Source of the DNA: Phragmitibacter flavus
GTDB taxonomy: Bacteria; Verrucomicrobiota; Verrucomicrobiia; Verrucomicrobiales; Verrucomicrobiaceae
Length of the DNA: 64,000 bases
Assembly: GCF_005780165.1 (NCBI RefSeq)
Contig: NZ_VAUV01000017.1
Location: 62,001-126,000 of the forward strand
Direction of reading: 5' to 3'
The notes beneath the pieces were generated by a model, which saw nothing but the letters and a program-made list of their open reading frames with translations, ran no database searches and was not told the origin of the DNA. Below are positions 1 through 64,000 of this stretch, piece by piece. The translations under genes were made by a program, and so were the position numbers. The stretch's first letter is position 1, and each line of letters opens with the position of its first letter.

Positions 1-156
1 CACCCCCACAAATCGCTTCGCCTTCTTGACCTGTGGCACCGCCGCGAAAGCCGGAGTCATCGCATCCAGCAAAGGCAACGCCAGAGAGATGCCCGCACCA
101 CGCAACAAGGTCCGACGCGAAAGCCGACGCTGAAAGTTAAAGTTGGGAATATTCAT
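1..156 (-). CDS. DUF1552 family secreted protein, N-terminal part only
   Basis: The reading frame runs off the left edge of the window; 52 codons are visible from an ATG at 156. The N-terminus carries a twin-arginine type signal ([10 protein letters not shown] followed by a hydrophobic stretch ISLALPLL and an Ala-rich end). This start is typical of DUF1552 proteins, which in Planctomycetota and Verrucomicrobiota sit directly beside DUF1592-type cytochromes. Here it lies 25 bp downstream of such a gene on the same strand, which is the main support for the name. The biochemical role of DUF1552 proteins is not established. Only the signal region is visible, so the family call is inference from signal plus neighbour. 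Confidence 0.72.
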
Positions 157-181
157 AATTGGTCTTCAGGTTCACTTCACT

Positions 182-2707
182 TCACTTTCGCAAAAACACC
201 TCACTCAAAATCGATTCACGAATCAACGTTCTCATGCCATAACCGGCCTCTTCCGATCCGGCCACCACCGCATCTATCGCGGACCGGTCACTCAATCGAC
301 CCGGAGCCCCCGTCGCATAAGTAATAAACTGTTGCACAAACCCCTGCGCAAGCTGCTTTCCGCGCGCGGCATAAATCCGCTTCCACCCCATAAAATCCTC
401 AAACGCCTCACCATCCGGAGTCACCCCCGAAGGATCAATCTTCGCCCCCTTGTTGTCCCTGCCATAACCCGTGCGCCAGACGCCCACCGGATCAAAACTC
501 TCCAACGCCAGCCCCGGCGGATCAATCGTGTAATGACAGGTCGCACAAGCCATGTTGCTGCGATGTTTCTCCAACTGATCCCGAATCGAAGTGGCCCCGC
601 GGATATCCGGCTCAATCGCCGCCACCCCCGGCGGCGGCGGCGGCAGATGCGCCCCGAGAATCCGCTCATTCACAAACACCCCGCGAACCACTGGCGACGT
701 GCTCGTGCCATCCGCCGTCACCTTCAAAATCGCCCCCTGCGCGACGAGCCCTCCACGCTTCTCATCGCCCCGCAAAGCCACCTTCTGCAAACCCTTGCCC
801 GGCTCAATCTCAGGCATCCACTTTTCTTCAACCACGACCGGTTCCTTCTCGCTCACCTCGTCTTTGTTGTTGTCCTTGCCTTTGTCTTTGCCCTTCCCCT
901 TCCCTTGCCTGCCACCCGACTTCTTCTTCGCCCCACGCTCCGGCGCTTTCGACTCCCCACCATAATAATGTCTCACCAGCCTCTCGTTCATGAAGGCAAA
1001 ATCCGAGTCCACCAAATGACTCACCTGCAAATCCTCCTCCACCATCGACCTCACAAAAGCCCGAGTCTCCTGCACCATCGACTCCTGCAACACCGGATCA
1101 AACAACGGGAACAACCGCGCATCCGGATTGGTAAAATCAATCTCCTTCAACTTCAGCCACTGATCCGTAAATCCATGCACAAACCTCTTCACCTTCGCGT
1201 CCGCCAACATGCGTTCCACCTGTTCCGCCAATACCTTCTTGTCCCTCAACTTGCCCTCATCGGCCAGCCGGCTCAAGACCTCATCCGGCATGCTTACCCA
1301 CAGAGCATAACTCAGCCGCGTGGCCACCGCGTGATCATCCAACTCTCCCGATCCTGGCTCCACAAAGGTCAGAAACCTCGGTGAACAAAGCACCGCCCGA
1401 TAACTCGCCCGCAACGCCTCTGGAAAAGATCCCCCCTCATCCAACACCTTCAATCCAAGATCCACATACGGCTCCACCTGAGCCTCGCCCACCGGACGAC
1501 GGAACGCCTTGCGCGCAAACTTCGTCACCACCTTCCTCAGTTGTTCCTCCCCATTCCCCCCCTTCTCCATAGCCCCCTTCGACTCCGCACCAAAAATCCG
1601 CCGCATCACCCCCGCCCGATCCGACACCGGATAAATGCGCTCCATGGTAACTCCACGATGCGCAATCCCATTAAAACCATCCTTCTCCAGATCCCGACCC
1701 TTAAACGAAACATTCCCGCCCGGAGCTCCCGTGTCTGGACGCTTCAAACTGCGGTCATTCGGCTTCAACTCCAGCATGTGCCCCTCCTCAATCCACGCCT
1801 CAAACACGATGTCCCGCTCCTTCGCTGTCGCCTCCACCAAACCCAGCATGTTCAGCATCGGATCATTGGAAACACAGGCCCCCGAACGCAAAGTGCCCCA
1901 CACCACTCCGTTCAACGGATTGATCGCCTGCACCTGATGCAAGGTCACCCGATACCAGCCATCCTCAGGCGCAACGGTCGACTCCAGCTTTCCAAAAAAT
2001 TGCAGCGTGATCGGCCACGATAAACTCCGCCCATCGCGCAGTTCCGGACTCCGATTGTTCCCCTTACCCAAATGCGCCAACTCCTTGGGCTCAAATCGTT
2101 TCTTGAACACCTCATCCCCCTCCAACGCCCGTCGAAACGCCTCATCCAGCGCCAGATCCGCCACATCCAGATACCTCGCCATCTGATGATGCGACAACTG
2201 CTGCGCCGAAGCCACCGTCTCAAAACCATGCAACCCGCCATCTTCCGGCAACAAGGTCTTCAGCGGAATATCGATCCCCAGCAAATCATGCAAGGTGTGC
2301 TCATACTCCACCCGCGTCAGCCTTCGTCCCCGCACCCGACCATTCTTCGCCACATCCGCCGCATCCAACTTCCTGAGAGGTTCGCCCACATGCGCCAAAA
2401 AATCCTTCTTCTCCTCTTCACCAAGCCGGCGTTTCTCACCCGGCGGCATCTCCCCCGCCTTCACCCGCTCAAACACCCGCATCCACTTCTTAAAACTCTC
2501 CTTGTCCGTCAGATCAAACCCCAGCGAATAGAGATCGAGATCGCCCTCCTTCATTGAATCGTCATGACAGTCGGCACAATGCTGATCCACAAAAGCCAGG
2601 ATCGCCTCAGGAGTCTTTGTCACCTCAGCACCCAACCCGCCGCTCAAAAGAGCCACAACGCCAAAGCCAAACCCAAAGCTCAAATTCCTGCATCCATTCC
2701 AAATCAT
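182..2707 (-). CDS. DUF1592/DUF1588-type planctomycete cytochrome C-like protein
   Basis: An 841-residue exported protein with the usual multi-domain plan of this family. After a signal-like N-terminus there is a heme motif (CADCH, near residue 41), then DUF1587-like (RLTRVEYEHTLHDLLG), DUF1595-like (FARKAFRRPV), DUF1592-like (YRAVLCSPRFL, LSYALWVSMPD), DUF1588-like with a second CxxCH (MACATCHYTIDPPG) and a DUF1585-like C-terminus. Two CxxCH motifs suggest covalent heme binding in the periplasm. A Lys/Gly/Asp-rich low-complexity insert (GKGKGKDKGKDNNKDE region) separates the DUF1592 and DUF1588 parts and is unusual. The DUF1552 gene follows immediately, so the two are probably co-transcribed. 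Function is not known; a role in polysaccharide-related or redox metabolism is often guessed for such clusters. Confidence 0.85.
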   Translation of the reverse strand: MIWNGCRNLSFGFGFGVVALLSGGLGAEVTKTPEAILAFVDQHCADCHDDSMKEGDLDLYSLGFDLTDKESFKKWMRVFERVKAGEMPPGEKRRLGEEEKKDFLAHVGEPLRKLDAADVAKNGRVRGRRLTRVEYEHTLHDLLGIDIPLKTLLPEDGGLHGFETVASAQQLSHHQMARYLDVADLALDEAFRRALEGDEVFKKRFEPKELAHLGKGNNRSPELRDGRSLSWPITLQFFGKLESTVAPEDGWYRVTLHQVQAINPLNGVVWGTLRSGACVSNDPMLNMLGLVEATAKERDIVFEAWIEEGHMLELKPNDRSLKRPDTGAPGGNVSFKGRDLEKDGFNGIAHRGVTMERIYPVSDRAGVMRRIFGAESKGAMEKGGNGEEQLRKVVTKFARKAFRRPVGEAQVEPYVDLGLKVLDEGGSFPEALRASYRAVLCSPRFLTFVEPGSGELDDHAVATRLSYALWVSMPDEVLSRLADEGKLRDKKVLAEQVERMLADAKVKRFVHGFTDQWLKLKEIDFTNPDARLFPLFDPVLQESMVQETRAFVRSMVEEDLQVSHLVDSDFAFMNERLVRHYYGGESKAPERGAKKKSGGRQGKGKGKDKGKDNNKDEVSEKEPVVVEEKWMPEIEPGKGLQKVALRGDEKRGGLVAQGAILKVTADGTSTSPVVRGVFVNERILGAHLPPPPPGVAAIEPDIRGATSIRDQLEKHRSNMACATCHYTIDPPGLALESFDPVGVWRTGYGRDNKGAKIDPSGVTPDGEAFEDFMGWKRIYAARGKQLAQGFVQQFITYATGAPGRLSDRSAIDAVVAGSEEAGYGMRTLIRESILSEVFLRK

Positions 2708-2838
2708 AAAGAAAACACCGCACCCCGTAATCCGTCCTCAAACCAAAACCATCTCCAAGAGTGCTCAAGAGTATACGTCCACCCACCCCCCAAGTTTTCA
2801 CCGAACTCGCCTTACGAACCCCGCCCATCCCAAAATCA

Positions 2839-2970
2839 ACGGTAGGGAAGCGCTGCGTCGCGTCCCAAATTAAGCCGGGCGGAGGAGGCGCGGAGCCTCA
2901 GTGGCTTCCAAAACCTTCCACCGCCGCCGCCCTCGAATTAGACGGACGCGACGCAGCGCATCCCTACCGT
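2839..2970. repeat. MITE-like element with 27-bp terminal inverted repeats
   Basis: The arms at 2839-2865 and 2944-2970 are reverse complements with a single mismatch. The 78-bp interior continues the symmetry in part (a CAAATTAAGCCGGGCGG stretch against CCGCCCTCGAATTAG). The whole could fold into one long hairpin. Related single arms occur at 4990-5016 and about 5122-5142. No coding capacity is seen. It lies between the DUF1592 gene and the DUF2917 gene, and no other convincing feature was found in 2708-3026. Confidence 0.75.
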
Positions 2971-3026
2971 CTCCTCACTCCATCACTCCCCATCAACTAC
3001 GAACCAAGAACCAAGAACCAAGAACT

Positions 3027-3368
3027 TCAAACCCCCACCACCGCATCCTCCAGCGCCTGAACCACCCATGGGCCGCTCCCAACTAACGCAAACACTTCCC
3101 CTTCATTCACCACATAATCCCCCGTCGCAGGTGAATCCGTCACCCAAACCACCCCCTCGATCACCCGCAATTCGCCTCCCGCAAAAGTCTCATCAATCGC
3201 CCAAACCCGACCACGATCCAGTCGTATCTCCATCAATCGAGGAGCCCGATTCCTCCTCGATGAACCTGTCGCACCCACCGCCTCTTGACCGCCAATGCCA
3301 GGCGCAAAAAACGCCCCCATCTGCTCAATCAGTCGTGGAAGCTGCAACAATCGGTCCGTCGTTCTCAT
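3027..3368 (-). CDS. DUF2917-like small cupin-type protein
   Basis: A 113-residue protein without signal peptide or membrane segment. The C-terminal half (GRVWAIDETFAGGELRVIEGVVWVTDSPATGDYVV) has the short beta-rich pattern with a central VWVTD block that I associate with DUF2917. No catalytic function is known for that family. It is divergently transcribed from a MocR-type regulator, with a 148-bp shared region containing a perfect inverted repeat, so it is a plausible target of that regulator. The family call comes from memory of the motif and is moderate; a generic small cupin-like protein is the alternative. Confidence 0.6.
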   Translation of the reverse strand: MRTTDRLLQLPRLIEQMGAFFAPGIGGQEAVGATGSSRRNRAPRLMEIRLDRGRVWAIDETFAGGELRVIEGVVWVTDSPATGDYVVNEGEVFALVGSGPWVVQALEDAVVGV

Positions 3369-3428
3369 GCACCCATCTTAAGTCCCTTCGACACCATTAA
3401 ACAGACACAGCAAATCTCTTTTACACCT

Positions 3429-3462
3429 TATACAGATTCACACCGCCACATCTGTATAAGCC
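3429..3462. promoter_or_regulatory. Perfect 11-bp inverted repeat, candidate MocR operator
   Basis: CTTATACAGAT (3429-3439) and ATCTGTATAAG (3452-3462) are exact reverse complements separated by 12 bp, so the arm centres are 23 bp apart, about two helical turns. A further half-site (CTGTATCT) lies near 3478-3485. The repeat sits in the AT-richer divergent region between the DUF2917 gene and the MocR-type gene. MocR regulators commonly bind paired half-sites in such a position. The assignment to this regulator is inference. Confidence 0.6.
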
Positions 3463-3516
3463 ATTTATTCCTGCACCTGTATCTATTCCCCCTCATCAAT
3501 TGAACGACCCTGTCCC

Positions 3517-4971
3517 ATGCCTGCCACCGCCAGAGCCACCGCCACCAAGACCACGCTCCCCATCTACCAACAACTCGCGGGCGTGCTCGAGGAGATGATC
3601 CAAAGCAAATCCCTCCGACCCGGCGACCGCATGCCCTCCGTCCGCCAGTTCAGCCGACAACAAGGCGTCTCCATCCCCACCGCCATGAGCGCCTACGCCA
3701 GCCTCGAAACCCGCGGTCTCATCGAAGCCCGACCCAAATCCGGCTTCTTCGTCCGACTGCGCGAGTCCGACCTCGTCCGCAACCCCTGGTCGCAATCCAA
3801 AATCTCCAAGATCACCGACTTCGCCAATCTCGATCCGCTCCACTCCATCATGGCGGATCACAGCAATCCCAAGTTCGTCCCCCTCGGTGCCGGCCTGCCC
3901 AGCGCAAGCCTTCTCCCCGGACTCAAACTCGCCCGCCTCATGGGCTCCATCGCCCGCCGTTTGCCCAGCGCTGGACTCGACTACGACATCGCCCCCGGCA
4001 GTGAGATGCTGCGCCGCGAACTCGCCCGCCGATCCCTCGACTGGGGTTGTCATCTCAAAGCCGAAGACTTCATCATCACCAACGGCGGCACCGAAGCCGT
4101 CTCCCTCGCCCTGCGCGCCGTCACTGAACCCGGCGACACCGTCATCGTCGAAACCCCCACCTATTTCGGCTTCTCCAACATCCTCCGCGAACTCCGCCTC
4201 AAAGCCCTGCCCATCCCCATCGACGCCACCACCGGCATCGACATCGACGCCCTTGGCACCGCCCTCAAAACCAACCGTGTCGCCGCCGCCATCCTCATCC
4301 CCAACTTCCATAATCCCATGGGCTGCCTCATGCCCGACGACCACAAAAAAGAAGTCGCCACCCTCCTCGCCGAACAAGGCATCCCCATCATCGAAGACGA
4401 CATCTACGGCGACCTCCGCCACTCCGGCGCCCGTCCCCGCTGCCTCAAAGCCTTCGATCCCGACGGCTCCGTGCTCCTCTGCAGCACCTTCTCCAAAGTC
4501 CTCGCCCCCGGCTACCGCGTCGGCTACATCGCCCCCGGACGTTATCGCGACCGCATCCACAAACTCAAAGACACCAGCACCATGGCCAACGCCACGCTGC
4601 CCACCCTCGCCGTCGCCGAATTCGTCAAACACGGCGGCTACGACCGACACCTCCGCCACCTCCAACACGCCTTCAGTCATCAAGTCCAGCGCATGAGGGA
4701 AGCCATCGTCCAAACCTTCCCCGAAAACATCGGCCTCTCCCGTCCCCAAGGCAATTTTCTTCTCTGGTGCGAACTCCCCAAACAAGTCGACTCCCTGGAA
4801 CTCTTCAAACGCGCCCGCGCCGCCAACATCTCCGTCGCCCCCGGCCCCCTCTTCTCGTCCGACGGCGGTTATAAAAACTTCATCCGCATCAACTGCGGCC
4901 ACCCCTGGACCCCAACCATCGAACGCTCCATCGGCATCCTCGGCCACCTAGTCCACCAACTCGCCCGTTAA
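3517..4971 (+). CDS. MocR-type GntR/aminotransferase transcriptional regulator
   Basis: A 484-residue fusion. Residues 15-80 form a GntR winged helix-turn-helix (IYQQLAGVLEEMIQSKSLRPGDRMPSVR, then SIPTAMSAYASLETRGLIEARPKSGFFV). Residues from about 115 to the end form a fold-type I aminotransferase-like domain that binds pyridoxal phosphate. Visible landmarks are NGGTEA (189-194), PNFHNPMG with Asn266, EDDIYGDL with Asp294/295, and the Schiff-base lysine in STFSK (Lys327). All core PLP residues look intact, so effector sensing through PLP is likely. It starts 148 bp from the divergent DUF2917 gene with a perfect inverted repeat between. Such proteins regulate diverse amino-acid or vitamin B6 genes; the ligand here is unknown. 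Confidence 0.9.
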   Translation: MPATARATATKTTLPIYQQLAGVLEEMIQSKSLRPGDRMPSVRQFSRQQGVSIPTAMSAYASLETRGLIEARPKSGFFVRLRESDLVRNPWSQSKISKITDFANLDPLHSIMADHSNPKFVPLGAGLPSASLLPGLKLARLMGSIARRLPSAGLDYDIAPGSEMLRRELARRSLDWGCHLKAEDFIITNGGTEAVSLALRAVTEPGDTVIVETPTYFGFSNILRELRLKALPIPIDATTGIDIDALGTALKTNRVAAAILIPNFHNPMGCLMPDDHKKEVATLLAEQGIPIIEDDIYGDLRHSGARPRCLKAFDPDGSVLLCSTFSKVLAPGYRVGYIAPGRYRDRIHKLKDTSTMANATLPTLAVAEFVKHGGYDRHLRHLQHAFSHQVQRMREAIVQTFPENIGLSRPQGNFLLWCELPKQVDSLELFKRARAANISVAPGPLFSSDGGYKNFIRINCGHPWTPTIERSIGILGHLVHQLAR

Positions 4972-4989
4972 CCCCCCATTCAAAATACA

Positions 4990-5016
4990 ACGGTAGGGAT
5001 GCGCTACGTCGCGTCC
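4990..5016 (+). repeat. Single arm of the MITE-like repeat
   Basis: This 27-bp stretch matches the left arm at 2839-2865 except for two positions. It lies just after the MocR-type gene. A shorter match occurs at 5122-5142. No inverted partner is visible nearby, so these are solo arms or decayed copies. Confidence 0.6.
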
Positions 5017-5050
5017 GAAACTCCCTCCTCCGAAGCCCTCACCATGGAGC

Positions 5051-5481
5051 GCCGACGTCTCGTCGGCCGTCCTCCCCCCCTTCAGTCGGACCACCGATGT
5101 GTCATCGGTCAACACAGCAGCAGAGAAGCGCTACGTCGCGTCCGAAACCATTCATTCCCAACGACTCAACGGCCTCAATCAAGTCCCCAATCCCCAGGCA
5201 TCTTCTTTCCTCCTCGCCTCGAAACCTTCACGCAAAAAAGAAAACCACCCGCCTTTACCAAAAACCCCTTCGCGCCCAAACGAATTCTAGTCCGATGACA
5301 CATCGGCCCTCCATGGACCCCCGACGTCACGTCGGCCAATCAATCCTCTCCAGTCGCCCCCCATGGAGCGCCGACGTGTCGTCGGCAATCCAATCCTCTT
5401 TAGTCGGACCACCGATGTGTCATCGGTCACCCCCCCTCAACCCCAGCATCCCCCAAACCGGACCACCGACGTTCCGTCGGT
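5051..5481. repeat. Cluster of seven short palindromes with three-base loops
   Basis: Seven perfect stems of 6-7 bp with a three-base loop occur at 5051-5067 (loop TCT), 5093-5109 (TGT), 5292-5306 (ACA), 5321-5335 (TCA), 5370-5386 (TGT), 5411-5427 (TGT) and 5465-5481 (TTC). Two subfamilies are visible: GCCGACG-loop-CGTCGGC preceded by CCATGGAGC, and ACCGATG-loop-CATCGGT preceded by GTCGGACC. Flanks are conserved too, so this is a repeat family and not chance symmetry. There is no gene I can support in 4972-6021, apart from the other repeats listed there. Confidence 0.8.
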
Positions 5482-5534
5482 CACCACTCCACCTCCGACT
5501 TCCGACTTCCCACCTCCGACTTCAAAAAACCAAC

Positions 5535-5870
5535 CCCTCACATCCAAAATTCGCTCAATCACACCAGAATTTTGATCGCTTACATTCAAAAACCGTCCGC
5601 ATACAGCGACAAACCGACCGCTGACAGTGAACAATCACCCGCTTACAATGGCAAATCGATCAAGTGCAGCGAAAAGTTGATCGCCTACAACAGCCAACAG
5701 GTAACTTACACTAAAAAACCGCTCACGTGCAGTCACCAAGTGACCGATTACAATAGAAAAGCACTCGCTTACATCGCAAAACCGGCCGCTCACATAAAAA
5801 ATCCGATCGCGCGCAGTAAAAAACCAACCGCTTACATTCAAATTTTGTCCGCATACACGCAAAATTTGCG
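5535..5870. repeat. Degenerate 21-bp tandem array, 16 units
   Basis: Sixteen consecutive 21-bp units fill this stretch exactly, with a weaker unit before it (5514-5534) and decayed ones after. The consensus is CGCTTACA, four variable bases, then an A-rich block and CCG. In all sixteen units positions 7-8 are CA, and positions 12-16 hold a run of A in nearly all. The period equals two helical turns, so the A-runs fall on one face of the helix. The plus strand is open as a heptapeptide repeat (AYxxKPx) and the minus strand is partly open too. I found no start codon with a ribosome site, so it is annotated as a repeat and not a gene. Confidence 0.85.
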
Positions 5871-6105
5871 CTTGATTGCTCAAACCGTTCAAAATCCAAA
5901 AAAACCGTTGCACGCATCCATCACAACCTTGCATACTCTCCAACAGTTTATTTCCTATACACTATTTACCCATATCCGAATCTCCTAAACACTTCCTCAT
6001 TACGTTCTTAATTTCTCCTCAATGGTTAGCCAAGCAGCTTCTCTGTTAATCCCATCTATTAGTCTCCTCTCCGCCAATGAGGGAGAGAAGTCCCACCGCT
6101 CCATC

Positions 6106-6363
6106 GATCTGCTCGGCCACGTTTATGACTGGAGCGGAGCGAAAAAGACTGCCGCAGGTAGCCCGAAAGGTGAGCGCGGCGGCACTCATCAATATCTCCT
6201 CACCCGCTTCACCAGTGCCGAGGGCCAGAATGGCGGTCACTTCTACCCGTCGTCTCGCATTGTGCACTACCCAGTCGAGACGCTGGCCCCCTTCGAAGGC
6301 CGCATCTACGACCCCGCCTGCGTCTCCCGCGGTATGTTCGGCAAGTCCGAGAAAGGCATCGCC
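6106..6363 (+). pseudogene. Decayed fragment of a type I restriction methylase (HsdM-like)
   Basis: The translated stretch reads DLLGHVY, an unrelated segment of about 21 residues, then YLLTRFTSAEGQNGGHFY, VETLAPFEGRIYDPAC and GMFGKSEK. This follows the N6-adenine methylase core of HsdM proteins, where the order is DxLGxVYEYFL, F-AEGKxGGxFYTP, VExLxPxxGRxYDPxCGSGGMF and QSEKF. The glycine-rich SAM motif is damaged (CVSRGMF in place of CGSGGMF), the TP of FYTP is lost, and the rest of the gene is absent. It is a remnant lying directly upstream of hamA, and it marks an earlier defence locus at this site. Confidence 0.75.
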
Positions 6364-6424
6364 CCCCCCGGCGTTAATCGGTCCGATTCCTCGCAATAAG
6401 GGAGACACCAATCTAATCAATTTT

Positions 6425-7414
6425 ATGAACGGCCAATCCTCACCTGAGTTCTCCGCGCTTTTGACAGCTCAGCAGGACTTTTCCGTGTGTGTTAAGTGTG
6501 CCAAGGAATCGGTTGATACAGATGCCCCACGGGTAGATTATCTTTATTTGCGCTTTAAGGAAGCGACCCCTGACGAAGCTGGATTGGCCGAAATCGTCTA
6601 TCATCAGATTGTAAACTACGCGATCCCGAGGAAAAAGATAAGGGAGCTTATCGAGCGCAGCCAATCGAATCCTCTGGATTTTAGTCTGCACAGCAAAATT
6701 TTCGAGGAAGCGAAGCGGGCGTTTATCAGGTATGACTCCAAGGCAACCGGACCGATGGCCAATATTCGGTATGGAGAGATCGGTGAAGTGATAGCCTTTT
6801 GCGTTGCGTCCCACTTTTTAACCGCTGGTCAGGTCGCTGCAAAAATGGCGCTGAAGACCAACGCAGAAATGCCAGTGTTCGGACTCGACGGAATTCACGT
6901 GCGCGGGGAGTCTGACGGAACCATTACCGTGTATTTTATGGAGGCCAAGGTCGTGGGGGAGGCGGAGTCGGGGGCAGAGCAATATGCTAAATCCGCCGGT
7001 GGCTTTGATAATGATCGCAAGCATAAATTGAATGAGCAGCGCATCGCACGTGATCTAAGCAACTTTGATATGTTTGAGGGCGCATTAAGGGAGGCTGCCC
7101 TGAATTATTTCGATCCCTATGGCCAAGCGAGCGAGAACGTGCGTGAACGCTTTGTTGGCGTTGTCGTCTATAGCGAACCCTTGTTTGGAACTAAAATCCC
7201 GGTAAATGATGCAACACCACTTGACGCGCATGAGAAGCATTTCGTGAAGAGCTTCGAAAGTCTCTTCGGAGGATTTAAGTCAGCTTTGGAAAAAGCATTG
7301 AAGAGCCATAGTGCCGAGCCCGGGCGTTGCCGGGCATTCTTCTTGGCAGTCCCAGACACTGGGGAATTAAAAAAGCGTTTCGCACAACAAATGGCAAATG
7401 AGCACATTCGCTGA
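6425..7414 (+). CDS. hamA: HamA-like DUF1837 nuclease of a Hachiman defence system
   Basis: A 329-residue protein with the DUF1837 signature of HamA, the effector of Hachiman anti-phage systems. A PD-(D/E)xK-type site is visible: Asp155 in FGLDGIHV and Glu173-x-Lys175 in YFMEAKV, preceded by a helix with YGEIGEVIAF. By family knowledge HamA is held inactive by HamB and degrades DNA when the helicase senses damage or invading DNA. The ATG at 6425 is the first in-frame start after the hsdM remnant; the purine-rich stretch at 6398-6404 is 20 bp away, further than usual. The gene overlaps hamB by 17 bp. Codon use is less C-ending than in surrounding genes, which suggests horizontal transfer. Confidence 0.85.
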   Translation: MNGQSSPEFSALLTAQQDFSVCVKCAKESVDTDAPRVDYLYLRFKEATPDEAGLAEIVYHQIVNYAIPRKKIRELIERSQSNPLDFSLHSKIFEEAKRAFIRYDSKATGPMANIRYGEIGEVIAFCVASHFLTAGQVAAKMALKTNAEMPVFGLDGIHVRGESDGTITVYFMEAKVVGEAESGAEQYAKSAGGFDNDRKHKLNEQRIARDLSNFDMFEGALREAALNYFDPYGQASENVRERFVGVVVYSEPLFGTKIPVNDATPLDAHEKHFVKSFESLFGGFKSALEKALKSHSAEPGRCRAFFLAVPDTGELKKRFAQQMANEHIR

Positions 7415-9962
7415 AGAACTAGCCCTTACGGTCAAAAGGCACGAGAAGTTTTGGTTGGATGTTGAGGTTGCCTCTGCGGCTGCGATGCGTCATCTGCTTC
7501 CCGGTGTGGCGTTCAACCCCCCGCAAAAAGGGCATGATGAGCATTTGCTATGGAGACTGCTCCGGTCCGCTTCCGTTCTCTCACAAACAGCTAATGATCG
7601 TGACAAAGGTTTAGCCCAAGATCTCGCACTGTTCATTGCGGTGACCTCCGAAGATGCAAAGACCAAGGCTTATGCTTGTGATCTTTTTTCGGAGTTGGGC
7701 AATCATCCTGGGTCCCAGAGGCTGGAGCAACAACTGAGGATTGAAGATGATTTTTTACTCTCCTCGATCAGGCGAGCGGTGCTTTGCGCTTTCAATACTG
7801 TGTCGGTCGCAGAAACGCCTTATGCTTTCACGGATTTCCAATACGGATTGTGGTCGAAATTGCCCCAAATAAAAGCCGGAGCAGTGTCTGCGCCGACTTC
7901 AGCTGGCAAATCGTTTGTTGTCATTGAGCATCTTTGCCAGAGGGCGGTGAATGAAGATAAGTTCGCAGCTGTGTTCGTGGCACCAACCAGGGCGCTTCTT
8001 GGAGAGGTGCACGCGAAGATCAGCAATCGGCTTCGGGAGCACGAAGAAACCATACGAGTTTCGACCATCCCAACCCTGGACTCCGAGGATAAGGAAAAGC
8101 AGATTTTCGTTTTAACCCAGGAGCGACTTCAGGTCTTGTTAGCAATTTGGGATGGCAAGTTCGATTTGGTTATTGTGGATGAAGCGCAAGGTATTGGCGA
8201 TGATTCCCGGGGCATGATTCTTCAGGAATGCCTGGAGAATATTGTGATGCGAGGCCCAAAAGCTCAGTTCCTGTTTCTTGCTCCCGGAGCGTCCGGTTTC
8301 GAGGCCTTAGCGACAGCAGTAAATCTCGCAAAGATCGACGTTGCGGAAACTGAACTTTCACCGGTCATTCAGAATCGGATAGTGGTGAGTCAGACCGTTG
8401 GAGATGAATCCAGTCTTGACGTTTCGATGCTGGCTGATGTGCGTCGAGTTAAGATTGGAACTTTGAATGCCAAGCGTGGTTTTGGAAATGGTAACACCCT
8501 TCTAGCCGCCGTTGCCCTTGAGTTGGGAAAGAGCGGAGGATCACTTGTGTATGGGACCGGGCCGGCAGATGCAGAGAAGGTTGCCAGCCAGATTGCTTCG
8601 GACATCGAACCAATCGAGAACCCCCGACTTAAAGAGCTTTCTAAGTTCGTAATACAGCATGTGCATGCCAAATATTCCCTGGCGAGTCACGTGCTAAGAG
8701 GCGTTGGCTTCCACTATGGCAAAATGCCGAGTCTGCTGAGGGAGGCACTGGAGCAGGCGTTTCAAGCTGGAGATTTAAAATACCTGGTATGCACGACCAC
8801 ACTTTTCCAAGGAGTAAATTTGCCTGCGAGAAACGTCTTCATCGACACACCTACCCGTGGACGTAATGATAAGCTAGATGCTGCTTCTCTTTGGAATTTC
8901 GCGGGACGCGCGGGCCGACTGGGCAAAGAGATTGTCGGTAATGTATTTTTGGTTGATTACGATAAATGGGAATCCAAACCTTTCACAGCGAAAGCAAAAT
9001 TTGCTATAGCCCCATCTTTCAAGAGAGTTGTATCAGAGAACGCGATTCAGATCACCGCTTGGCTTAGTAGCGAGATTTTTGAAGAAAGCTCCGACTCGGT
9101 TGCCACGCTGGAAACGGCTGGGGGCTTGATGATGTCCCATGCAGCCCGCGGAAGCCTGCGGCAGTTTGTCAAAAGGACAATTGGAAAGTCTATTGATGCT
9201 GTGGAATCCGAGGATCTCGTCTCCGCTGCGGAGGTGGCCTTCAAGGAGTTAGACCTTCCGATTGAGGCATTGTCCATCAACTGGACGGTTAATCCATTTG
9301 GACAGGCGCGTCTATTAAAGCGTTTTCGGGAAAAGATTAAGGATGGCAAAGTTGACGATCTCATTCCAGTCCACCCTGTTCCATGGAGCATGTCTATTTA
9401 TTCACGCTATGTGGGGATCTTTTCACGGCTAAATCGTGAGATTTTTGGGAAGTCAGCTTCTCGCAAATTCAATAACCGCCTTGCAAGTGATGCCTTGGCT
9501 TGGATGGGGGGTAAACCTTTGCCAGTAATAATTGGCAAAAGAATTTCTTTTGCCCAGACTCAGCGAAGTAACGTCAAAATTGACACCCAAGTGCGTGGTG
9601 TCTTCGACTTTATTGAAGATACCCTTCGCTTCAAATATGTGCAGCTTGGTCGTTGCTATGTTGATCTCCTGAAGTTCGCTCTGGAAGAAGCAGAATTGCA
9701 TGACGCTGCGAAAAGCGTCTATGACTTCCCTTTGGCCTTGGAGCTAGGAGTATCCTCGATTGCGGGGCAAGCGTTCGTTGAACTCGGACTATCTAGGATC
9801 ACTTCCGCGACATTGGAGGCTCTTATTCCCGATTCAAAGCCAACAGTAGATCGTGCCCGGGAGTGGATCGCAGGCCTCTCGGAAGTGGGATCCAAGCTCT
9901 CACGGGTAATCTGGGAGGAATTGCTGAGGAAGGGGCTTGTGCGATCAGAGGAGCCGATTTAG
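7398..9962 (+). CDS. hamB: HamB-like superfamily 2 helicase of a Hachiman defence system
   Basis: An 854-residue helicase. Walker A is APTSAGKS (165-172), motif Ia is APTRAL (195-200), motif II is DEAQ (261-264), and the second RecA-like domain shows FQGVNLPARNVFIDTP and the arginine-bearing FAGRAGRLG. A helical N-terminus of about 150 residues precedes the first RecA domain and a C-terminal region of about 300 residues follows, as in HamB. In the known system HamB loads on DNA and controls the HamA nuclease. The overlap with hamA implies translational coupling and fixed stoichiometry. Composition is AT-richer than the chromosome around it. No third gene of the system is seen; 9963 onward is non-coding. 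Confidence 0.88.
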   Translation: MSTFAEELALTVKRHEKFWLDVEVASAAAMRHLLPGVAFNPPQKGHDEHLLWRLLRSASVLSQTANDRDKGLAQDLALFIAVTSEDAKTKAYACDLFSELGNHPGSQRLEQQLRIEDDFLLSSIRRAVLCAFNTVSVAETPYAFTDFQYGLWSKLPQIKAGAVSAPTSAGKSFVVIEHLCQRAVNEDKFAAVFVAPTRALLGEVHAKISNRLREHEETIRVSTIPTLDSEDKEKQIFVLTQERLQVLLAIWDGKFDLVIVDEAQGIGDDSRGMILQECLENIVMRGPKAQFLFLAPGASGFEALATAVNLAKIDVAETELSPVIQNRIVVSQTVGDESSLDVSMLADVRRVKIGTLNAKRGFGNGNTLLAAVALELGKSGGSLVYGTGPADAEKVASQIASDIEPIENPRLKELSKFVIQHVHAKYSLASHVLRGVGFHYGKMPSLLREALEQAFQAGDLKYLVCTTTLFQGVNLPARNVFIDTPTRGRNDKLDAASLWNFAGRAGRLGKEIVGNVFLVDYDKWESKPFTAKAKFAIAPSFKRVVSENAIQITAWLSSEIFEESSDSVATLETAGGLMMSHAARGSLRQFVKRTIGKSIDAVESEDLVSAAEVAFKELDLPIEALSINWTVNPFGQARLLKRFREKIKDGKVDDLIPVHPVPWSMSIYSRYVGIFSRLNREIFGKSASRKFNNRLASDALAWMGGKPLPVIIGKRISFAQTQRSNVKIDTQVRGVFDFIEDTLRFKYVQLGRCYVDLLKFALEEAELHDAAKSVYDFPLALELGVSSIAGQAFVELGLSRITSATLEALIPDSKPTVDRAREWIAGLSEVGSKLSRVIWEELLRKGLVRSEEPI

Positions 9963-10287
9963 AAACGACCATTTTTAGATAGAGTCCACAGTGGGGCGGT
10001 GAACGGCTAGGCGATGACGTCTGCATCAGCCGCCGCATTAGACTCCCTCGCGGCCCGACTCGGTCTCGCTTCGCCCGAAGCGTTGCGTTGTCCATCTCAC
10101 TAGCCTCACTTGGCTCCTTAGGTTCCAAGCGCCTCTGAGAGCCTCCTTGGCGCATTAGGATTAGGTCCATCGTGTCGTTCTGCGCAACTCGAATCTCCGC
10201 TCGTTCGCAATGGAAAAGGAGCGTGGGCACTCCTGCCCGCCATCCTACCAATACCGGCGAAGCCACAGAAAAGTCCCAGCGGACAGA
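9963..10287. other. Non-coding, hairpin-rich border of the defence island
   Basis: No gene is supported here. The stretch holds short inverted repeats, for example CGCTTCG-CCC-GAAGCG near 10067-10082 and GGGCA...TGCCC near 10226-10239. The base composition returns to that of the chromosome. It may be the scar left by island insertion. No attachment site with direct repeats was found by eye. Confidence 0.5.
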
Positions 10288-10296
10288 ATGTCCGCT
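10278..10296. repeat. Palindrome with 8-bp stem and three-base loop
   Basis: AGCGGACA, loop GAA, TGTCCGCT. It has the same build as the palindromes at 5051-5481. It overlaps the putative start codon (10288) of the following pseudogene. Confidence 0.6.
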
Positions 10297-10740
10297 CCAC
10301 CCACACTTAACGCCACCTCACCGACCCGCAACACTAACCGGGTGACCCGGTTCCTCACCGCCCTCATCTTCCTACTTTTCTCCTTCATCGGCCCCACCAA
10401 CGCCGAAAGTCCCGGCAGTTCCTCCTGGAATCCGCTGCGTCTCCACCAACAATCCCGCGCTCTTCGCACCCAACTCGACCAATTCGAAACCGACCTCCGT
10501 CAGTTCCCCGCTCCAAACGTCACCTAACAAACCCACGGTCGCATCGACTTCCATGGCCGCGCCCAACATCTGGCTTGGCTCGAACTCGACCTCGGCGAAT
10601 CCACCACTCCCGAACAAATCGTCTTGTTCCCCGCCGCATCAGCGACCCCTCACCCGGCGATCCCGACAGCGGTTTCCCGTCCGAAATCACCGTTATCTCC
10701 GATTCGACATCCAAAGCATCGACCACGAAAACTCAACACC
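10288..10740 (+). pseudogene. Broken gene for an exported protein with a discoidin-like start
   Basis: From ATG 10288 the frame encodes a basic N-terminus, a hydrophobic signal segment (FLTALIFLLFSFIG) and a helical stretch (LHQQSRALRTQLDQFETDL). It meets TAA at 10525-10527. The same frame then continues with GRIDFHGRAQHLAWLELDLGE and TTPEQIVLFPA, and the sense resumes in another frame near 10640 with SDPSPGDPDSGFPSEITV. That pattern (wall of beta strands, 'W-x-E-x-D-L-G', 'Q-I-V-L-F-P-A') resembles F5/8 type C-like modules of planctomycete and verrucomicrobial membrane proteins. One stop plus one frameshift and loss of the rest indicate a pseudogene next to the island edge. Confidence 0.6.
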
Positions 10741-10831
10741 CGCTGCAAAGCATTGACCCCTGCCCTACCACCGGTCAGGGCCATGTTGTAAATCCACTCT
10801 TCCTGCTAGTCGCCCCTCAACACCCACCCCA

Positions 10832-11233
10832 TCACCCCTTCTTCGCCCCGGGAAACCACTCCACATGTTGATCCCCCTGGCGGCCAAAGTAAGTCACCCG
10901 CTGCCCGCGCAGAAACGCAAAATACCCCTGCACTCCGCCCTGCATCGCACGAATGCTGAACTCCCGCCATGACTGCCCTTTCATCTGGCTGTCGGCGATA
11001 TTCTGACGGAGCGCCGTCACATCAAAATCCTCCCCAACCGGCGGCAACCCTTCCAAGGCAATCGCTGTCTTCACGACCGCGCCATCCCCGCCGTAATACG
11101 TCTTCTGCATCGCCACGTAGTCGACATGATAAGACTCCACGCCCGCCTCAATCAGCAGGCCAACAATTTCAGGGAACGGCTTGGTGCCTTCAATGGTGGC
11201 CCTGGCGGCAATGGTGATGATCTGGGTATTCAT
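10832..11233 (-). CDS. DUF1398 family protein
   Basis: A small soluble protein of 133 residues from the ATG at 11233 (a further ATG at 11248 would add five). Features such as PFPEIVGLLIEAGVESYHVDY and the C-terminal block KGQSWREFSIRAMQGGVQGYFAFLRGQRVTYFGRQGDQHVEWF match my memory of DUF1398 (YbcV-like) proteins. Their function is not known. The gene stands alone between the pseudogene and the sigma factor gene, and both flanking spacers look non-coding. Neither start has a clear ribosome binding site. Confidence 0.7.
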   Translation of the reverse strand: MNTQIITIAARATIEGTKPFPEIVGLLIEAGVESYHVDYVAMQKTYYGGDGAVVKTAIALEGLPPVGEDFDVTALRQNIADSQMKGQSWREFSIRAMQGGVQGYFAFLRGQRVTYFGRQGDQHVEWFPGAKKG

Positions 11234-11344
11234 AAAGAGAGAATTCATTTGGCGGTTGGTCTGTCGGTATTCCCGTCCGACCTTTCGGACTTCATGACTT
11301 AAGACAGGCAGACGCGCGTCCTGTGACAGTTCACCGCAAAAATC

Positions 11345-12196
11345 TCAACTTTTCGAAAAACTCGACGCCGCAACCAGCTCCCTCAAACGCCCCACCAGAT
11401 CCGGCCCCATCAGCCATTCCTGCTCCCGATAAAGAACGGCGTGACGACGGTCCATTTCCTCCAGTTCGCCCAGCAACTCCGGCGCCCGTTGCCGAACACC
11501 ATCCAACCGGTCCTTTGTGAACTGACGGTTGACCGGATCCAACCAACCCTGCTTCATAAAACCTGCCGCCTTGCGCGCGCAGCGGCAAGGGTTCGCTTCA
11601 TTCACCAAACCACACTTGTCGTTCATGAACTGGTAAAGATCATGTCTCGCCCGCGAAAGCAGCTGCCGAAAGTTTGCCGATGTCACCTCCAAAGCCGCCG
11701 CCGCATTCTCGCTGCTTTCCCCCATCACTTCGCCCAAAATAAAAGCCAGCCGCTGACGTCGATCCAGGCACATCAACATGGCCGTCATGCAACCAATCCT
11801 CGCTTCCTCGACCAGCAATCCCGTCGCCACCGGCGGCACCTTCTCATCCGGCAGATCTTCATCGACCACCGCCTCCAGCGACGCCCCCATGTCGGTGAAG
11901 GTCATCGCCTTTTCCTCCATCTCCGACTTGCGAACATTCATCAAATGATTCACCGCGATCTGATGCAGCCAGGTCGAAAATTTGCTCCTTCCCTCGAAGC
12001 TGCCGAGATGAGTCACCGCCTTGATGAGAATCTCCTGCGTTGCATCTTCCGCCACATCGCGTCGCCATACCATCCGCAGCGCCAGATTAAACACCCAGGA
12101 TTGATGCCTTCTCACCAACCCATCCAAAGCATCCAATTCACCCTCCTTGGCCAACGCCACCAAGTCCTCATCCGTTGCCTCAAGCGACCTGTCCAC
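11345..12196 (-). CDS. ECF-type RNA polymerase sigma factor with Cys-containing C-terminal extension
   Basis: A 283-residue sigma-70 family protein. Region 2 covers about residues 20-95 (LVRRHQSWVFNLALRMV, AEDATQEILIKAVTHL, FSTWLHQIAVNHLMNV). Region 4 lies at about 145-195 (RQRLAFILGEVMGESSENAAAALEVTSANFRQLLSRARHDL). About 80 further residues follow, opening with NPCRCARKAAGFMKQGW; this CRC-type block is typical of a group of ECF sigma factors with C-terminal extensions that may act as a built-in regulatory domain. The start lies 3 bp after the stop of the upstream membrane protein, so translation is probably coupled. No classical anti-sigma factor is recognisable; the adjacent membrane protein is a candidate partner by position only. 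Confidence 0.87.
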   Translation of the reverse strand: MDRSLEATDEDLVALAKEGELDALDGLVRRHQSWVFNLALRMVWRRDVAEDATQEILIKAVTHLGSFEGRSKFSTWLHQIAVNHLMNVRKSEMEEKAMTFTDMGASLEAVVDEDLPDEKVPPVATGLLVEEARIGCMTAMLMCLDRRQRLAFILGEVMGESSENAAAALEVTSANFRQLLSRARHDLYQFMNDKCGLVNEANPCRCARKAAGFMKQGWLDPVNRQFTKDRLDGVRQRAPELLGELEEMDRRHAVLYREQEWLMGPDLVGRLRELVAASSFSKS

Positions 12197-12199
12197 CGT

Positions 12200-12988
12200 T
12201 CACCTCCCGGTCGCCGCCGCCTCCACCATCCCCTGCAACTCCTTCAACTTCGGCACCACATCCCCGCCATCTGGATTAAAAACCCAACCGTCTCCCGTTT
12301 CCGCCGGAGCACTGACGACTTTGATCACCGTCCCAACCCCTTTCACAAGCTCAGCCGTGCTCTCACCACCGAGATCAAGATTCAAATGATACCTCGTTTC
12401 TTCGGTCAGCGTGGTCACCGTTCGCGTTGCTTCTTTCGCCTTGCTTTGATCTCCAAAAACCACCGCAAATCGCACCAACTGATCCTGCGGTTTTCCCGTC
12501 ATGGCGTGGGCCACGCTCATCAGTGCGGCCACACAACCTGCCTTGCCTTTGTCGAACTCCGCCCCGCTTCCATCCGTCACCACCAGCAAAACACTTCTCG
12601 CCCGGCCCTTCGCCGGAAGCTCGCTATACACCACCGAACCACCATCATCCGTGGTCTTCCGACGCGTCTCATAACCCATGTTGTCCAGGCCCATGGACGA
12701 CTCCACAAAACCCGCCACCGCATCCGACTTCTCCTCCGCCGTCATCGAACTCCCGCCAATGTCCTCCGTCAAAAGCCGCACATACCGCTCATAATCCGTC
12801 GCATTCACGTCCCGCTGCAACATCGCTGCGAACTCCAGCACCACAGGTGGCTTCTCTCGCTTCTTGTAATTCCACACCACAAACGAAAGCGCCCCCATCA
12901 CAATCAACCCGAGCGGCAGTCCACCCACAAACAACCGCACCAAACGGCCCGATCTCGTAATCCCTGTTGGTTCTTCTGGTTCCATCAT
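12200..12988 (-). CDS. Membrane-anchored protein with M28 peptidase-like fold, catalytic residues not seen
   Basis: A 262-residue protein with one N-terminal membrane helix (LFVGGLPLGLIVMGALSFVVW) and the rest probably outside the cytoplasm. The middle part (RSVLLVVTDGSGAEFDKGKAGCVAALMSVAHAM, then LVRFAVVFGD and YHLNLDLGG) follows the strand and helix order of M28 aminopeptidases, but the metal-binding His/Asp/Glu set is not visible, so it may be an inactive homologue. It lies between lpxB (12 bp upstream) and the sigma factor gene (3 bp downstream). That places it as a possible signalling partner of the sigma factor. The ATG at 12988 is chosen because the first upstream alternative is only a TTG. 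Family assignment is tentative. Confidence 0.6.
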   Translation of the reverse strand: MMEPEEPTGITRSGRLVRLFVGGLPLGLIVMGALSFVVWNYKKREKPPVVLEFAAMLQRDVNATDYERYVRLLTEDIGGSSMTAEEKSDAVAGFVESSMGLDNMGYETRRKTTDDGGSVVYSELPAKGRARSVLLVVTDGSGAEFDKGKAGCVAALMSVAHAMTGKPQDQLVRFAVVFGDQSKAKEATRTVTTLTEETRYHLNLDLGGESTAELVKGVGTVIKVVSAPAETGDGWVFNPDGGDVVPKLKELQGMVEAAATGR

Positions 12989-13000
12989 TTTCAATTTTGC

Positions 13001-14128
13001 TTAACACTTTTCCAACACCGCATCCGCTGCCTTATCATACGCTCCGCCTTCTCCCAACAACGCCACCGTTTGCGCCAGATCCTTCAACAAACCTTCACGC
13101 GCCGCCGCATCCTTCATCAAACGCCCCAACTCCGTCGCCACCTTCTGCGCATTAAAATCTCCCTGCACCAACTCCTTCACCACCTCACAACCCGCCAGGA
13201 TGTTGATCATCCCCAAAAACTTGATCTTCACCACCGCCTTGCCCACCACAAAAGTGAACCCGTTCACCTTGTAAACCAGCACATACGGCAGCCCAAAACA
13301 AGCCGCCTCCAGCGTCGCCGTGCCACTCGCCACCGCACCCACTTCCACGCGCTGCATCAAATCATAAACGGTGCCCGTCTCGATCCATGCCTTCGCCTCC
13401 GGCCTGCCCGCCGCTTCCATCATCTCTCCCATCAACGTCGCCAGCCGTGCGTTCGCGGCACTGATCACAAACTTCACGCCCGGAATCTCCGACTCCATGC
13501 GCGTTGCCGTCTCCAGCATCACCGGCAGCAAGCGCTTCACCTCATTCGCACGACTCCCCGGAAAAAAGCCGACCAACCCCTTGTCGCGTCCTCCGGTTCC
13601 CTCACGTCGCAACGTCTTGACCCGATCCACCATCGGATGCCCCGCAAACACCGTCGGCAAGCCACTCTTCTCATACAACACCTTCTCAAACGGAAAAATG
13701 CAGATCATCAGATCCAGCAGCTTCGCCATCGTTTTGATGCGCCCTTTTTTCCACGCCCACACCTGCGGACTGATGTAATAAATCAACGGCTTCGCATATC
13801 CCTGCTCCCGCAACGCTTTCGCAAAACGCAGATTGAATCCTGGGTAATCGATCAACACCACCGCATCCGGCTGCTGCTCCGCCACCATGGCCAGAGCCTC
13901 CGCCATCTTCTGCTTGAACCAGCCATACATCTTCAGCACCTCCCACAAACCCACCACGCCCGCATCCTCCACCCAGTCCACCATCGGCTCGCCACCGATT
14001 CCGCGCATCTGCACCCCGCCGTAACCAAGGAACTCCATCTGCGGCTCGCGCTCACGCAACGACCGCATCAACCCGGAGCCATGCGTGTCGCCACTGATCT
14101 CCCCCGCCAAAAGAAACAGCTTCTTCAT
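13001..14128 (-). CDS. lpxB: Lipid-A-disaccharide synthase
   Basis: A 375-residue GT19 enzyme. It joins UDP-2,3-diacylglucosamine and lipid X to give the lipid A disaccharide, at the inner face of the cytoplasmic membrane. The start MKKLFLLAGEISGDTHG is the family signature. Others are VLIDYPGFNLR, YYISPQVWAWKKGR, VFAGHPMVD, GFFPGSRANEV and the sugar-nucleotide site VASGTATLEAACFGLPYVLVYK. The length is normal. The ATG at 14128 overlaps the stop of the upstream oxidoreductase gene (ATGA), so the two are coupled. The gene shows the organism makes lipid A and so has an outer membrane. Confidence 0.95.
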   Translation of the reverse strand: MKKLFLLAGEISGDTHGSGLMRSLREREPQMEFLGYGGVQMRGIGGEPMVDWVEDAGVVGLWEVLKMYGWFKQKMAEALAMVAEQQPDAVVLIDYPGFNLRFAKALREQGYAKPLIYYISPQVWAWKKGRIKTMAKLLDLMICIFPFEKVLYEKSGLPTVFAGHPMVDRVKTLRREGTGGRDKGLVGFFPGSRANEVKRLLPVMLETATRMESEIPGVKFVISAANARLATLMGEMMEAAGRPEAKAWIETGTVYDLMQRVEVGAVASGTATLEAACFGLPYVLVYKVNGFTFVVGKAVVKIKFLGMINILAGCEVVKELVQGDFNAQKVATELGRLMKDAAAREGLLKDLAQTVALLGEGGAYDKAADAVLEKC

Positions 14129-15087
14129 GGCAGCGGTGTCGGTGGTAGCGGCAATGTCATCGTCGAATTCTGCTCCATCGCCTTCATGATCAGCACCGCC
14201 AGTCGCAACGCCTCCGTGCCCTGATGCCCGCCCACCACCGGCTTGCCACCGCGGCTCGCGCAATCAATAAACGAAGCCAGCTCCAGCTTCAGCGGCTCAT
14301 CCTTCTCCACCGGCACCTCCTCCCTCACAATCGCCATCCCCTCGCGTCGATACGCATGTCCCGCCTGCTCCTGATAATCCAAAGAGATATACCCTTCCGT
14401 GTGGAACACCTGGATCTTGCGCATCTTCTTGTCGCTCACCCGGCTCGCCGTCACATTCGCCACACATCCATTCGCGAACCGCAACCGCGCATTCGCAATG
14501 TCCTCCCGACGCGTCAACACCGGCACCCCGACCGCATCAATGCTCACCACCGCCGAACCACCCACCAGATGCAAAATGATCTCCAGATCATGAATCATTA
14601 GATCCAGCGTCACTCCGATGTCGATGCTCCGATTCGGGAACGGCGAAAGCCTCGTCGCCTCAATGAACCTCGGCAGCTTGATCCGATCCTCCAACTGCTG
14701 CATCACCGGATTGAACCGCTCAATGTGCCCCACCTGCAACACCAACTGCCGTGCATCCGCCAGTTCCATCAGTTCCTGCGCCTCCTGCAGCGACTCACTC
14801 AACGGTTTCTCCACCAGCACATGCTTCCCTTGCTCCAAAAGATAACCCGCCACCTCGCGATGAAACACCGTCGGCACCGCCACCGCCACCGCATCCACCA
14901 GACTCGCGAACTCCTCCAAACTCGACACCGCCTGCGCTCCATACAACGTCGCCAGCTCCTGCGCTCGCGCCTGATCCACATCATAAATGGCAGTGAGGTC
15001 CGCCGATTCCAGCTCCGCCAGCACCCGCGCATGGTTCTTGCCCATCGCCCCAACGCCCGCCACTCCTGCTCTGATCCGTTTGCTCAT
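14125..15087 (-). CDS. Gfo/Idh/MocA family oxidoreductase, possibly GnnA-like
   Basis: A 320-residue NAD(P)-dependent oxidoreductase. The Rossmann fingerprint is AGVAGVGAMGKNHARVL (residues 7-23), and the family motif EKPL follows at about 96-99 (HVLVEKPLSES). The C-terminal domain has HIERFNP, DIGVTLDLMIHDLEIIL and VTASRVSDKKMRKIQVF. The ATG at 15087 (MSKRIRAG) is favoured over an upstream in-frame start because the fold begins there. It overlaps lpxB by four bases. GnnA, which oxidises the 3-position of UDP-GlcNAc for lipid A with amide-linked acyl chains, is a member of this family and is often encoded with lpx genes. The GnnA role is therefore a reasonable inference, but its aminotransferase partner is not in this window. 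Confidence 0.85.
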   Translation of the reverse strand: MSKRIRAGVAGVGAMGKNHARVLAELESADLTAIYDVDQARAQELATLYGAQAVSSLEEFASLVDAVAVAVPTVFHREVAGYLLEQGKHVLVEKPLSESLQEAQELMELADARQLVLQVGHIERFNPVMQQLEDRIKLPRFIEATRLSPFPNRSIDIGVTLDLMIHDLEIILHLVGGSAVVSIDAVGVPVLTRREDIANARLRFANGCVANVTASRVSDKKMRKIQVFHTEGYISLDYQEQAGHAYRREGMAIVREEVPVEKDEPLKLELASFIDCASRGGKPVVGGHQGTEALRLAVLIMKAMEQNSTMTLPLPPTPLP

Positions 15088-15133
15088 GTAGGGATCACCT
15101 TGCCGAAGCACCCCATCCCCCGCAAGCGAAAAC

Positions 15134-15175
15134 CATCCTTCATCCCTCATCCCTCATCCTTCATCCTTCATCCTT
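15134..15175. repeat. Six tandem copies of a 7-bp unit
   Basis: The unit is CATCCTT or CATCCCT, repeated six times without gaps. The array spans the stop codon of the K+ channel gene (15161-15163). Slippage would alter only the last few residues of the channel and the spacer before the oxidoreductase gene. Confidence 0.8.
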
Positions 15176-15925
15176 CAATCTCCTCTCCCCCAGCTTCGCC
15201 TCCATTCTTTCCAGACGCTCCTTCATCTCGTCCAACCTCCCCAACACCTCCCGCAGCTCCGACTCCTCCTTGTCCGCATCCGGCTTCAGCAACGCCGATG
15301 ACAAAAACGCGGTCAACGATCCAAACAATCCAATCCCCATCACCATCAATACCGACGCCACCATCCTCCCCTCCGGCGTCACTGGAAACCGGTCGCCATA
15401 ACCCACCGTCGTCATCGTCACAATCGACCACCAAAACGCATCCTGCACCGTCGTGATGTTCGACCCCGGAACATCCTGCTCAAAATGCAGAATCGCCATT
15501 GCCCCAATATCCAGCACCAGGAAACAGCCCATCAACACCGTCAGCAACAAGCTCTGCGCACTGCTCTTGCGCACCACCAAAATCAAATGCCTCGCCGACC
15601 GGATTGCCCGCAAAATTCGGAACACCCTGAAAAACCGCCCCCATCGAAAAATGTCCACCGATGGAATGCTCGAAATGAAATCGATCCATCCCCACTTCAA
15701 ATACGCAAGCTTGCTCGGTGCCGTCGCCAGCCGGTAAAAGAAGTCTCCCAGAAAAATCAAACACAACACGGTGTCCGTCCGGTTCAGCGCATCCCGCACA
15801 TTGGCATCAAGATCCAGGACCAGCTCCGCAAACAACGCCAGGAGCAGATACACCGACAAAAACGCCAGCACCAAATCCCACGGTTTGAGTTTGTGAGTCT
15901 CCGAATTCGCTCCCGTTGCTTTCAT
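15161..15925 (-). CDS. Voltage-gated-type potassium channel
   Basis: A 254-residue six-helix ion channel. The voltage-sensor region shows helices at about 16-37 and 52-66, then an arginine-rich S4-like helix (WGRFFRVFRILRAIRSARHLILVVRK). The pore domain has the selectivity filter TVGYGD at 173-178 between two membrane helices. The last 40 residues (DKEESELREVLGRLDEMKERLERMEAKLGERRLK) are a coiled coil that probably holds the tetramer together. It is transcribed divergently from the WD40-like gene. A 7-bp tandem repeat runs across its stop codon. The family call is secure; gating properties cannot be read from sequence. Confidence 0.92.
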   Translation of the reverse strand: MKATGANSETHKLKPWDLVLAFLSVYLLLALFAELVLDLDANVRDALNRTDTVLCLIFLGDFFYRLATAPSKLAYLKWGWIDFISSIPSVDIFRWGRFFRVFRILRAIRSARHLILVVRKSSAQSLLLTVLMGCFLVLDIGAMAILHFEQDVPGSNITTVQDAFWWSIVTMTTVGYGDRFPVTPEGRMVASVLMVMGIGLFGSLTAFLSSALLKPDADKEESELREVLGRLDEMKERLERMEAKLGERRLKDEG

Positions 15926-16070
15926 TCCCGAACTACCAATCAGCTTTCACTCAAGTCCAGTCAATTTGCGCTTCAATGAAATCGATTTTGGTCGTCACAC
16001 TTTCAAGTTGCTCCCTTGTCACCAGCCCCCATCTTGCCATTCGCAACCTCCGGCCTCGACCATCCCCTCC

Positions 16071-17405
16071 ATGAAAGCCAAGCCCATCCGCGTCGCCATC
16101 CTGTCCCTGCTCCTCACGGTTCTTGGCATCGTTTCCATTTTCGCCGCCCCGCCTTCGCCCCCGCAATCCGCCCACCAACTGCTAGGCATCTGGAGGGCCC
16201 ACTTCAACCAAGACGCCTCCACCCTGGTGATCCAACTGCGAGACGGCAGCATCTACCTCGCCACCACTGCCACCGGCGACCTTCTTCCCACCGAACCTCC
16301 CCTCAGCACCATTCGCGGCACCGTCATTCCCAACACGGATGGCTCCCAATTTGCCGTCACCACCCCCACCCACCTGCAAGTCTTCGAATCCACCACCGGC
16401 AAGGCCCTCTCCCCCGCCCTCGCCATCGAAACCATTGAAGGCAATCCCACCCTCGTCTTCTCACCCGACGGCCGCTTCCTCGCCGCCCTCGACAGCCAGC
16501 ATCACGCCCACCTCTTCGACACCTCCAGTTGGAAAAAGCTCGCCACCTTTCCCCCCGCCGCCGAAGACACCTCCGCCGACCTCGAGTATCAATCTCCTCT
16601 GCTCTTCAGCAGCAACAGCCAACGCCTCTATTTTCTCAGCCACACCGGACACGTTCAGCCCATCGACACCAAAACCTGGAAACCGCACGGGCCCGTCCTT
16701 GAACATCCAAACCCCGACGGCTATATCTTCGGCCAGAGCCTCAGCCCCGATGACACCCAGTTCATCACCTTCGACGGACCCGGCGAAAACGGCCCAAAAG
16801 GCCAGCTCCAACTCTGGAACCTGACCAACTCCAACCCCATCGGCTCCCCAGTCAGCGCTCAAAACGGCATCAGTGGAACCTTTCTCGATAATCCTTTCCG
16901 CCTCATCGTGACTCCTTCACGCGGAACCGCCACCGTCCGCGAACTTCCCTCCTTCCAGACCCTCTTCTCCCTCCCCGCCCATGACGACGTCGACGGAACC
17001 AAAGTCCAGCCCACCCCAGACGGCAAATTTCTGATCACTTCAGGAAGCGACACTACCCTGCGCCTCATGGACGCCAAAACGGGAACCCAAAAATCCTCCA
17101 TCGTCCTCCCTGACCGACCCAGCACCCTCCTCATCGAGCCCGACTCCAAACATCTGCTCACCGCATCCACCGAACTCATTCAAAACGATCAATCTCAAAC
17201 CTGGAGCACCATCCTCACTCGCCTCTCCATTCCCGAACTCCAATCGCAAGCCACCTTTAAAATCGCCTCCTACATCGGCCTCCCCATCCTTTCTACCCAA
17301 GGCAACCACTTCATCATCATCGAAGGCAGCACCGAAGAAGAACGCCTCCTCATCCTCGACACTCAAACCTTGGCCCCCCTCCCATGGTGCGCCAATGCCA
17401 GGTAG
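16071..17405 (+). CDS. Exported WD40-like repeat protein
   Basis: A 444-residue protein with a signal peptide (IRVAILSLLLTVLGIVSIFAA) cut near residue 26. The mature part has repeating beta-propeller blades marked by PDGRFLAALD, SSNSQRLYFLSHTGHVQPIDTKTW, SPDDTQFITFDG, LQLWNL and TPDGKFLITSGSDTTLRLMDAKTG. The last of these is a clear WD-type blade. No enzymatic domain is present. It probably acts in the periplasm or outside the cell as a binding scaffold. ATG 16071 is chosen over an upstream in-frame start because it begins the signal peptide. It is divergent from the channel gene and 48 bp ahead of the FAH gene. Confidence 0.8.
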   Translation: MKAKPIRVAILSLLLTVLGIVSIFAAPPSPPQSAHQLLGIWRAHFNQDASTLVIQLRDGSIYLATTATGDLLPTEPPLSTIRGTVIPNTDGSQFAVTTPTHLQVFESTTGKALSPALAIETIEGNPTLVFSPDGRFLAALDSQHHAHLFDTSSWKKLATFPPAAEDTSADLEYQSPLLFSSNSQRLYFLSHTGHVQPIDTKTWKPHGPVLEHPNPDGYIFGQSLSPDDTQFITFDGPGENGPKGQLQLWNLTNSNPIGSPVSAQNGISGTFLDNPFRLIVTPSRGTATVRELPSFQTLFSLPAHDDVDGTKVQPTPDGKFLITSGSDTTLRLMDAKTGTQKSSIVLPDRPSTLLIEPDSKHLLTASTELIQNDQSQTWSTILTRLSIPELQSQATFKIASYIGLPILSTQGNHFIIIEGSTEEERLLILDTQTLAPLPWCANAR

Positions 17406-17453
17406 CAATCCCGTTAATCCTGTTTAAGTTAAATTGTCTGCCACGTTCCCAAC

Positions 17454-18254
17454 ATGAAAATCATCCGCTTCCTCGATTCCCTCGACCTCATCCGCCACGG
17501 CGTCCTCCAAGAAGATGGCAGCGCCGTCCTCCTCGAAGGCGACCTCTACGGCGAATACCGCGCCTCCGAAACCCGCGCCGAAATTAAAAAACTGCTCGCC
17601 CCCATCTCTCCAGTCAGCATTCCCTGCATCGGACTCAACTACCTCAAACACGCCGCCGAAACCAACGCCCCCATCCCGCAATGGCCCGTGCTTTTTCATA
17701 AACCCATCACCGCCACCCAGTCTCCCGGCGGCCCCATCCAGATCCCCACCCATCTCGCCAGCGACCAGGTCGACTTCGAAGCCGAACTCGCCGTCGTCAT
17801 CGGCAAGACCTGCAAAAACGTCAGCAAAGCCGACGCACTCTCCTACGTCCTCGGCTACACCTGCGCCAACGACATCAGCGCCCGCGACTGGCAAAAAGCC
17901 CGCGGAGGCAGCCAATGGTGCCGCGGCAAATCCTTCGACACCTTTTGCCCGCTCGGACCCCACCTCGTCACCGCCGACGAAATCCCCAATCCCAACGCCC
18001 TGCGCATTCAAACCATCCTCAACGGCGAAGTGATGCAGGACTCCAACACCGCCGACATGATCTTCGACATCCCCACGTTGATCGAGTTCCTCAGCGGCAG
18101 CACCACCCTACTTCCCGGCACCGTGATATTAACCGGCACCCCCTCCGGCGTCGGCATGGCCCGCACCCCGCAAGTCTGGCTCAAACCAGGCGACAATGTC
18201 ATCATCGAAATCGAATCCATCGGCCAGCTCAGCAACCCGGTGGAGAAGGAGTAA
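17454..18254 (+). CDS. Fumarylacetoacetate hydrolase family protein
   Basis: A 266-residue member of the FAH superfamily, which act as hydrolases, decarboxylases or isomerases on 2-oxo acid derivatives. The metal site is visible as Glu109-x-Glu111 in [12 protein letters not shown] and Asp140 in [11 protein letters not shown]. Other hallmarks are [23 protein letters not shown], and the C-terminal [15 protein letters not shown]. The length and order fit acylpyruvase-like members. The substrate cannot be told from sequence. The gene is followed after 11 bp by a PhyH-like dioxygenase, so the pair is likely an operon in a small-molecule catabolic route. Confidence 0.9.
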
Positions 18255-18265
18255 ATCGCTCAACC

Positions 18266-18931
18266 ATGCAGCACTCAATTGATCAACACGGGTTCACCAT
18301 CACCAAAGACGTGGTCGATTCGAACGCCGTCGCTGATCTGCTGCAAACCTTGGGCCCCGTCTCAGGAGCCGGTAGACGCGCCCTGCTTTCCCATCCGCAG
18401 ATCTCGGCCTTTGCTCACTCATCGACCATCCTCGCCTTGGTTCGTCCCTACCTTCCGGAACCTCCAATCCCCGTCCGGGCCATCTATTTCGACAAGACCC
18501 CCGAGACCAATTGGGGGGTCACATGGCATCAAGACCTCACCCTGGCATTAAAAGAACCCATCGAAACTCCCGGCTTTGGTCCCTGGAGCATCAAGGACGG
18601 CATTCCTCACGTTCAGCCACCCGCCTTCCTCTTGACGCAAATGCTCACCCTTCGATTGCACCTCGACGAAGCCGATGAAAGCAATGGAGCGTTAAAAGTC
18701 CTTCCCGGTTCACACCAATCAGGCCGACTTTCATCCGCCGAAATCCAAGATGTTCGCACCAAGCTCATTGAAACCTTGTGCAGCGCCCGGGCAGGTGACG
18801 CGCTTTTAATGCGCCCCCTCCTGCTTCACTCATCAAGCCGCTCCATCAGCGACAAACACCGGCGCATTCTCCATATCGAATACGCCGGGTTCCATCTCCC
18901 CAACGGCCTCTCCTGGCACCAAGCCGCTTAA
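18266..18931 (+). CDS. Phytanoyl-CoA dioxygenase (PhyH) family protein
   Basis: A 221-residue Fe(II)/2-oxoglutarate dioxygenase-like protein. The iron ligands are His88-x-Asp90 (WHQDLTL) and His188 (LLLHSSSRS), and an arginine for 2-oxoglutarate follows (Arg199 or Arg200 in HRRILHIEY). A middle stretch ESNGALKVLPGSHQSG is typical of PhyH proteins. The ATG at 18266 lies 11 bp after the FAH stop; longer in-frame readings upstream only overlap that gene in another frame. The substrate is unknown. The 3' end overlaps the convergent VOC gene by four bases. Confidence 0.88.
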   Translation: MQHSIDQHGFTITKDVVDSNAVADLLQTLGPVSGAGRRALLSHPQISAFAHSSTILALVRPYLPEPPIPVRAIYFDKTPETNWGVTWHQDLTLALKEPIETPGFGPWSIKDGIPHVQPPAFLLTQMLTLRLHLDEADESNGALKVLPGSHQSGRLSSAEIQDVRTKLIETLCSARAGDALLMRPLLLHSSSRSISDKHRRILHIEYAGFHLPNGLSWHQAA

Positions 18932-19293
18932 ACTTCCTCAACCGAAGTCCCGAAAGTTAAAAGATTCCCATCCTTGTCCTTGATCTGGAAATCTCTCATT
19001 CCGTAGGGATAGGTATTCAAAGGGGAAGTCACCTCGGCACCCCGGGAAATGATCTTGGCATAATAGCCATCGACCTCATCACAGAACACATAAACCGCGC
19101 CCTTGCCCAGTCGCTCTTCCCCTTCTTCGGACGAGCACAAATGGAAAATTACCTCACCGTATTTCACTCCCGCATAATACGGCGGATCGCCATACACAAA
19201 GTCTTCGGAAAACCCGAGGACATCGATATAGAACGAAAGCGCCTCTTGCAGATCCTTGACCTGCAAAATGGGAGAAGCACATGTCGTCTGCAT
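18928..19293 (-). CDS. VOC (glyoxalase/bleomycin resistance-like) family protein
   Basis: A 121-residue protein with two paired beta-alpha-beta-beta-beta modules. The first is PILQVKDLQEALSFYIDVLGFSEDFVYGDPPYYAGVKYGEVIFHLCSSE and the second ends with PYGMRDFQIKDKDGNLLTFGTSVEE. The last block with Asp-Phe...Asp-x-Asp-Gly-Asn is the usual VOC tail. It may bind a metal and a small substrate or a drug. The gene converges on the PhyH gene with a four-base overlap and lies 21 bp after the large heme protein gene on the same strand, so it may be the last gene of that unit. Confidence 0.88.
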   Translation of the reverse strand: MQTTCASPILQVKDLQEALSFYIDVLGFSEDFVYGDPPYYAGVKYGEVIFHLCSSEEGEERLGKGAVYVFCDEVDGYYAKIISRGAEVTSPLNTYPYGMRDFQIKDKDGNLLTFGTSVEEV

Positions 19294-19314
19294 CGGACAT
19301 TTTCCCTTCGACTT

Positions 19315-22032
19315 CTACTTGATCTCTTCCGACTGCAAATACGCCACGATATCCGCCAGCTTCTGCGCATCCAGTCCCATCATTTCTGCGGAAAGCATCA
19401 ACGACCGGTCCATCTTCTTCATCTGCTTGATGCGCTCGCGCGGCACCGTCTGCGTCAGGCCGCCCATGCTACGGATGATCACTGGATTGCCCGTGCTCAA
19501 CACCATCCCTTCGATCACCAATCCATCCTTGGTTTCAATACGTTGCCCCTCATAACCATGCGCAATGTCCGCCGAGGGCGCAATGATCGCCCCCAGCACC
19601 ACTTCACTCGTTTGCGTCTTGCCAAACATGGTCAAATCCGGTCCGAAATCGATGCCCTGACTGCCCACTTTGTGGCAGCCATAACAAACCGCCACCGCCG
19701 CCATCCCGGCCTTGGCATCGCCCTTGAGCTTTTGAATGTCGGCCACCGCAGGCAAAGTCGAAGCCGTTTTCGGCGGCTCAGGCGTGACAAAACTGGTCAA
19801 CGTGACCGTCGCCGGATCATACAAACCCCGCGACTTCAGCGCCGCATCAATGCCGAAGTCTTTCCAGTCATTGCCCTTGCGATTGAACAACCACCACATC
19901 GCCTCGGCCTTCCAGCGAAATCCCTCCGCCGCCGCCAGTTCGATCATCGCATCCGCCGCCTGCTGCGTAGGCACAAACGCGATCGCATCCATCATCAGCT
20001 TGTTCTGTGCCGGCGTCAGGCTCGATGCCAAAGCACGCTTCTTGAAATCGCCCACCGACTCCGGTTGATGCAAACGCCAGGCCAGCCACGCATACGGCTC
20101 CGACCACTTCAAAGCCTCCGTCCCCATCGCCTTGCTCACCGCTTGAAACATCGCCTTCTCCTTGCCAAAACAACCCGTGCCAAAAGCCTCAAGATACGAA
20201 CGGTCACGACCATCAAAGCCCCTCGCCACCTTCAATAAAATATCGCGGCTCTGCTCCACCGGCACGTTCCTCATCGTCAACGCCACTTCACGACGCACCG
20301 CAGGCGAAGAATCCGACGCCATCCGCGCGGCCATGCTCACCACCTGATGCCCCGCACGACGCAACGCGCGATAAGCCACCAAGCGCTTGGACTCATCCTT
20401 CGACTCCAGCAACGGCGTCACCTTCGCAACCCCCTCATTCCCCATCTGCGCCAGCAACCACACCGCCCGCGCTGCGATGTAAGAATTCCTGTCCGACAAC
20501 AACGCCGATACTGCCGGCACCGCCTTGGCCCCTTGCTCCTTCAGCTTCACAAAACCCGCATGCCGCACGTTCACCGCCGGACTCTGCAACGCCAGCAACT
20601 GACCTTCTGTGCTTTGCAAATCCACCTTCGGAACCGTTGACTTGAACCCTTTCGGCGCAATCCGGTAAATCGTGCCTGAAGTCGAATCATCGAGATCCGC
20701 ATGGCCACCCACCCTTGGATCAAACCAGTCTGCCACATAGATCGCCCCATCAGGTCCCACCGTCACATCCGACGGACGGAACAATGTCTGCACCTCATGG
20801 TTCACGCTGTTGTTCCCACCGAGGAAATCCGATCCCGCGAATTTCTTTTCTTTGTTGGAAGTCAGAAAGTCAAACCTCTCCAGCTTCATCCCCGCCCCGT
20901 CAGGCTTCGGCAGATAACCAAACACCACATTGCGACCCGCTTCACAGGCCAGCAACAACCCGTTCCATTTGTCGCCCAATGCCCCGTTCTCATAATACCC
21001 CACTCCCGTCGGCGAACCGCCCCCATACACATCGCCCGCCGGCATGCTGCCCGGATCTTCCTGCCGCCACTGCGCCACCGCCGTCGGCTGACCTGGACGT
21101 TGATCATTGCGCCATGAACGTTTGCCATCCAACGACGCAAACCCCGCATTTCCATACTCCATCATCAACGAGACCCGGCATGCCGGAGGATCATCGTTGT
21201 CACTCTGATACACATCGCCGAACGACGTCACGATCTGCTCATAACTGTTGCGAAAGTTGTGCCCGATGATGTCGACCGCCGTGCCATCGGGATTCATCCG
21301 CGCCGCAAAGCCGCTGATCCACACACTGCCATCATCACTCTTCATCCCCGCGATCTCGGTATTGTCCGCCACCTGGGTGGTTCCCGGTTTGTGATTGTAA
21401 GGGCTGCCAATGGAAAACTTTTTACCTGACTTGTCCTCAAACTGCGCCCCGGTATTCCCTTGGTTCCAATACCACAACCCATCCGGACCCGCCGTCACTG
21501 AATGCAGGCTGTGGTCATGCTGACGCCCGTTAAACCCGGTCAGCAACACCTCCCGCTTGTCCACCGCAGGATCAAACTTCGCATCGCGATTCACATCCGT
21601 ATAAACTAAAAGATTCGGTGGTTGCGAGACCACCACCTTGTTGTCAAACACCGCCACCCCCAGCGGAGCCTGCAATTCCGGGTCCTGCACAAAGACGGAA
21701 CTTTTGTCCGCCACCCCATCTCCATCGGAATCCTCCAACACCATGATGCGATCCCCCTCAGGCCGGCGCGTGGCATGACTGCGATAATTCACCCCCTCCG
21801 CGATCCACATACGACCCTGCGCATCAAAATCCATGTTGGTCGGATTGCTGAACATGGGCGAAGCCGCCCACACCGTAACCTCAAGACCATCAGGAGCCGC
21901 AAAGAGCTCGGTCGGAACCAGCTTCGGAAGCGAAGGTGCAGATTCAGCCGCCTTTTTTTCGGAAGCCGCGACGGCAAGACCGAGTCCAAGCGATAAAATG
22001 ATGGCAGAGGAGGCAGAGACGAATACTTTCAT
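19315..22032 (-). CDS. PVC-type heme-binding CxxCH protein with beta-propeller dehydrogenase-like domain
   Basis: A 905-residue exported protein. The ATG at 22032 begins a signal peptide (MKVFVSASSAIILSLGLGLAVAA). Residues from about 40 to 430 are a propeller of the membrane-bound dehydrogenase type (PTNMDFDAQGRMWIAEGVNYR, DSDGDGVADKSSVF, HSLHSVTAGPDGLWYWNQG, VTVGPDGAIYVADWFDPRVGG). A HEAT-like helical region follows (about 480-650, HAGFVKLKEQGAKAVPAVSALLSDRNSYIAARAVWLLAQMG). The C-terminus has a cytochrome motif (CYGCHKVGSQG) and the family end block. Such proteins are abundant in Planctomycetota and Verrucomicrobiota, and are thought to oxidise sugars or sugar alcohols; the substrate is unproven. 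Confidence 0.88.
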   Translation of the reverse strand: MKVFVSASSAIILSLGLGLAVAASEKKAAESAPSLPKLVPTELFAAPDGLEVTVWAASPMFSNPTNMDFDAQGRMWIAEGVNYRSHATRRPEGDRIMVLEDSDGDGVADKSSVFVQDPELQAPLGVAVFDNKVVVSQPPNLLVYTDVNRDAKFDPAVDKREVLLTGFNGRQHDHSLHSVTAGPDGLWYWNQGNTGAQFEDKSGKKFSIGSPYNHKPGTTQVADNTEIAGMKSDDGSVWISGFAARMNPDGTAVDIIGHNFRNSYEQIVTSFGDVYQSDNDDPPACRVSLMMEYGNAGFASLDGKRSWRNDQRPGQPTAVAQWRQEDPGSMPAGDVYGGGSPTGVGYYENGALGDKWNGLLLACEAGRNVVFGYLPKPDGAGMKLERFDFLTSNKEKKFAGSDFLGGNNSVNHEVQTLFRPSDVTVGPDGAIYVADWFDPRVGGHADLDDSTSGTIYRIAPKGFKSTVPKVDLQSTEGQLLALQSPAVNVRHAGFVKLKEQGAKAVPAVSALLSDRNSYIAARAVWLLAQMGNEGVAKVTPLLESKDESKRLVAYRALRRAGHQVVSMAARMASDSSPAVRREVALTMRNVPVEQSRDILLKVARGFDGRDRSYLEAFGTGCFGKEKAMFQAVSKAMGTEALKWSEPYAWLAWRLHQPESVGDFKKRALASSLTPAQNKLMMDAIAFVPTQQAADAMIELAAAEGFRWKAEAMWWLFNRKGNDWKDFGIDAALKSRGLYDPATVTLTSFVTPEPPKTASTLPAVADIQKLKGDAKAGMAAVAVCYGCHKVGSQGIDFGPDLTMFGKTQTSEVVLGAIIAPSADIAHGYEGQRIETKDGLVIEGMVLSTGNPVIIRSMGGLTQTVPRERIKQMKKMDRSLMLSAEMMGLDAQKLADIVAYLQSEEIK

Positions 22033-22145
22033 GAATTGAGCGGATGCAATTACGGCAAATCCTAGCCGATTGTTTCCGCCAACTGCAAGCAACTTGATCA
22101 AATCCGCCACCCTAAATTGTTCTAGAACACCGCCAAATCCATCTC

Positions 22146-22676
22146 ATGCGCCACAACCCACTCGCCCTCCTCGCTTCACTCGCTCTCGCCACGCTTCTCG
22201 CCAGCTGCGCCTCCACCACAACCGCGCCCGTCGGTGCCCCGGTTACCTGGCCCAAGCAATCCTTCTCAACCGTCAAAGCCTACGCCTACCACTGCGACGC
22301 CGAACCCGGTCGCGATTTCATCCAACCCTCCGGTCGTTATCATGTCGGCATCCTCAAACCCGGCCCTGTCGAGCTTTCGCCCGATCAGGTCAAGGTCCTC
22401 CTCGCCGCCGCCACCGTTCCCCAACCCAAAAGCTGGCGAACCCCCTGTTACGTTCCCCATCACGCCTTCGTCTTCTTCGACGCCAACGGCAAACGCGTCG
22501 CCAATCTCGACATCTGCTTCACCTGCAACAAATACCGCGCCTTCCCCGGCGGAGTCGTTGAATACCCCGACATGCACCGACTCTACGCCCTCGTCCAGGA
22601 ACTCGGCCTCCCCACCGGCACCGGCAAATATTTTTATCGCGACCTCTACCATCAACAAGGCGGCCAGTTGCGCTAA
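22146..22676 (+). CDS. Predicted lipoprotein of unknown function
   Basis: A 176-residue protein with a lipoprotein signal: hydrophobic LALLASLALATLLAS followed by the lipobox LASC (Cys21). The mature part has four more cysteines, including HCDAEPG, PCYVPHHAFVFFDANGKRVANLDICFTCNKYRA. The ICFTCNKY stretch with CxxC and the VPHHAFVFFD strand resembles small lipoproteins that report on an input value, but I do not recognise a named family. It is divergent from the heme protein gene across 113 bp. It ends next to the convergent ArsC-like gene. Confidence 0.75.
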   Translation: MRHNPLALLASLALATLLASCASTTTAPVGAPVTWPKQSFSTVKAYAYHCDAEPGRDFIQPSGRYHVGILKPGPVELSPDQVKVLLAAATVPQPKSWRTPCYVPHHAFVFFDANGKRVANLDICFTCNKYRAFPGGVVEYPDMHRLYALVQELGLPTGTGKYFYRDLYHQQGGQLR

Positions 22677-23036
22677 TTAACTATCCAACACCTTCTCCCA
22701 CTCCGCCTCTTTGAACCCGTTCAGGTAAACCCCCGCCTCTTCATCAATCGCGAACGGCCTTTTCACCAGATTGCCATTCTCCGCCAGCAACTGCAGCGCC
22801 TCGTCCTCACTCATCCCCGGCAGTTTGTCCTTCATTCCCATCTCGCGGTAATCCATCCCCGAGGTGTTGAACAAGGCCCGCAATTCCCCGCGCGCACTCA
22901 ACATTCCCTTCAACTCAGCCACCGACGGCGGCGTCTCGCGAATCGCCCGTTCCTCGAACTCCACCCCGTTCGCCTCCAGCCACTTGATCGCATTTCGACA
23001 AGTCGAGCACCCTTTGTAAGCATACACCTTCAACAT
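22677..23036 (-). CDS. ArsC/Spx/YffB family thioredoxin-fold protein
   Basis: A 119-residue protein with the N-terminal redox motif CSTC (YKGCSTCRNAIKWLE), followed by RAIRETPPSVAELKGML and the ArsC tail block NGNLVKRPFAI. This pattern fits the YffB/Spx branch of the ArsC fold, used for arsenate reduction or stress regulation. The CxxC pair favours a reductase-like or Spx-like member; resistance genes for arsenic are not nearby. ATG 23036 is used; a longer frame upstream reads through a stretch containing an AGCCGACGTGAGGAGGCT repeat-like sequence and is unlikely to be coding. Confidence 0.85.
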   Translation of the reverse strand: MLKVYAYKGCSTCRNAIKWLEANGVEFEERAIRETPPSVAELKGMLSARGELRALFNTSGMDYREMGMKDKLPGMSEDEALQLLAENGNLVKRPFAIDEEAGVYLNGFKEAEWEKVLDS

Positions 23037-23148
23037 GAATCTCCTGTAGCAGCCGACGTGAGGAGGCTCAAACTTTTCATTCGCCATTCTCCCTATCGAC
23101 CAAATTTCCACTTGGCATCCACCCCAACCTGTTTCTCAATCGATCATC

Positions 23149-24834
23149 ATGCACGCACGCTACTCCCTAGGCCTCGATTTTGGCACCAACTCCTGCCGCT
23201 CCCTTCTTGTTGACATCGCCGACGGACGCGAAATCGGCACCTCCACCTTCAACTACCCCAGCGGCGACATGGGCATCCTCACCGATCCACGCGATCCCAA
23301 CGTCGCCCGCCAAAATCCCCAGGACCACCTGGACGGACTCCAATCCGTCGTCCTCGGCGCTCTTCAGCAAGCCCGCGACACCGTCCCCGACTTCGACCCC
23401 TCCCAGGTCATCGGCATCGGCATCGACACCACCGGCAGCACCCCCGTTTTCGTCAACGAACAAGGCATTCCCCTCGGGCTCCTCCCTCAATTCGCCGACA
23501 ACCTCAACGCCATGATCTGGCTGTGGAAAGACCACACCGCCCACGCCGAAGCTGCAGAAATCACCGCCCTCGGCAACCAGATCCGACCCAACATCATGGC
23601 CAAATGCGGCGGCATCTATTCTTCCGAATGGTTCTGGAGCAAAATCCTCCGACTCCGCCGCATCGACCCCGCCGTATTCGACGCCACCTTCAGCGTTTTG
23701 GAACACTGCGACTGGCTGCCCGCCGTCCTCATCGGCAGCACCGATCCCCTTACCGCCCCCCGCAGCGTCTGCTCCGCCGGACACAAAGCCATGTTCTCCA
23801 AAGAATGGGGCGGACTTCCCGGCAAAGAATTCCTCACCCAGCTCGATCCCGCCCTCGCCGACCTCCGCGACCGCCTTTACGACAGCGCCCAAACCGCTGA
23901 TCAAAAAGCCGGCGGCCTTTGTGCCGAATGGGCCCAGCGTCTCGGCCTCCCCGAAGGCACCGCCGTCGCCGTCGGAGCCATGGATGCCCACATGGGCGCC
24001 GTCGGAGCCGGCATCAAAGATGGAGCTCTCGTCAAAATCGTCGGCACCAGCACCTGCGACATCATGGTCACTCCCAACGACAAAACCCTCGCCGACATCC
24101 CCGGCGTCTGCGGCATCGTCGACGGTTCCGTCCTCAACGGCTACTACGGCATCGAGGCCGGCCAAAGCGCCGTCGGCGACATCTTCTTGTGGTTCGTCAA
24201 TCACTTCGTCCCCGAATCCTACGGCAGCACCAACAACGAAAAATTTGCCTCCATGGGCAAAGCCATCGCCGATCAAAAACCCGGTGCCAGCGGCCTCCTC
24301 GCCCTCGACTGGAACAACGGCAACCGCACCATCTTGGTCGACCCGCGCCTGACCGGACTGCTCATCGGCCAGACCCTCCACACCAAACCCCACGAAGTCT
24401 ACCGCGCCTACATCGAGGCCACCGCCTTTGGAGCCCTCACCATCATCAATCGAATCGAACAATACGGCGTCCCCATCAAGGAAGTCATCAACACCGGCGG
24501 CCTCTCCATCAAAAACGAAACCATGATGCAGATCTACGCCGACGTCATCAACCGCCCCATGAAAGTCAGCCGCAGCGAACAAACCTGCGCCCTCGGAGCC
24601 GCCATCTTCGGTGCCACCGCCGCCGGAGCCGACACCGTCGCCAACCTGCAAACCCGCATGACCGCCATCCGCGAAAAAGTCTACCACCCCATTTCCGAAA
24701 ACGTCGCCATCTACCAGCAACTTTACACTCTCTACAAATCCCTTCACGACGCCTTCGGCACCCCCGACTGGACCGGCAATCTCCACCACGTCATGAAACA
24801 ACTCATCAACCTCCGCGCCCAGCAGAGGCAATAG
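23149..24834 (+). CDS. araB: Ribulokinase
   Basis: A 561-residue FGGY-family kinase, phosphorylating L-ribulose to L-ribulose 5-phosphate with ATP. The N-terminal phosphate loop is GLDFGTNSCRSLLVD; the substrate region has GIDTTGSTPVFV and MAKCGGIYSSEW; the ATP domain shows AVGAMDAHMGAVGAG, KIVGTSTCDIM, and INTGGLSIKNETMMQIYADV, ending in GAAIFGATAAG. The length is as usual for AraB. The gene is followed by araD after 105 bp, with a nested hairpin between. No araA isomerase or araC regulator is in the window, so the pathway start must lie elsewhere or these genes serve another L-ribulose source. Confidence 0.93.
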   Translation: MHARYSLGLDFGTNSCRSLLVDIADGREIGTSTFNYPSGDMGILTDPRDPNVARQNPQDHLDGLQSVVLGALQQARDTVPDFDPSQVIGIGIDTTGSTPVFVNEQGIPLGLLPQFADNLNAMIWLWKDHTAHAEAAEITALGNQIRPNIMAKCGGIYSSEWFWSKILRLRRIDPAVFDATFSVLEHCDWLPAVLIGSTDPLTAPRSVCSAGHKAMFSKEWGGLPGKEFLTQLDPALADLRDRLYDSAQTADQKAGGLCAEWAQRLGLPEGTAVAVGAMDAHMGAVGAGIKDGALVKIVGTSTCDIMVTPNDKTLADIPGVCGIVDGSVLNGYYGIEAGQSAVGDIFLWFVNHFVPESYGSTNNEKFASMGKAIADQKPGASGLLALDWNNGNRTILVDPRLTGLLIGQTLHTKPHEVYRAYIEATAFGALTIINRIEQYGVPIKEVINTGGLSIKNETMMQIYADVINRPMKVSRSEQTCALGAAIFGATAAGADTVANLQTRMTAIREKVYHPISENVAIYQQLYTLYKSLHDAFGTPDWTGNLHHVMKQLINLRAQQRQ

Positions 24835-24860
24835 AGTTGATGGTTGATAGTTGATAGTGA

Positions 24861-24905
24861 ATGGTCTGAAAAAGGGACCGCGAAGTTTCACTTCGCTCAG
24901 ACCAT
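24861..24905. promoter_or_regulatory. Nested inverted repeat between araB and araD
   Basis: An outer pair, ATGGTCTGA (24861-24869) and TCAGACCAT (24897-24905), encloses an inner 7-bp stem GCGAAGT-TTC-ACTTCGC (24880-24896) with a three-base loop. It may act as an RNA hairpin that attenuates or protects the araB-araD transcript, or it may be another copy of the dispersed palindrome class. Confidence 0.55.
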
Positions 24906-24939
24906 CAACCTTCCACCGTCTACCAATCACCTTCCCCAG

Positions 24940-25653
24940 ATGCTCTCCACCCTCAAACAACAAGTCTGCGACGCCAACCGCGCCCTTGAAACCAGCGGTC
25001 TCGTCAAACTGACTTGGGGCAACGTCAGCGGCATCGACCGAACCTCCGGCCTATGGTGCATCAAACCCAGCGGCATCCCCTACGCCGACCTTACCCCCGA
25101 TCACCTCGTCGTCCTCGATCTCGACGGCAACATCACCGATCACGGCAGCCAGTTGCGTCCATCCTCCGACACCAAAACCCATCTCCATCTCTACCAAAAC
25201 TTCCCCACCATCGGCGGCATCACCCACACCCACTCCCCATACGCCACCGCCTTTGCCCAGGCCGGTCGTGAACTCCCCTGCCTAGGCACCACCCATGCCG
25301 ACCATTTCTTCGGCACCGTCCCCCTCGCCCGCCCTCTCACTCCTGAAGAAATCGAAGCCGACTACGAACTCCACACCGGCGTCAGCATTGTCGAACGTTT
25401 CCGCGAACTCAACCTCAACCCCCTCGAAACCCCCGCCATCCTCCTTTCCCACCACGCCCCCTTCACTTGGGGCAAAACTCCCGCCGCCGGTCTCGACAAC
25501 AGCACCGCCCTCGAAGTCTGCGCCCAGATGGCCATCCACACCCTCGCCCTCAACCCCTCGGCCACCACCATCCCCGCCCACATCCTCAACAAACACCACT
25601 CCCGCAAACACGGCCCCGACGCCTACTACGGTCAAAAAGATTGCGCAAAGTAG
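24940..25653 (+). CDS. araD: L-ribulose-5-phosphate 4-epimerase
   Basis: A 237-residue class II aldolase-fold enzyme converting L-ribulose 5-phosphate to D-xylulose 5-phosphate. Family landmarks are LTWGNVSGIDR (substrate site), KPSGIPY, the metal motif in GITHTHSPYATAFAQAGRELPCLGTTHADHF, and a third metal histidine in LLSHHAPFTWG. The ATG at 24940 begins directly before the conserved N-terminal helix; the longer in-frame reading starts inside the hairpin region. Its stop codon (25651-25653) lies inside the left arm of a repeat element. It forms an operon with araB. Confidence 0.92.
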   Translation: MLSTLKQQVCDANRALETSGLVKLTWGNVSGIDRTSGLWCIKPSGIPYADLTPDHLVVLDLDGNITDHGSQLRPSSDTKTHLHLYQNFPTIGGITHTHSPYATAFAQAGRELPCLGTTHADHFFGTVPLARPLTPEEIEADYELHTGVSIVERFRELNLNPLETPAILLSHHAPFTWGKTPAAGLDNSTALEVCAQMAIHTLALNPSATTIPAHILNKHHSRKHGPDAYYGQKDCAK

Positions 25654-25713
25654 AAGGCTCGTCCCGAGCCTTGCCATTTCAAACATCAAGGGCCGGGACG
25701 GCCCTTCTACTTT
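25647..25713. repeat. 27-bp imperfect inverted repeat at the 3' end of araD
   Basis: The arms at 25647-25673 and 25687-25713 match in 23 of 27 positions. Each arm holds a smaller stem with a three-base loop (GGCTCG-TCC-CGAGCC). The element covers the araD stop codon and ends in a TTTT run, so it may also terminate araBD transcription. A second copy of the same family is at 60634-60705. The following 25714-25854 is AT-rich with two TAGCACAATA repeats and no gene. Confidence 0.75.
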
Positions 25714-25854
25714 TCCAAAGCGTCACTCTTAAGAAGCCCTCCACTCCGGCAGTTTAGCACAATAGCTACAATCAGTTGATAGTCAGCCTATATTTAGCAC
25801 TGTAGCACAATATTTGTATCGAATACGTGCTAGAAACATCGATTTCTCAAGAAT

Positions 25855-26466
25855 TTAATCCATCCTTCTCCGCCCGTTCATCGCCTGGAAGATCGTCAAC
25901 TCGTCCACATGATCCAGCCCGCCCCCCGCCGGCATCCCCTGCGCCAATCGGGTGACCATAACCCCGCCCTCACGCAACACATCCGCCAGATAATTCGCCG
26001 TTACCTCCCCTTCCACATCGGCCCCCAACGCCAGAATGACCTCTGTCACTTCCAGCTCGCGAACCCGGCGCAGCAAATCATCAATCCGCAAATCCGACGG
26101 CGTCACATTGTCCAACGGCGACAACTTCCCGCCCAATACGTGATACAATCCCACGAACGCCCGGCTCCCCTCCAACCTCAGCACATCCGCTGCCGCCTCC
26201 ACAACGCACATCAAATGGCGGTCGCGCTTCGGGTGATCACACAGCGGACACGGATCGCCACTCTGCAGGAAAAACCCACACTCCCCACAAATCCCCACCC
26301 GCTCCTGCAGTTCCCCCAACGCCTTCGCCAGCCCGCCCACTCTTCCCGCCCCGCGTCCCATCAACCACATCACCAAACGCTCCGCACTGCGCGGACCCAG
26401 CCCCGGCAGACTCTTCATCTGCACAATCAACTCTCGAATCGGCGCGGGATAATCAATCAATGGCAT
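25855..26466 (-). CDS. recR: Recombination protein RecR
   Basis: A 203-residue protein of normal length. It works with RecO (and RecF) to load RecA at gaps during DNA repair. The N-terminal helix-hairpin-helix is LPGLGPRSAERLVMWLM (19-36). The zinc ribbon uses Cys60, Cys63, Cys73 and Cys76 (CGECGFFLQSGDPCPLC). The Toprim domain follows (LMCVVEAAADVLRLEGS, YHVLGGKLSPLDNVTP, EVILALGADVEGEVTANYLADVL). The C-terminal GLDHVDELTIFQAMNGRR is also conserved. It is downstream of the cyclase-like gene by 18 bp on the same strand, probably co-transcribed. Confidence 0.95.
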   Translation of the reverse strand: MPLIDYPAPIRELIVQMKSLPGLGPRSAERLVMWLMGRGAGRVGGLAKALGELQERVGICGECGFFLQSGDPCPLCDHPKRDRHLMCVVEAAADVLRLEGSRAFVGLYHVLGGKLSPLDNVTPSDLRIDDLLRRVRELEVTEVILALGADVEGEVTANYLADVLREGGVMVTRLAQGMPAGGGLDHVDELTIFQAMNGRRRMD

Positions 26467-26484
26467 GACAACATCTCCCTCAAT

Positions 26485-27789
26485 TCAATTCGTCGTCAAA
26501 ATCCGCAAATGTCCGGCCACGCCCTCGGTGCCTTTCCCCTTGCCCGCATCGCTATCCTTCAACCCCGCTTCCGCCCGTTCCAGGAAATACTTCAACGGCG
26601 CGTCCTCGCGACCCTCCATCTGCGCCAGCTTAAAATGCTGCAACGCCTCGCCAAACGTTCCCTTGCGCAGACTCACCACCCCATGCCAAAACTCATCCCG
26701 CGCACGGGCTTCATCCTCACTTAGTTTACCCTTCTCCGCCAGCAGCTCATACACCTCGCTGATGTGATGCATGCGCGGCGCATAAACCATCTCCATCGGA
26801 CGAGCCTCCATGTGATCCTTGGTCATCAAATACGTCCTCGCCCCCATCAGCACCTGACTCCCATAAACCAGATTCACCCCGCTCAATCGACGGCAAAAAT
26901 CCACCGGCTCGCCCACCGCGCTGTAAAACTGAAACTCCCTAAACCCAAACAACCCCACACTGGTCTCCCCCGTCGACAACGCCACGCCAAAAACCGCCTT
27001 GCGATGCCAGCGACTTAAAATTTCCTGCTCCAAATTCACCAGCCTCAGCCGCAGTTCCAACGCCGCCCGGCAGCCCTCGACCGCATGATCATCCCCCTTT
27101 TCTATCAGTCCAAAAAACACCCGCAATCCCTGCGCATTGCAATTGTCCAGATACGCACCCCGTCCCACCAAAAACTCCGCCGCCGCCCGCAGAAAGAACG
27201 ACCCCATCTTCTCCAACTCCGCCGCTTCCATCTGACTGCTCAAATCTGGAAAATTCAAAATGCTGCAATTCAGCACCGTCAGTTCCTTGCGCTGACACAA
27301 GTCCACCGCCTCCTTGTTCTCCACCAGCTGCTGAAACTTCTCCGTCGAGACCCGACCCACAAAATATCGCTGCAACCGCCGCGCCCGTTGAATGCTCGCC
27401 GTGCCTCCATAAAAAGTCCCCGCCAACCCCGCCAGCACAATCGCACCAGCCCCTGACAGCGGTTCAAACAACACCCCGCAAAACGCCAAAATCGGCGACA
27501 GCAACACCGTCAAAAACACCGCCCCCGCCATGTAAACCAGCTTCCCAAACACCCGATGCTGTTCCAGGCAAACCCACGCCGATAGAAACGCCATCACCGT
27601 GAAATACCCGTATTGCACCGGCAGCGAAAACCACAGGTCGCCCTCCCCCGGCAGCACAAATGCCTGTAGGAAAAAGCCCTCCATCTCCACCGCCGCGCGA
27701 ATGAAGATCGACGTAAAATGATACCCGGCCAGCAGCAAGCCGCTCACCATCGCCCCAATCAATAAACTTGCCGACCAGCTGCGTCCCAT
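26485..27789 (-). CDS. Membrane protein with class III cyclase-like domain, catalytic Asp residues missing
   Basis: A 434-residue protein. The first 140 residues contain four to five membrane helices (LLIGAMVSGLLLAGYHF, YGYFTVMAFLSAWV, LVYMAGAVFLTVLLSPILAFCGVLF, GAIVLAGLAGTFYGG). Residues about 170-340 follow a class III nucleotide cyclase: ELTVLNCSILNFPDLS aligns with the V-x-V-L-F-x-D-I-x-G-F start, and SAVGEPVDFCRRLSG with GxxVNxAARL. Both metal-binding aspartates are replaced (Asp to Ser in NCSI, Asp to Gln in NAQGLRVFFG). The domain is therefore probably inactive and serves as a sensor or scaffold. The C-terminal 100 residues resemble a TPR-like repeat. The ATG at 27789 is preferred to an upstream TTG. 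Confidence 0.72.
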   Translation of the reverse strand: MGRSWSASLLIGAMVSGLLLAGYHFTSIFIRAAVEMEGFFLQAFVLPGEGDLWFSLPVQYGYFTVMAFLSAWVCLEQHRVFGKLVYMAGAVFLTVLLSPILAFCGVLFEPLSGAGAIVLAGLAGTFYGGTASIQRARRLQRYFVGRVSTEKFQQLVENKEAVDLCQRKELTVLNCSILNFPDLSSQMEAAELEKMGSFFLRAAAEFLVGRGAYLDNCNAQGLRVFFGLIEKGDDHAVEGCRAALELRLRLVNLEQEILSRWHRKAVFGVALSTGETSVGLFGFREFQFYSAVGEPVDFCRRLSGVNLVYGSQVLMGARTYLMTKDHMEARPMEMVYAPRMHHISEVYELLAEKGKLSEDEARARDEFWHGVVSLRKGTFGEALQHFKLAQMEGREDAPLKYFLERAEAGLKDSDAGKGKGTEGVAGHLRILTTN

Positions 27790-27791
27790 GA

Positions 27792-29450
27792 TCAAAGATT
27801 ATCCGTTGAAGATGATGGTGCCGATGAAGATGAGGCCGAATCCCCATGCGCACGACGGTAGGAAGCCACCACCATGTCGCTCAGACAACGATCCGGCTCA
27901 TCCACCGCACGACGCGGCAACACAAAAGATTTCTCGCCCGTGTTTCCCGCCACCAATTGCAGCCCAAAGGGATAATCCTTGAACAGTTTCCGACACAAAT
28001 CCATCAACGCCACCCCCTCGCGAGCGCTCCGCTCCACCAATGCCTGCGTCGCCTCTGCATCGAAAGAAATGTCCATCCCGTAGTCCTCGCTGAACTGCGC
28101 CGCAAAAGCCTGCACCTCACGCGCCGCCACGCTCACCTGCACTGTCTTCGCCTTCTCCCGGCACATCTCCAGCACCCGCTGCGGTTCCCTCACCAATTCA
28201 CCATCGATCAGCAACTCCTGCAGACCCAGGCTCGGCAGCTCAAACTTGAAATCGCGCAACGCCTTCTCCCAAACCGTCACCAATCCCCGCGCCCCCGTCC
28301 TTTCCCCAGCCGCCCGCTGAGCCATCTCGCGCAACGCCGAATCCTCAAACTTCGCCTGAATCCCATAAGCCAGGAACTCACGCTCAAACTGCCGAATGAG
28401 ACTTCCTTCACTGCGCTTCATGATCTCAAACAAATCATCTTCCTTGAGCGAATCGCACACCACCCGCACCGGCAGCCGACCAATAAACTCCGCCTCAAAA
28501 CCACACTCGATAAAATCCTGCGTGCTCGCATCCCGCAACGCCGCCGCATCCGCCTCCTCACGCAACGCAGCCCCAAACCCAATGCTCCCCTTGCTCAAGC
28601 GTTTGCCAATGATCTTCTCCAACCCACTGAACGCCCCACTCACCACAAAGAGAATGTTCTTCGTGTTCACACTCTGCTTCTTCGGTGCCTCGCCCTTGCG
28701 CATGTCGAACATCATTTGGATTTGCGAGCGCATGTCATTCGGCGAATGCAACGGCACCTCCGTCTCCTCCATCAGCTTCAGCAACGCCGTCTGCACGCCG
28801 CGACCGCTCACATCCCGCCCCAGTTTGTCCCCCTGCGTCGCGAGCTTGTCCACCTCATCCAAATAAATGATCCCGTGTTCCGCCAGCTCCACATTCCCTT
28901 CCGCCTTGCCCACCAGATCCCTTACCAAGTCGTCCACATCCGCCCCCACATACCCGGTCTCACTGAACTTCGTGGCATCCGCCTTCACAAACGGCACCCC
29001 GATCAGCTCCGCAATGTGCTTCACCAGATAAGTTTTCCCCACCCCCGTCGGCCCCACAATGATGATATTCTGCTTCGCAAACTCCAGTTTCTCCGCCGCC
29101 TTCGGATCCTTTTTCTGCAACTCACGCAACATCCGCGCGTGATTGTAATGATCGCACACCGCCGTCGCCAAAACCTTCTTCGCATCATCCTGACGGATCA
29201 CAAACCGATCCAGATGCGCCTTCACATCCGCCGGTTTGTAACGGAAATTCAGCCACGCCTCATCATCTTTCGCATTCATCTCAGGCATGTTGGGGATCGG
29301 AGGTTGCACCGCAGGCGGCTCCTCTTTCCCGCCCTGGAAATTCGAAAACAGCACATTTCCGCCAAACTGATTGCGGATAAACTCCTCCAGCTTCTTCCCG
29401 ATCTCCTCAGGACTCGAAGGCGGCGGCGGCTCAGGTTTTTGGTCACTCAT
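27792..29450 (-). CDS. ClpX-like AAA+ unfoldase lacking the N-terminal zinc domain
   Basis: A 552-residue AAA+ protein of the ClpX/HslU group, unfolding proteins in the cytoplasm at the cost of ATP. Walker A is GPTGVGKT (133-140), Walker B is YLDEVDK (196-202), and pore loop GYVGADVDDLVRDLV is present. The IGF loop used by ClpX to dock on ClpP is visible in KGSIGFGAALR, so ClpP docking is plausible. The four-cysteine zinc domain of canonical ClpX is absent and is replaced by a Pro-rich N-terminus. A C-terminal extension of roughly 100 residues follows the usual small domain. This suggests a second ClpX-type protein with different substrates. It is the first gene of a unit with the cyclase-like gene and recR. 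Confidence 0.85.
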   Translation of the reverse strand: MSDQKPEPPPPSSPEEIGKKLEEFIRNQFGGNVLFSNFQGGKEEPPAVQPPIPNMPEMNAKDDEAWLNFRYKPADVKAHLDRFVIRQDDAKKVLATAVCDHYNHARMLRELQKKDPKAAEKLEFAKQNIIIVGPTGVGKTYLVKHIAELIGVPFVKADATKFSETGYVGADVDDLVRDLVGKAEGNVELAEHGIIYLDEVDKLATQGDKLGRDVSGRGVQTALLKLMEETEVPLHSPNDMRSQIQMMFDMRKGEAPKKQSVNTKNILFVVSGAFSGLEKIIGKRLSKGSIGFGAALREEADAAALRDASTQDFIECGFEAEFIGRLPVRVVCDSLKEDDLFEIMKRSEGSLIRQFEREFLAYGIQAKFEDSALREMAQRAAGERTGARGLVTVWEKALRDFKFELPSLGLQELLIDGELVREPQRVLEMCREKAKTVQVSVAAREVQAFAAQFSEDYGMDISFDAEATQALVERSAREGVALMDLCRKLFKDYPFGLQLVAGNTGEKSFVLPRRAVDEPDRCLSDMVVASYRRAHGDSASSSSAPSSSTDNL

Positions 29451-29588
29451 AACAGCTACAATACGCCACAGAACCGCCCAAGGAGCAAGAAGCAGTTGCC
29501 GCGTTCATTAGCCACGCTCACCCTCAGCCCAATTTCTGCCGCAAAAGAGGACAAAGATAGCAAAGAACAACGATCCATCGTCTCCATC

Positions 29589-30053
29589 TTACCCCTTGGA
29601 AAAATAGAATTCGACGAGCGCGTCATCCTTAAACATTACTACCCAGCACTTGGTAAAACCTCCCGTCTCAGAAACAGAACTCTCGAAATCGCTGATAAAG
29701 AATATCTCGCCCGCCTTTGCGACCGGGGGCTGATGATTTACCTGATAAAATGTCGAAGGAAATCGCTTCTCGAACTCAGCGCGGCTCAATCCCGTGAGAC
29801 TTTCGCGAAAGGCACGATCATGAAACAGACCTGCCAGAGCCACTTGAGACTCATACGGTCGCAATCCGGTTTTCCATAGAAGGTAATAAAGGTTGTATTG
29901 CGCACCCAGAGGCTGGACCGATAAAAACAAAACCAGGCCGAGTGTTGAAGCCAGTGATGCAGCAAGAAAAATTGCCAGCACAGTGGGCATGGGGGCAGCC
30001 GCCGCCTTGTGTTCTGGCTTTGTGTGGGGGTTCATCGTTGGACGCACGGTCAT
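29589..30053 (-). CDS. Small membrane-anchored protein of unknown function
   Basis: A protein of about 154 residues with one membrane helix near the N-terminus (VLAIFLAASLASTLGLVLFLSV) and a soluble part of about 110 residues (LSRAEFEKRFPSTFYQVNHQPPVAKAGEIFFISDFESSVSETGGFTKCWVVMFKDDALVEFYFSKG). I do not recognise the family. The 3' end shows a run of alternating strands typical of small beta-sandwich modules. Start is uncertain: ATG 30053 is used, ATG 30035 is the alternative, and neither has a strong ribosome site. It is separated from the ABC-F gene by 99 bp and from the ClpX-like gene by 138 bp with nothing recognisable. Confidence 0.65.
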   Translation of the reverse strand: MTVRPTMNPHTKPEHKAAAAPMPTVLAIFLAASLASTLGLVLFLSVQPLGAQYNLYYLLWKTGLRPYESQVALAGLFHDRAFRESLTGLSRAEFEKRFPSTFYQVNHQPPVAKAGEIFFISDFESSVSETGGFTKCWVVMFKDDALVEFYFSKG

Positions 30054-30152
30054 ATTACCCAAACACAGCTGTCCGCCAACTGTAATTCCATCACCACAAA
30101 ACCCGCTAAACCAGATCTATGTGTTCCCTGCGTTTCTTCGTTGCAAAATCCC

Positions 30153-32057
30153 TCATCCCGCCGCCAGAGCCAACTCCTCCAACTCCGCCCAGCGCACATA
30201 GAGCCTCGCCACCTCCGCTTTCCCTTCTTCCAACTTCACCACCATCCCCGGCGCTTCTGCCGAGCGAGTCACAAAAAACTCCGGATCATTCAACAACGCA
30301 TCCAGCTCCGCCACCTTCTCCTCCGCTGCCAGGATGGTCTCCTCCATCCCCTCCAACTCCGCTTTCTCTTTAAAACTCAACTTCCGCGGCTTGACCACCG
30401 CCGGCGCCGCCCCTTTCCCACCCTTCGCCGTCGGCGTATTCCACCCCACCCGACTTTGCAAATCCCGTTCCTTCTTCTTCTCCAGATAATACGAATAATT
30501 CCCCGGCTGCACAAACACCCCGCCTTCTTCAAACGCCACCACCTGATCGCACACCCGATCCAAAAAATACCGGTCATGGCTCACCACCAGCACCGCTCCA
30601 TCAAAATCAGCCAACGCCTCCTCCAGCATCCGCAAGCTCGGCAAATCCAGATCGTTGGTCGGCTCATCCAGAACGATGATGTTCCCACCGCGCTTCAGCA
30701 CCTTCGCCAGCATCAATCGCGCGCGCTCTCCCCCTGAAAGCAAATCCACCCGCTCGTTGACCCGGTCATCCGTGAACAAAAACCGCTTCAGATAATTCCT
30801 CGCCCCCATCTTCTGCGTGCCGAACATCACCGTCTCATCCATGTCCGCCACCTCCGCCAGCACACTGCCCGTCCCCTCCAACTGCATCCTCGACTGATCA
30901 ATGTAATTGAACTTCACCCGCTTGCCCACCACCGCCGTGCCCCCATCCGGCTCGCGCTCGCCCATGCAAATTCTCAACAACGTCGTCTTGCCTGCCCCAT
31001 TTCTGCCCACAATCCCGGTGCATTGACCCGGCACCAGCGACAAGTTCAAATGCTTGAACAACCACCGCTCATCCGCCCCCTCGCCAACCTTTCCACCCAC
31101 TCCCGTCAACTCGACGCCAATGTTCCCCATCTCCGGCGCAGGCGGCAAAAGCAAATCCAGCTCCCGCTCCTCCTGCGGCGCTGCCAAACCCTCAATCTTG
31201 TAAAATTGATCCAGCCGATGTTTCGACTTGGTCGACCGCGCCTTCACCCCGGCCCGGACCCATTCCAGTTCCTCTCGCAAAAACCGCTGCCTCCTGCGTT
31301 CCGTCTGCTCGTTGATCTGCTGACGCGTCGCCTTACTCTCCAGATAGGCCGTGTAATTCCCTGCATGCGAATACGCCCGACCGTCTGAAATCTCAATCAC
31401 CCGCGTCGCGATCACATCCAGGAAATAACGGTCATGCGTCACAAAAATCACCGCCCCCGGAAACCCCAAAAGAAAAGTCTCCAGCCAGCGAATCGACTCC
31501 GCATCCAAATGGTTGGTCGGTTCATCCAGCAACAACAAATCCGGCCTTCCCACCAGCGCCCTGCACAACGCCACCCGCCGTTTTTCCCCACCCGACAACG
31601 CCGCCACCCCCGCGTCCAACGGAGGAGCATCCAGCGCGGTCACAATCGTCTTGATCCGCGACTCCAGATGCCAGCCATCCGCCGCCTCAATCGCATGCTG
31701 CAAATCCGCCAACTCGGCATCCGACCCCTCACCACTCTCATACCTCTGCATCCACCCCAACAAATCCGCCACGCCAAGCTCAATATTTTGCTGCACCGTT
31801 AGCTCCCCATCCAATTCAAACTCCTGCGGCAGATAACCCACCCGCAATCCCCTGCGCAACGACAACTCCCCTGTATCCGCCCGGTCCGTCCCTGCTAAAA
31901 TTTTCAAAAGACTCGTCTTCCCGCAACCATTCCGACCCACCAATCCCACCTTTTCCCCCGGAGCCACCGCCAGCGTCACCCCCGTCAGCAAAGTCTGCTT
32001 GCCATACGACAGTGAAAGTTCGTTGGCAGAAAGAAGGGAAGGAATCACAGCACTCAT
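30153..32057 (-). CDS. ABC-F family ATPase (Uup-like)
   Basis: A 634-residue protein with two ABC ATPase domains and no membrane part. Walker A motifs are GRNGCGKT (near 42-49) and GRNGAGKT (near 352-359). Signature motifs are LSGGEKRR and LSGGERAR, and Walker B with the Asp-Glu pair are LLLLDEPTNHLD and IIVLDEPTNDLD. A linker with many Arg/Lys (QTERRRQRFLREELEWVRAGVKARSTKSKHRL) joins them, as in ABC-F factors that bind the ribosomal E site. The C-terminal coiled coil (SFKEKAELEGMEETILAAEEKVAELDALL) is like that of Uup. The role is translation-related or in DNA repair; the exact subfamily needs alignment. Confidence 0.9.
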   Translation of the reverse strand: MSAVIPSLLSANELSLSYGKQTLLTGVTLAVAPGEKVGLVGRNGCGKTSLLKILAGTDRADTGELSLRRGLRVGYLPQEFELDGELTVQQNIELGVADLLGWMQRYESGEGSDAELADLQHAIEAADGWHLESRIKTIVTALDAPPLDAGVAALSGGEKRRVALCRALVGRPDLLLLDEPTNHLDAESIRWLETFLLGFPGAVIFVTHDRYFLDVIATRVIEISDGRAYSHAGNYTAYLESKATRQQINEQTERRRQRFLREELEWVRAGVKARSTKSKHRLDQFYKIEGLAAPQEERELDLLLPPAPEMGNIGVELTGVGGKVGEGADERWLFKHLNLSLVPGQCTGIVGRNGAGKTTLLRICMGEREPDGGTAVVGKRVKFNYIDQSRMQLEGTGSVLAEVADMDETVMFGTQKMGARNYLKRFLFTDDRVNERVDLLSGGERARLMLAKVLKRGGNIIVLDEPTNDLDLPSLRMLEEALADFDGAVLVVSHDRYFLDRVCDQVVAFEEGGVFVQPGNYSYYLEKKKERDLQSRVGWNTPTAKGGKGAAPAVVKPRKLSFKEKAELEGMEETILAAEEKVAELDALLNDPEFFVTRSAEAPGMVVKLEEGKAEVARLYVRWAELEELALAAG

Positions 32058-32180
32058 GGAACCGTCAACAAACCCCAGCGCCCCACCAAAAGCAACCTCT
32101 GTCGCATCATCCAGTTCAGTCTTTACAAGCAGGACGAAAATCGGATTGTCACCCGGTCAGTTGAAACTATACTCCTTCCT

Positions 32181-32408
32181 GTGATCGCTGAAACCATCCC
32201 TGCCCTCGCAGCTCTCTCGCCAGACGACAAGATCCTCCTCGCGGCAGAACTCTGGCAGGACGCAGTGAGCGATGATTCAGAGGCCTCAGATCCCAATCCC
32301 GCCCTCATCGAAGCGATCCAAGAGCGGCTGGCCCATTACCGTGCCCATCCTGACGAGGTCTCCACTTGGAACGACGTTCGCAAGCGTTTGTCATCCCGAA
32401 ATCAATAG
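32181..32408 (+). CDS. Addiction-module antitoxin-like protein
   Basis: A 75-residue protein starting with GTG at 32181. The beginning ALSPDDKILLAAELWQDAV matches the 'addiction module component' family (PF09720 type), with the leucine-rich helix and conserved E-L-W. The rest is a charged helix ending HPDEVSTWNDVRKRL, which is the typical tail placed next to RelE-like toxins. It precedes a RelE/ParE-type gene by 3 bp, so the two form a toxin-antitoxin pair. No operator palindrome was confirmed upstream. Confidence 0.75.
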   Translation: MIAETIPALAALSPDDKILLAAELWQDAVSDDSEASDPNPALIEAIQERLAHYRAHPDEVSTWNDVRKRLSSRNQ

Positions 32409-32411
32409 CAG

Positions 32412-32726
32412 ATGCCGCCGGAAGTTATCTGGACCCGGGGAGCGGAAGCGGATCTCATGGCAATCTATCAGGAGATCGAAGAATTCCGTTCTGGAACCGG
32501 TCACCAATTCCTCATTCTCCTGGATTCAGCACTCCATTTGCTGCGTCAATTCCCCGAAATAGCCCCATCTTTCGACCCTCCCATTCGACGCCTTCTTCTA
32601 AACACCCGAAAACACGGCCTGTTCTATACCACTGAGAGAAGGGGCATCATCATCCATGCACTCGCCGATCTTCGTGCAGACCCAAGTCTGTTAAAAGCCC
32701 GGTTGAAAAACACCCGCCGCAACTAG
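32412..32726 (+). CDS. RelE/ParE family toxin
   Basis: A 104-residue protein with the RelE/ParE fold. Start IWTRGAEADLMAIYQEIEEF is the helix pair, FLILLDSALHLLRQFPEIAPSFDPPIRRLLLNTRKHGLFYTTERRGIIIHALADLRADP follows the strand pattern, with R/K-rich segments and the final strand IIIHALADLR that usually ends these toxins. It probably acts on the ribosome or DNA gyrase; the branch cannot be fixed from sequence. It is encoded 3 bp after the antitoxin-like gene. The pair lies upstream and convergent to the kinase gene. Confidence 0.78.
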   Translation: MPPEVIWTRGAEADLMAIYQEIEEFRSGTGHQFLILLDSALHLLRQFPEIAPSFDPPIRRLLLNTRKHGLFYTTERRGIIIHALADLRADPSLLKARLKNTRRN

Positions 32727-32746
32727 GACCAACAAGCGGCCTTTAA

Positions 32747-35146
32747 TTAGAACCCCGACTGCTCCGCCAGCGCCCAGCGCTGCCTGAAATCGCGATTCTC
32801 TTCCATCAATTGGCCGGCCACCGTCGTCGCCGTCTGATCCAGCCCCTGCATCTTCGCAAACACCGCAATCAACTCCTGCCGGCGGTAATAATCCGTCGAG
32901 TCGGTCACCCCCTGCACAAAAAACTGCGCCATTGCAATCAGCGTTTCCGGCTTCAACTCCTCCGTAGGCAACAGATACTGACCCCGTTCCAGCTTGATTG
33001 TCGCCGAGGTATATCCCAACGCCGTCACCCGACCGTTCAATGGCAGACCGCTCTTCCGCGCAATCGCCCCGTCATACCCCTTCGCCAGCACGTCCTCCAT
33101 CAACGTCTGCATGAACTCACGCATCTTCGACCACAGATACAGCTTGCTCTTCATCGCACTCTGCACCTCCGGCGTTTCAAAACGAATCCCCTCGAGCAAC
33201 TCCACCGTCGGCGTCACATCATACCCCCGCGCCAGCGCAGGCAAGCCGTCCAACAAATCCGCAAACTGAAGCTGCTCCCGCCCCCGCAATTCCGCCAGCC
33301 TCAGCCGCTCCGTCTCCTCATTCATCTGCTTCAAGCGCGTGATCTCCGATTGATCAAACCGAATCCGCTGATTCAGATGTGCCCGCAATACGCCCTGCGT
33401 CTTCAACTTCGCCAGCGCCGACTTCGACTCATCCAGATCAAGCCGCGCCTCCAGCACCGTCGAATACGCATCGACCTTCGGTTCGCCATACTTCAAGGCA
33501 AACTCCATGTCCTGCAGATAAGGCGCGATCAGTTTTTTATACGATCCCACCCACTCTAAACCGCGCCCCGGCATGCTGTCGTTAAACAAGGTCAACATGT
33601 CCCGCGCCAACACCGGCTGGCCGAAATGCCACTGCGCCAGTCCATGCACCAGATACCCCATCACCTCCTCCGAATTCGCATCATACATCAAATCCGACGC
33701 CGCCACCTTCAGTCCCACATTGTCCCCCATCACCATTCCCAGTTGGGCAAAAAACTCCTTGAGCGACTCGTTCCCGTTCACCGCCACACCGCCCGCCGCA
33801 TCCTGATAGATGTCGCGAAAATACTTCGCTGCATCTTCTTTCCTTCCTCCCACAATCGCGCACAACGCCGCATTGAACCGCGCCCAGTTCAGCGTCGGTT
33901 GCTTCGCCAGATTCGACAAAATCAGTTCATCAAACAAACGCCTCGCCTTGCCATAATCACCATCCAACAAAATGCCACGTGCCCGCAAAAACTTTTCCGC
34001 CACACTCTCTGCGCCCCCCGCCACGGTCTGCCCCGCCGCACCGGTTCCCGGATCAGTCACCACCTCCACCACCACATTCTCGGTGCCCTCAGGAGGACCC
34101 GGAGCCGGACGCAACAAGATGGCCAGCAAAGTCAAACAAACCCCAGCACCCACAATCGCATACGTCATCTGCGCCCGACGCGAACGCCTGCCCACCACCG
34201 TGTAACCCAGCAAACTCTCCGCATCCCGGAACGCCTCCACCAGCGCATCGTAACTCTGGTGACGATCCTCTGGACTCAATGCCAACATGCGATTGACCAG
34301 CTCATAGGTGCGTGGACTGAACTTCAACCCACTGTCCTCCAGCCTCACCCGGCGGCTCTTGATGACTTTGAGTTCCTGAATCGAATTGGTATTCGCCTTG
34401 TGCGGCGGCCGCCCGGTCAGGGCATGATACAAGGTCGCCCCCAAGCTATACATGTCACTGCGGAAATCTTCGCGATCCTCACGCACCTTCTCCGGCGCCA
34501 CATAAAACGGCGTCGCCCAGATCTCGCCCGATTCATCCACATCCCGAGCATGAAACAGCGCCAAGCCGAAATCCACGATTTTTGGCGTTTCATCCTCCGC
34601 ATACAAAATGTTCGCCGGCTTCACATCACGGTGAATCAACCCCTCACGGTAAGCCGCCCTCAATCCTTCCGCGATCGCTCTTCCCGCCCGCAAGCTTTCC
34701 AGCTCGCTCAACCGCCCCTTATCAATAATCCGCTGCTCCAGGCTGCCCCCGCTCACCAGCTCCATCGCAATATAGAAGTTGCCCTGGTCCTTGCCGACCG
34801 AATAAAGCTTCACCACATTCGGATGCGTCACCGCCGCCGTCAGTTGCGCCTCGCGCTCAAAACTCGCCATCCGCACACTGTCCTTGCTGTAGTGCCGATT
34901 CAGAATTTTCAAAGCCACATGCCGACCCAACGTCGCATCCGTTGCATCAAACACCCGGCTCATCCCCCCTTCGCCAATCTGTTTCGTCAGCGCGAAGTGA
35001 TCAAAATTCAATCTCACCCTCACCGCCTCACCACAATGCGGACAAACAACCTTGCTGTAGGGCTCCAAGATGGTGACATCAATCACACCCTGGCAAGACG
35101 GACACGTGCTTAGGTATTGATCGGAGGACGGGGTTGTTGTGGTCAC
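32747..35146 (-). CDS. Membrane-anchored serine/threonine protein kinase
   Basis: A 799-residue kinase. An N-terminal zinc ribbon has CPSC (15-18) and CPHC (35-38). The kinase domain (about 50-315) shows the glycine loop IGEGGMSRV, lysine VALK (Lys80), catalytic HRDVKPAN (Asp174), DFG at 192-194, and APE (APEKVRE). A membrane helix follows (MTYAIVGAGVCLTLLAILL, near 330-348). The extracytoplasmic part of about 440 residues is mainly helical with TPR-like stretches (ARGILLDGDYGKARRLFDELILS) and ends without a known catalytic domain. It is a sensor-type Hanks kinase; targets are unknown. It stands alone, convergent with the toxin gene. Confidence 0.9.
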   Translation of the reverse strand: MTTTTPSSDQYLSTCPSCQGVIDVTILEPYSKVVCPHCGEAVRVRLNFDHFALTKQIGEGGMSRVFDATDATLGRHVALKILNRHYSKDSVRMASFEREAQLTAAVTHPNVVKLYSVGKDQGNFYIAMELVSGGSLEQRIIDKGRLSELESLRAGRAIAEGLRAAYREGLIHRDVKPANILYAEDETPKIVDFGLALFHARDVDESGEIWATPFYVAPEKVREDREDFRSDMYSLGATLYHALTGRPPHKANTNSIQELKVIKSRRVRLEDSGLKFSPRTYELVNRMLALSPEDRHQSYDALVEAFRDAESLLGYTVVGRRSRRAQMTYAIVGAGVCLTLLAILLRPAPGPPEGTENVVVEVVTDPGTGAAGQTVAGGAESVAEKFLRARGILLDGDYGKARRLFDELILSNLAKQPTLNWARFNAALCAIVGGRKEDAAKYFRDIYQDAAGGVAVNGNESLKEFFAQLGMVMGDNVGLKVAASDLMYDANSEEVMGYLVHGLAQWHFGQPVLARDMLTLFNDSMPGRGLEWVGSYKKLIAPYLQDMEFALKYGEPKVDAYSTVLEARLDLDESKSALAKLKTQGVLRAHLNQRIRFDQSEITRLKQMNEETERLRLAELRGREQLQFADLLDGLPALARGYDVTPTVELLEGIRFETPEVQSAMKSKLYLWSKMREFMQTLMEDVLAKGYDGAIARKSGLPLNGRVTALGYTSATIKLERGQYLLPTEELKPETLIAMAQFFVQGVTDSTDYYRRQELIAVFAKMQGLDQTATTVAGQLMEENRDFRQRWALAEQSGF

Positions 35147-35643
35147 GGGACGCGGAAAGTAGCTGCGGAAACTGATAAGGAAAAGCTGAAAGTTAAAGGC
35201 AACATTGTCACTTAAGAGGTGGTTGGAGAAAAAAATATCTTACATCTCCTAATAAGCACAGGCCAAGCCAGCAATTCATCCACTATAAAATTAAACCCAA
35301 AACCGGAAAATTTGTTTCACGCAGCCCGTGAACTTATGGAAATTATATTTTCCCCATCGACCTTTTGGTCGATCCCACCCAAGATACAGAAGCCCAGTTC
35401 ACTCTATTTCAAATAAACGACTGGGTTCTCCCATCGACGCACCCCCGCTCCCGTCCCATCGCGACGACTCACAAGCAGCCCGGCACCGGGTGCCAGGTAT
35501 CGAAACCCTTGACCTTCGCGTCCTGACGGGACACCTGACCCCCGAAAATACTCCTCCCTCTCCTGAGCACCCCCACTCCCCTCTTGCGCGCAACCTCCTC
35601 TCCAGCCACCTTCCTGTTTCCGCCTTCCGACTTCATCCATCCC
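35147..35643. other. Intergenic stretch upstream of RluD with a palindrome
   Basis: No gene is supported. The first half is AT-rich. ATCGACC (35356-35362), TTTT, GGTCGAT (35367-35373) is a perfect 7-bp palindrome. GGCACC-G-GGTGCC near 35481-35493 is a further small palindrome. The kinase and the rluD-type gene are divergent, so promoters for both should lie here. Confidence 0.45.
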
Positions 35644-36552
35644 ATGACTTTTTCCATCGACGATCCGCAATGGGTCAAACAACGACTCGACCAGTTTCTC
35701 CATCAACAACTCCCCGACCTCTCCCGCACCCGCATCCAGTCCCTCATTAAAGACGGCGAAGCCCGCCTCAACGACCTCCCCACCAAACCCAACGCCCATC
35801 TCAAGCTCGGCGACCAGATCACCCTTCACATTCCCGATCCCACCCCCGTCGCCATCATCGCCCAGGACATCCCCCTTGATGTCCTTTTTGAAGATGAACA
35901 CCTCATCGTCATCAACAAACCCCCCGGCCTCGTCGTCCACCCCGCTGCAGGCAATCCCGACGGCACCCTCGTCAACGCCCTCCTCTTCCACTGCAACAAC
36001 CTCAGCGGCATCGGCGGCGAACTCCGACCCGGCATCGTCCACCGCCTCGACAAAGAACCCAGCGGCTGCCTCGTCGCCGCCAAACCCGCCCTCCCCCACC
36101 CCCGCCTCACCGAAGCCTTCGGCAACCGCCAACTCACCAAAATCTACCTCGCCGCAGTCAACGGCATTCCCAAAGGCTCCAGCGGCCGCATCGAAAACCG
36201 CATTGGCCGCCATCCCGTCGACCGCAAACGCATGACCCAGGTTGAAGGCGAAAACGGCAAAGAAGCCGTCACCGAATGGCGTCTACGCTGCGTCCACAGC
36301 GGCTGCGCCCTCATCGAATGCCATCTCCTCACCGGCCGCACCCACCAACTCCGCGTCCACATGCGCGAAACCCTGCAGACCCCCATCCTCGGCGACACCA
36401 TCTACGCCCAACCCCAACGTCAACTCGTCAAAGCCGCGCGTCTCCTCCTCCACGCTTGGAAACTCAGCTTCACCCACCCCATCACCAACCAGCCTCTCAA
36501 CTTCGAATCCAAAATCCCCAACGAATTCGCCCCCTGGTCCAGCATCATGTAG
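35644..36552 (+). CDS. RluD-family pseudouridine synthase
   Basis: A 302-residue enzyme with an N-terminal S4-type RNA-binding domain (WVKQRLDQFLHQQLPDLSRTRIQSLIKDGEARLNDL, about 10-55) and a RluA/RluD catalytic domain. The active-site block is HRLDKEPSGCLV, with the catalytic Asp in RLD; the usual T of HRLDKDTSG is a Pro here. Other landmarks are VINKPPGLVVHPAAG, KIYLAAVNG, LTGRTHQLRVHM and LGDTIYA. It modifies uridines in 23S rRNA; RluD itself targets helix 69, but the site specificity is inferred only from domain make-up. The ATG at 35644 precedes the S4 domain directly. Confidence 0.92.
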   Translation: MTFSIDDPQWVKQRLDQFLHQQLPDLSRTRIQSLIKDGEARLNDLPTKPNAHLKLGDQITLHIPDPTPVAIIAQDIPLDVLFEDEHLIVINKPPGLVVHPAAGNPDGTLVNALLFHCNNLSGIGGELRPGIVHRLDKEPSGCLVAAKPALPHPRLTEAFGNRQLTKIYLAAVNGIPKGSSGRIENRIGRHPVDRKRMTQVEGENGKEAVTEWRLRCVHSGCALIECHLLTGRTHQLRVHMRETLQTPILGDTIYAQPQRQLVKAARLLLHAWKLSFTHPITNQPLNFESKIPNEFAPWSSIM

Positions 36553-36641
36553 CCCCAATTTGAAGTGCGGCGATTTTCGCCGCTTTCGCCACGCCCCGAG
36601 CTTACTCCCCTCCCATCAATCAAAAGATCGTCACGCGTTAC

Positions 36642-39600
36642 TCAATGCTTGCCGTTCAACCTCCCCATCATGGCCAGCATCCGCACCCGCGCCATCTCCC
36701 ACCGTCGATAGGACTGCCCCTTGTCCCCTCCCATGAAATGATAAACGGCAGCCCGCGGAATCTCTGACTTCGGATTCTGCGATGAAACCTGACAATGCCA
36801 ATATGGAGGCAGTTCAGCAGGTGGACCGTTCTCAATCACCAACTCCGCCAACGGCAGTTGATCCAACGTCGCACTGCCGCGCAACTCCCATCGACGCCGC
36901 CAGGCAGCAAAAAATCGATGCACACCTTCTCCTTTGCGAAACAAAATGACCCCACTGTTCCAAATCGGCGTCTGACCCGGCAGCTTCCGCAAAAGCTGCG
37001 CATATCCACTCCCCGCCTCACGTTCAATCCACCCTGCATTCGCCACGCTGCCCAAGGTCGTATACTTCGGCGTCTCCTTGGCCATGTAAAGCGGGGCGGA
37101 TTCGAGCAGCTTAAACACGGGCTCCAAATCCTCACACACCAGGGTATCGCAATCAATGAACAGCGTGTCCTGAAACGGACTCCACAAGTCCATCGACAAC
37201 TTCGCCACCCTTGATGCAAATCCCTCCTCGGCTGGATGACAATAGATGGGCATCAACGGATTGCTGCGTTTCAACGACTCCATCGCACGCGATGCCATCT
37301 CCGCATACTGCGGTGACGCGCAAAGCACCACTCCGCGGGTGCCAATGCTTGCATCCTCACCCCAGTTTTCATACTGGCTCTGAGCGTCTCTCTCCAGAAA
37401 GAATTTCATCGCCGAGACATCACGACTGTCCAGATGTCTGCGCCGCTTGGAAATTGCATCGTTGTCGGCCAACTCCACGATGTTGTCCTCAACTTCCACC
37501 ACATGATGCTTGGCCTTGAACAACGAGGAAATGAAAACATCATCGTTGTTCATCCCCACCTGACCAATCTGCGTCAGCGACAGCACCCGGCGCAATTCCT
37601 TCACCCGTCCAAACACCGCGCGCCCTTTAATCACATCACACTCGCGTGACTGGATGGAATGGGACCCTCCCGAATAACACCGACCCGGCTCGCGCAGATT
37701 CAGATCGACCCCAAACGGCCCCACCAGCGTGTCCACCTCTGCCGCCTGATCAAGATACGGCTCCCAATTTTTGATCAACAAATCGTCATCCTGCACACAG
37801 AAGAACTCCGTCTTCGACCGCGCCGCCAGCATCCATCGCAACACCAGATCATTGCCGTCCGACTTGAGATACCAACTGGTTCGGCGCACCAGCTCAACTG
37901 GCAACTCAAACCCCGGCGGCGCATTGTCCAACACCACCACCTCCGCATCTTCCGGGATGGAATCGAGGATCTTGCCCATGTTCGCCGTCCGACGGTAGTT
38001 CGTCAGCACCACTGTCAACTGTCCATTCCCGGGTCGCACCCCCAAATCATCCACCACGCCCCATGGACGATCTTGATTCGCCACCCACTCGCCACGCTCC
38101 CATTTCGCCTTGAAGAACGACTCCCACTTCGCCGCTTCCGTTCCCCGATCTTTCTCAGTCAAACCTCTCCGTTCATCCCCATGCTGGATGAACTCCGCCG
38201 TGTGCGAAGCCAGTTTCACCAGCCTGCCGCCAACACGTTTAGCCCGCTCAACCAGATCAATGTCTTCATGACCATAACCATGATGGTCTTCGTCATAACC
38301 ACCCAGCCTATAAAACAACTCCCTCCGGATCACCACCCGGCCAAACCCTCCGCCATAAACCTGTTTGTCATAAACAAACGTGCAAACATCCGCCTTGCCC
38401 ACTTCAGTCGCTTTCGACAACTCCCTCATGTAACCCTCGTTGAGAAAATGATCGGCATCCAGGTTAATCAAAAACTCCCCTCGACCTTGTTTGTGACAAA
38501 CGTTCTTCGCATGCGCCATCCGGAACTTATCCGGCATCTCGGTCGCGGCCAATCTCAGCAGTCCCGACTGCATCGCCGATTTGAAATGATCCAGCACATA
38601 ATCGCCAAGACCATCCGGCGAATGATAATCCAACAATACGATCTCACTATCTCCAAACCTGCGAATCACCTCCAGGTTCACTGGCAGTGTCTCCATCAAA
38701 TGATCCAGCCGACCCATGCAAGTCACACAAAAGCTGAACTTGGGTTTTGGTCCCCCCACCGCTTCGCCAATCACAGGCGCATCCTTCCACCTGCGTTTGC
38801 TCGTTGGAGCGGACGCCGCCACCGACATCGATCCCCTTGCCTCCAATCGCTTCTTCAACGGATAGCCAAACGCCTCCCACTTGATCGCCTGTTCTCCTCC
38901 ACTCGAAGCCATCGCGCCATCTGGCCTAACGCCCGAATTCCCTACTGCCAAAGCGGCTCGGTGGATCGTCTCCATCTTCACCGACATCACCTGTGGATCA
39001 GCCTGGAACAACGGACGGTTGGGGCAGTAAGCCTTGATGATCGCATTCCCGCTCAAGCTCTCTTTCCCAAGAATCCCGCGCAAACGCGCGCTTTGTTTCG
39101 TCTCCACATACCCCGCGACGAAAGTCATCAACTGGAGATCACACTCCAATGCCACCGGCTTCCAAGAGGCCAGCATCTTGCGTGCACCGACCCGGCTCAC
39201 CGCATAGGCCTCAAGCCCGATTCCACCCCGCACCTCACGCCACTTCAGACCCTTTCTCGCATTCACGGAACCTTCCATCAAGGGATCCAGTTTTCGCGAT
39301 TTCACCCGGTCATGCAGAAACAGCACCTCTGCATCATCCGGCGGCTCAATCACCCCACCCTGTTGCATCACCATTGCCATCGATTCACCGACACACGCAT
39401 CATCTTCAAAAATGATTCCCCATGATTCGCCACTTTCCAAAAAAGCATGCAGCGCCCGCTGATGACTGAGACAAAGCGCCACCCTCACCGGATCAAGCAC
39501 CTGGTCCTTCAACAGCAAACCCTCCTTCTGCAAACCCTGCAAAATCTCCGTTTTCCACACCTTGATTGAATCCGGTCCCACTTCCAAAAAATCCAGTCCA

Positions 39601-39734
39601 TCCACCGCCGTAACCCGATGCAGATGATCCTTCCTGAACACTCCTGAAAGAGAACGATAGCATCGCGACCATCGATCCTGACTGCGATTAAGATTAATGA
39701 TCCAGGCGGGGAGTTGATCGATACGCAGTTGCAT
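36642..39734 (-). CDS. Four-domain glycosyltransferase (GT25-like, two GT-A modules, GT8-like)
   Basis: A 1030-residue cytosolic protein joining four glycosyltransferase-like units. Residues 1-230 resemble GT25 (PAWIINLNRSQDRW, LCLSHQRALHAFLESGESWGIIFEDDACVG). About 320-550 is a GT2/galactosyltransferase-type module (FSFCVTCMGRLDHLMETLPVNL, LINLDADHFLNEGYM, GGYDEDHHGYGHEDIDLVERA). About 570-760 is another GT-A module (LTVVLTNYRRTANMGKIL, FFCVQDDDLL). About 800-1010 resembles GT8 (VVLCASPQYAEMASRAMESL, LFIDCDTLVCEDLEPVF, NSGVILFRKG). Each has a plausible DxD. Such a protein could build several sugars of a glycan in one polypeptide. The ATG at 39734 is chosen; the longer in-frame reading adds 21 residues without similarity. 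Confidence 0.82.
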   Translation of the reverse strand: MQLRIDQLPAWIINLNRSQDRWSRCYRSLSGVFRKDHLHRVTAVDGLDFLEVGPDSIKVWKTEILQGLQKEGLLLKDQVLDPVRVALCLSHQRALHAFLESGESWGIIFEDDACVGESMAMVMQQGGVIEPPDDAEVLFLHDRVKSRKLDPLMEGSVNARKGLKWREVRGGIGLEAYAVSRVGARKMLASWKPVALECDLQLMTFVAGYVETKQSARLRGILGKESLSGNAIIKAYCPNRPLFQADPQVMSVKMETIHRAALAVGNSGVRPDGAMASSGGEQAIKWEAFGYPLKKRLEARGSMSVAASAPTSKRRWKDAPVIGEAVGGPKPKFSFCVTCMGRLDHLMETLPVNLEVIRRFGDSEIVLLDYHSPDGLGDYVLDHFKSAMQSGLLRLAATEMPDKFRMAHAKNVCHKQGRGEFLINLDADHFLNEGYMRELSKATEVGKADVCTFVYDKQVYGGGFGRVVIRRELFYRLGGYDEDHHGYGHEDIDLVERAKRVGGRLVKLASHTAEFIQHGDERRGLTEKDRGTEAAKWESFFKAKWERGEWVANQDRPWGVVDDLGVRPGNGQLTVVLTNYRRTANMGKILDSIPEDAEVVVLDNAPPGFELPVELVRRTSWYLKSDGNDLVLRWMLAARSKTEFFCVQDDDLLIKNWEPYLDQAAEVDTLVGPFGVDLNLREPGRCYSGGSHSIQSRECDVIKGRAVFGRVKELRRVLSLTQIGQVGMNNDDVFISSLFKAKHHVVEVEDNIVELADNDAISKRRRHLDSRDVSAMKFFLERDAQSQYENWGEDASIGTRGVVLCASPQYAEMASRAMESLKRSNPLMPIYCHPAEEGFASRVAKLSMDLWSPFQDTLFIDCDTLVCEDLEPVFKLLESAPLYMAKETPKYTTLGSVANAGWIEREAGSGYAQLLRKLPGQTPIWNSGVILFRKGEGVHRFFAAWRRRWELRGSATLDQLPLAELVIENGPPAELPPYWHCQVSSQNPKSEIPRAAVYHFMGGDKGQSYRRWEMARVRMLAMMGRLNGKH

Positions 39735-40070
39735 AATTTGTTCGGTGCATGATTGGGGCCGATCTTCTGCATAAAAACCATCTCCCCCGAATGGCAAGAG
39801 TCGAATCTCTTTATTTTCCGACCTTGTAACAAAATCAATGAAACATGGGTAATGGGAAATGGTCCCTTGATTGCCTCACTTTCAGAACAGACAGCCGCCA
39901 CCATCACCACCACTGCCGGATCCTGCAAAAAAGTTTCGCGATGCATGCAGCGCACATCCTATTTTCAGCCATGACGGTTGAGCACATGTTTAGCCAATCC
40001 TCCGGAAAGGAGTCTACCAAAAATCGCCGCATCCGTTTCAAGTGATCGACACGATTCAGAGTCAAGAGCC
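39735..40070. other. Intergenic stretch between glycosyltransferase and universal stress protein genes
   Basis: Divergent promoter region. No open frame with a family signature was found, and no clear repeat. A GCATGC at 39943-39950 and A-rich tracts near 39860-39930 are the only notable motifs. Confidence 0.4.
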
Positions 40071-40517
40071 ATGAAAACCATAGTCACCCTAGTCGACTTC
40101 AGCGATGTCGCATTCAAAGTGCTCAAGCACGCCCACGATCTCGCCCTGGCCTTCGACAGCCAAGTCATCCTTCTCCATGTGGTTCCTCAGGAACCCGTAG
40201 TGGTCGGTTTCGGAATCGCCCCCACCATCATGTCTGCCCCGAGCGAAGATCTCATCGCTGTCGACACCGAACGCCTGACGGAAATGCAGGAATCACTGGC
40301 AAAATTCGGCGTCAAAGCGACTACCCGCCAATTGCAGGGGGCCACCATCGACTCCGTCCTAGATGAGTGTGAGAAACTTGGTGCCGAACTCATCATCGTC
40401 GGCTCGCATAAACATGGCCCGCTGTATAATCTATTTGTCGGGAGCATTACTGCGGACATTCTAAAGCGCACACACTGCCCCGTATTGGTGGTGCCTCATG
40501 ATGTGGATACCCAGTAG
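40071..40517 (+). CDS. Universal stress protein (UspA family)
   Basis: A 148-residue UspA-fold protein. The N-terminal strand MKTIVTLVDFSD and the C-terminal ATP-binding motif GSHKHGPLYNLFVGSIT (Gly-x2-Gly-x9-Gly-Ser pattern) are present, followed by LKRTHCPVLVVP. It therefore should bind ATP. Such proteins support survival under starvation or oxidative stress. ATG 40071 matches the fold start. It is divergent from the glycosyltransferase gene. No operon partner is adjacent. Confidence 0.93.
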   Translation: MKTIVTLVDFSDVAFKVLKHAHDLALAFDSQVILLHVVPQEPVVVGFGIAPTIMSAPSEDLIAVDTERLTEMQESLAKFGVKATTRQLQGATIDSVLDECEKLGAELIIVGSHKHGPLYNLFVGSITADILKRTHCPVLVVPHDVDTQ

Positions 40518-40584
40518 CCACTTCTCCCTCTACATGTGATTCTTTTGGGAGCTATTGGATTCCAATACAGGCCCGAAAATCAGT

Positions 40585-41355
40585 TCAATCAATTTCTGCC
40601 AACCGACGCGCCACTCTCGCGCGTTCGGCCAGAACTAGATTGAGTTGATTTTGAACTTTTTCGATGTCAACGTGTTTACTTGACACACGTCCTCTCATTT
40701 TCGCCAAGGTTTGCTGAGAACGAAGATCATGAAGCTCATACTCTAATTGATAGATTCGATCTTCAATTACCCTTAACTTATCCTTGGTTGCACTCAATTC
40801 AGGATGAGGTGTCTTCGGCTTGGGAGCGGCTGAATTTGTTGCGCTCGGATTACCTCCAGGTTTTGGCTTCGAGGTTCCAGCCTTCACCGTTTGCTCTAGA
40901 AGTTTGGCAATTTCAGAGGAATTTCTCGTCAACAAATGTGGGGCTGATGATATCTGAACTTTGCCGTCTGAAATCAAGAAGTTGCCTTCCGATTCTCCGA
41001 TCTTCTCCACTCGAACCCCCTTGGCAATAGCCTTGATTCCTGTCTCGGTTACGAGAGAAATCCGTTCCTTTGTGAAATAAATTCCATCAGGAAGGCTAGT
41101 ATCTTCAAGCCTATTTCCCGAGGCGAATGAGGGCACAGATCCAGGGGGCTTGTCCGATGATGTCAGTCCAGGCTTGTCATTGGAATCGGGGATGTCTGTT
41201 TCAGGGTCAGCATCGTTGATGGACGCTTTCTCTCCCAAAATCGTTTGATCTAACCACCTTTTTGTTTTGCGAGAATACTCATCGACCTGTTCCTTGTTAT
41301 CCATGGACCAAACTATTGCGCCTGCAATGAGAAGAATGATGATGATCTTTTTCAT
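40585..41355 (-). CDS. Membrane-anchored coiled-coil protein, paralogue A
   Basis: A 256-residue protein: a short membrane helix (KKIIIILLIAGAIVWSM, residues 2-18), a disordered charged part, a small SH3b-like beta unit (GVRVEKIGESEGNFLISDG) followed by LLTRNSSEIAKLLEQ, a Pro-rich spacer, and a C-terminal coiled coil (ATKDKLRVIEDRIYQLEYELHDL, QNQLNLVLAERARVARRLAEI). It is a paralogue of the next gene upstream, sharing the helix, the IGE-x-G-x-x-LI-x-DG core, the LLTR-x-x-x-EI block and the coiled coil. I do not recognise a named family. It is downstream of murG on the same strand. Confidence 0.72.
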   Translation of the reverse strand: MKKIIIILLIAGAIVWSMDNKEQVDEYSRKTKRWLDQTILGEKASINDADPETDIPDSNDKPGLTSSDKPPGSVPSFASGNRLEDTSLPDGIYFTKERISLVTETGIKAIAKGVRVEKIGESEGNFLISDGKVQISSAPHLLTRNSSEIAKLLEQTVKAGTSKPKPGGNPSATNSAAPKPKTPHPELSATKDKLRVIEDRIYQLEYELHDLRSQQTLAKMRGRVSSKHVDIEKVQNQLNLVLAERARVARRLAEID

Positions 41356-41396
41356 GTTTTGAGGTTGAGATGAGATTCGAGGTGAAGATCGCTGAT

Positions 41397-42110
41397 TTAC
41401 CTCAATGCTTGGAGCTCTTTCAATATTGCCTCTCGAAAACCTTCCTGACGCCGAATTTCCGTCAGCAAAAATGCTTCTTGTGTTCCAAATTGCGAGGATT
41501 TCTTGCCCTCTTCTCGAGCAATCGCGTCGCGCTCCCTAACAGCCTTAAGTTCATTCTGGACCGATGTTAGCTTAGTCTCGATCTGACCCAAACTTGCCTC
41601 AAGTTCGGTCTTCCTTCGCAATGACTGAGCTTCCTGAATCACCTTTCCTTCGGACATCAAAGCTTCGATCTCAGTGGGATCACGTGTCAACAAGCTATCG
41701 TCAACCATTGCTTCACGAGTTCCATCTGTAATTAATTTCCGTCCATTACCCTCACCAATCGCTCTTACCCGGGCGCCCTTTTTAATCATACCCGGCAGGG
41801 GTTGAGGCTTGGCAGCAGTGCTCTCACGCAATAAAAATTCATTAGGGGGAAGTGCAAAGGTAGCTTTGTCGATGACTCCCCTGCCTTCCTCGGAAACACC
41901 TGCTCCACCTCCTTCTGGCGGACTGAGTCGATTTGCAAAATCTCCAGCTCTGGCCTCGACAAACCTGAGGGCACGGGCCGTGATGTTTTTGGCTGTTTCG
42001 GGTTCGCGAATACACCAAACGATGGGTAAGGCTAGCAATACGAGAAATAACAGCTTCTTCACAACGTTCCCATACAAAAGCTTTATCCCTTTTGTCCAGC
42101 TAAAGTTCAT
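41397..42110 (-). CDS. Membrane-anchored coiled-coil protein, paralogue B
   Basis: A 237-residue protein with a membrane helix (KKLLFLVLLALPIVWCI), an SH3b-like unit (KKGARVRAIGEGNGRKLITDG), LLTRDPTEIEALMSEG, and a C-terminal coiled coil (LEASLGQIETKLTSVQNELKAVRERDAIAREEG). The order is as in paralogue A, so they arose by duplication. The position, 110 bp after murG on the same strand, hints at a cell envelope role. Coiled coil and single helix recall divisome accessory proteins, but that is inference. The ATG at 42110 is used because the upstream codon is TTG. Confidence 0.72.
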   Translation of the reverse strand: MNFSWTKGIKLLYGNVVKKLLFLVLLALPIVWCIREPETAKNITARALRFVEARAGDFANRLSPPEGGGAGVSEEGRGVIDKATFALPPNEFLLRESTAAKPQPLPGMIKKGARVRAIGEGNGRKLITDGTREAMVDDSLLTRDPTEIEALMSEGKVIQEAQSLRRKTELEASLGQIETKLTSVQNELKAVRERDAIAREEGKKSSQFGTQEAFLLTEIRRQEGFREAILKELQALR

Positions 42111-42220
42111 CAAAAAATCATCGACTCACTCGGAAATCCTGAACGTTCGCTCTCCGACGCCAGAATCAAAAGAAATCGGGATTGTCGAATTCAACTTTTT
42201 TTGACGCCAACCACTAATCT

Positions 42221-43348
42221 TCACTTGTCCACCAGTTGCTCAATGGCATCGGCAATTCGTTCAGCCGCGTTGGCACAGGAGATTTGTTGTGCAGCCTGAC
42301 TCATCCTCTGGCTCTTTGCCGAATCGTTGAGAATTTCTCCAACAACTGCTGCTAATTTTTCCGGAGACAGTTCAAGTTCCGAAACCAATATGCCCGCCCC
42401 CGCTTTGTCAAAGATGGCGGCGTTTTTGGTTTGATGATCGTCTGCTGCGGTTGGGTAAGGCACCAGCAAACTAGGAACACCAAAATAGGCCAATTCAGCC
42501 AAAGTCGAAGCGCCTGAACGCGCCACGGCCATGTCGGCCACTCGATAAGCCAGCTCCATCCGATGACAAAACGCAGCGATATGTGAACGCAACTTGATCT
42601 CTTTGGTTTGATAAGCATCACAAACTTCCTGATAATCCCCTGGACCCGTGATGTGTAACAATTGCACCCCCAATGCATCGAGCTGATCCAATGAATGGGT
42701 CACCGCGTTGTTGACACCCCGAGCTCCCTGGCTCCCACCAATGATCAAGAGCGTTTTCAGGTTCGGATTCAATCCGAAAAATGCATAAGGATCTTCTTTG
42801 TTATCGTTCGCCGCCTGCCGGAGAGCACTGCGCACCGGAGTGCCCGTCACTTGAGTCGCCAGATGTTTGGGGAAGTAAGCCGCCGCCTCGCCAAATCCCA
42901 GCAGGATTTCGTCACAGTATCGTGAGGTCAACCGGTTCGCCTTGCCTGGAATCGCGTTGGAATCGTGGATCAGAGTCTTCACCTTGCACTGGCGACCGGC
43001 AAGGATTGGAGCAAACGATGTGAAGCCTCCCATCCCGAGCACAACGCGAATATTTTCCTTCTTAATCATCGCTTTGCACTGGCGAAGACCTTTCCAGACG
43101 CCCATCAAAAACTTTGGCATTTTGGGCGACAGCGGACTCGGCATGGCCAAATACGGAAGCTTCTCAAAACGCAATTCCGGATGCGCACTCGCTGCGAGGG
43201 CGTCGATCTTCTTTTCACTAATCAACAAGGTCACCGTATGTCGCCGCGCTCGCAATACCTCACCCACCGCGATGCCGGGATAAAGATGTCCACCCGTGCC
43301 GCCACAGGCGATCAAAACATGAAGACGAAATTGATTAGAGCGAGCCAT
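42221..43348 (-). CDS. murG: UDP-N-acetylglucosamine-lipid I GlcNAc transferase
   Basis: A 375-residue GT28 enzyme that adds GlcNAc to lipid I, giving lipid II, on the cytoplasmic side of the membrane. The N-terminal loop is ACGGTGGHLYPGIAV; other landmarks are VLGMGGFTSFAPIL, IHDSNAIPGKANRL, TGTPVRSAL, IIGGSQGARGVN, and the nucleotide-sugar site RSGASTLAELAYFGVPSLLVPYP. The ATG at 43348 lies before the core; it overlaps the ftsW end by 14 bp. It is the last recognisable gene of the dcw cluster. Confidence 0.94.
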   Translation of the reverse strand: MARSNQFRLHVLIACGGTGGHLYPGIAVGEVLRARRHTVTLLISEKKIDALAASAHPELRFEKLPYLAMPSPLSPKMPKFLMGVWKGLRQCKAMIKKENIRVVLGMGGFTSFAPILAGRQCKVKTLIHDSNAIPGKANRLTSRYCDEILLGFGEAAAYFPKHLATQVTGTPVRSALRQAANDNKEDPYAFFGLNPNLKTLLIIGGSQGARGVNNAVTHSLDQLDALGVQLLHITGPGDYQEVCDAYQTKEIKLRSHIAAFCHRMELAYRVADMAVARSGASTLAELAYFGVPSLLVPYPTAADDHQTKNAAIFDKAGAGILVSELELSPEKLAAVVGEILNDSAKSQRMSQAAQQISCANAAERIADAIEQLVDK

Positions 43349-44510
43349 GGCTGTGAGAAGCAGTTGACATACGACGGCGCCTGGTGAGCGGCAAGTCATT
43401 CTTCCGACCGGGCATTCCATGTCGATGGATGTTCACCAAAATCCCGATTCCGATCATTGCAAACAACAAACTCGACCCCCCCTTGCTCACAAAAGGCAAA
43501 GGCAATCCCTTGTTGGGCAGCAGTGCCGTGGTCACCCCCATGTTCATCAGTGCCTCCAGCGCCATGATGAGCGTGATTCCGAAGGCCAGCAGTTTCCCAA
43601 ACCGATCCTGCGCCCGCTGCGCAATGTTGAAACCTGCGACCAGGATGGTGACAAACAGCAACACCACGAAAATGGCACCTCCGAAACCCAACTCCTCACC
43701 GACCATTGGAAAAATAAAGTCAGTATGGGCCTCGGGCAATCCCATCATCTTCTGACGACCGTTGCCCAATCCAACCCCATCTACACCCCCGCTTCCAAAA
43801 GCAATCATCGCCCGCCACTGCTGAAGACCAAGCCCATCCTTAAATTTCTCAAGGTCCATGAAGGCCATGATCCTTTCCACCCGGTTGGGCATCAATTTGA
43901 CGACCCCATACAATCCCGCCAGCAATGTCGCTCCCACTGGCACCAGATAGATCCAACGGGTGCCCGCCACGAACATCATTCCCCCGCCCAATGCGCCGAT
44001 CAACACCGCTGAACCAAGATCAACCTCCATGCCTACCAGCAGCAAAGGCACCACCACCACCACCCCCGGAATCAGAAATCCTGGAAGAAACTCCCGAGTC
44101 AGGGGAGCGTGCCGCGCAAACCATCCTGCCAGCACAATGACACAGGCGAGCTTCGCCATCTCCGATGGTTGAAACTGCAACATCGGCAAACCCAGCGAGC
44201 TAAGCCCGATCCAACGCGATGCACCATTCACCTCAACCCCAACGTAAGGAACAAAACACAACACCAGGGTGATCAAGGTGACCCCGAAAATCCACCAGCG
44301 GAATCGAAACAAAAAGCCATAAGGCAGCCAAGCAAAAAAAACGGCGGCAAAAAGCGACACCACCACCCACATTCCCTGTTGCCACAACATGGTGTAGGCT
44401 GCCCCACCCTTTTCTTGAACAAAGAAGCTGGTGCTCGCCAGCATGACAATGCCCAGCAAGACCAGCAGACAAACGCTGGAAATGAGAAGGTAGACACTCG
44501 CTCGGTTCAT
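43335..44510 (-). CDS. ftsW: Septal peptidoglycan polymerase FtsW
   Basis: A 391-residue SEDS protein with about ten membrane helices. It polymerises lipid II at the septum together with FtsI. Visible SEDS features are ASRWIGLSSLGLPMLQFQPSEMAKLA, GTRWIYLVPVGATLL, AMIAFGSGGVDGVGLGNGRQK, PEAHTDFIFPMVGEELG and the end GLPLPFVSKGGSSLLFAMIGIGIL. The catalytic Asp is expected in the extracellular loop within the EVDLGSAVL area. ATG 44510 is chosen as the first in-frame ATG close to the fold. It overlaps murG. Confidence 0.94.
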   Translation of the reverse strand: MNRASVYLLISSVCLLVLLGIVMLASTSFFVQEKGGAAYTMLWQQGMWVVVSLFAAVFFAWLPYGFLFRFRWWIFGVTLITLVLCFVPYVGVEVNGASRWIGLSSLGLPMLQFQPSEMAKLACVIVLAGWFARHAPLTREFLPGFLIPGVVVVVPLLLVGMEVDLGSAVLIGALGGGMMFVAGTRWIYLVPVGATLLAGLYGVVKLMPNRVERIMAFMDLEKFKDGLGLQQWRAMIAFGSGGVDGVGLGNGRQKMMGLPEAHTDFIFPMVGEELGFGGAIFVVLLFVTILVAGFNIAQRAQDRFGKLLAFGITLIMALEALMNMGVTTALLPNKGLPLPFVSKGGSSLLFAMIGIGILVNIHRHGMPGRKNDLPLTRRRRMSTASHSHGSL

Positions 44511-44558
44511 GAGGTGATCATGATCACAAGTCCCGGTTCCATCCAAAGAACCAGGAAC

Positions 44559-45443
44559 TTATTTTGCCGGCAACTTCAACACGGTTCCTTTGCGCAATTT
44601 CCCAGGATCGGTGAACCCATTGAGCTTCATCAACTCATTCACATTCACATCATGTTTGCGAGCGATCCCGTAAAAGGTTTCCCCGTTCTGAACTTGATGA
44701 GAACGACTTGAACTCGCCACAGGTTTTGCCACCGCTGGTTTTGCAGGTGCATCCAGTTTCGGCGCAGCCTTGACCGGAACCGCCGCAGGAACCGGTTTGG
44801 CTTTTGCCACTTCCAGCCTTGGTTCGGCAGGTTTGTCCAGAGCTTTCGCAGCAACCGGCGCAGGGGCAGGCTCGACCAACTTCGAAGCTGAATTCTCCTC
44901 AGCCTTGGGAGCCATCATCACCGCAGGCGCTGCCGCACTGACGGTTCCGCCTCCCAGGCGCGGCACCAGCAATTTTCTGCCCACATACAAGGCTCCGTTT
45001 TCATTCAGGTTGTTCAACGCGGAGATCTGCTCCGTGGTTGCTCCAGTGGCTTCGGCGATGCTCTGCAGATTCTGTCCAGGCGTTACGATGTATTCGACCG
45101 TTTCCACGACTGCATTTGCATCCGTCTGACCAGCGGGGATTTCTGAACGCGGTGTTACCGAGGCATCCACCGCTATCGATTCAACCGACGGAATAACAGG
45201 CTGATCTTGCGTCGCGACATTGCTCCCCGGCTTTTCCGCAATGATGTTATACAGCACCACGGCGCCAATCAGGAACACGTGCAGCAACAGCAAAAAGGTA
45301 AAGATGCGACTGAGATTGCCGCTGCCATCCTGGATGTCGACATTGTCCGGCTCACCTTCAATGGCGGACACACGATGACGCCGCACTGGCCCCGTGCGGG
45401 GCGCTGCCGCTGGGGTATCTGGTCGTGGAATTTCGCTTTTCAT
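44559..45443 (-). CDS. LysM-domain membrane protein inside the dcw cluster
   Basis: A 294-residue protein with a cytoplasmic N-terminus, one membrane helix (IFTFLLLLHVFLIGAVVLYNII, about 47-68), and two LysM modules: EYIVTPGQNLQSIAEATGATTEQISALNNL (near 117-146) and HQVQNGETFYGIARKHDVNVNELMKLNGF at the C-terminus. A long Ala/Pro/Lys linker lies between. LysM binds peptidoglycan, so it probably tethers the divisome or synthesis machinery to the cell wall. It lies between murD and ftsW and overlaps murD by four bases. This is not part of the classical dcw cluster, but similar insertions are expected in this phylum. Confidence 0.88.
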   Translation of the reverse strand: MKSEIPRPDTPAAAPRTGPVRRHRVSAIEGEPDNVDIQDGSGNLSRIFTFLLLLHVFLIGAVVLYNIIAEKPGSNVATQDQPVIPSVESIAVDASVTPRSEIPAGQTDANAVVETVEYIVTPGQNLQSIAEATGATTEQISALNNLNENGALYVGRKLLVPRLGGGTVSAAAPAVMMAPKAEENSASKLVEPAPAPVAAKALDKPAEPRLEVAKAKPVPAAVPVKAAPKLDAPAKPAVAKPVASSSRSHQVQNGETFYGIARKHDVNVNELMKLNGFTDPGKLRKGTVLKLPAK

Positions 45444-46813
45444 GGTTTTGTTTTGGGTGGGGTTGGGATTGGAGATTCAGTCAGTCTCATCACTGCGTCG
45501 CAAAAAACGTTGCCGCGTTCAACATAGCTGCTGAACATGTCGAACGAGGAGGTGCCTGGCGAAAAAACAATGTCTTGATCAAGCGCCGCCATCTCCGTGG
45601 CCACTTGAACCGATTCAGGAACCGAAACCGCCTTGCGACAAGGCACCAAGGAAGAGAACTGATCGAACAGCTTGTCCGCAATTTCACCGATTAACACCAG
45701 CCCCGCCACCTTGGCGTGCAGCAAGCCGGCGAGCGGCGAATAATCGAGTCCTTTTTCCTTGCCGCCAATGATCAACACCACTGGCTCATCCTGAGACCGC
45801 AGACAAGTCTCCAACGCATGCAAGTTGGTGGCCTTCGAATCATTGATGTAACGTCGGCCATTCACGATGCGCACCAACTCACACCGGTGCCTCGCTGCCG
45901 CATATCCATTCAAGGCATCCAGCATCGCCGGCACTTCAAGCCCCATGCTCAAGCCCGCCGCCAGGGCCGACATTTGATTCTCAATGTTATGCCGTTCTTT
46001 CAATGGGAAATCATTGACGCTGGCGATGACCTCTCCATTCAGCCAAACGTCCGTTCCCTTTAATTGGAAATCTGAATCCGCACCTTCATCCGTGCTGAAA
46101 GTCACCACCTTCGGCACCAAATCGCCCAGCCGTTCGCCCTTGCGCACAATGGCCACATCGTCCGCCGTCATGTTGTCAAAGATATGTCGTTTCGCGACAA
46201 AGTAAGTGTCCTCATCCGGATAACGATCCAAGTGATCCGCCGCGAAATTCAGCCACAACGCCACTTGGGGATGGAAATCAACGATCGTCTCCAACTGAAA
46301 TGAACTTACCTCAAGCGTCAGCACATCATATGGCTCTTCACTGAGCGCAACCTCGCTCAACGCAAGTCCATAATTGCCGCAGGCAATGGTGCGTTTGCCA
46401 CAGCCTTCAAAGATCCGTTCCAACAACTCGGTCGTCGTGGTCTTGCCATTGGTGCCGGTGATGGCGACCACCGGAATGTGTCGCAACTCCCGCCACGCAA
46501 ATTCCATCTCACCAATCAAAGGCACACCGCCATCGGTGAAGATCTTCGGCAAAGGCCACCCCGCATCGAGACCGGGGCTGATCACAACCATCGAGAATCG
46601 AATCTCTCCACATGCATGGCGCGCTTCGTCCAACCCAATTTTTAAGCTGATCCCTTCGCTCTCGAAACTCTTCACCGCCTTCTGCAAAGACGCCGGATCA
46701 CCATCATCAAACACCACCACCTCCGCACCGAGACGACGCGCCAGTCGAGCCGCGCCAAGACCGCTTCGGCCGGCGCCAAGAATGGCGTAGTGATGTCCGC
46801 TCAGTTTTTTCAC
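45440..46813 (-). CDS. murD: UDP-N-acetylmuramoyl-L-alanine-D-glutamate ligase
   Basis: A 457-residue Mur ligase adding D-glutamate to UDP-MurNAc-L-Ala. The N-terminal nucleotide-binding domain is YAILGAGRSGLGAARLARRLGAEVVVFD. The ATP loop is GTNGKTTTTELL, followed by GNYGLALSE and EVSSFQLE. The Mur ligase C-domain contains RHRCELV, INDSKATN and GGKEKGLDYSPL. The length is normal. It overlaps the LysM gene by four bases and starts just before mraY ends. Confidence 0.95.
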   Translation of the reverse strand: MKKLSGHHYAILGAGRSGLGAARLARRLGAEVVVFDDGDPASLQKAVKSFESEGISLKIGLDEARHACGEIRFSMVVISPGLDAGWPLPKIFTDGGVPLIGEMEFAWRELRHIPVVAITGTNGKTTTTELLERIFEGCGKRTIACGNYGLALSEVALSEEPYDVLTLEVSSFQLETIVDFHPQVALWLNFAADHLDRYPDEDTYFVAKRHIFDNMTADDVAIVRKGERLGDLVPKVVTFSTDEGADSDFQLKGTDVWLNGEVIASVNDFPLKERHNIENQMSALAAGLSMGLEVPAMLDALNGYAAARHRCELVRIVNGRRYINDSKATNLHALETCLRSQDEPVVLIIGGKEKGLDYSPLAGLLHAKVAGLVLIGEIADKLFDQFSSLVPCRKAVSVPESVQVATEMAALDQDIVFSPGTSSFDMFSSYVERGNVFCDAVMRLTESPIPTPPKTKP

Positions 46814-46814
46814 A

Positions 46815-48065
46815 TCAACGAATTTTTAAAGAGGCAAGGCCGATGAAGGCCATGATCAACGACAACATCCAAAAACGCACCACCACCTGGCTCTCCGGCC
46901 AGCCGCCCAGCTCGAAGTGATGGTGAATCGGCGACATCCGGAAAATGCGCTTGCCGGTTAGTTTAAAACTGATCACCTGCATGATCACTGATCCAGCCTC
47001 CATCACAAACACCCCGCCAACCACGACAAGCAAGAGCTCCTGTTTGCTGCCAATTGCCAGCGTCGCAATCGCCCCGCCAATGGCCAGCGAACCGGTATCT
47101 CCCATGAACATTTTTGCAGGCTGACAGTTGAACCACAAAAATCCAAAACACGCTCCCACCAACCCCATCGCCACAATCGTCAGCTCGTCCGCATAAGGAA
47201 AATACGGAATGATCAAAAACTTCGCATATTGAATGTTGCTGCCAAGATAACACAACATTGCATAAGCCAGCCCCGTGCTGATGGAACACCCGGTCGCCAG
47301 TCCATCTAGTCCGTCGGTTAAATTTACTGCATTTGACGCCCCAACGATGATCAGCGCAAAAAACGCAACCGCAAACAGGCCCATGTCGGCAATCACCGGA
47401 TCCTTAAACGCCGGAAGGAAAAGGCTCCGGTAGGAAACCGGCGTGCGCGTGTCCTGGGTCACCATTCCCTTCGTCGTCGTGGTCGTCGTCGCCCCAAGAA
47501 CAGCCTCAGCTCCTTGGGTCGTCTTCACAACAGTATCCACCTGTTCGGTTTTCCCCGTGACCATGGCGCCGTCGGGAATCGCATAGGCAAACAAGCTACC
47601 CGCAATGATCGCCACCACAAACTGCCATCCCAGCTTCATCCGCGCACTCACACCCTTCGAATTCTTCTTCGCCACCTTCTCGTAATCATCAAGAAATCCC
47701 AGCAACCCCAGTAGAATGGTGGTGCCCAGAACAATCCACACCGCCACATTCGCCCAGTCCACCCAAAGCAACACCGACAAACAAAAGGTCACCAGGATCA
47801 ACACGCCGCCCATCGTCGGCGTCCCCGCCTTCTTGCCATGCAGATCAAACAGCTTCTGCACCTCTTCCTTGGATCGAACCGGCTGTCCCACTTTCAGGGA
47901 AATCAGCTTGCGGATCACCCAGTCGCCGAACAACAGGGAGAGCAAAAACGCCGTCAGAAACGCCCCGCCAGCACGCAGCGTGTGATAGTGCAGCACGTGA
48001 AGCGGACGGAACAGAAAACTGTCGCCGTCCATTAAAAGTCGTAGTTCGCTCAACCAGTAAATCAT
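46815..48065 (-). CDS. mraY: Phospho-MurNAc-pentapeptide transferase
   Basis: A 416-residue membrane enzyme making lipid I from UDP-MurNAc-pentapeptide and undecaprenyl phosphate. Landmarks are KKAGTPTMGGVLIL, GFLDDYEKVAKKNSKGVSARMKLGWQ, NAVNLTDGLDGLATG, and the MSPIHHHFELGGWPESQVVVRFW tail, with catalytic Asp126/127. Between the fourth and fifth helices there is an insertion of about 50 residues (VDTVVKTTQGAEAVLGATTTTTTK region) rich in Thr. The family has only a short loop there. It overlaps murF by four bases. Confidence 0.95.
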   Translation of the reverse strand: MIYWLSELRLLMDGDSFLFRPLHVLHYHTLRAGGAFLTAFLLSLLFGDWVIRKLISLKVGQPVRSKEEVQKLFDLHGKKAGTPTMGGVLILVTFCLSVLLWVDWANVAVWIVLGTTILLGLLGFLDDYEKVAKKNSKGVSARMKLGWQFVVAIIAGSLFAYAIPDGAMVTGKTEQVDTVVKTTQGAEAVLGATTTTTTKGMVTQDTRTPVSYRSLFLPAFKDPVIADMGLFAVAFFALIIVGASNAVNLTDGLDGLATGCSISTGLAYAMLCYLGSNIQYAKFLIIPYFPYADELTIVAMGLVGACFGFLWFNCQPAKMFMGDTGSLAIGGAIATLAIGSKQELLLVVVGGVFVMEAGSVIMQVISFKLTGKRIFRMSPIHHHFELGGWPESQVVVRFWMLSLIMAFIGLASLKIR

Positions 48066-49447
48066 GATGTTTCAAAAATGCTTAGAACCTGCTCCATGCC
48101 AGCAGCACGACTCCCTTTCAACAAAACAACGTCGTCACTTTTCAACCAACCCCGCAAATAGGCAGCACACTCCCCGTGCGACGCAAAATGCTCCCGCGCC
48201 AAATCTCCCCGCACTTTCCCTGCCGCCAGGCCCATCGACTCCGCTTCATCCCCACCCACCGTGCAAAGCAAATCAATCCCCGATCCGGCCGCAAACTCCC
48301 CGATCTCGATGTGCGCACTTTCCGCATGCACCCCCAGTTCACCCATCCGTCCCAATACCGCCACCCGACGCCCAGACGAAGAAAACTCCGCCAGCGTCTT
48401 CAGACCCGCGCGCATGGAATCCGGATTCGCATTGTAGGAATCATCCAGAAAAGTAATCCCCTCCACCACCTTCACCTGCAATCGACCCTTGCTCAGCTTG
48501 ACGCTTCCCAGCGCTTCTGCAATCTGCGTTGGACTCACCCCCTGATGCCACGCGCAAGCCGCCGCCAGCGCTGCATTGCCCACCATGTGCGCCCCCACCA
48601 CCGGCAGCGCCACCTCCACTGTTTCCTGACCTGCAAAATCCAACAAGAATCGCGCACCCTTGGCATCCGTCCCCAATAATGTCGCCTTCACATCCCCGGT
48701 CCCCACTCCAGCCGTCAATACCTGCGCCTTGCTCCTCGCTCGCAACGAAGGCGTCATGTCATCGTTCGCATTCAAGATCACCATGCCGCCTGGGGAAATC
48801 GCCTCGACCAGCATCCCCTTTTCCTTCGCGATCCCCTCACGTGAGCCCATGTATTCAATGTGCGCAATGCCAATGTTGGTGATCACCGCGACATCAGGAG
48901 CCGCGATGTTTGCCAGCACTTCAATCTCCCCGAAATGGTTCATCCCCATCTCCACCACCACCGCTTCCGTGCCCGGCTCCATCGCCAGCAAAGTCAACGG
49001 CACGCCAATGTGATTGTTCAAATTGCCCAAGGTCGCCGCTGTCCGATACTTGCAACCAAGCAACGTGGACAACAGGTCCTTGGTGCTCGTCTTGCCATTG
49101 CTGCCCGTTACTCCGATCACCAACGGATCCAACAAGCGCCGGTAAGCCTTGGCAAGCGACTGCAATCCCACCAAAGTATCCGCCACCTTGATCAGCCCGC
49201 CCTTCCAATCTCCTTCGCCAAGGTCATCAGGCACCCGACTCACCAGCATCGCCGCCACTCCTGAAGCTGCCACTTGCGACAAAAAATCATGCGCATCAAA
49301 ACGTTCACCCGCCAACGCCACAAACAAATCTCCCGGACCCGTCTTGCGTGAGTCCGTCGACACCTTCCGACACAACGACGAACCCTCCCCCTGCAGAAGT
49401 CCCCCGCCGCAAAAATCTGCCACCTGCTGTAAACTCAATTCCATCAT
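48062..49447 (-). CDS. murF: UDP-MurNAc-tripeptide D-alanyl-D-alanine ligase
   Basis: A 461-residue Mur ligase adding D-Ala-D-Ala. The N-terminal domain has VSTDSRKTGPGDLFVALAGERFDAHDFL, the ATP loop is GVTGSNGKTSTKDLL, followed by LNNHIGVPLTLL, EMGMNHFGEIEVL, and the C-terminal SYNANPDSMRAGL and LGRMGELG. The domain make-up fits MurF. Two ATGs lie at 49447 and 49444; the start overlaps the murE stop, so translation is coupled. Confidence 0.95.
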   Translation of the reverse strand: MMELSLQQVADFCGGGLLQGEGSSLCRKVSTDSRKTGPGDLFVALAGERFDAHDFLSQVAASGVAAMLVSRVPDDLGEGDWKGGLIKVADTLVGLQSLAKAYRRLLDPLVIGVTGSNGKTSTKDLLSTLLGCKYRTAATLGNLNNHIGVPLTLLAMEPGTEAVVVEMGMNHFGEIEVLANIAAPDVAVITNIGIAHIEYMGSREGIAKEKGMLVEAISPGGMVILNANDDMTPSLRARSKAQVLTAGVGTGDVKATLLGTDAKGARFLLDFAGQETVEVALPVVGAHMVGNAALAAACAWHQGVSPTQIAEALGSVKLSKGRLQVKVVEGITFLDDSYNANPDSMRAGLKTLAEFSSSGRRVAVLGRMGELGVHAESAHIEIGEFAAGSGIDLLCTVGGDEAESMGLAAGKVRGDLAREHFASHGECAAYLRGWLKSDDVVLLKGSRAAGMEQVLSIFETS

Positions 49448-50973
49448 CGCAGTCCGTCTCTCTGGTCACGAAGCTCCCGGGCCTCCAAACGTTTTTCGCC
49501 CTTGATCCTGATCTCGCGCTCCACCAAGCGCTTGGCGATCTTGCGGTCATCAAACGGATGTTTCACGCCCATGATGTCCTGATAAGGCTCATGTCCCTTG
49601 CCGGCAATCACCACAATGTCCCCGGCCTTCGCCCCCTTGATCGCAGTATGAATCGCCTCTTCGCGATCCTCAATCAACACATGGCTCGTCTTGGCAAAAC
49701 CCTTCTGCGCATCCTGCATGATCAACTGCGGATCCTCCATGCGTGGATTGTCGCTCGTCAGAATGCAGACATCACTATACTCCTCCGCCGCCCGCGCCAT
49801 CAATGGCCGCTTGATCCGATCCCGATTGCCACCGCAACCAAACACCGTGATCAACCGCTGCGGTTTCAGTCCTCTCGCCGATGCCAATGCATTCAACACG
49901 CCATCCGGTGTATGCGCATAATCCACAAAAACGTGGAATCCATGATTGTCCGGAGTCACCCGTTCCATCCGACCCGGCACCTGCGGAGCCTGTTGCATCG
50001 CCTTCACCGAGTCGCGGAAGTTACAACCCAAAGCATGCGCGGTCGCCAGCGCTGCCAGTGAGTTGTAAACATTGAACTGCCCGATCAAAGGAATCCGAGC
50101 CAGGAGCGATCTGCCTTTGAACTCCAATTCAAAAGTCGTGCCGGTCAGTTCATAGCGCGGGTTAACTGCCCGATAGGTTGAGTTAGCTCCCAAACCATAA
50201 GTCACCAGCCCTTCATGATTCTTGAACTTGTCCACCAGCCGGCGTCCCCAGACGTCATCCGAATTCACAATCAACTTGCCCTTCGGATTCGCTGCGGCCA
50301 TGTCGAAAAGCTTCATCTTGGCAATGAAATAATCCTCCATCGTCCCATGAAAATCGAGGTGATCCTGGGTGAGATTGGTGAACACCGCCGCATCGACTTT
50401 GACCCCCGACATCCGGTGCAATTCCAACGCATGCGACGACGCCTCCATCGCCACCGCGCGACACCCATTGTCGACCATCTGCTTCAGCAAACCCTGCAAT
50501 TCAGGCGCTTCCGGCGTGGTGTGCGTTGGCGTCTTCAACTCCCCACCCACATCATAAACCACCGTGCCGAGCAAACCGCAGCGGAGATGGGCATGATTCA
50601 ACAAATGATGCAGCAGGAAAGCCGTTGTCGTCTTGCCATTGGTGCCGGTAATTGCCCCCACCAACAATTGTTTGGCCGGATCGCCACTTACCACCCGAGC
50701 CAGTTCCCCCATCGCAAAACGCGAGTCCCGCACATGCACCCATGGAGTGGAACCTTCTGCTGGAGGTGCCGTCTCTGCCACAATCGCCGAAGCACCCGCC
50801 TTCAAAGCCTTTTCAATAAAATCATGCCCGTCCACCTTCTCACCACGCAACGCCACGAATACCGCGCCAGGACCAGCCTTGCGGGAATCATAAATCACCG
50901 AGGTAATCTCGGTATCCAGTATGCCACTGGCCACCGGTCTATCGAGCACCGCTATCAAATCACGTAACTTCAT
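49444..50973 (-). CDS. murE: UDP-MurNAc-tripeptide synthetase, meso-diaminopimelate type
   Basis: A 509-residue Mur ligase adding the third residue. The ATP loop is AITGTNGKTTTAFLL, then THTTPEAPELQGLL and MEASSHALELHR. The substrate-choosing motif in the C-domain is DNPR (TSDNPRMEDP), the form of meso-diaminopimelate ligases; lysine enzymes usually differ there. The conserved GKGHEPYQDI follows. The peptidoglycan is therefore predicted to be of DAP type. It overlaps both murF and ftsI. Confidence 0.95.
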   Translation of the reverse strand: MKLRDLIAVLDRPVASGILDTEITSVIYDSRKAGPGAVFVALRGEKVDGHDFIEKALKAGASAIVAETAPPAEGSTPWVHVRDSRFAMGELARVVSGDPAKQLLVGAITGTNGKTTTAFLLHHLLNHAHLRCGLLGTVVYDVGGELKTPTHTTPEAPELQGLLKQMVDNGCRAVAMEASSHALELHRMSGVKVDAAVFTNLTQDHLDFHGTMEDYFIAKMKLFDMAAANPKGKLIVNSDDVWGRRLVDKFKNHEGLVTYGLGANSTYRAVNPRYELTGTTFELEFKGRSLLARIPLIGQFNVYNSLAALATAHALGCNFRDSVKAMQQAPQVPGRMERVTPDNHGFHVFVDYAHTPDGVLNALASARGLKPQRLITVFGCGGNRDRIKRPLMARAAEEYSDVCILTSDNPRMEDPQLIMQDAQKGFAKTSHVLIEDREEAIHTAIKGAKAGDIVVIAGKGHEPYQDIMGVKHPFDDRKIAKRLVEREIRIKGEKRLEARELRDQRDGLR

Positions 50974-52907
50974 GGTGTATCTGTATCTCCTTTTACCAAA
51001 CTGCGCCCTGAAAGCGGACCCCGATGGGCCACCGCCATGGCATGCAAACTTTGCTGCATCAACTGCGAAAAAATCGGTGCGGCAAGCCTGCCCCCGGCAA
51101 GGTCTTCAGCATCCCCCTTGGGATCGTCCACGACAATGATTGCACAAAGCTGTGGATTGTCCGCTGGCGCAAAACCGGCAAACGAAACGCAATAGTGTCC
51201 CGGTTCATATCCTGGACGTCCGTCATCCCGACGACGCTGCGAAGTCCCCGTCTTCCCTGCCACGGCAAAACCTTCCACGGCTGCACGTTTGCCGGTGCCC
51301 TTTTTCGAATTCACCACCTCTTCCATCGCCCGACGCATCACCGCTGCCGCCTTTTCCGAACATACCCTATTCACCACTTCCGGTTGTAGTTGCTGAACGA
51401 CTTTGCCGTCTTCATCCCTCACCTCACGCACCATCTGCGGTTTCATCAACGTTCCACCGTTTGCAATCGCACCTACCGCCATCACCATCTGCAACGGCGT
51501 CACCGTCACCGCATGACCAATCGCCATGCGCGAGAAGGTCAGTGAATCCCAATTTCGCCGACTCTGCACCAACCCACTCACCTCCCCCGTCAAACCAATG
51601 CCCGTCTTCTTCCCAAAGCCGAACCGCTGCGTGTAATCCAAAAAGCTTTCCTCGCCCAACTTGCGCGCCATCAAGTAAGCCGCGCGATTGCTCGATTGAG
51701 CGAACGCCTCTGCCGTCGTCACCTCGCCATGCACATGATCCCGCAACTTCGCCGCCTTCAATGCCGGTGAATTCGGATCAATGTTCAAGCTCTCTTCCAT
51801 GTAAGTCAGCTTGCGATCAAACGCGCCAGTAAAGCCAACGATTTTGAACACCGATCCCGGCTCATACTCCGCGCCCACCGCAAGGTTCAGCATCGTGCCC
51901 TCCATCGTGTCACGCTGAAAGTGCGGACGATTCGCCATCGCCAAAATCGCGCCGGTATGGGGATCTGCAATCACCGCCACAATGCGTTTTGGAGAATGCC
52001 GCAACACCGCCTCCTCCAACACTTCCTCCACGATGTCTTGAAGATGCATGTCAATGGTCAGCCACACTTCATGACCATGCTTCGGAAGCTTGGTCTCGCC
52101 ACGAAATGCCGTGATTTCACGACCGCGGCGATCACGCTCAATCCATTGAAACCCATCTTCTCCCTTGAGTGTTTTGTGCATCACCGCCTCCACCCCTTCA
52201 CGCCCCACCTGCGCATCGATCCCGCTCACCGCCGAGCCCGATTGCTGGGTCGCGCTGTTATAATTCACATATCCAAGCACATGCGTCAGCCGCTCCGCAC
52301 AAGGATAAAAACGCTTCACCGTTGGCCGCAACGAAACTGCCACCATGCCATTCTCCTCCAACAACGATTGCCATTTTTTGGCATCCTCCTCCGTCAATCC
52401 CTTCAACAAAGCGAACTCCGTCGCCTTTTCGCCAGAAAGCAATTTTTCCATTTCCACCATGCGTGACCCAAGATTGCCCTCATGCCCATACATCCCGCTC
52501 GCCAGCACGACTGCGACATGACGCCGATACTCTTCCAAGATTTGTTCACGGGTCATGCTCTTGCTCACCTCCCGCACCGACCTCTTCTGCAACCTTGCCA
52601 GTCGCGCCCGCACATCGTTAAAGTCACGCATCATCAACGTGCTTACCCACAAATCATGCACCAGCTTGTCATGCGCCAGCAACTCGCCTCCACTGTCACG
52701 AATCGCCCCACGCATCGAAGGCAACACCCGCTTCAGCTTCAACATGCCCTCCGACCTCGCCGCCCATTTTTCGTGTTCCACCACCTGCACCTGATGCAGC
52801 CGCCAGCCAATCGTTACAAACCCGGCCAGCAACAACACCAGCAAAACGATCATGCGTTTGCGCATGTCGCCACATTTTTCGGTGCTGGTGTCTTCAGGTG
52901 GCTTCAT
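50970..52907 (-). CDS. ftsI: Penicillin-binding protein, FtsI/PBP2B type
   Basis: A 645-residue class B transpeptidase with one N-terminal membrane helix (RMIVLLVLLLAGFVTIGW). The transpeptidase motifs are Ser352-x-x-Lys355 (GSVFK), Ser405-x-Asn407 (SSNRA) and Lys552-Thr-Gly554 (GKTGTSQ). A dimerisation/pedestal domain lies before them (RGAIRDSGGELLAHD, then LGYVNYNSATQQSG and IDAQVGREGVEA). It crosslinks septal peptidoglycan together with FtsW. No PASTA domain is seen. It lies between the FtsL-like gene and murE, as in standard dcw clusters. Confidence 0.94.
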   Translation of the reverse strand: MKPPEDTSTEKCGDMRKRMIVLLVLLLAGFVTIGWRLHQVQVVEHEKWAARSEGMLKLKRVLPSMRGAIRDSGGELLAHDKLVHDLWVSTLMMRDFNDVRARLARLQKRSVREVSKSMTREQILEEYRRHVAVVLASGMYGHEGNLGSRMVEMEKLLSGEKATEFALLKGLTEEDAKKWQSLLEENGMVAVSLRPTVKRFYPCAERLTHVLGYVNYNSATQQSGSAVSGIDAQVGREGVEAVMHKTLKGEDGFQWIERDRRGREITAFRGETKLPKHGHEVWLTIDMHLQDIVEEVLEEAVLRHSPKRIVAVIADPHTGAILAMANRPHFQRDTMEGTMLNLAVGAEYEPGSVFKIVGFTGAFDRKLTYMEESLNIDPNSPALKAAKLRDHVHGEVTTAEAFAQSSNRAAYLMARKLGEESFLDYTQRFGFGKKTGIGLTGEVSGLVQSRRNWDSLTFSRMAIGHAVTVTPLQMVMAVGAIANGGTLMKPQMVREVRDEDGKVVQQLQPEVVNRVCSEKAAAVMRRAMEEVVNSKKGTGKRAAVEGFAVAGKTGTSQRRRDDGRPGYEPGHYCVSFAGFAPADNPQLCAIIVVDDPKGDAEDLAGGRLAAPIFSQLMQQSLHAMAVAHRGPLSGRSLVKGDTDTP

Positions 52908-52916
52908 ACGCGTTGG

Positions 52917-53267
52917 TCAAGGTGAAGCCCCATCATGGGTTTCTACACGCACAATATTTTCCGGCAAAATCGACTTCAACATCGTGCGGTTTTGGATCAA
53001 CCGATCCGTCAAATTTTTGCGTGTCAGTGACTCCTCAATTTTCATGTCCAGACTACGCATTTTTTCCTCCAGCGACCTCATCTCCTGTTCCACAGCCGTC
53101 TGCTGACGTCCAATTGCATGGGTTTTGTTCCGCACCAAAATGTGCGTCAACCCCACTCCACCGATCATCACCACCAGCAGCAAAATCAAAATTCCTAACG
53201 CCGAACGCGGATGTCTCGCCGGTGCCGGTGCCGGAGATTTGTAGGCGCGAATTTCAGAATACTTCAT
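52917..53267 (-). CDS. FtsL-like division protein
   Basis: A 116-residue bitopic protein with a basic cytoplasmic N-terminus (YKSPAPAPARHPRSA), one membrane helix (LGILILLLVVMIGGVGLTHIL) and a periplasmic coiled coil (QQTAVEQEMRSLEEKMRSLDMKIEESLTRKNLTDRLIQNR). This is the make-up of FtsL, which joins FtsQ/FtsB at the divisome. FtsL is poorly conserved in sequence, so the call rests on size, topology and its place between rsmH and ftsI. It overlaps rsmH by four bases. Confidence 0.8.
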   Translation of the reverse strand: MKYSEIRAYKSPAPAPARHPRSALGILILLLVVMIGGVGLTHILVRNKTHAIGRQQTAVEQEMRSLEEKMRSLDMKIEESLTRKNLTDRLIQNRTMLKSILPENIVRVETHDGASP

Positions 53268-54262
53268 GAGCCGATCCTTTCCGCCACACGAAGCCGCGCA
53301 CTGCGCGACCTCGCATTGATCTTCACCTCATCCTCCGCCGCCTCCAATGGCTTGCGGGTCAACACTTTCAAACAATACTCGGGATTCCGACGCGGCTCCG
53401 GCCATTCAGGTCGATCCAGCCATTCCATCGCATAACGGAGAAACGCCCTCTTCACGATCCGGTCCTCAAGGGAATGAAACGAGATCACCGCCAGTTTCCC
53501 GCCCGGTTTCAGCCAATCCGGAGCCTCAGCCAGAAACTGCTCCAACGCCCCCAGCTCATCGTTCACTGCAATGCGCAGCGCCTGAAAAGACAGGGTCGCC
53601 GGATGCGTCTTGCCATGTCTTGGCAAGACCGAAGACAAAAACGATGCCAAATCACCCGTCGTCTCAAAAGGCTTCTCATCACGACGTTTCACCAACGCAC
53701 GCGCCACACGCCGCGAATCACGCATCTCCCCATACTCCCACAAAATCCGCGCCAACTCCACCTCAGCCTCTTCATTGACCCAGTCCGCCGCACTCCGACC
53801 TTCCAATGGGTTCATGCGCATGTCTAACGGCCCATCCTGCATGAACGAAAACCCACGGGCCGCTTCATCCAATTGATGCGACGACACCCCCAAATCCACC
53901 AACATGCCATCCACCTTGTCAACGCCCGCCTCCGTCAGCACTCGGGCAAAATCGCGAAAATTCGCCTGCACCGCAGTAAAAGCCTCGCCAAATCCACTCA
54001 ACCGCTGCCGCGCAAAAGCCAGCGCCTCCGCATCCTGATCCAGCGCAATCACCCGTGCGCCACTTTTGAGCATAAGCTCCGAATGCCCGCCGCCGCCCAG
54101 TGTCCCGTCCAAAAACACCATGCCTTTCGTCGGCGAAAGCTTCTCAATCACCTCACGCGGCAATACCGGCACATGATAATCCCTGCCCGCTTCAGTCAGC
54201 GGATCAGAACCTGAATCCACCGACGCAAAACGCTCCCGTGACCGCAACCCATCCCGAGTCAT
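53264..54262 (-). CDS. rsmH: 16S rRNA (cytosine(1402)-N(4))-methyltransferase
   Basis: A 332-residue SAM-dependent methyltransferase acting on C1402 in the 16S rRNA decoding centre. Landmarks are HVPVLPREVIE, FLDGTLGGGGHSELML, DQDAEALAFARQRL, MLVDLGVSSHQLDEAARGFSF, DMRMNP, FQALRIAVNDELGALE and the end ISFHSLEDRIVK. The start is fixed by a strong ribosome site: AGGAGG at 54271-54276, eight bases before the ATG at 54262. A longer in-frame reading would add about 27 residues before the fold without such a site. It is first in the dcw operon; no mraZ gene precedes it. Confidence 0.95.
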   Translation of the reverse strand: MTRDGLRSRERFASVDSGSDPLTEAGRDYHVPVLPREVIEKLSPTKGMVFLDGTLGGGGHSELMLKSGARVIALDQDAEALAFARQRLSGFGEAFTAVQANFRDFARVLTEAGVDKVDGMLVDLGVSSHQLDEAARGFSFMQDGPLDMRMNPLEGRSAADWVNEEAEVELARILWEYGEMRDSRRVARALVKRRDEKPFETTGDLASFLSSVLPRHGKTHPATLSFQALRIAVNDELGALEQFLAEAPDWLKPGGKLAVISFHSLEDRIVKRAFLRYAMEWLDRPEWPEPRRNPEYCLKVLTRKPLEAAEDEVKINARSRSARLRVAERIGS

Positions 54263-54546
54263 CCGCGCAACCTCCTCCCACGCGCCACCCAATACTGGGA
54301 GCAGCCCGGCAAAAGCCATGGGAGTTGTGGCAATGGACGACATAAAAAAGAACAAAACCGCGTCGGCAACCCACGCGCTCGATTAACAAGTCTTAACTAT
54401 CAGGAGTTTCCACATTTGGCAATCGCGGAAAATACCAATTTTGTCAAAGGTGAGCCGGGCGACGAACGTCTTTGGAGGGCCAAGCTAGCGCACTTTCGGA
54501 AGTTCGGCTCCAAAAAGTCCCGCGACCAGCGTATTCTTTCATCGCC
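54263..54546. promoter_or_regulatory. Divergent region with the ribosome site and probable promoter of the dcw operon
   Basis: The ribosome site of rsmH (AGGAGG, 54271-54276, minus strand) is here, and the promoters of rsmH and the divergent secreted protein gene must lie in the 284 bp. I cannot pick -35/-10 boxes with confidence. No MraZ box or mraZ gene was found. Confidence 0.6.
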
Positions 54547-55422
54547 ATGCGCCGCCTTCTCCTCGCCATCGTCCCCATCTTGCTGACTCCCAGCGTTCTC
54601 CTCTTCGGCGAACCCTCCTCCCCCCGCTGGCATTTCATCACCAACGAACACCTCAGAGTCGGCGTCGATCTCAACGCCGGTGCCTGCATCGGATGGATCT
54701 CGACCACCGCCGAACCCGACAAAAACCTTTTGAACACCTACGACCGCGGCCGCTACCTCCAGCAAAGCTACTACGGCGATCCCGACGGCTCCGACTGGAA
54801 TGGCAAACCCTGGCGCTACAATCCCGTGCAAGGCGGCGACTGGCGCAACCAGCCCTCCGAAATTCTCAAATTCGAACCCCTCTCCCCCAACTCGCTTCAA
54901 GTCAAAACCCAGCCGCGACATTGGGCCACCGGGAAAAAACTCGAAGACGTCGTCCTCAGCCAGACAGTCACCCTGAAGGACGATCTCCTCCACGTGCAAT
55001 TCGAAATCGACACCACCTCGGCAATCACCCACAAACCTTATCATCAGGAACTTCCCGCATTGTTCGTCCAACCCGAATACGACACCCTCCTTCACGCCGA
55101 AAAAACCGACGCGCCTCTCACCCGCACCCAACCGGGTCAGGCCAACACCTACATCGCCCTCCCCGAACGCTGGGTCGCTTGGACCAATCCCCATGGCCAT
55201 GCCATCGCCATCCTTTCGCCAAAAAGCGATCAAGCCACCTGTTACCGCGCCCCGATCGTTCCCGGCACCCAAGCCGGATGCTCCTACGTTGCCCCCATCG
55301 CAACGCTTCCCATCACCCCGAACTTCACCTTCCAATACGAGATCTGGCTGGGAGTCGGCAAAGTGGATTCCCTGCGCGCAAAATTCCGGCTCCTCATGCA
55401 AAAGACACCGGCTCAACGGTGA
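54547..55422 (+). CDS. Secreted protein of unknown function
   Basis: A 291-residue exported protein with a signal peptide (MRRLLLAIVPILLTPSVLLFG, then EPSS). The mature part is beta-rich, with motifs such as WHFITNEHLRVGVDLNAGACIGWIS, YDRGRYLQQSYYGDPDGSDWNGKPWRYNPVQGGDW, and ELPALFVQPEYDT. It recalls carbohydrate-active proteins that bind long ligands through aromatic residues, but I cannot assign a family. The ATG at 54547 begins the signal. The end overlaps the convergent dus gene by ten bases. It is a candidate for a new glycoside hydrolase or sugar-binding group. Confidence 0.72.
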   Translation: MRRLLLAIVPILLTPSVLLFGEPSSPRWHFITNEHLRVGVDLNAGACIGWISTTAEPDKNLLNTYDRGRYLQQSYYGDPDGSDWNGKPWRYNPVQGGDWRNQPSEILKFEPLSPNSLQVKTQPRHWATGKKLEDVVLSQTVTLKDDLLHVQFEIDTTSAITHKPYHQELPALFVQPEYDTLLHAEKTDAPLTRTQPGQANTYIALPERWVAWTNPHGHAIAILSPKSDQATCYRAPIVPGTQAGCSYVAPIATLPITPNFTFQYEIWLGVGKVDSLRAKFRLLMQKTPAQR

Positions 55423-56462
55423 CTTCCCGCAAGCACATCCTGCTCCTTCAATTCCGGCTCATACGGCTCCAACGCCATGGGTTCATCATGATCCAGAAAC
55501 TGCGCACACAGCCCCATCATCGCCTCCCGCGTAGTCACCCTGCGCATCGCATGCAAAAACGATCCCGTCGGCTCAATGCCCAACCCGATGAAGTTCAGAT
55601 ACTTCTTCATCTTTTGCACCCGATACAACTCCGCCACCGCGTCTGAAGTCACCGCTTCATACAACGCTTCGACATACCGCAACACCTCCCGGCCACTCGG
55701 CAAATACACCGACTCGCCGCCCAGATGTTCGCGAATCTGCCTAAACATCCACGGATTGCGAATCGCCCCCCGACCAATCATCAACCCCGCCGCGCCCGTC
55801 AAATCCAACACCTCCGACGCCTTCTGCGCAGAATAAACATTGCCATTCGCAATCACCGGACACGACATCACCTCCACCGCGCGCGCAATAAAATCGTAAT
55901 GCACCTCACTGCGATACATCTCCTTCACCGTCCGACCATGCACCGTCAGTAAATCAATCTCATGTCGATTCAAGATCGGCAACAAATCTTCAAACACCGC
56001 CGGATCATCAAACCCGATTCGAGTCTTCACCGTCAGTTTCACCGTCACCGCCTCACGCAAAGCCCCCAGGATTCGATCCACCAACGCCAGATCACGCAAC
56101 AACCCTCCCCCTGCACATTTTTTGTAAACAATCGGCGCCGGACACCCCAAGTTCAAATCGATCGCCACCGCCGACGATTGCTGCAATTCCTTCGCCGTCC
56201 GCACCAGTGAAGGCACGTCATTGCCAATCATCTGCGCCACCACCGGCCGACCCGTTGGATTCTCCACCACCGACCTCAAAATGTCTTTCTCCAATCGCGA
56301 ATCGGCATGCACCCGAAAATACTCCGTCACATAAAAATCCGCCCCGCCATACCCCTGGATCAACTTCCAGAACGGCCAGTCCGTCACATCCTGCATCGGC
56401 GCAAGCGCCAGCATCGGAGCTTCCGCACCGAGCATCGAATCAAAAACCTCGCGATCATTCAC
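55413..56462 (-). CDS. tRNA-dihydrouridine synthase
   Basis: A 349-residue Dus-family flavoenzyme that reduces uridine in the D-loop of tRNA. The TIM barrel starts LALAPMQDVTDWPFW; the catalytic cysteine is in KKCAGGGLL; others are DLNLGCPAPIVYKKC, LTVKTRIGFDD, LTVHGRTVKEMY, VIANGNVYSAQKA and GAAGLMIGRGAIRNPWMF. The subgroup (DusA/B/C) cannot be fixed by eye. It is convergent with the secreted protein gene and follows the csbD-like gene after a terminator. Confidence 0.93.
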   Translation of the reverse strand: MNDREVFDSMLGAEAPMLALAPMQDVTDWPFWKLIQGYGGADFYVTEYFRVHADSRLEKDILRSVVENPTGRPVVAQMIGNDVPSLVRTAKELQQSSAVAIDLNLGCPAPIVYKKCAGGGLLRDLALVDRILGALREAVTVKLTVKTRIGFDDPAVFEDLLPILNRHEIDLLTVHGRTVKEMYRSEVHYDFIARAVEVMSCPVIANGNVYSAQKASEVLDLTGAAGLMIGRGAIRNPWMFRQIREHLGGESVYLPSGREVLRYVEALYEAVTSDAVAELYRVQKMKKYLNFIGLGIEPTGSFLHAMRRVTTREAMMGLCAQFLDHDEPMALEPYEPELKEQDVLAGSHR

Positions 56463-56511
56463 CAGCCTTCACCAAAGCAAAGCTCGTCACCTCCCGCAAC
56501 CCGCGCCCCAC

Positions 56512-56547
56512 AAAAAAAGACGTTCCCCGGAATCAACCCCGGGGAAC
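56512..56547 (-). terminator. Rho-independent terminator after the csbD-like gene
   Basis: Read on the minus strand: a 9-bp stem made by 56539-56547 and 56522-56530 (GTTCCCCGG against CCGGGGAAC), an 8-base loop, then a run of seven T (56512-56518). It lies 35 bp past the stop of the csbD-like gene and before the dus start. Confidence 0.85.
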
Positions 56548-56581
56548 GCCTATCAAAACCACAGGAAAGCCTGTGGACGAT

Positions 56582-56767
56582 TCAGTGCCGATCCAACATC
56601 TGGCACCTCTGCTGCCTGCATCGGCAAAGACGCTTCTGCATACGGCCCAACAGTTCATCCTGTGCGCCTTCATCAAAAACAAGGTCATACCCAAAAACCC
56701 TGCCAATCAACTGTTTCATGCGACCTTTAGCCTCATTCAAAGTGCCTTTAAGTTCCAACCAGCTCAT
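56582..56767 (-). CDS. CsbD-like small stress protein
   Basis: A 61-residue protein beginning MSWLELKGTLNEAKGRMKQL, then FDEGAQDELLGRMQKRL. This matches CsbD-type proteins, where W-x-x-K-G-x-x-x-x-x-K-G and G-x-x-x-L-x-G-x-x-Q are the hallmarks. They are induced in stress, often by an alternative sigma factor; the molecular role is unknown. A strong terminator follows. The gene is divergent from the B12-type regulator gene across 149 bp. Confidence 0.8.
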   Translation of the reverse strand: MSWLELKGTLNEAKGRMKQLIGRVFGYDLVFDEGAQDELLGRMQKRLCRCRQQRCQMLDRH

Positions 56768-56860
56768 GCTTTAAAATCGAAAGCTGCAAATTACGTGGAT
56801 GTATTTTAATCGCAGAAAATCCGGCCTTGCCAGTTGCCATCCCCAACCCAACTTCCATCC

Positions 56861-56870
56861 TTACGCGTAA
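56861..56870. promoter_or_regulatory. TTACGCGTAA palindrome, candidate operator
   Basis: A perfect 10-bp palindrome in the divergent region of the csbD-like and CarH-like genes. A related half-site TTACGTG is at 56791. Known CarH sites differ in detail, so the assignment is only a suggestion. Confidence 0.35.
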
Positions 56871-56916
56871 TTAATCCATCAAGGTCCCCACGGAGCCAGT
56901 CCCCCGCAAACCGCCC

Positions 56917-57894
56917 ATGCCACCCAACTCCAAAGAACTCCGCCACCCCATCAAGGTCGTCTGCCATCGCACCGGCCTCACCTCGCATGCGATCCGGGTA
57001 TGGGAACGCCGCTACGGACTCATTTGCTGCCAGCGCACCGACTCCAACCGCCGCCTCTACTCCGACGACGAAATCGAACGTCTGCGCCTCCTCAAAACCC
57101 TCACCGACTGCGGCCATCGCATCAGCCAGATCTCCAAACTCGATCACGAAGAGCTCTACGCCCTCCACAAAAAAGACCTTCCGCAAAGCGCCCCCGAAGA
57201 CCCACATTCCCGAATCCACAGCACGCCCGCCCAGTGCCTTGCCCGCTGCCTCGAGGCCGTCGTCGAACTCGAAGCCGCCGCCATGACCGAGCTTCTGGAG
57301 CAATCGCTCATCCGCTACGGTGCCCGCACCACTCTCATCCAGATCGTCGCCCCTCTCGTTCACGAAGTCGGCGAAGCCTGGCGCAAAGGCGAACTCCGCG
57401 TCGTCCACGAACACCTCGCCACCAATGTCGTGCGCGACTTCCTCGCCCTCAGTGTGCGCTGTTACCCCAACAACCGCAACTCCCCCGAAATCGTCATTGC
57501 CACCCCCACCGGCCAGATCCACGAAGTGGGCGCCCTTCTCGCCGCCGCCGCCGCCCGCGACCTTGGCTGGCGCGCCACCTACCTCGGCCCTTCACTCCCC
57601 GCCGAAGAAATCGCCGCCGCTGCCGCCACGCGCAAGGCACGCGCCGTCGCCCTCAGCACCGTCTATCCCGGCGACGATCCGCAGATCCCCATCGAAATCA
57701 CCCGACTGCGCCAGCTCCTCCCCGCCGAAACCACCATGCTCATCGGCGGTCGCGCCGCCTTCGGTTACCACGGAGCCCTGCGCATCCCGGACGTCCATCT
57801 CGTCACAGGACTTCACGATCTCGAAAAAATCCTCGAGCGCATTCCCTCCACCGCCCCCGCTCAACCCGCTCCTGACCAGTCCACCTTCGCATGA
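56917..57894 (+). CDS. CarH-like MerR regulator with cobalamin-binding domain
   Basis: A 325-residue regulator. Residues 9-75 are a MerR DNA-binding domain (HPIKVVCHRTGLTSHAIRVWERRYGL, RRLYSDDEIERLRLL). A four-helix bundle (about 105-180) has the Trp-x9-Glu-His motif of adenosylcobalamin photoreceptors: Trp155, Glu165, His166. The B12 domain has His202 in IHEVG, Ser247-x-Val249 (ALSTVY) and Gly277-Gly278, with spacings of 41 and 27, as in B12 proteins; a Gln takes the usual Asp/Glu of D-x-H-x-x-G. It should be a light-relieved repressor. It overlaps the LMW phosphatase gene by four bases. Confidence 0.88.
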   Translation: MPPNSKELRHPIKVVCHRTGLTSHAIRVWERRYGLICCQRTDSNRRLYSDDEIERLRLLKTLTDCGHRISQISKLDHEELYALHKKDLPQSAPEDPHSRIHSTPAQCLARCLEAVVELEAAAMTELLEQSLIRYGARTTLIQIVAPLVHEVGEAWRKGELRVVHEHLATNVVRDFLALSVRCYPNNRNSPEIVIATPTGQIHEVGALLAAAAARDLGWRATYLGPSLPAEEIAAAAATRKARAVALSTVYPGDDPQIPIEITRLRQLLPAETTMLIGGRAAFGYHGALRIPDVHLVTGLHDLEKILERIPSTAPAQPAPDQSTFA

Positions 57895-58382
57895 CCAAGT
57901 CAAACACCAGCATCCTCTTCGTCTGCATGGGCAACATCTGCCGATCCCCCGCCGCTGAGGGTGTCATGCTCCATCAACTCGAAAAAGCCAGCCTCAGCGA
58001 TCAAGTCCGCATCGACTCCGCCGGCACCTTCGGCTTCCACGCTGGCAATCTGCCCGACAAACGCATGCGGGCCGCCGCCAGCCATCGCGGCATCACCCTC
58101 GAAAGCCGCGCCCGCGAAATTCAGCCCGCCGACTTGGAAAGCTTTGACCTCATCCTCGTCATGGACCGCGACAACCTCGCCAACGTCCGCGCCCTCGACC
58201 CTACCCAAATCCATCAGGAAAAAATCCGTCTATTCTGCGACTACTGCACCGAGCACGATCAAAAAGAAGTTCCCGATCCCTACTACGGCGGACCCGATGG
58301 CTTCGAACTCGTCCTCGATCTCCTGGAAGACGGTTGCACCGAGCTCACCCGCCGACTCCAGGCCCATCAGCCCTTGCGTTGA
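57891..58382 (+). CDS. Low-molecular-weight protein tyrosine phosphatase-like protein
   Basis: A 163-residue LMW-PTP with the P-loop Cys12-x5-Arg18 (VCMGNICRSPAAEG), the acid Asp in VPDPYYGG, and RSPAAEG. Members of this family beside fructosamine kinase genes have been linked to hydrolysis of ribulosamine or erythrulosamine phosphates rather than phosphotyrosine. Here it sits between the CarH-like regulator and a fructosamine kinase with a 6-bp spacer, which supports a deglycation role. Tyrosine phosphatase activity in polysaccharide control is the alternative. Confidence 0.9.
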   Translation: MTKSNTSILFVCMGNICRSPAAEGVMLHQLEKASLSDQVRIDSAGTFGFHAGNLPDKRMRAAASHRGITLESRAREIQPADLESFDLILVMDRDNLANVRALDPTQIHQEKIRLFCDYCTEHDQKEVPDPYYGGPDGFELVLDLLEDGCTELTRRLQAHQPLR

Positions 58383-58388
58383 TTTCTC

Positions 58389-59276
58389 ATGGCCACAGCG
58401 CTGCTCCAGCATCTATGCCAGAGAATCAGTGACGAAACGTCCCAGCCTTTCGAATCGTTCACCACCCAACCCGCCAGCGGCGGCTGCATCCACCAATCCT
58501 ACATTCTCCGAGGACGGCAGCACCAATATTTCGTCAAAACCAATCGCGCTTCGCTGATCAATCTCTTCGCCACCGAAGCCGAATCACTCAAAGCCCTCGC
58601 TGCCACCCAGACCCTTCGAGTCCCCAACCCCCTCTGCTTTGGAGTCAAAGACTCTCACAGCTACCTTGTCCTCGAACATCTCGATCTAATTCCAAGTCGC
58701 GACCCCGCCGATGCCGCAGCGATGGGCACCCAACTCGCCGCCCTGCACCGGCAACTTGCACCCGACAACCACCACGGCTGGCGCGCCAGCAACTTCATCG
58801 GTGCCACCCTTCAGCCCAATCAACCCAACACCAACTGGATCGACTTCTGGCGCGAACAACGCCTGAACTGGCAATTCCAACTCGCGCAAGACCAAGGCGT
58901 CCGCTTCAAAAATCGAGATCGCCTTCTCGATAACCTCCCCCACCTCTTCCGCGACTATCGCCCCGTTCCCTCGCTGCTTCACGGAGACCTTTGGAGTGGC
59001 AACGCCAGCTTCACCGCTGATGGAACCCCGGTCATCTTTGATCCGGCCAGCTACTACGGCGATCGCGAGACCGACCTCGCCTTCACCGAACTTTTCGGAA
59101 GCTTCCCACCCGCCTTCTACATCGCCTACGACAACGCCTGGCCACGTCACTCCGGTTGGCAAACTCGCCGAGAACTTTACAATCTTTATCACATTCTCAA
59201 CCACTACCACCTCTTCGGCGGACACTACGCCCCGCAAGCCCAGCAAATGATCGATCAGCTTGTGCAAAAACTCTGA
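58389..59276 (+). CDS. Fructosamine kinase family protein
   Basis: A 295-residue kinase of the fructosamine/ketosamine 3-kinase family. It phosphorylates sugar-derived adducts on protein amines, starting their removal. Landmarks are GGCIHQSYIL (N-terminal), FVKTNR, a conserved EAESLKAL, GTQLAALHR, and the catalytic loop LLHGDLWSGN (HGD-x4-N), followed by FDPASYYGDRETDLAFTELFG. Many bacterial members prefer ribulosamines. It is encoded 6 bp after the LMW phosphatase, which would supply the next step. Confidence 0.92.
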   Translation: MATALLQHLCQRISDETSQPFESFTTQPASGGCIHQSYILRGRQHQYFVKTNRASLINLFATEAESLKALAATQTLRVPNPLCFGVKDSHSYLVLEHLDLIPSRDPADAAAMGTQLAALHRQLAPDNHHGWRASNFIGATLQPNQPNTNWIDFWREQRLNWQFQLAQDQGVRFKNRDRLLDNLPHLFRDYRPVPSLLHGDLWSGNASFTADGTPVIFDPASYYGDRETDLAFTELFGSFPPAFYIAYDNAWPRHSGWQTRRELYNLYHILNHYHLFGGHYAPQAQQMIDQLVQKL

Positions 59277-59333
59277 GTCACTGGATTGCCGCATCTGACC
59301 AACACCAATGGTAACCTCAGATCATCCAATCCC

Positions 59334-59834
59334 ATGAAACTCAGCCATCTTCTCCTCACCTTGCTCGTCACTCTTGCCCTCACCGCGTGCGGAAAAGACG
59401 CCTCAAACACATCATCGACATCAACGTCGAAGAACCACCTCAGCATGAACATCAACGGCACCCCGTGGATTGCTGACCACAAGATTTGGGGCGCTTTCCA
59501 TCCTGCCGGATACAACCAAGCCATCGTCATCTCGGGAAGCAAAGGCCCTGAGGATAAACAAGAACAAGCGTTTAATCTTAACCTCTACTACACGCCCGGT
59601 CCGGGAACTTATCGGATCGCCAAAGGCAACTCAGACAACAGCGTCATCCAGTTGGTCAACCTCAGCCCTGATAATTTTCTCTACGGAAGCGTGATGGGAT
59701 TCGACGTAAAAGTCACCATCACCAAAGCCTCGGCCAATCCCACCGTCATCGAAGCCACCTTCGAAGGTGAAATGAGTGGCAACGCCAGCGACACCATCAA
59801 AATCACCGACGGCAAGTTCACCTATCGCGAATAG
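59334..59834 (+). CDS. Predicted lipoprotein of unknown function
   Basis: A 166-residue protein with a lipoprotein signal (LLLTLLVTLALTAC, Cys19). The mature part begins with a Ser/Thr linker and has beta-rich segments (MNINGTPWIADHKIWGAFH, QAFNLNLYYTPGPGTYRI, GFDVKVTITKAS, ATFEGEMSGNASDTIKITDGKFTYRE). The pattern is that of DUF6252-like small lipoproteins, but I would not assert that. It follows the fructosamine kinase by 57 bp. The end overlaps the convergent thiD gene by 17 bp. Confidence 0.75.
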   Translation: MKLSHLLLTLLVTLALTACGKDASNTSSTSTSKNHLSMNINGTPWIADHKIWGAFHPAGYNQAIVISGSKGPEDKQEQAFNLNLYYTPGPGTYRIAKGNSDNSVIQLVNLSPDNFLYGSVMGFDVKVTITKASANPTVIEATFEGEMSGNASDTIKITDGKFTYRE

Positions 59835-60630
59835 TGTGATTTAACGCCTGCACCTGCCCCCAGCGAAAATGCTCGGCAATGGCCTGCGTCACAAAAGCTT
59901 TCCCTTCCCTCACCGCTTCTTCCAACGACTTGCCATGCCCCAGTCCAGCCGCAATCGCCGCTGAATAAGTGCAGCCGGTGCCATGCGTATTCACCCCCTC
60001 AATCCGCTCTCCTTCAAACCAAATCAGTCGCCCCTGCTTTTTCTCCAACAGCAAATCCGGGACCTGACTCCCCTGCAAGTGCCCGCCCTTCATCAGCACC
60101 GCACAGCCATATCGCTCCACCAAAACCTCCGCCCCCAGCACCATCTCATCGCGCGATTCGATGCGCCTACCCACCAGCGCTGCCGCTTCATCCAAATTGG
60201 GTGTCAGCACGGTCGCCAATGGAAACAATTTGCCCGTCATCTCATCAACTGCATCCGCCTCCAGTAGACTCGCGCCACTGGTTGCCACCATCACCGGATC
60301 CACCACCAGCGGAATCCCCCGGCCCAGCGTCGACCACACCTTCACCACTGCCGCAATCTGCGAACGACCGCCAAGCATCCCGGTCTTCGCCGCCGCCAAT
60401 GGAAAACCCTCCATCAACACCCGCACTTGGTCCTCGACCATCGCTGCATCCAACAACTGCACCCGCTCCACCAAAGTTGAGGTCTCCGCCACCACACTCG
60501 TCAACGCGGTCAACCCAAAGCAACCCAGCGTCGTGAACGTCTTCAAGTCCGCCTGTATCCCCGCCCCGGCCGAGCAATCCGAACCCGCCATCGTCAATAC
60601 CACCGGCGGAGAAAGTCGATTCATTGTCAT
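59818..60630 (-). CDS. thiD: Hydroxymethylpyrimidine/phosphomethylpyrimidine kinase
   Basis: A 270-residue ribokinase-fold enzyme for two phosphorylations of the pyrimidine part of thiamine. Landmarks are TMAGSDCSAGAGIQADLKTFT (HMP site), AAKTGMLG, PLVVDPVMVATSG, LTPNLDEAAALVG, LMKGGHLQG and the anion hole with catalytic Cys, NTHGTGCTYSAAIAAGL. The ATG at 60630 (MTMNRL) is used; 60624 is possible. No other thi genes are near. The 78-bp gap to the upstream gene is filled by an inverted repeat. Confidence 0.93.
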   Translation of the reverse strand: MTMNRLSPPVVLTMAGSDCSAGAGIQADLKTFTTLGCFGLTALTSVVAETSTLVERVQLLDAAMVEDQVRVLMEGFPLAAAKTGMLGGRSQIAAVVKVWSTLGRGIPLVVDPVMVATSGASLLEADAVDEMTGKLFPLATVLTPNLDEAAALVGRRIESRDEMVLGAEVLVERYGCAVLMKGGHLQGSQVPDLLLEKKQGRLIWFEGERIEGVNTHGTGCTYSAAIAAGLGHGKSLEEAVREGKAFVTQAIAEHFRWGQVQALNHTIRDR

Positions 60631-60633
60631 AAA

Positions 60634-60705
60634 GAGAAAGTAGAAGGCTCGTCCCGAGCCTTTCAAAAATCAACCCAAGGCTCGGGCCGAGCCTTCTACT
60701 TTCTC
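60634..60705. repeat. 29-bp inverted repeat between prenyl synthase and thiD genes
   Basis: The arms at 60634-60662 and 60677-60705 are reverse complements with one mismatch, separated by 14 bp. Each arm holds a smaller stem with three-base loop (GGCTCG-TCC-CGAGCC or GGCTCG-GGC-CGAGCC). It almost exactly fills the gap between two minus-strand genes. It is the second copy of the family seen at 25647-25713. Confidence 0.82.
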
Positions 60706-60708
60706 ATT

Positions 60709-62445
60709 TCAAGCAACCACCGCTTCTTTCGAGGTATTCGTCACATTGCCCACTTCAAATTCGTGACACCAACCTTTGATCTGCAAGTCGTTAAAAATCT
60801 TGCCGATCACGCGCCGCAACAAACCTTTCAAATTCGCATTGTCCACGGTCTGCAACGAACGCACCGCCTGCTCCTTGTAACTCTCCAACAGCATCATCGC
60901 CTTCTCATGCGCGGAACTCGACTGCGCCCATTCACGAATGAGCGCCTTGTCCGGAATCTGCGGCAGCTCACCCGCCCACAGCTTCTCCATCGTCTCTTTC
61001 ACTTCGCCCGTGCCACGCTCACGCAACAATGACAGCACCACACTCGGCCGGATGGTTGCCTGATTGTTCGCATCCGCATCATCGCCCAAATCATCCAAAT
61101 CATCCCGGATCTGATACGCAATGCCCAGCGCTTCACTGTATTCGTGCAGCGCCTCTTCGGTCTCGTCCAACTGACCACTCATTGCCGCCCCGATCTTCAA
61201 CGCCACCTCGAATGCCGGTGCCGTTTTGCTCCTAAAAATCTCCAACACCTGCTTCGTGTCCAACGCCACCGGATGCTCATTCCACAACAACTCCGCGCCC
61301 TGACCACGGCACAACTCGCGCTGCCCCTCTGCCGCAATCTTCATCATCGCAATGCGGTAATCCGGACGAATCTTCGAATCGGTCAGCAACCGATACCCTT
61401 CCCCGATCAACAAATCGCCCACATTCAGCGCCACCGGCATGCTGTACTCCTCATGCAACGTCGCCTCACCGTAACGTTCGCGATCATTGTCCTCGATGTC
61501 ATCGTGCACCAGCGACGCCTTGTGGAAACACTCCACCGCAATCGCCGCACGTTTCACATCATCGCTGATCTCCCCTTCTGGATCGCTGCGCAAAGCCTGA
61601 TAAGCCGCAATCGTCAAAAACGGCCTCCAGCGATTCCCCGCCCGCGCCAGCCAGTCACGTCCAATCCCTTCCGACTTGTCCGTGGTCGGCCCCATCAACC
61701 GCTCAAGACTCTCCCGTGTGAACCACCCCTTCACCTCCTCCTGCAAAGCATTCAGATTCAACCGACGCGTCTTGTCTTCACTGGTCAAATGGATATAATC
61801 CCACACCCAGTCGATATCCACCGTGGTATCAATGCAGTCGTCCTGCAAAAGCGGCACCGCCACCGCCGGAATCGCCGCCGCTTCCACATAAGGAAACGTG
61901 CGCTCCAACACCGGCAGACACGAAATCCCCACAATCGCCTCAATCTTACCAGTCTGAATCAAACTCATCACCAGAGCCGAACCCTCTGCCACCAGCACCG
62001 CATACCCCAACCGTTCCGCCTCATTCTGAAAATCCTGAATGGTGCAAAGACCACACTGCTTGCAAAGCAATCCAAACTCATCAAATGGTGCCGGGCACTT
62101 GCTCTCCACCCGCAGACACTTCGGCATCAACAACAGCCGCTTCTCAAACGGCACCGTCGCCAGCGATTCGCGCCACAGCTCATTGTTGAGCAGCACCCCG
62201 ACGTAGTCCGTGTATTGCGGCAAAAACTGGTTGTCCGCCATGATCTTCTCCGCATGCACCCGCAGTTCATCCGCCGGCATCGGCGGCACCAACGGAGTTG
62301 CCTCCAAATAATCGCGAATCACCGACAGAACGTGATCACGCTCAATCTTGCTCTGCGGAATGTTCTTCTTCGGTTGCCTGAACCGACGCACCGTGATGGG
62401 CACCTGTGGAGGAAGCTGGACGGAGCGGACGGCGATAGTAGACAT
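60709..62445 (-). CDS. DUF116-polyprenyl synthetase fusion protein
   Basis: A 578-residue protein. The N-terminal half (about 60-235) is DUF116-like with conserved cysteines (MPKCLRVESKCPAPFDEFGLLCKQCGLCTIQDF), which suggest a metal or iron-sulfur site. The C-terminal half (about 260-578) is a trans-isoprenyl diphosphate synthase: the first Asp-rich motif is HDDIEDND, the second DDLDDLGDD, with GNRWRPFL and ALNVGDLLIGEGYRLL. The fusion is a feature of the phylum and neighbours. The chain length of the product cannot be read. It may couple isoprenoid synthesis to an unknown redox role of DUF116. Confidence 0.88.
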   Translation of the reverse strand: MSTIAVRSVQLPPQVPITVRRFRQPKKNIPQSKIERDHVLSVIRDYLEATPLVPPMPADELRVHAEKIMADNQFLPQYTDYVGVLLNNELWRESLATVPFEKRLLLMPKCLRVESKCPAPFDEFGLLCKQCGLCTIQDFQNEAERLGYAVLVAEGSALVMSLIQTGKIEAIVGISCLPVLERTFPYVEAAAIPAVAVPLLQDDCIDTTVDIDWVWDYIHLTSEDKTRRLNLNALQEEVKGWFTRESLERLMGPTTDKSEGIGRDWLARAGNRWRPFLTIAAYQALRSDPEGEISDDVKRAAIAVECFHKASLVHDDIEDNDRERYGEATLHEEYSMPVALNVGDLLIGEGYRLLTDSKIRPDYRIAMMKIAAEGQRELCRGQGAELLWNEHPVALDTKQVLEIFRSKTAPAFEVALKIGAAMSGQLDETEEALHEYSEALGIAYQIRDDLDDLGDDADANNQATIRPSVVLSLLRERGTGEVKETMEKLWAGELPQIPDKALIREWAQSSSAHEKAMMLLESYKEQAVRSLQTVDNANLKGLLRRVIGKIFNDLQIKGWCHEFEVGNVTNTSKEAVVA

Positions 62446-62635
62446 AAGCAGACAGGCGGGATCAGATCAGAAAATTACCTTAAGAGAACGCATGCACACG
62501 CACCGCCCTTCCAGTTATTTATTTATGCACGACAGCTGCATAAAGTTGCAACGAAAAAGGCCCGCGATTTGCCCAAACTTGCGTTTTCTCATTCATCCCC
62601 GTTGCCCAACACCACATCCACGGTAAAAAAGAGCC

Positions 62636-64000
62636 ATGACACCGTTCCTACCATCTCCATCCCTGGCTTTTATTGAAGGGCTCGAAAAAGCCGCCGCCAC
62701 GCTTTCCGGCTGGGTATGGAGCCTCCCCCTCATCATCCTGCTGTTCGGCACCCATCTTTTCCTCACCATCCGACTCGGTTTCATCCAGCGCTACATCCCC
62801 CGCGGAATCAAACTCTCCCTCAAAAAAGACAAAGACTGCGAAGGCGACGTCTCCCAGTTCGGCGCCCTCACCACCGCCATGGCCGCCACCATCGGCACCG
62901 GCAACATCGTCGGCGTCGCCACCGCCGTCGCCGCAGGCGGACCCGGCGCCGTTTTGTGGATGTGGCTTACCGGCGTTTTCGGCATCGCCACCAAATACGC
63001 CGAAGCCGTCCTCGCAGTAAAATACCGCGTGAAAATGCCCGACGGCACCTTCGCCGGTGGACCCATGTATGTCCTCGAACGCGGTCTTGGCATGAAATGG
63101 CTCGGCATCATCTTCGCCATCTTCACCATGATCGCCGGCTTCGGCATTGGCTGCATGACCCAAGCCAACAGCATCGTTGAAAACGTCCAGAGCTTCTTCC
63201 CCGCCGATCAATCCCGCACCGTCGCCTGGTCCCTCGGCATCGCCATGGCCATCCTCGTCGCCATCGTCATTATTGGCGGCGTCAAAAGCATCGCCCGTGT
63301 CTGCACCCTCCTCGTCCCCATCATGGCCATCGGCTACCTCTTCGGTTGCATCGCCATCCTGCTCATGAACTTCTCCGTCCTCGGCGACACCATCTCCCTC
63401 ATATTCAGTTCCGCCTTCACCGGCCAGGCTGCCGTCGGCGGATTTCTCGGCGCCGGCATGAAAGAAGCCATGCGCATGGGCATCGCCCGCGGCCTCTTTT
63501 CCAACGAGTCCGGCATGGGCAGCGCCCCCATCGTCGCCGCCGCCGCCCAGACTAAAAACCCTGTCCGCCAGGCCCTCGTCAGTTCAACTGCCACTTTCTG
63601 GGACACCGTGGTCATCTGCGCCGTCACCGGACTTGTCATCGTCAGCAGCGGCCACTGGCAGGACGGCATCAAAGGCACCGCGCTCGCCCGCGTCGCCTTC
63701 GCCGAGCTCCACCCTTTCGCTCCATATATCCTCATCTTCGGACTCCTCACCTTCGTCTTCTCCACCATCCTCGGCTGGAGCTACTATGGCGAACGCGCCA
63801 CCGAATACTTGTTCGGACAACGAGCCATCAAACCCTACCGCTTCCTCTGGGTGTTCGCCGTTTTCTACGGTTCGATCGCCACCCCCAAATTCGTCTGGGA
63901 TTTCTCCGATGCCGCCAACGGACTCATGGCCATTCCCAACCTCATTTCGCTCCTTGCCCTCAGCGGCATCATCGTCGCCGAAACCCGCGCCCACCGTCAC
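62636..64000 (+). CDS. Sodium:alanine symporter family protein (AGCS), 3' end missing
   Basis: The frame from ATG 62636 stays open to the right edge (455 codons). The protein has many membrane helices and AGCS landmarks: FGALTTAMAATIGTGNIVGVATA (the GTGNI motif near residue 87), GGPGAVLWMWLTGVFGIATKYAEAVLAVKYR, GGPMYVLERG, GLFSNESGMGSAPIVAAAAQT, and VFSTILGWSYYGERA. It imports alanine or glycine with sodium. The gene is divergent from the prenyl synthase gene over 190 bp. The C-terminal helices lie outside the window. Confidence 0.92.
   Translation, partial: MTPFLPSPSLAFIEGLEKAAATLSGWVWSLPLIILLFGTHLFLTIRLGFIQRYIPRGIKLSLKKDKDCEGDVSQFGALTTAMAATIGTGNIVGVATAVAAGGPGAVLWMWLTGVFGIATKYAEAVLAVKYRVKMPDGTFAGGPMYVLERGLGMKWLGIIFAIFTMIAGFGIGCMTQANSIVENVQSFFPADQSRTVAWSLGIAMAILVAIVIIGGVKSIARVCTLLVPIMAIGYLFGCIAILLMNFSVLGDTISLIFSSAFTGQAAVGGFLGAGMKEAMRMGIARGLFSNESGMGSAPIVAAAAQTKNPVRQALVSSTATFWDTVVICAVTGLVIVSSGHWQDGIKGTALARVAFAELHPFAPYILIFGLLTFVFSTILGWSYYGERATEYLFGQRAIKPYRFLWVFAVFYGSIATPKFVWDFSDAANGLMAIPNLISLLALSGIIVAETRAHRH

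Follow-up and report, generated by a model that had tools for sequence, protein, structure and literature searches.

How bacteria control their many acquired defence systems is under active study, and the defence regulators known so far (C proteins, WYL regulators, RptR) are mostly encoded with their system. Bacterial minisatellites, or VNTRs, are intergenic tandem units of constant length that are near-identical to one another. RptR operators consist of three 9-bp repeats with a TAGCTA palindrome, overlap the -10 element of type I restriction-modification (RM) islands and are kept across genomes in association with RM, the RptR repressor being the first gene of its operon (PMC12255303). C-boxes are short, sequence-specific operators upstream of type II RM genes and are served by the C gene of the same system (PMC12707154). 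At Bvg-activated promoters of Bordetella, BvgA~P occupies six sites, weak or medium, with 22-bp centres on one DNA face, where adjacent dimers bind and the target promoter is activated (PMC7250471).

Here we describe an array of degenerate 21-bp units in a window of 64,000 nucleotides from Phragmitibacter flavus (contig NZ_VAUV01000017.1, positions 62,001 to 126,000), together with two sister arrays in the same genome. They share with RptR operators (PMC12255303) the placing of direct repeats at the putative promoter of a defence island, of type I RM or another kind, yet their units are 21 bp long (CGCTTACATTCAAAAACCGAC), lack TAGCTA and end upstream of a promoter-like block, and the first open reading frame past them is an hsdM fragment, an ISP enzyme or hsdR instead of a small rptR gene. 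Like C-boxes, they are sites upstream of RM genes, whereas C-boxes come without long arrays (PMC12707154); in the three islands (type I, ISP and Hachiman), neither an XRE-type C gene nor any other regulator or partner-protein gene lies between array and cargo. RptR operators and C-boxes are the nearest systems in function, and both fail on defining features. The arrays also resemble those bound by BvgA~P in being weak, degenerate two-turn sites that reach the promoter (PMC7250471); BvgA, however, has six dimer sites at 22 bp, a known protein and other target genes, whereas here 16-20 units per array keep a constant two-turn spacing of exactly 21 bp, over 55 units in all three arrays, upstream of the promoter-like block. 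Unlike the units of VNTRs, those described here average 57% identity and stay in register with position-specific constraint. A CRISPR array was rejected, the units being contiguous, degenerate and without spacers, and so was an iteron-type origin, one of the roles floated in the preliminary description, as the flanks read hold no replication (rep) gene and the neighbours are a MocR-type regulator and Hachiman. A search of open-access full texts returned no description of such arrays. Judging from sequence, we tentatively propose that they may be cooperative two-turn arrays of weak protein-binding sites, within an upstream regulatory module common to defence operons.

Results

Architecture of the array

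The sixteen gap-free units at 5535-5870, with CA invariant at positions 7-8, are exactly as first reported (Table 1). In column counts, C7 and A8 are present in 16/16 units and C1 in 15/16, while A occurs 11, 12, 13, 14 and 10 times out of 16 at positions 12-16. All 16 units hold two to five A in this block, so that the A-block earlier credited to "almost every unit" is real, if slightly generously worded. Autocorrelation gives an identity of 0.55 at lags 21, 42 and 63, against about 0.25 at other lags. A periodicity score that averages identity over lags 21, 42 and 63 within stretches of 84 bp reaches 0.603 for the array; 400 composition-matched first-order Markov sequences do not exceed 0.417, and 60 such sequences do not exceed 0.433 for any period of 16-60. 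Mean unit-to-unit identity is about 57% whatever the distance between units, which argues for an old array with no fresh duplication; indeed, Tandem Repeats Finder detects only the last two units because the divergence of the others is too high. At the upstream edge, the unit at 5514 (CTCCGACTTCAAAAAACCAAC) has no CA and is array-like over one half, and a comparable junction unit exists in the sister array on contig C23. The unit at 5871 falls outside the pattern.

Table 1. Features of the array region and the downstream defence island (positions in the window).
Feature	Position	Strand	Description
REP-like palindromes (CCGACGTnnCGTCGG) and GACTTCC repeats, dispersed cluster	5042..5490	+	Present upstream of both sister arrays too
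Junction unit	5514..5534	+	Half array, half 7-bp GACTTCC-type repeat of the upstream side
21-bp array	5535..5870	+	16 ungapped units, consensus CGCTTACATTCAAAAACCGAC; C7-A8 invariant, A-rich at 12-16
Last two units	5839..5868	+	Include near-invariant unit CGCTTACATTCAAATTTTGTC, inverted repeat CAAATTTTG-N12-CAAAATTTG
Promoter-like block	5890..5937	+	CAAAATCCAAAAAAACCG; TTGCAC (5908-5913), 18 nt, CATACT (5932-5937); from alignment
hsdM fragment, type I RM methyltransferase	6022..6399	+	PADLOC MTase_I E=1.2e-18, Pfam N6_Mtase E=4.9e-9
hamA, Hachiman	6425..7414	+	PADLOC HamA E=7e-102, Pfam HamA E=2e-30
hamB helicase, Hachiman	7398..9962	+	PADLOC HamB E=9e-296
Sensor-kinase gene fragment (5' part)	10165..10693	+	Sole other genome match C23:2621-3190

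Sister arrays and strict register

A DNA search of the P. flavus genome (5.9 Mb, 44 contigs) identified the two sister arrays, with 20 units on contig C23 and 19 on contig C2. Both have the unit type of the window array and REP-like palindromes upstream, and a three-unit profile search of the same genome found no fourth array (best remaining match E=0.5). The palindrome CCATGGAGCGCCGACGTnnCGTCGGC has 37 copies in the genome (at most two mismatches), nine of them clustered beside the three arrays. Downstream, alignments reveal a block common to all three arrays that reads AAAA(T/C)CCAA(T/A)AAAAC, then TTGCRC, 18 nt and CATAMT, with some 60 bp between the end of the window array and the -10-like hexamer. 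By its consensus match, judged by eye, this block is plausibly a sigma-70 promoter; a promoter scan did not list it.

Across the 55 units of the three arrays, C7 is found in 55/55, A8 in 53/55, C1 in 54/55 and A14 in 51/55. Positions 1, 3, 14 and 15 are likewise strongly constrained, positions 9, 11 and 20 are nearly free, and the number of units departing from the commonest base runs from 0 to 36 of 55 depending on the position (chi-square 128); the earlier statement that the other positions vary freely was therefore too strong. The penultimate unit, CGCTTACA[T/C]T[C/G]AAATTTTGTC, is common to all three arrays, and unit -2 of the window array has identities of 100% and 90% to its counterparts on the other two contigs. 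Units are as similar between arrays as within them, position-by-position correspondence between arrays is confined to the promoter-proximal units, and unit turnover is highest at the distal end.

Register was compared over the last eight units of the three arrays, labelled A, B and C in pairwise alignments. A and B are 76% identical (24% differing) across 168 bp with zero indels, A and C differ by one whole-unit gap and one 1-bp gap, and B and C by one 2-bp gap, both short gaps lying within the final unit. The 150-bp 3' flanks, about 75% identical and aligned by the same procedure, show 8-13 gaps per pair. Such strict register means either that spacing is under selection or that it is enforced by the process that makes the arrays.

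Frequency of period-21 arrays

Pure intergenic 7-bp tandem repeats are common in this genome; examples are TCCGCAT, CCCACTG, AATGCGG and CATCCTT (sites at L191:12933-13090, L205:1-126 and window 15134-15177), and a further one is GAACCAA. The 7-bp repeats that adjoin the 21-bp arrays are a possible source of them. A 1.66-Mb sample of the genome, picked regardless of defence and including the window, yielded a single additional intergenic array of degenerate 21-bp units (C12:33142-33414), and the remaining period-21 matches were coiled-coil genes or pure 7-bp repeats. Signals that fell in coiled-coil heptads (L151, L154, L209 and L270, among others) or in the C-terminal peptide repeat of L136 were excluded as coding, and those at L191, L205 and L160:19756 as pure 7-bp repeats. 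The C12 array (equivalent to L160:13142-13414) comprises about 12 units of unrelated sequence, like TCCTTCTATTGAGTAGAAGGT, with a dyad-like TCCTTCT-N7-AGAAGGT, and it lies about 100 bp 3' of a gene for a 1416-aa NACHT-like ATPase, a possible defence gene. No period-21 array outside genes was found in 0.33 Mb from other genomes.

Of 88 hsdR or ISP loci from other genomes, intergenic arrays with a period of 21 or 42 were present at four, and other loci carry arrays of other periods. More than 90% (about 95%) of the RM loci examined lack an array, which indicates that such systems in general do not need one. Four arrays in about 0.26 Mb of hsdR/ISP loci against one in about 2 Mb of background is a marked enrichment, counted on few, hand-sorted loci.

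These frequencies, together with the register, bear on a neutral origin, in which slippage would make 7- and 21-bp repeats in a GC-rich genome and weak constraint near defence islands would spare them. The many 7-bp repeats genome-wide, some adjoining the array, the absence of arrays from most RM loci and the arrays of other periods elsewhere are in keeping with such a minisatellite. However, it does not account for old, diverged units without off-register indels, for the invariant CA, for the near-invariant promoter-proximal units or for a background sample with a single further array, itself beside the NACHT-like ATPase, and we regard it as rather unlikely.

Defence islands behind the three arrays

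All three arrays sit 5' of a defence operon, the preliminary description having placed the first beside a defence system. The window array is 5' of Hachiman, with the hsdM fragment between them, whereas the C23 array is 5' of a type ISP RM enzyme and the C2 array 5' of a type I RM operon. The ISP enzyme is 1375 aa as read and combines an Mrr-type nuclease, a helicase, an ISP coupler and a methylase, its ATG lying 146 bp from the array. On C2, the array is followed, 203 bp before the ATG, by hsdR, an FRG-domain gene and hsdM. No relatives of hamA were found in 387 other Verrucomicrobiota genomes. The hsdM fragment in the window seems to be what is left of earlier cargo, namely a type I RM operon that stood behind this upstream region before Hachiman took its place.

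Parts of the 3' flanks are common to the islands as well. Window positions 10165-10693 correspond to the 5' part of a sensor-kinase gene found 3' of the ISP island, and C23:3238-3589 and C2:414456-414807 are 91% identical. These common pieces indicate that the three islands are probably paralogous, with cargo exchanged between them. Since the arrays therefore lie in duplicated islands, their three defence contexts amount to about one independent association. The sensor-kinase gene, a fragment of which lies downstream of Hachiman, encodes F5/8 type C and HisKA_3 domains, and downstream of the ISP island it is complete and accompanied by its NarL-type regulator (L275:979-2985).

Shared 5' modules in front of different cargo, the hsdM fragment retained behind the window array and the piecewise common 3' flanks would all be expected of a recombination platform, in which REP palindromes, array and promoter supply homology for the exchange of defence cargo and the array itself regulates nothing. 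The greater unit turnover at the distal end is consistent with it too, as are the near-identical distal units of the array in another genus described below. Diverged units, on the other hand, make poor homology, and recombination leaves unexplained the strict register, the position-specific constraint at 57% identity and the adjoining promoter-like block; we consider it unlikely.

Arrays in related genomes

The preliminary description had proposed looking for the consensus next to defence genes in relatives, and this search did not bear the idea out. A profile search of 67 other genomes of the family gave one clear array of the same consensus, in a Phragmitibacter genome, with 10-11 units and CA in 9 of 11; two weaker matches proved to hold no array. 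The Phragmitibacter array lies between rho and a non-defence gene, hence an array of this consensus is not tied to defence. What does recur, unforeseen by that description, is the 21-bp architecture with other sequences.

In G004, a genome of another genus whose HsdR is 85% identical, a 21-bp array with units of about GAAATCTCTTTCTCGAGGTCG, a consensus unrelated to that of the window array, stands upstream of hsdR. Three copies were found in this genome, on C132, C261 and C38, located 5' of hsdR, hsdM and a second hsdR, respectively, and a search with the array revealed nothing convincing beyond them. Thus, the association with defence first noted for the window holds for all three arrays in P. 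flavus and, in another genus, for each of the three copies of an array of different sequence. A block, GAAAACACGTCCTTGCAGCC, is common to all three G004 copies downstream of the array. Contig C261 begins inside the array, continues into the block that it has in common with the first copy and then into hsdM and hsdS, and carries further defence genes (Septu ptuA-like, a TIR effector and HEC-01A-like). C38 retains a three-unit remnant and the shared block, followed by the start of the second hsdR (HSDR_N E=6e-29), which is interrupted by an IS1380-like transposase, named from its sequence. The distal units in G004 are near-identical fresh copies. The end of contig C354 and the start of C261 (L536:9104-9271 and L535:7-153) hold near-identical 21-bp repeats, CGTCGTCCGACCCCTCTCGAA; these are probably two parts of one longer array of fresh distal copies that was split during assembly.

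Two further genomes carry a 21-bp array of other sequence 5' of hsdR: G025, with an 80% identical hsdR (periodicity score 0.488, null maximum 0.401), and G433 from another family, with a 54% identical one (0.583, null maximum 0.456). An ISP locus of Phragmitibacter has a 42-bp array, and no clear array was seen at the close orthologues in G028 and G061, whose HsdR is about 80% identical. Arrays of the same period in the same place in two genera suggest that bacterial immunity genes share a control region whose sequence is rewritten rapidly.

Two wider candidate groups were rejected. An exact-pattern scan of species genomes for C.CTTACA.....AA gave 11 loci, mostly in ordinary contexts, Phragmitibacter aside, with one of them (L074) inside a type III-like RM locus. 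CTTACA at 21-bp spacing had 65 matches in viral contigs and decoy hexamers had 58 and more than 120; since decoys match comparably, no cross-phylum family was counted. For the longer pattern, 3 real matches compare with 0, 0, 2 and 0 for decoys. Arrays of 22-23 bp beside ISP loci in another family (L235, L253, L237, L238) were not taken as a link to defence, because the 23-bp one also turned up in a random sample of its genome. In G084 and G221, a 23-bp palindromic repeat family, GAGACCCTATAGGGGTC, is dispersed (L268:2743-2903, L235:6371-6485, L253:6343-6460).

Curvature, coding and RNA

The preliminary description had predicted that the phased A-runs bend the DNA. In a wedge model, the ratio of contour to end-to-end length is 1.12-1.16 for the three P. 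flavus arrays and about 1.06 for shuffles, and the G004 array is strongly curved (1.82). This modest curvature bears the prediction out weakly. In contrast, the 21-bp arrays at L160, L134 and L089 are uncurved, so bending is not the common property. Intrinsic curvature upstream of the promoter could in principle raise promoter activity with no dedicated protein, but the uncurved arrays and an invariant CA that curvature does not require make this explanation improbable.

The plus frame from 5572 is open across all three arrays and one minus frame has few stops, as would be expected of a heptapeptide-coding repeat, yet the plus frame is open because the consensus allows no stop in it; single changes in it are synonymous in 17% of cases where 21% would be expected, and those minus frames whose synonymous fraction is higher contain stops. 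A heptapeptide-coding minisatellite was accordingly rejected, no stop-free frame having a synonymous or third-position excess, and the units carry no codon-position or synonymous signal, in agreement with the earlier argument against peptide selection. Base pairs show no covariation within or between units beyond column composition, and an Rfam search of the array gave no match, contrary to the idea of a template for a structured RNA. Hairpin or cruciform units with compensatory change, considered for the dyads at L134, L160 and L089, were likewise rejected, as pairing did not exceed column composition. A coding or structured-RNA role is thus very improbable.

Discussion

Of the roles first suggested for the array, a regulatory or protein-binding one appears to fit the sequence best. 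In the mechanism that we tentatively favour, that of cooperative weak binding sites, the array would form the far end of a control region upstream of the operon, each unit being a putative weak site for a DNA-binding protein, with the CA step and the A block at its centre. The protein would pack cooperatively on one helix face at two-turn spacing, and the bound array would set or switch transcription of the defence operon. Selection would then hold the spacing and a handful of contact bases, leaving the other positions of the unit to drift, with gain and loss of units at the distal end. Cargo swapped behind the module could place several operons under one control. Cooperative packing on weak sites would explain the period, the fixed bases, the proximal fixity and distal turnover, the promoter-like block and the re-use ahead of unrelated defence operons. 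As to the protein, the NarL/LuxR-type response regulator (C23:307-966) encoded with the kinase 3' of the ISP island on C23 is a candidate binder, which we offer as a guess.

In other genera, the different unit sequence would presumably stem from co-evolution of protein and site or from rebuilding out of local repeats. A broader version, which we find doubtful, holds that lineage-specific 21-bp arrays upstream of defence operons are a fast-evolving, satellite-like cis-element, bound by a lineage-specific oligomerising protein that switches defence operons together. If so, these arrays would be the regulatory counterpart, in bacterial immunity, of centromere-type satellite evolution. The combination of period 21 and strict register may provide a sequence-independent signature for finding defence control regions and their binding protein. 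If a phased array with swappable cargo is indeed what these islands contain, a newly acquired system would come at once under existing control.
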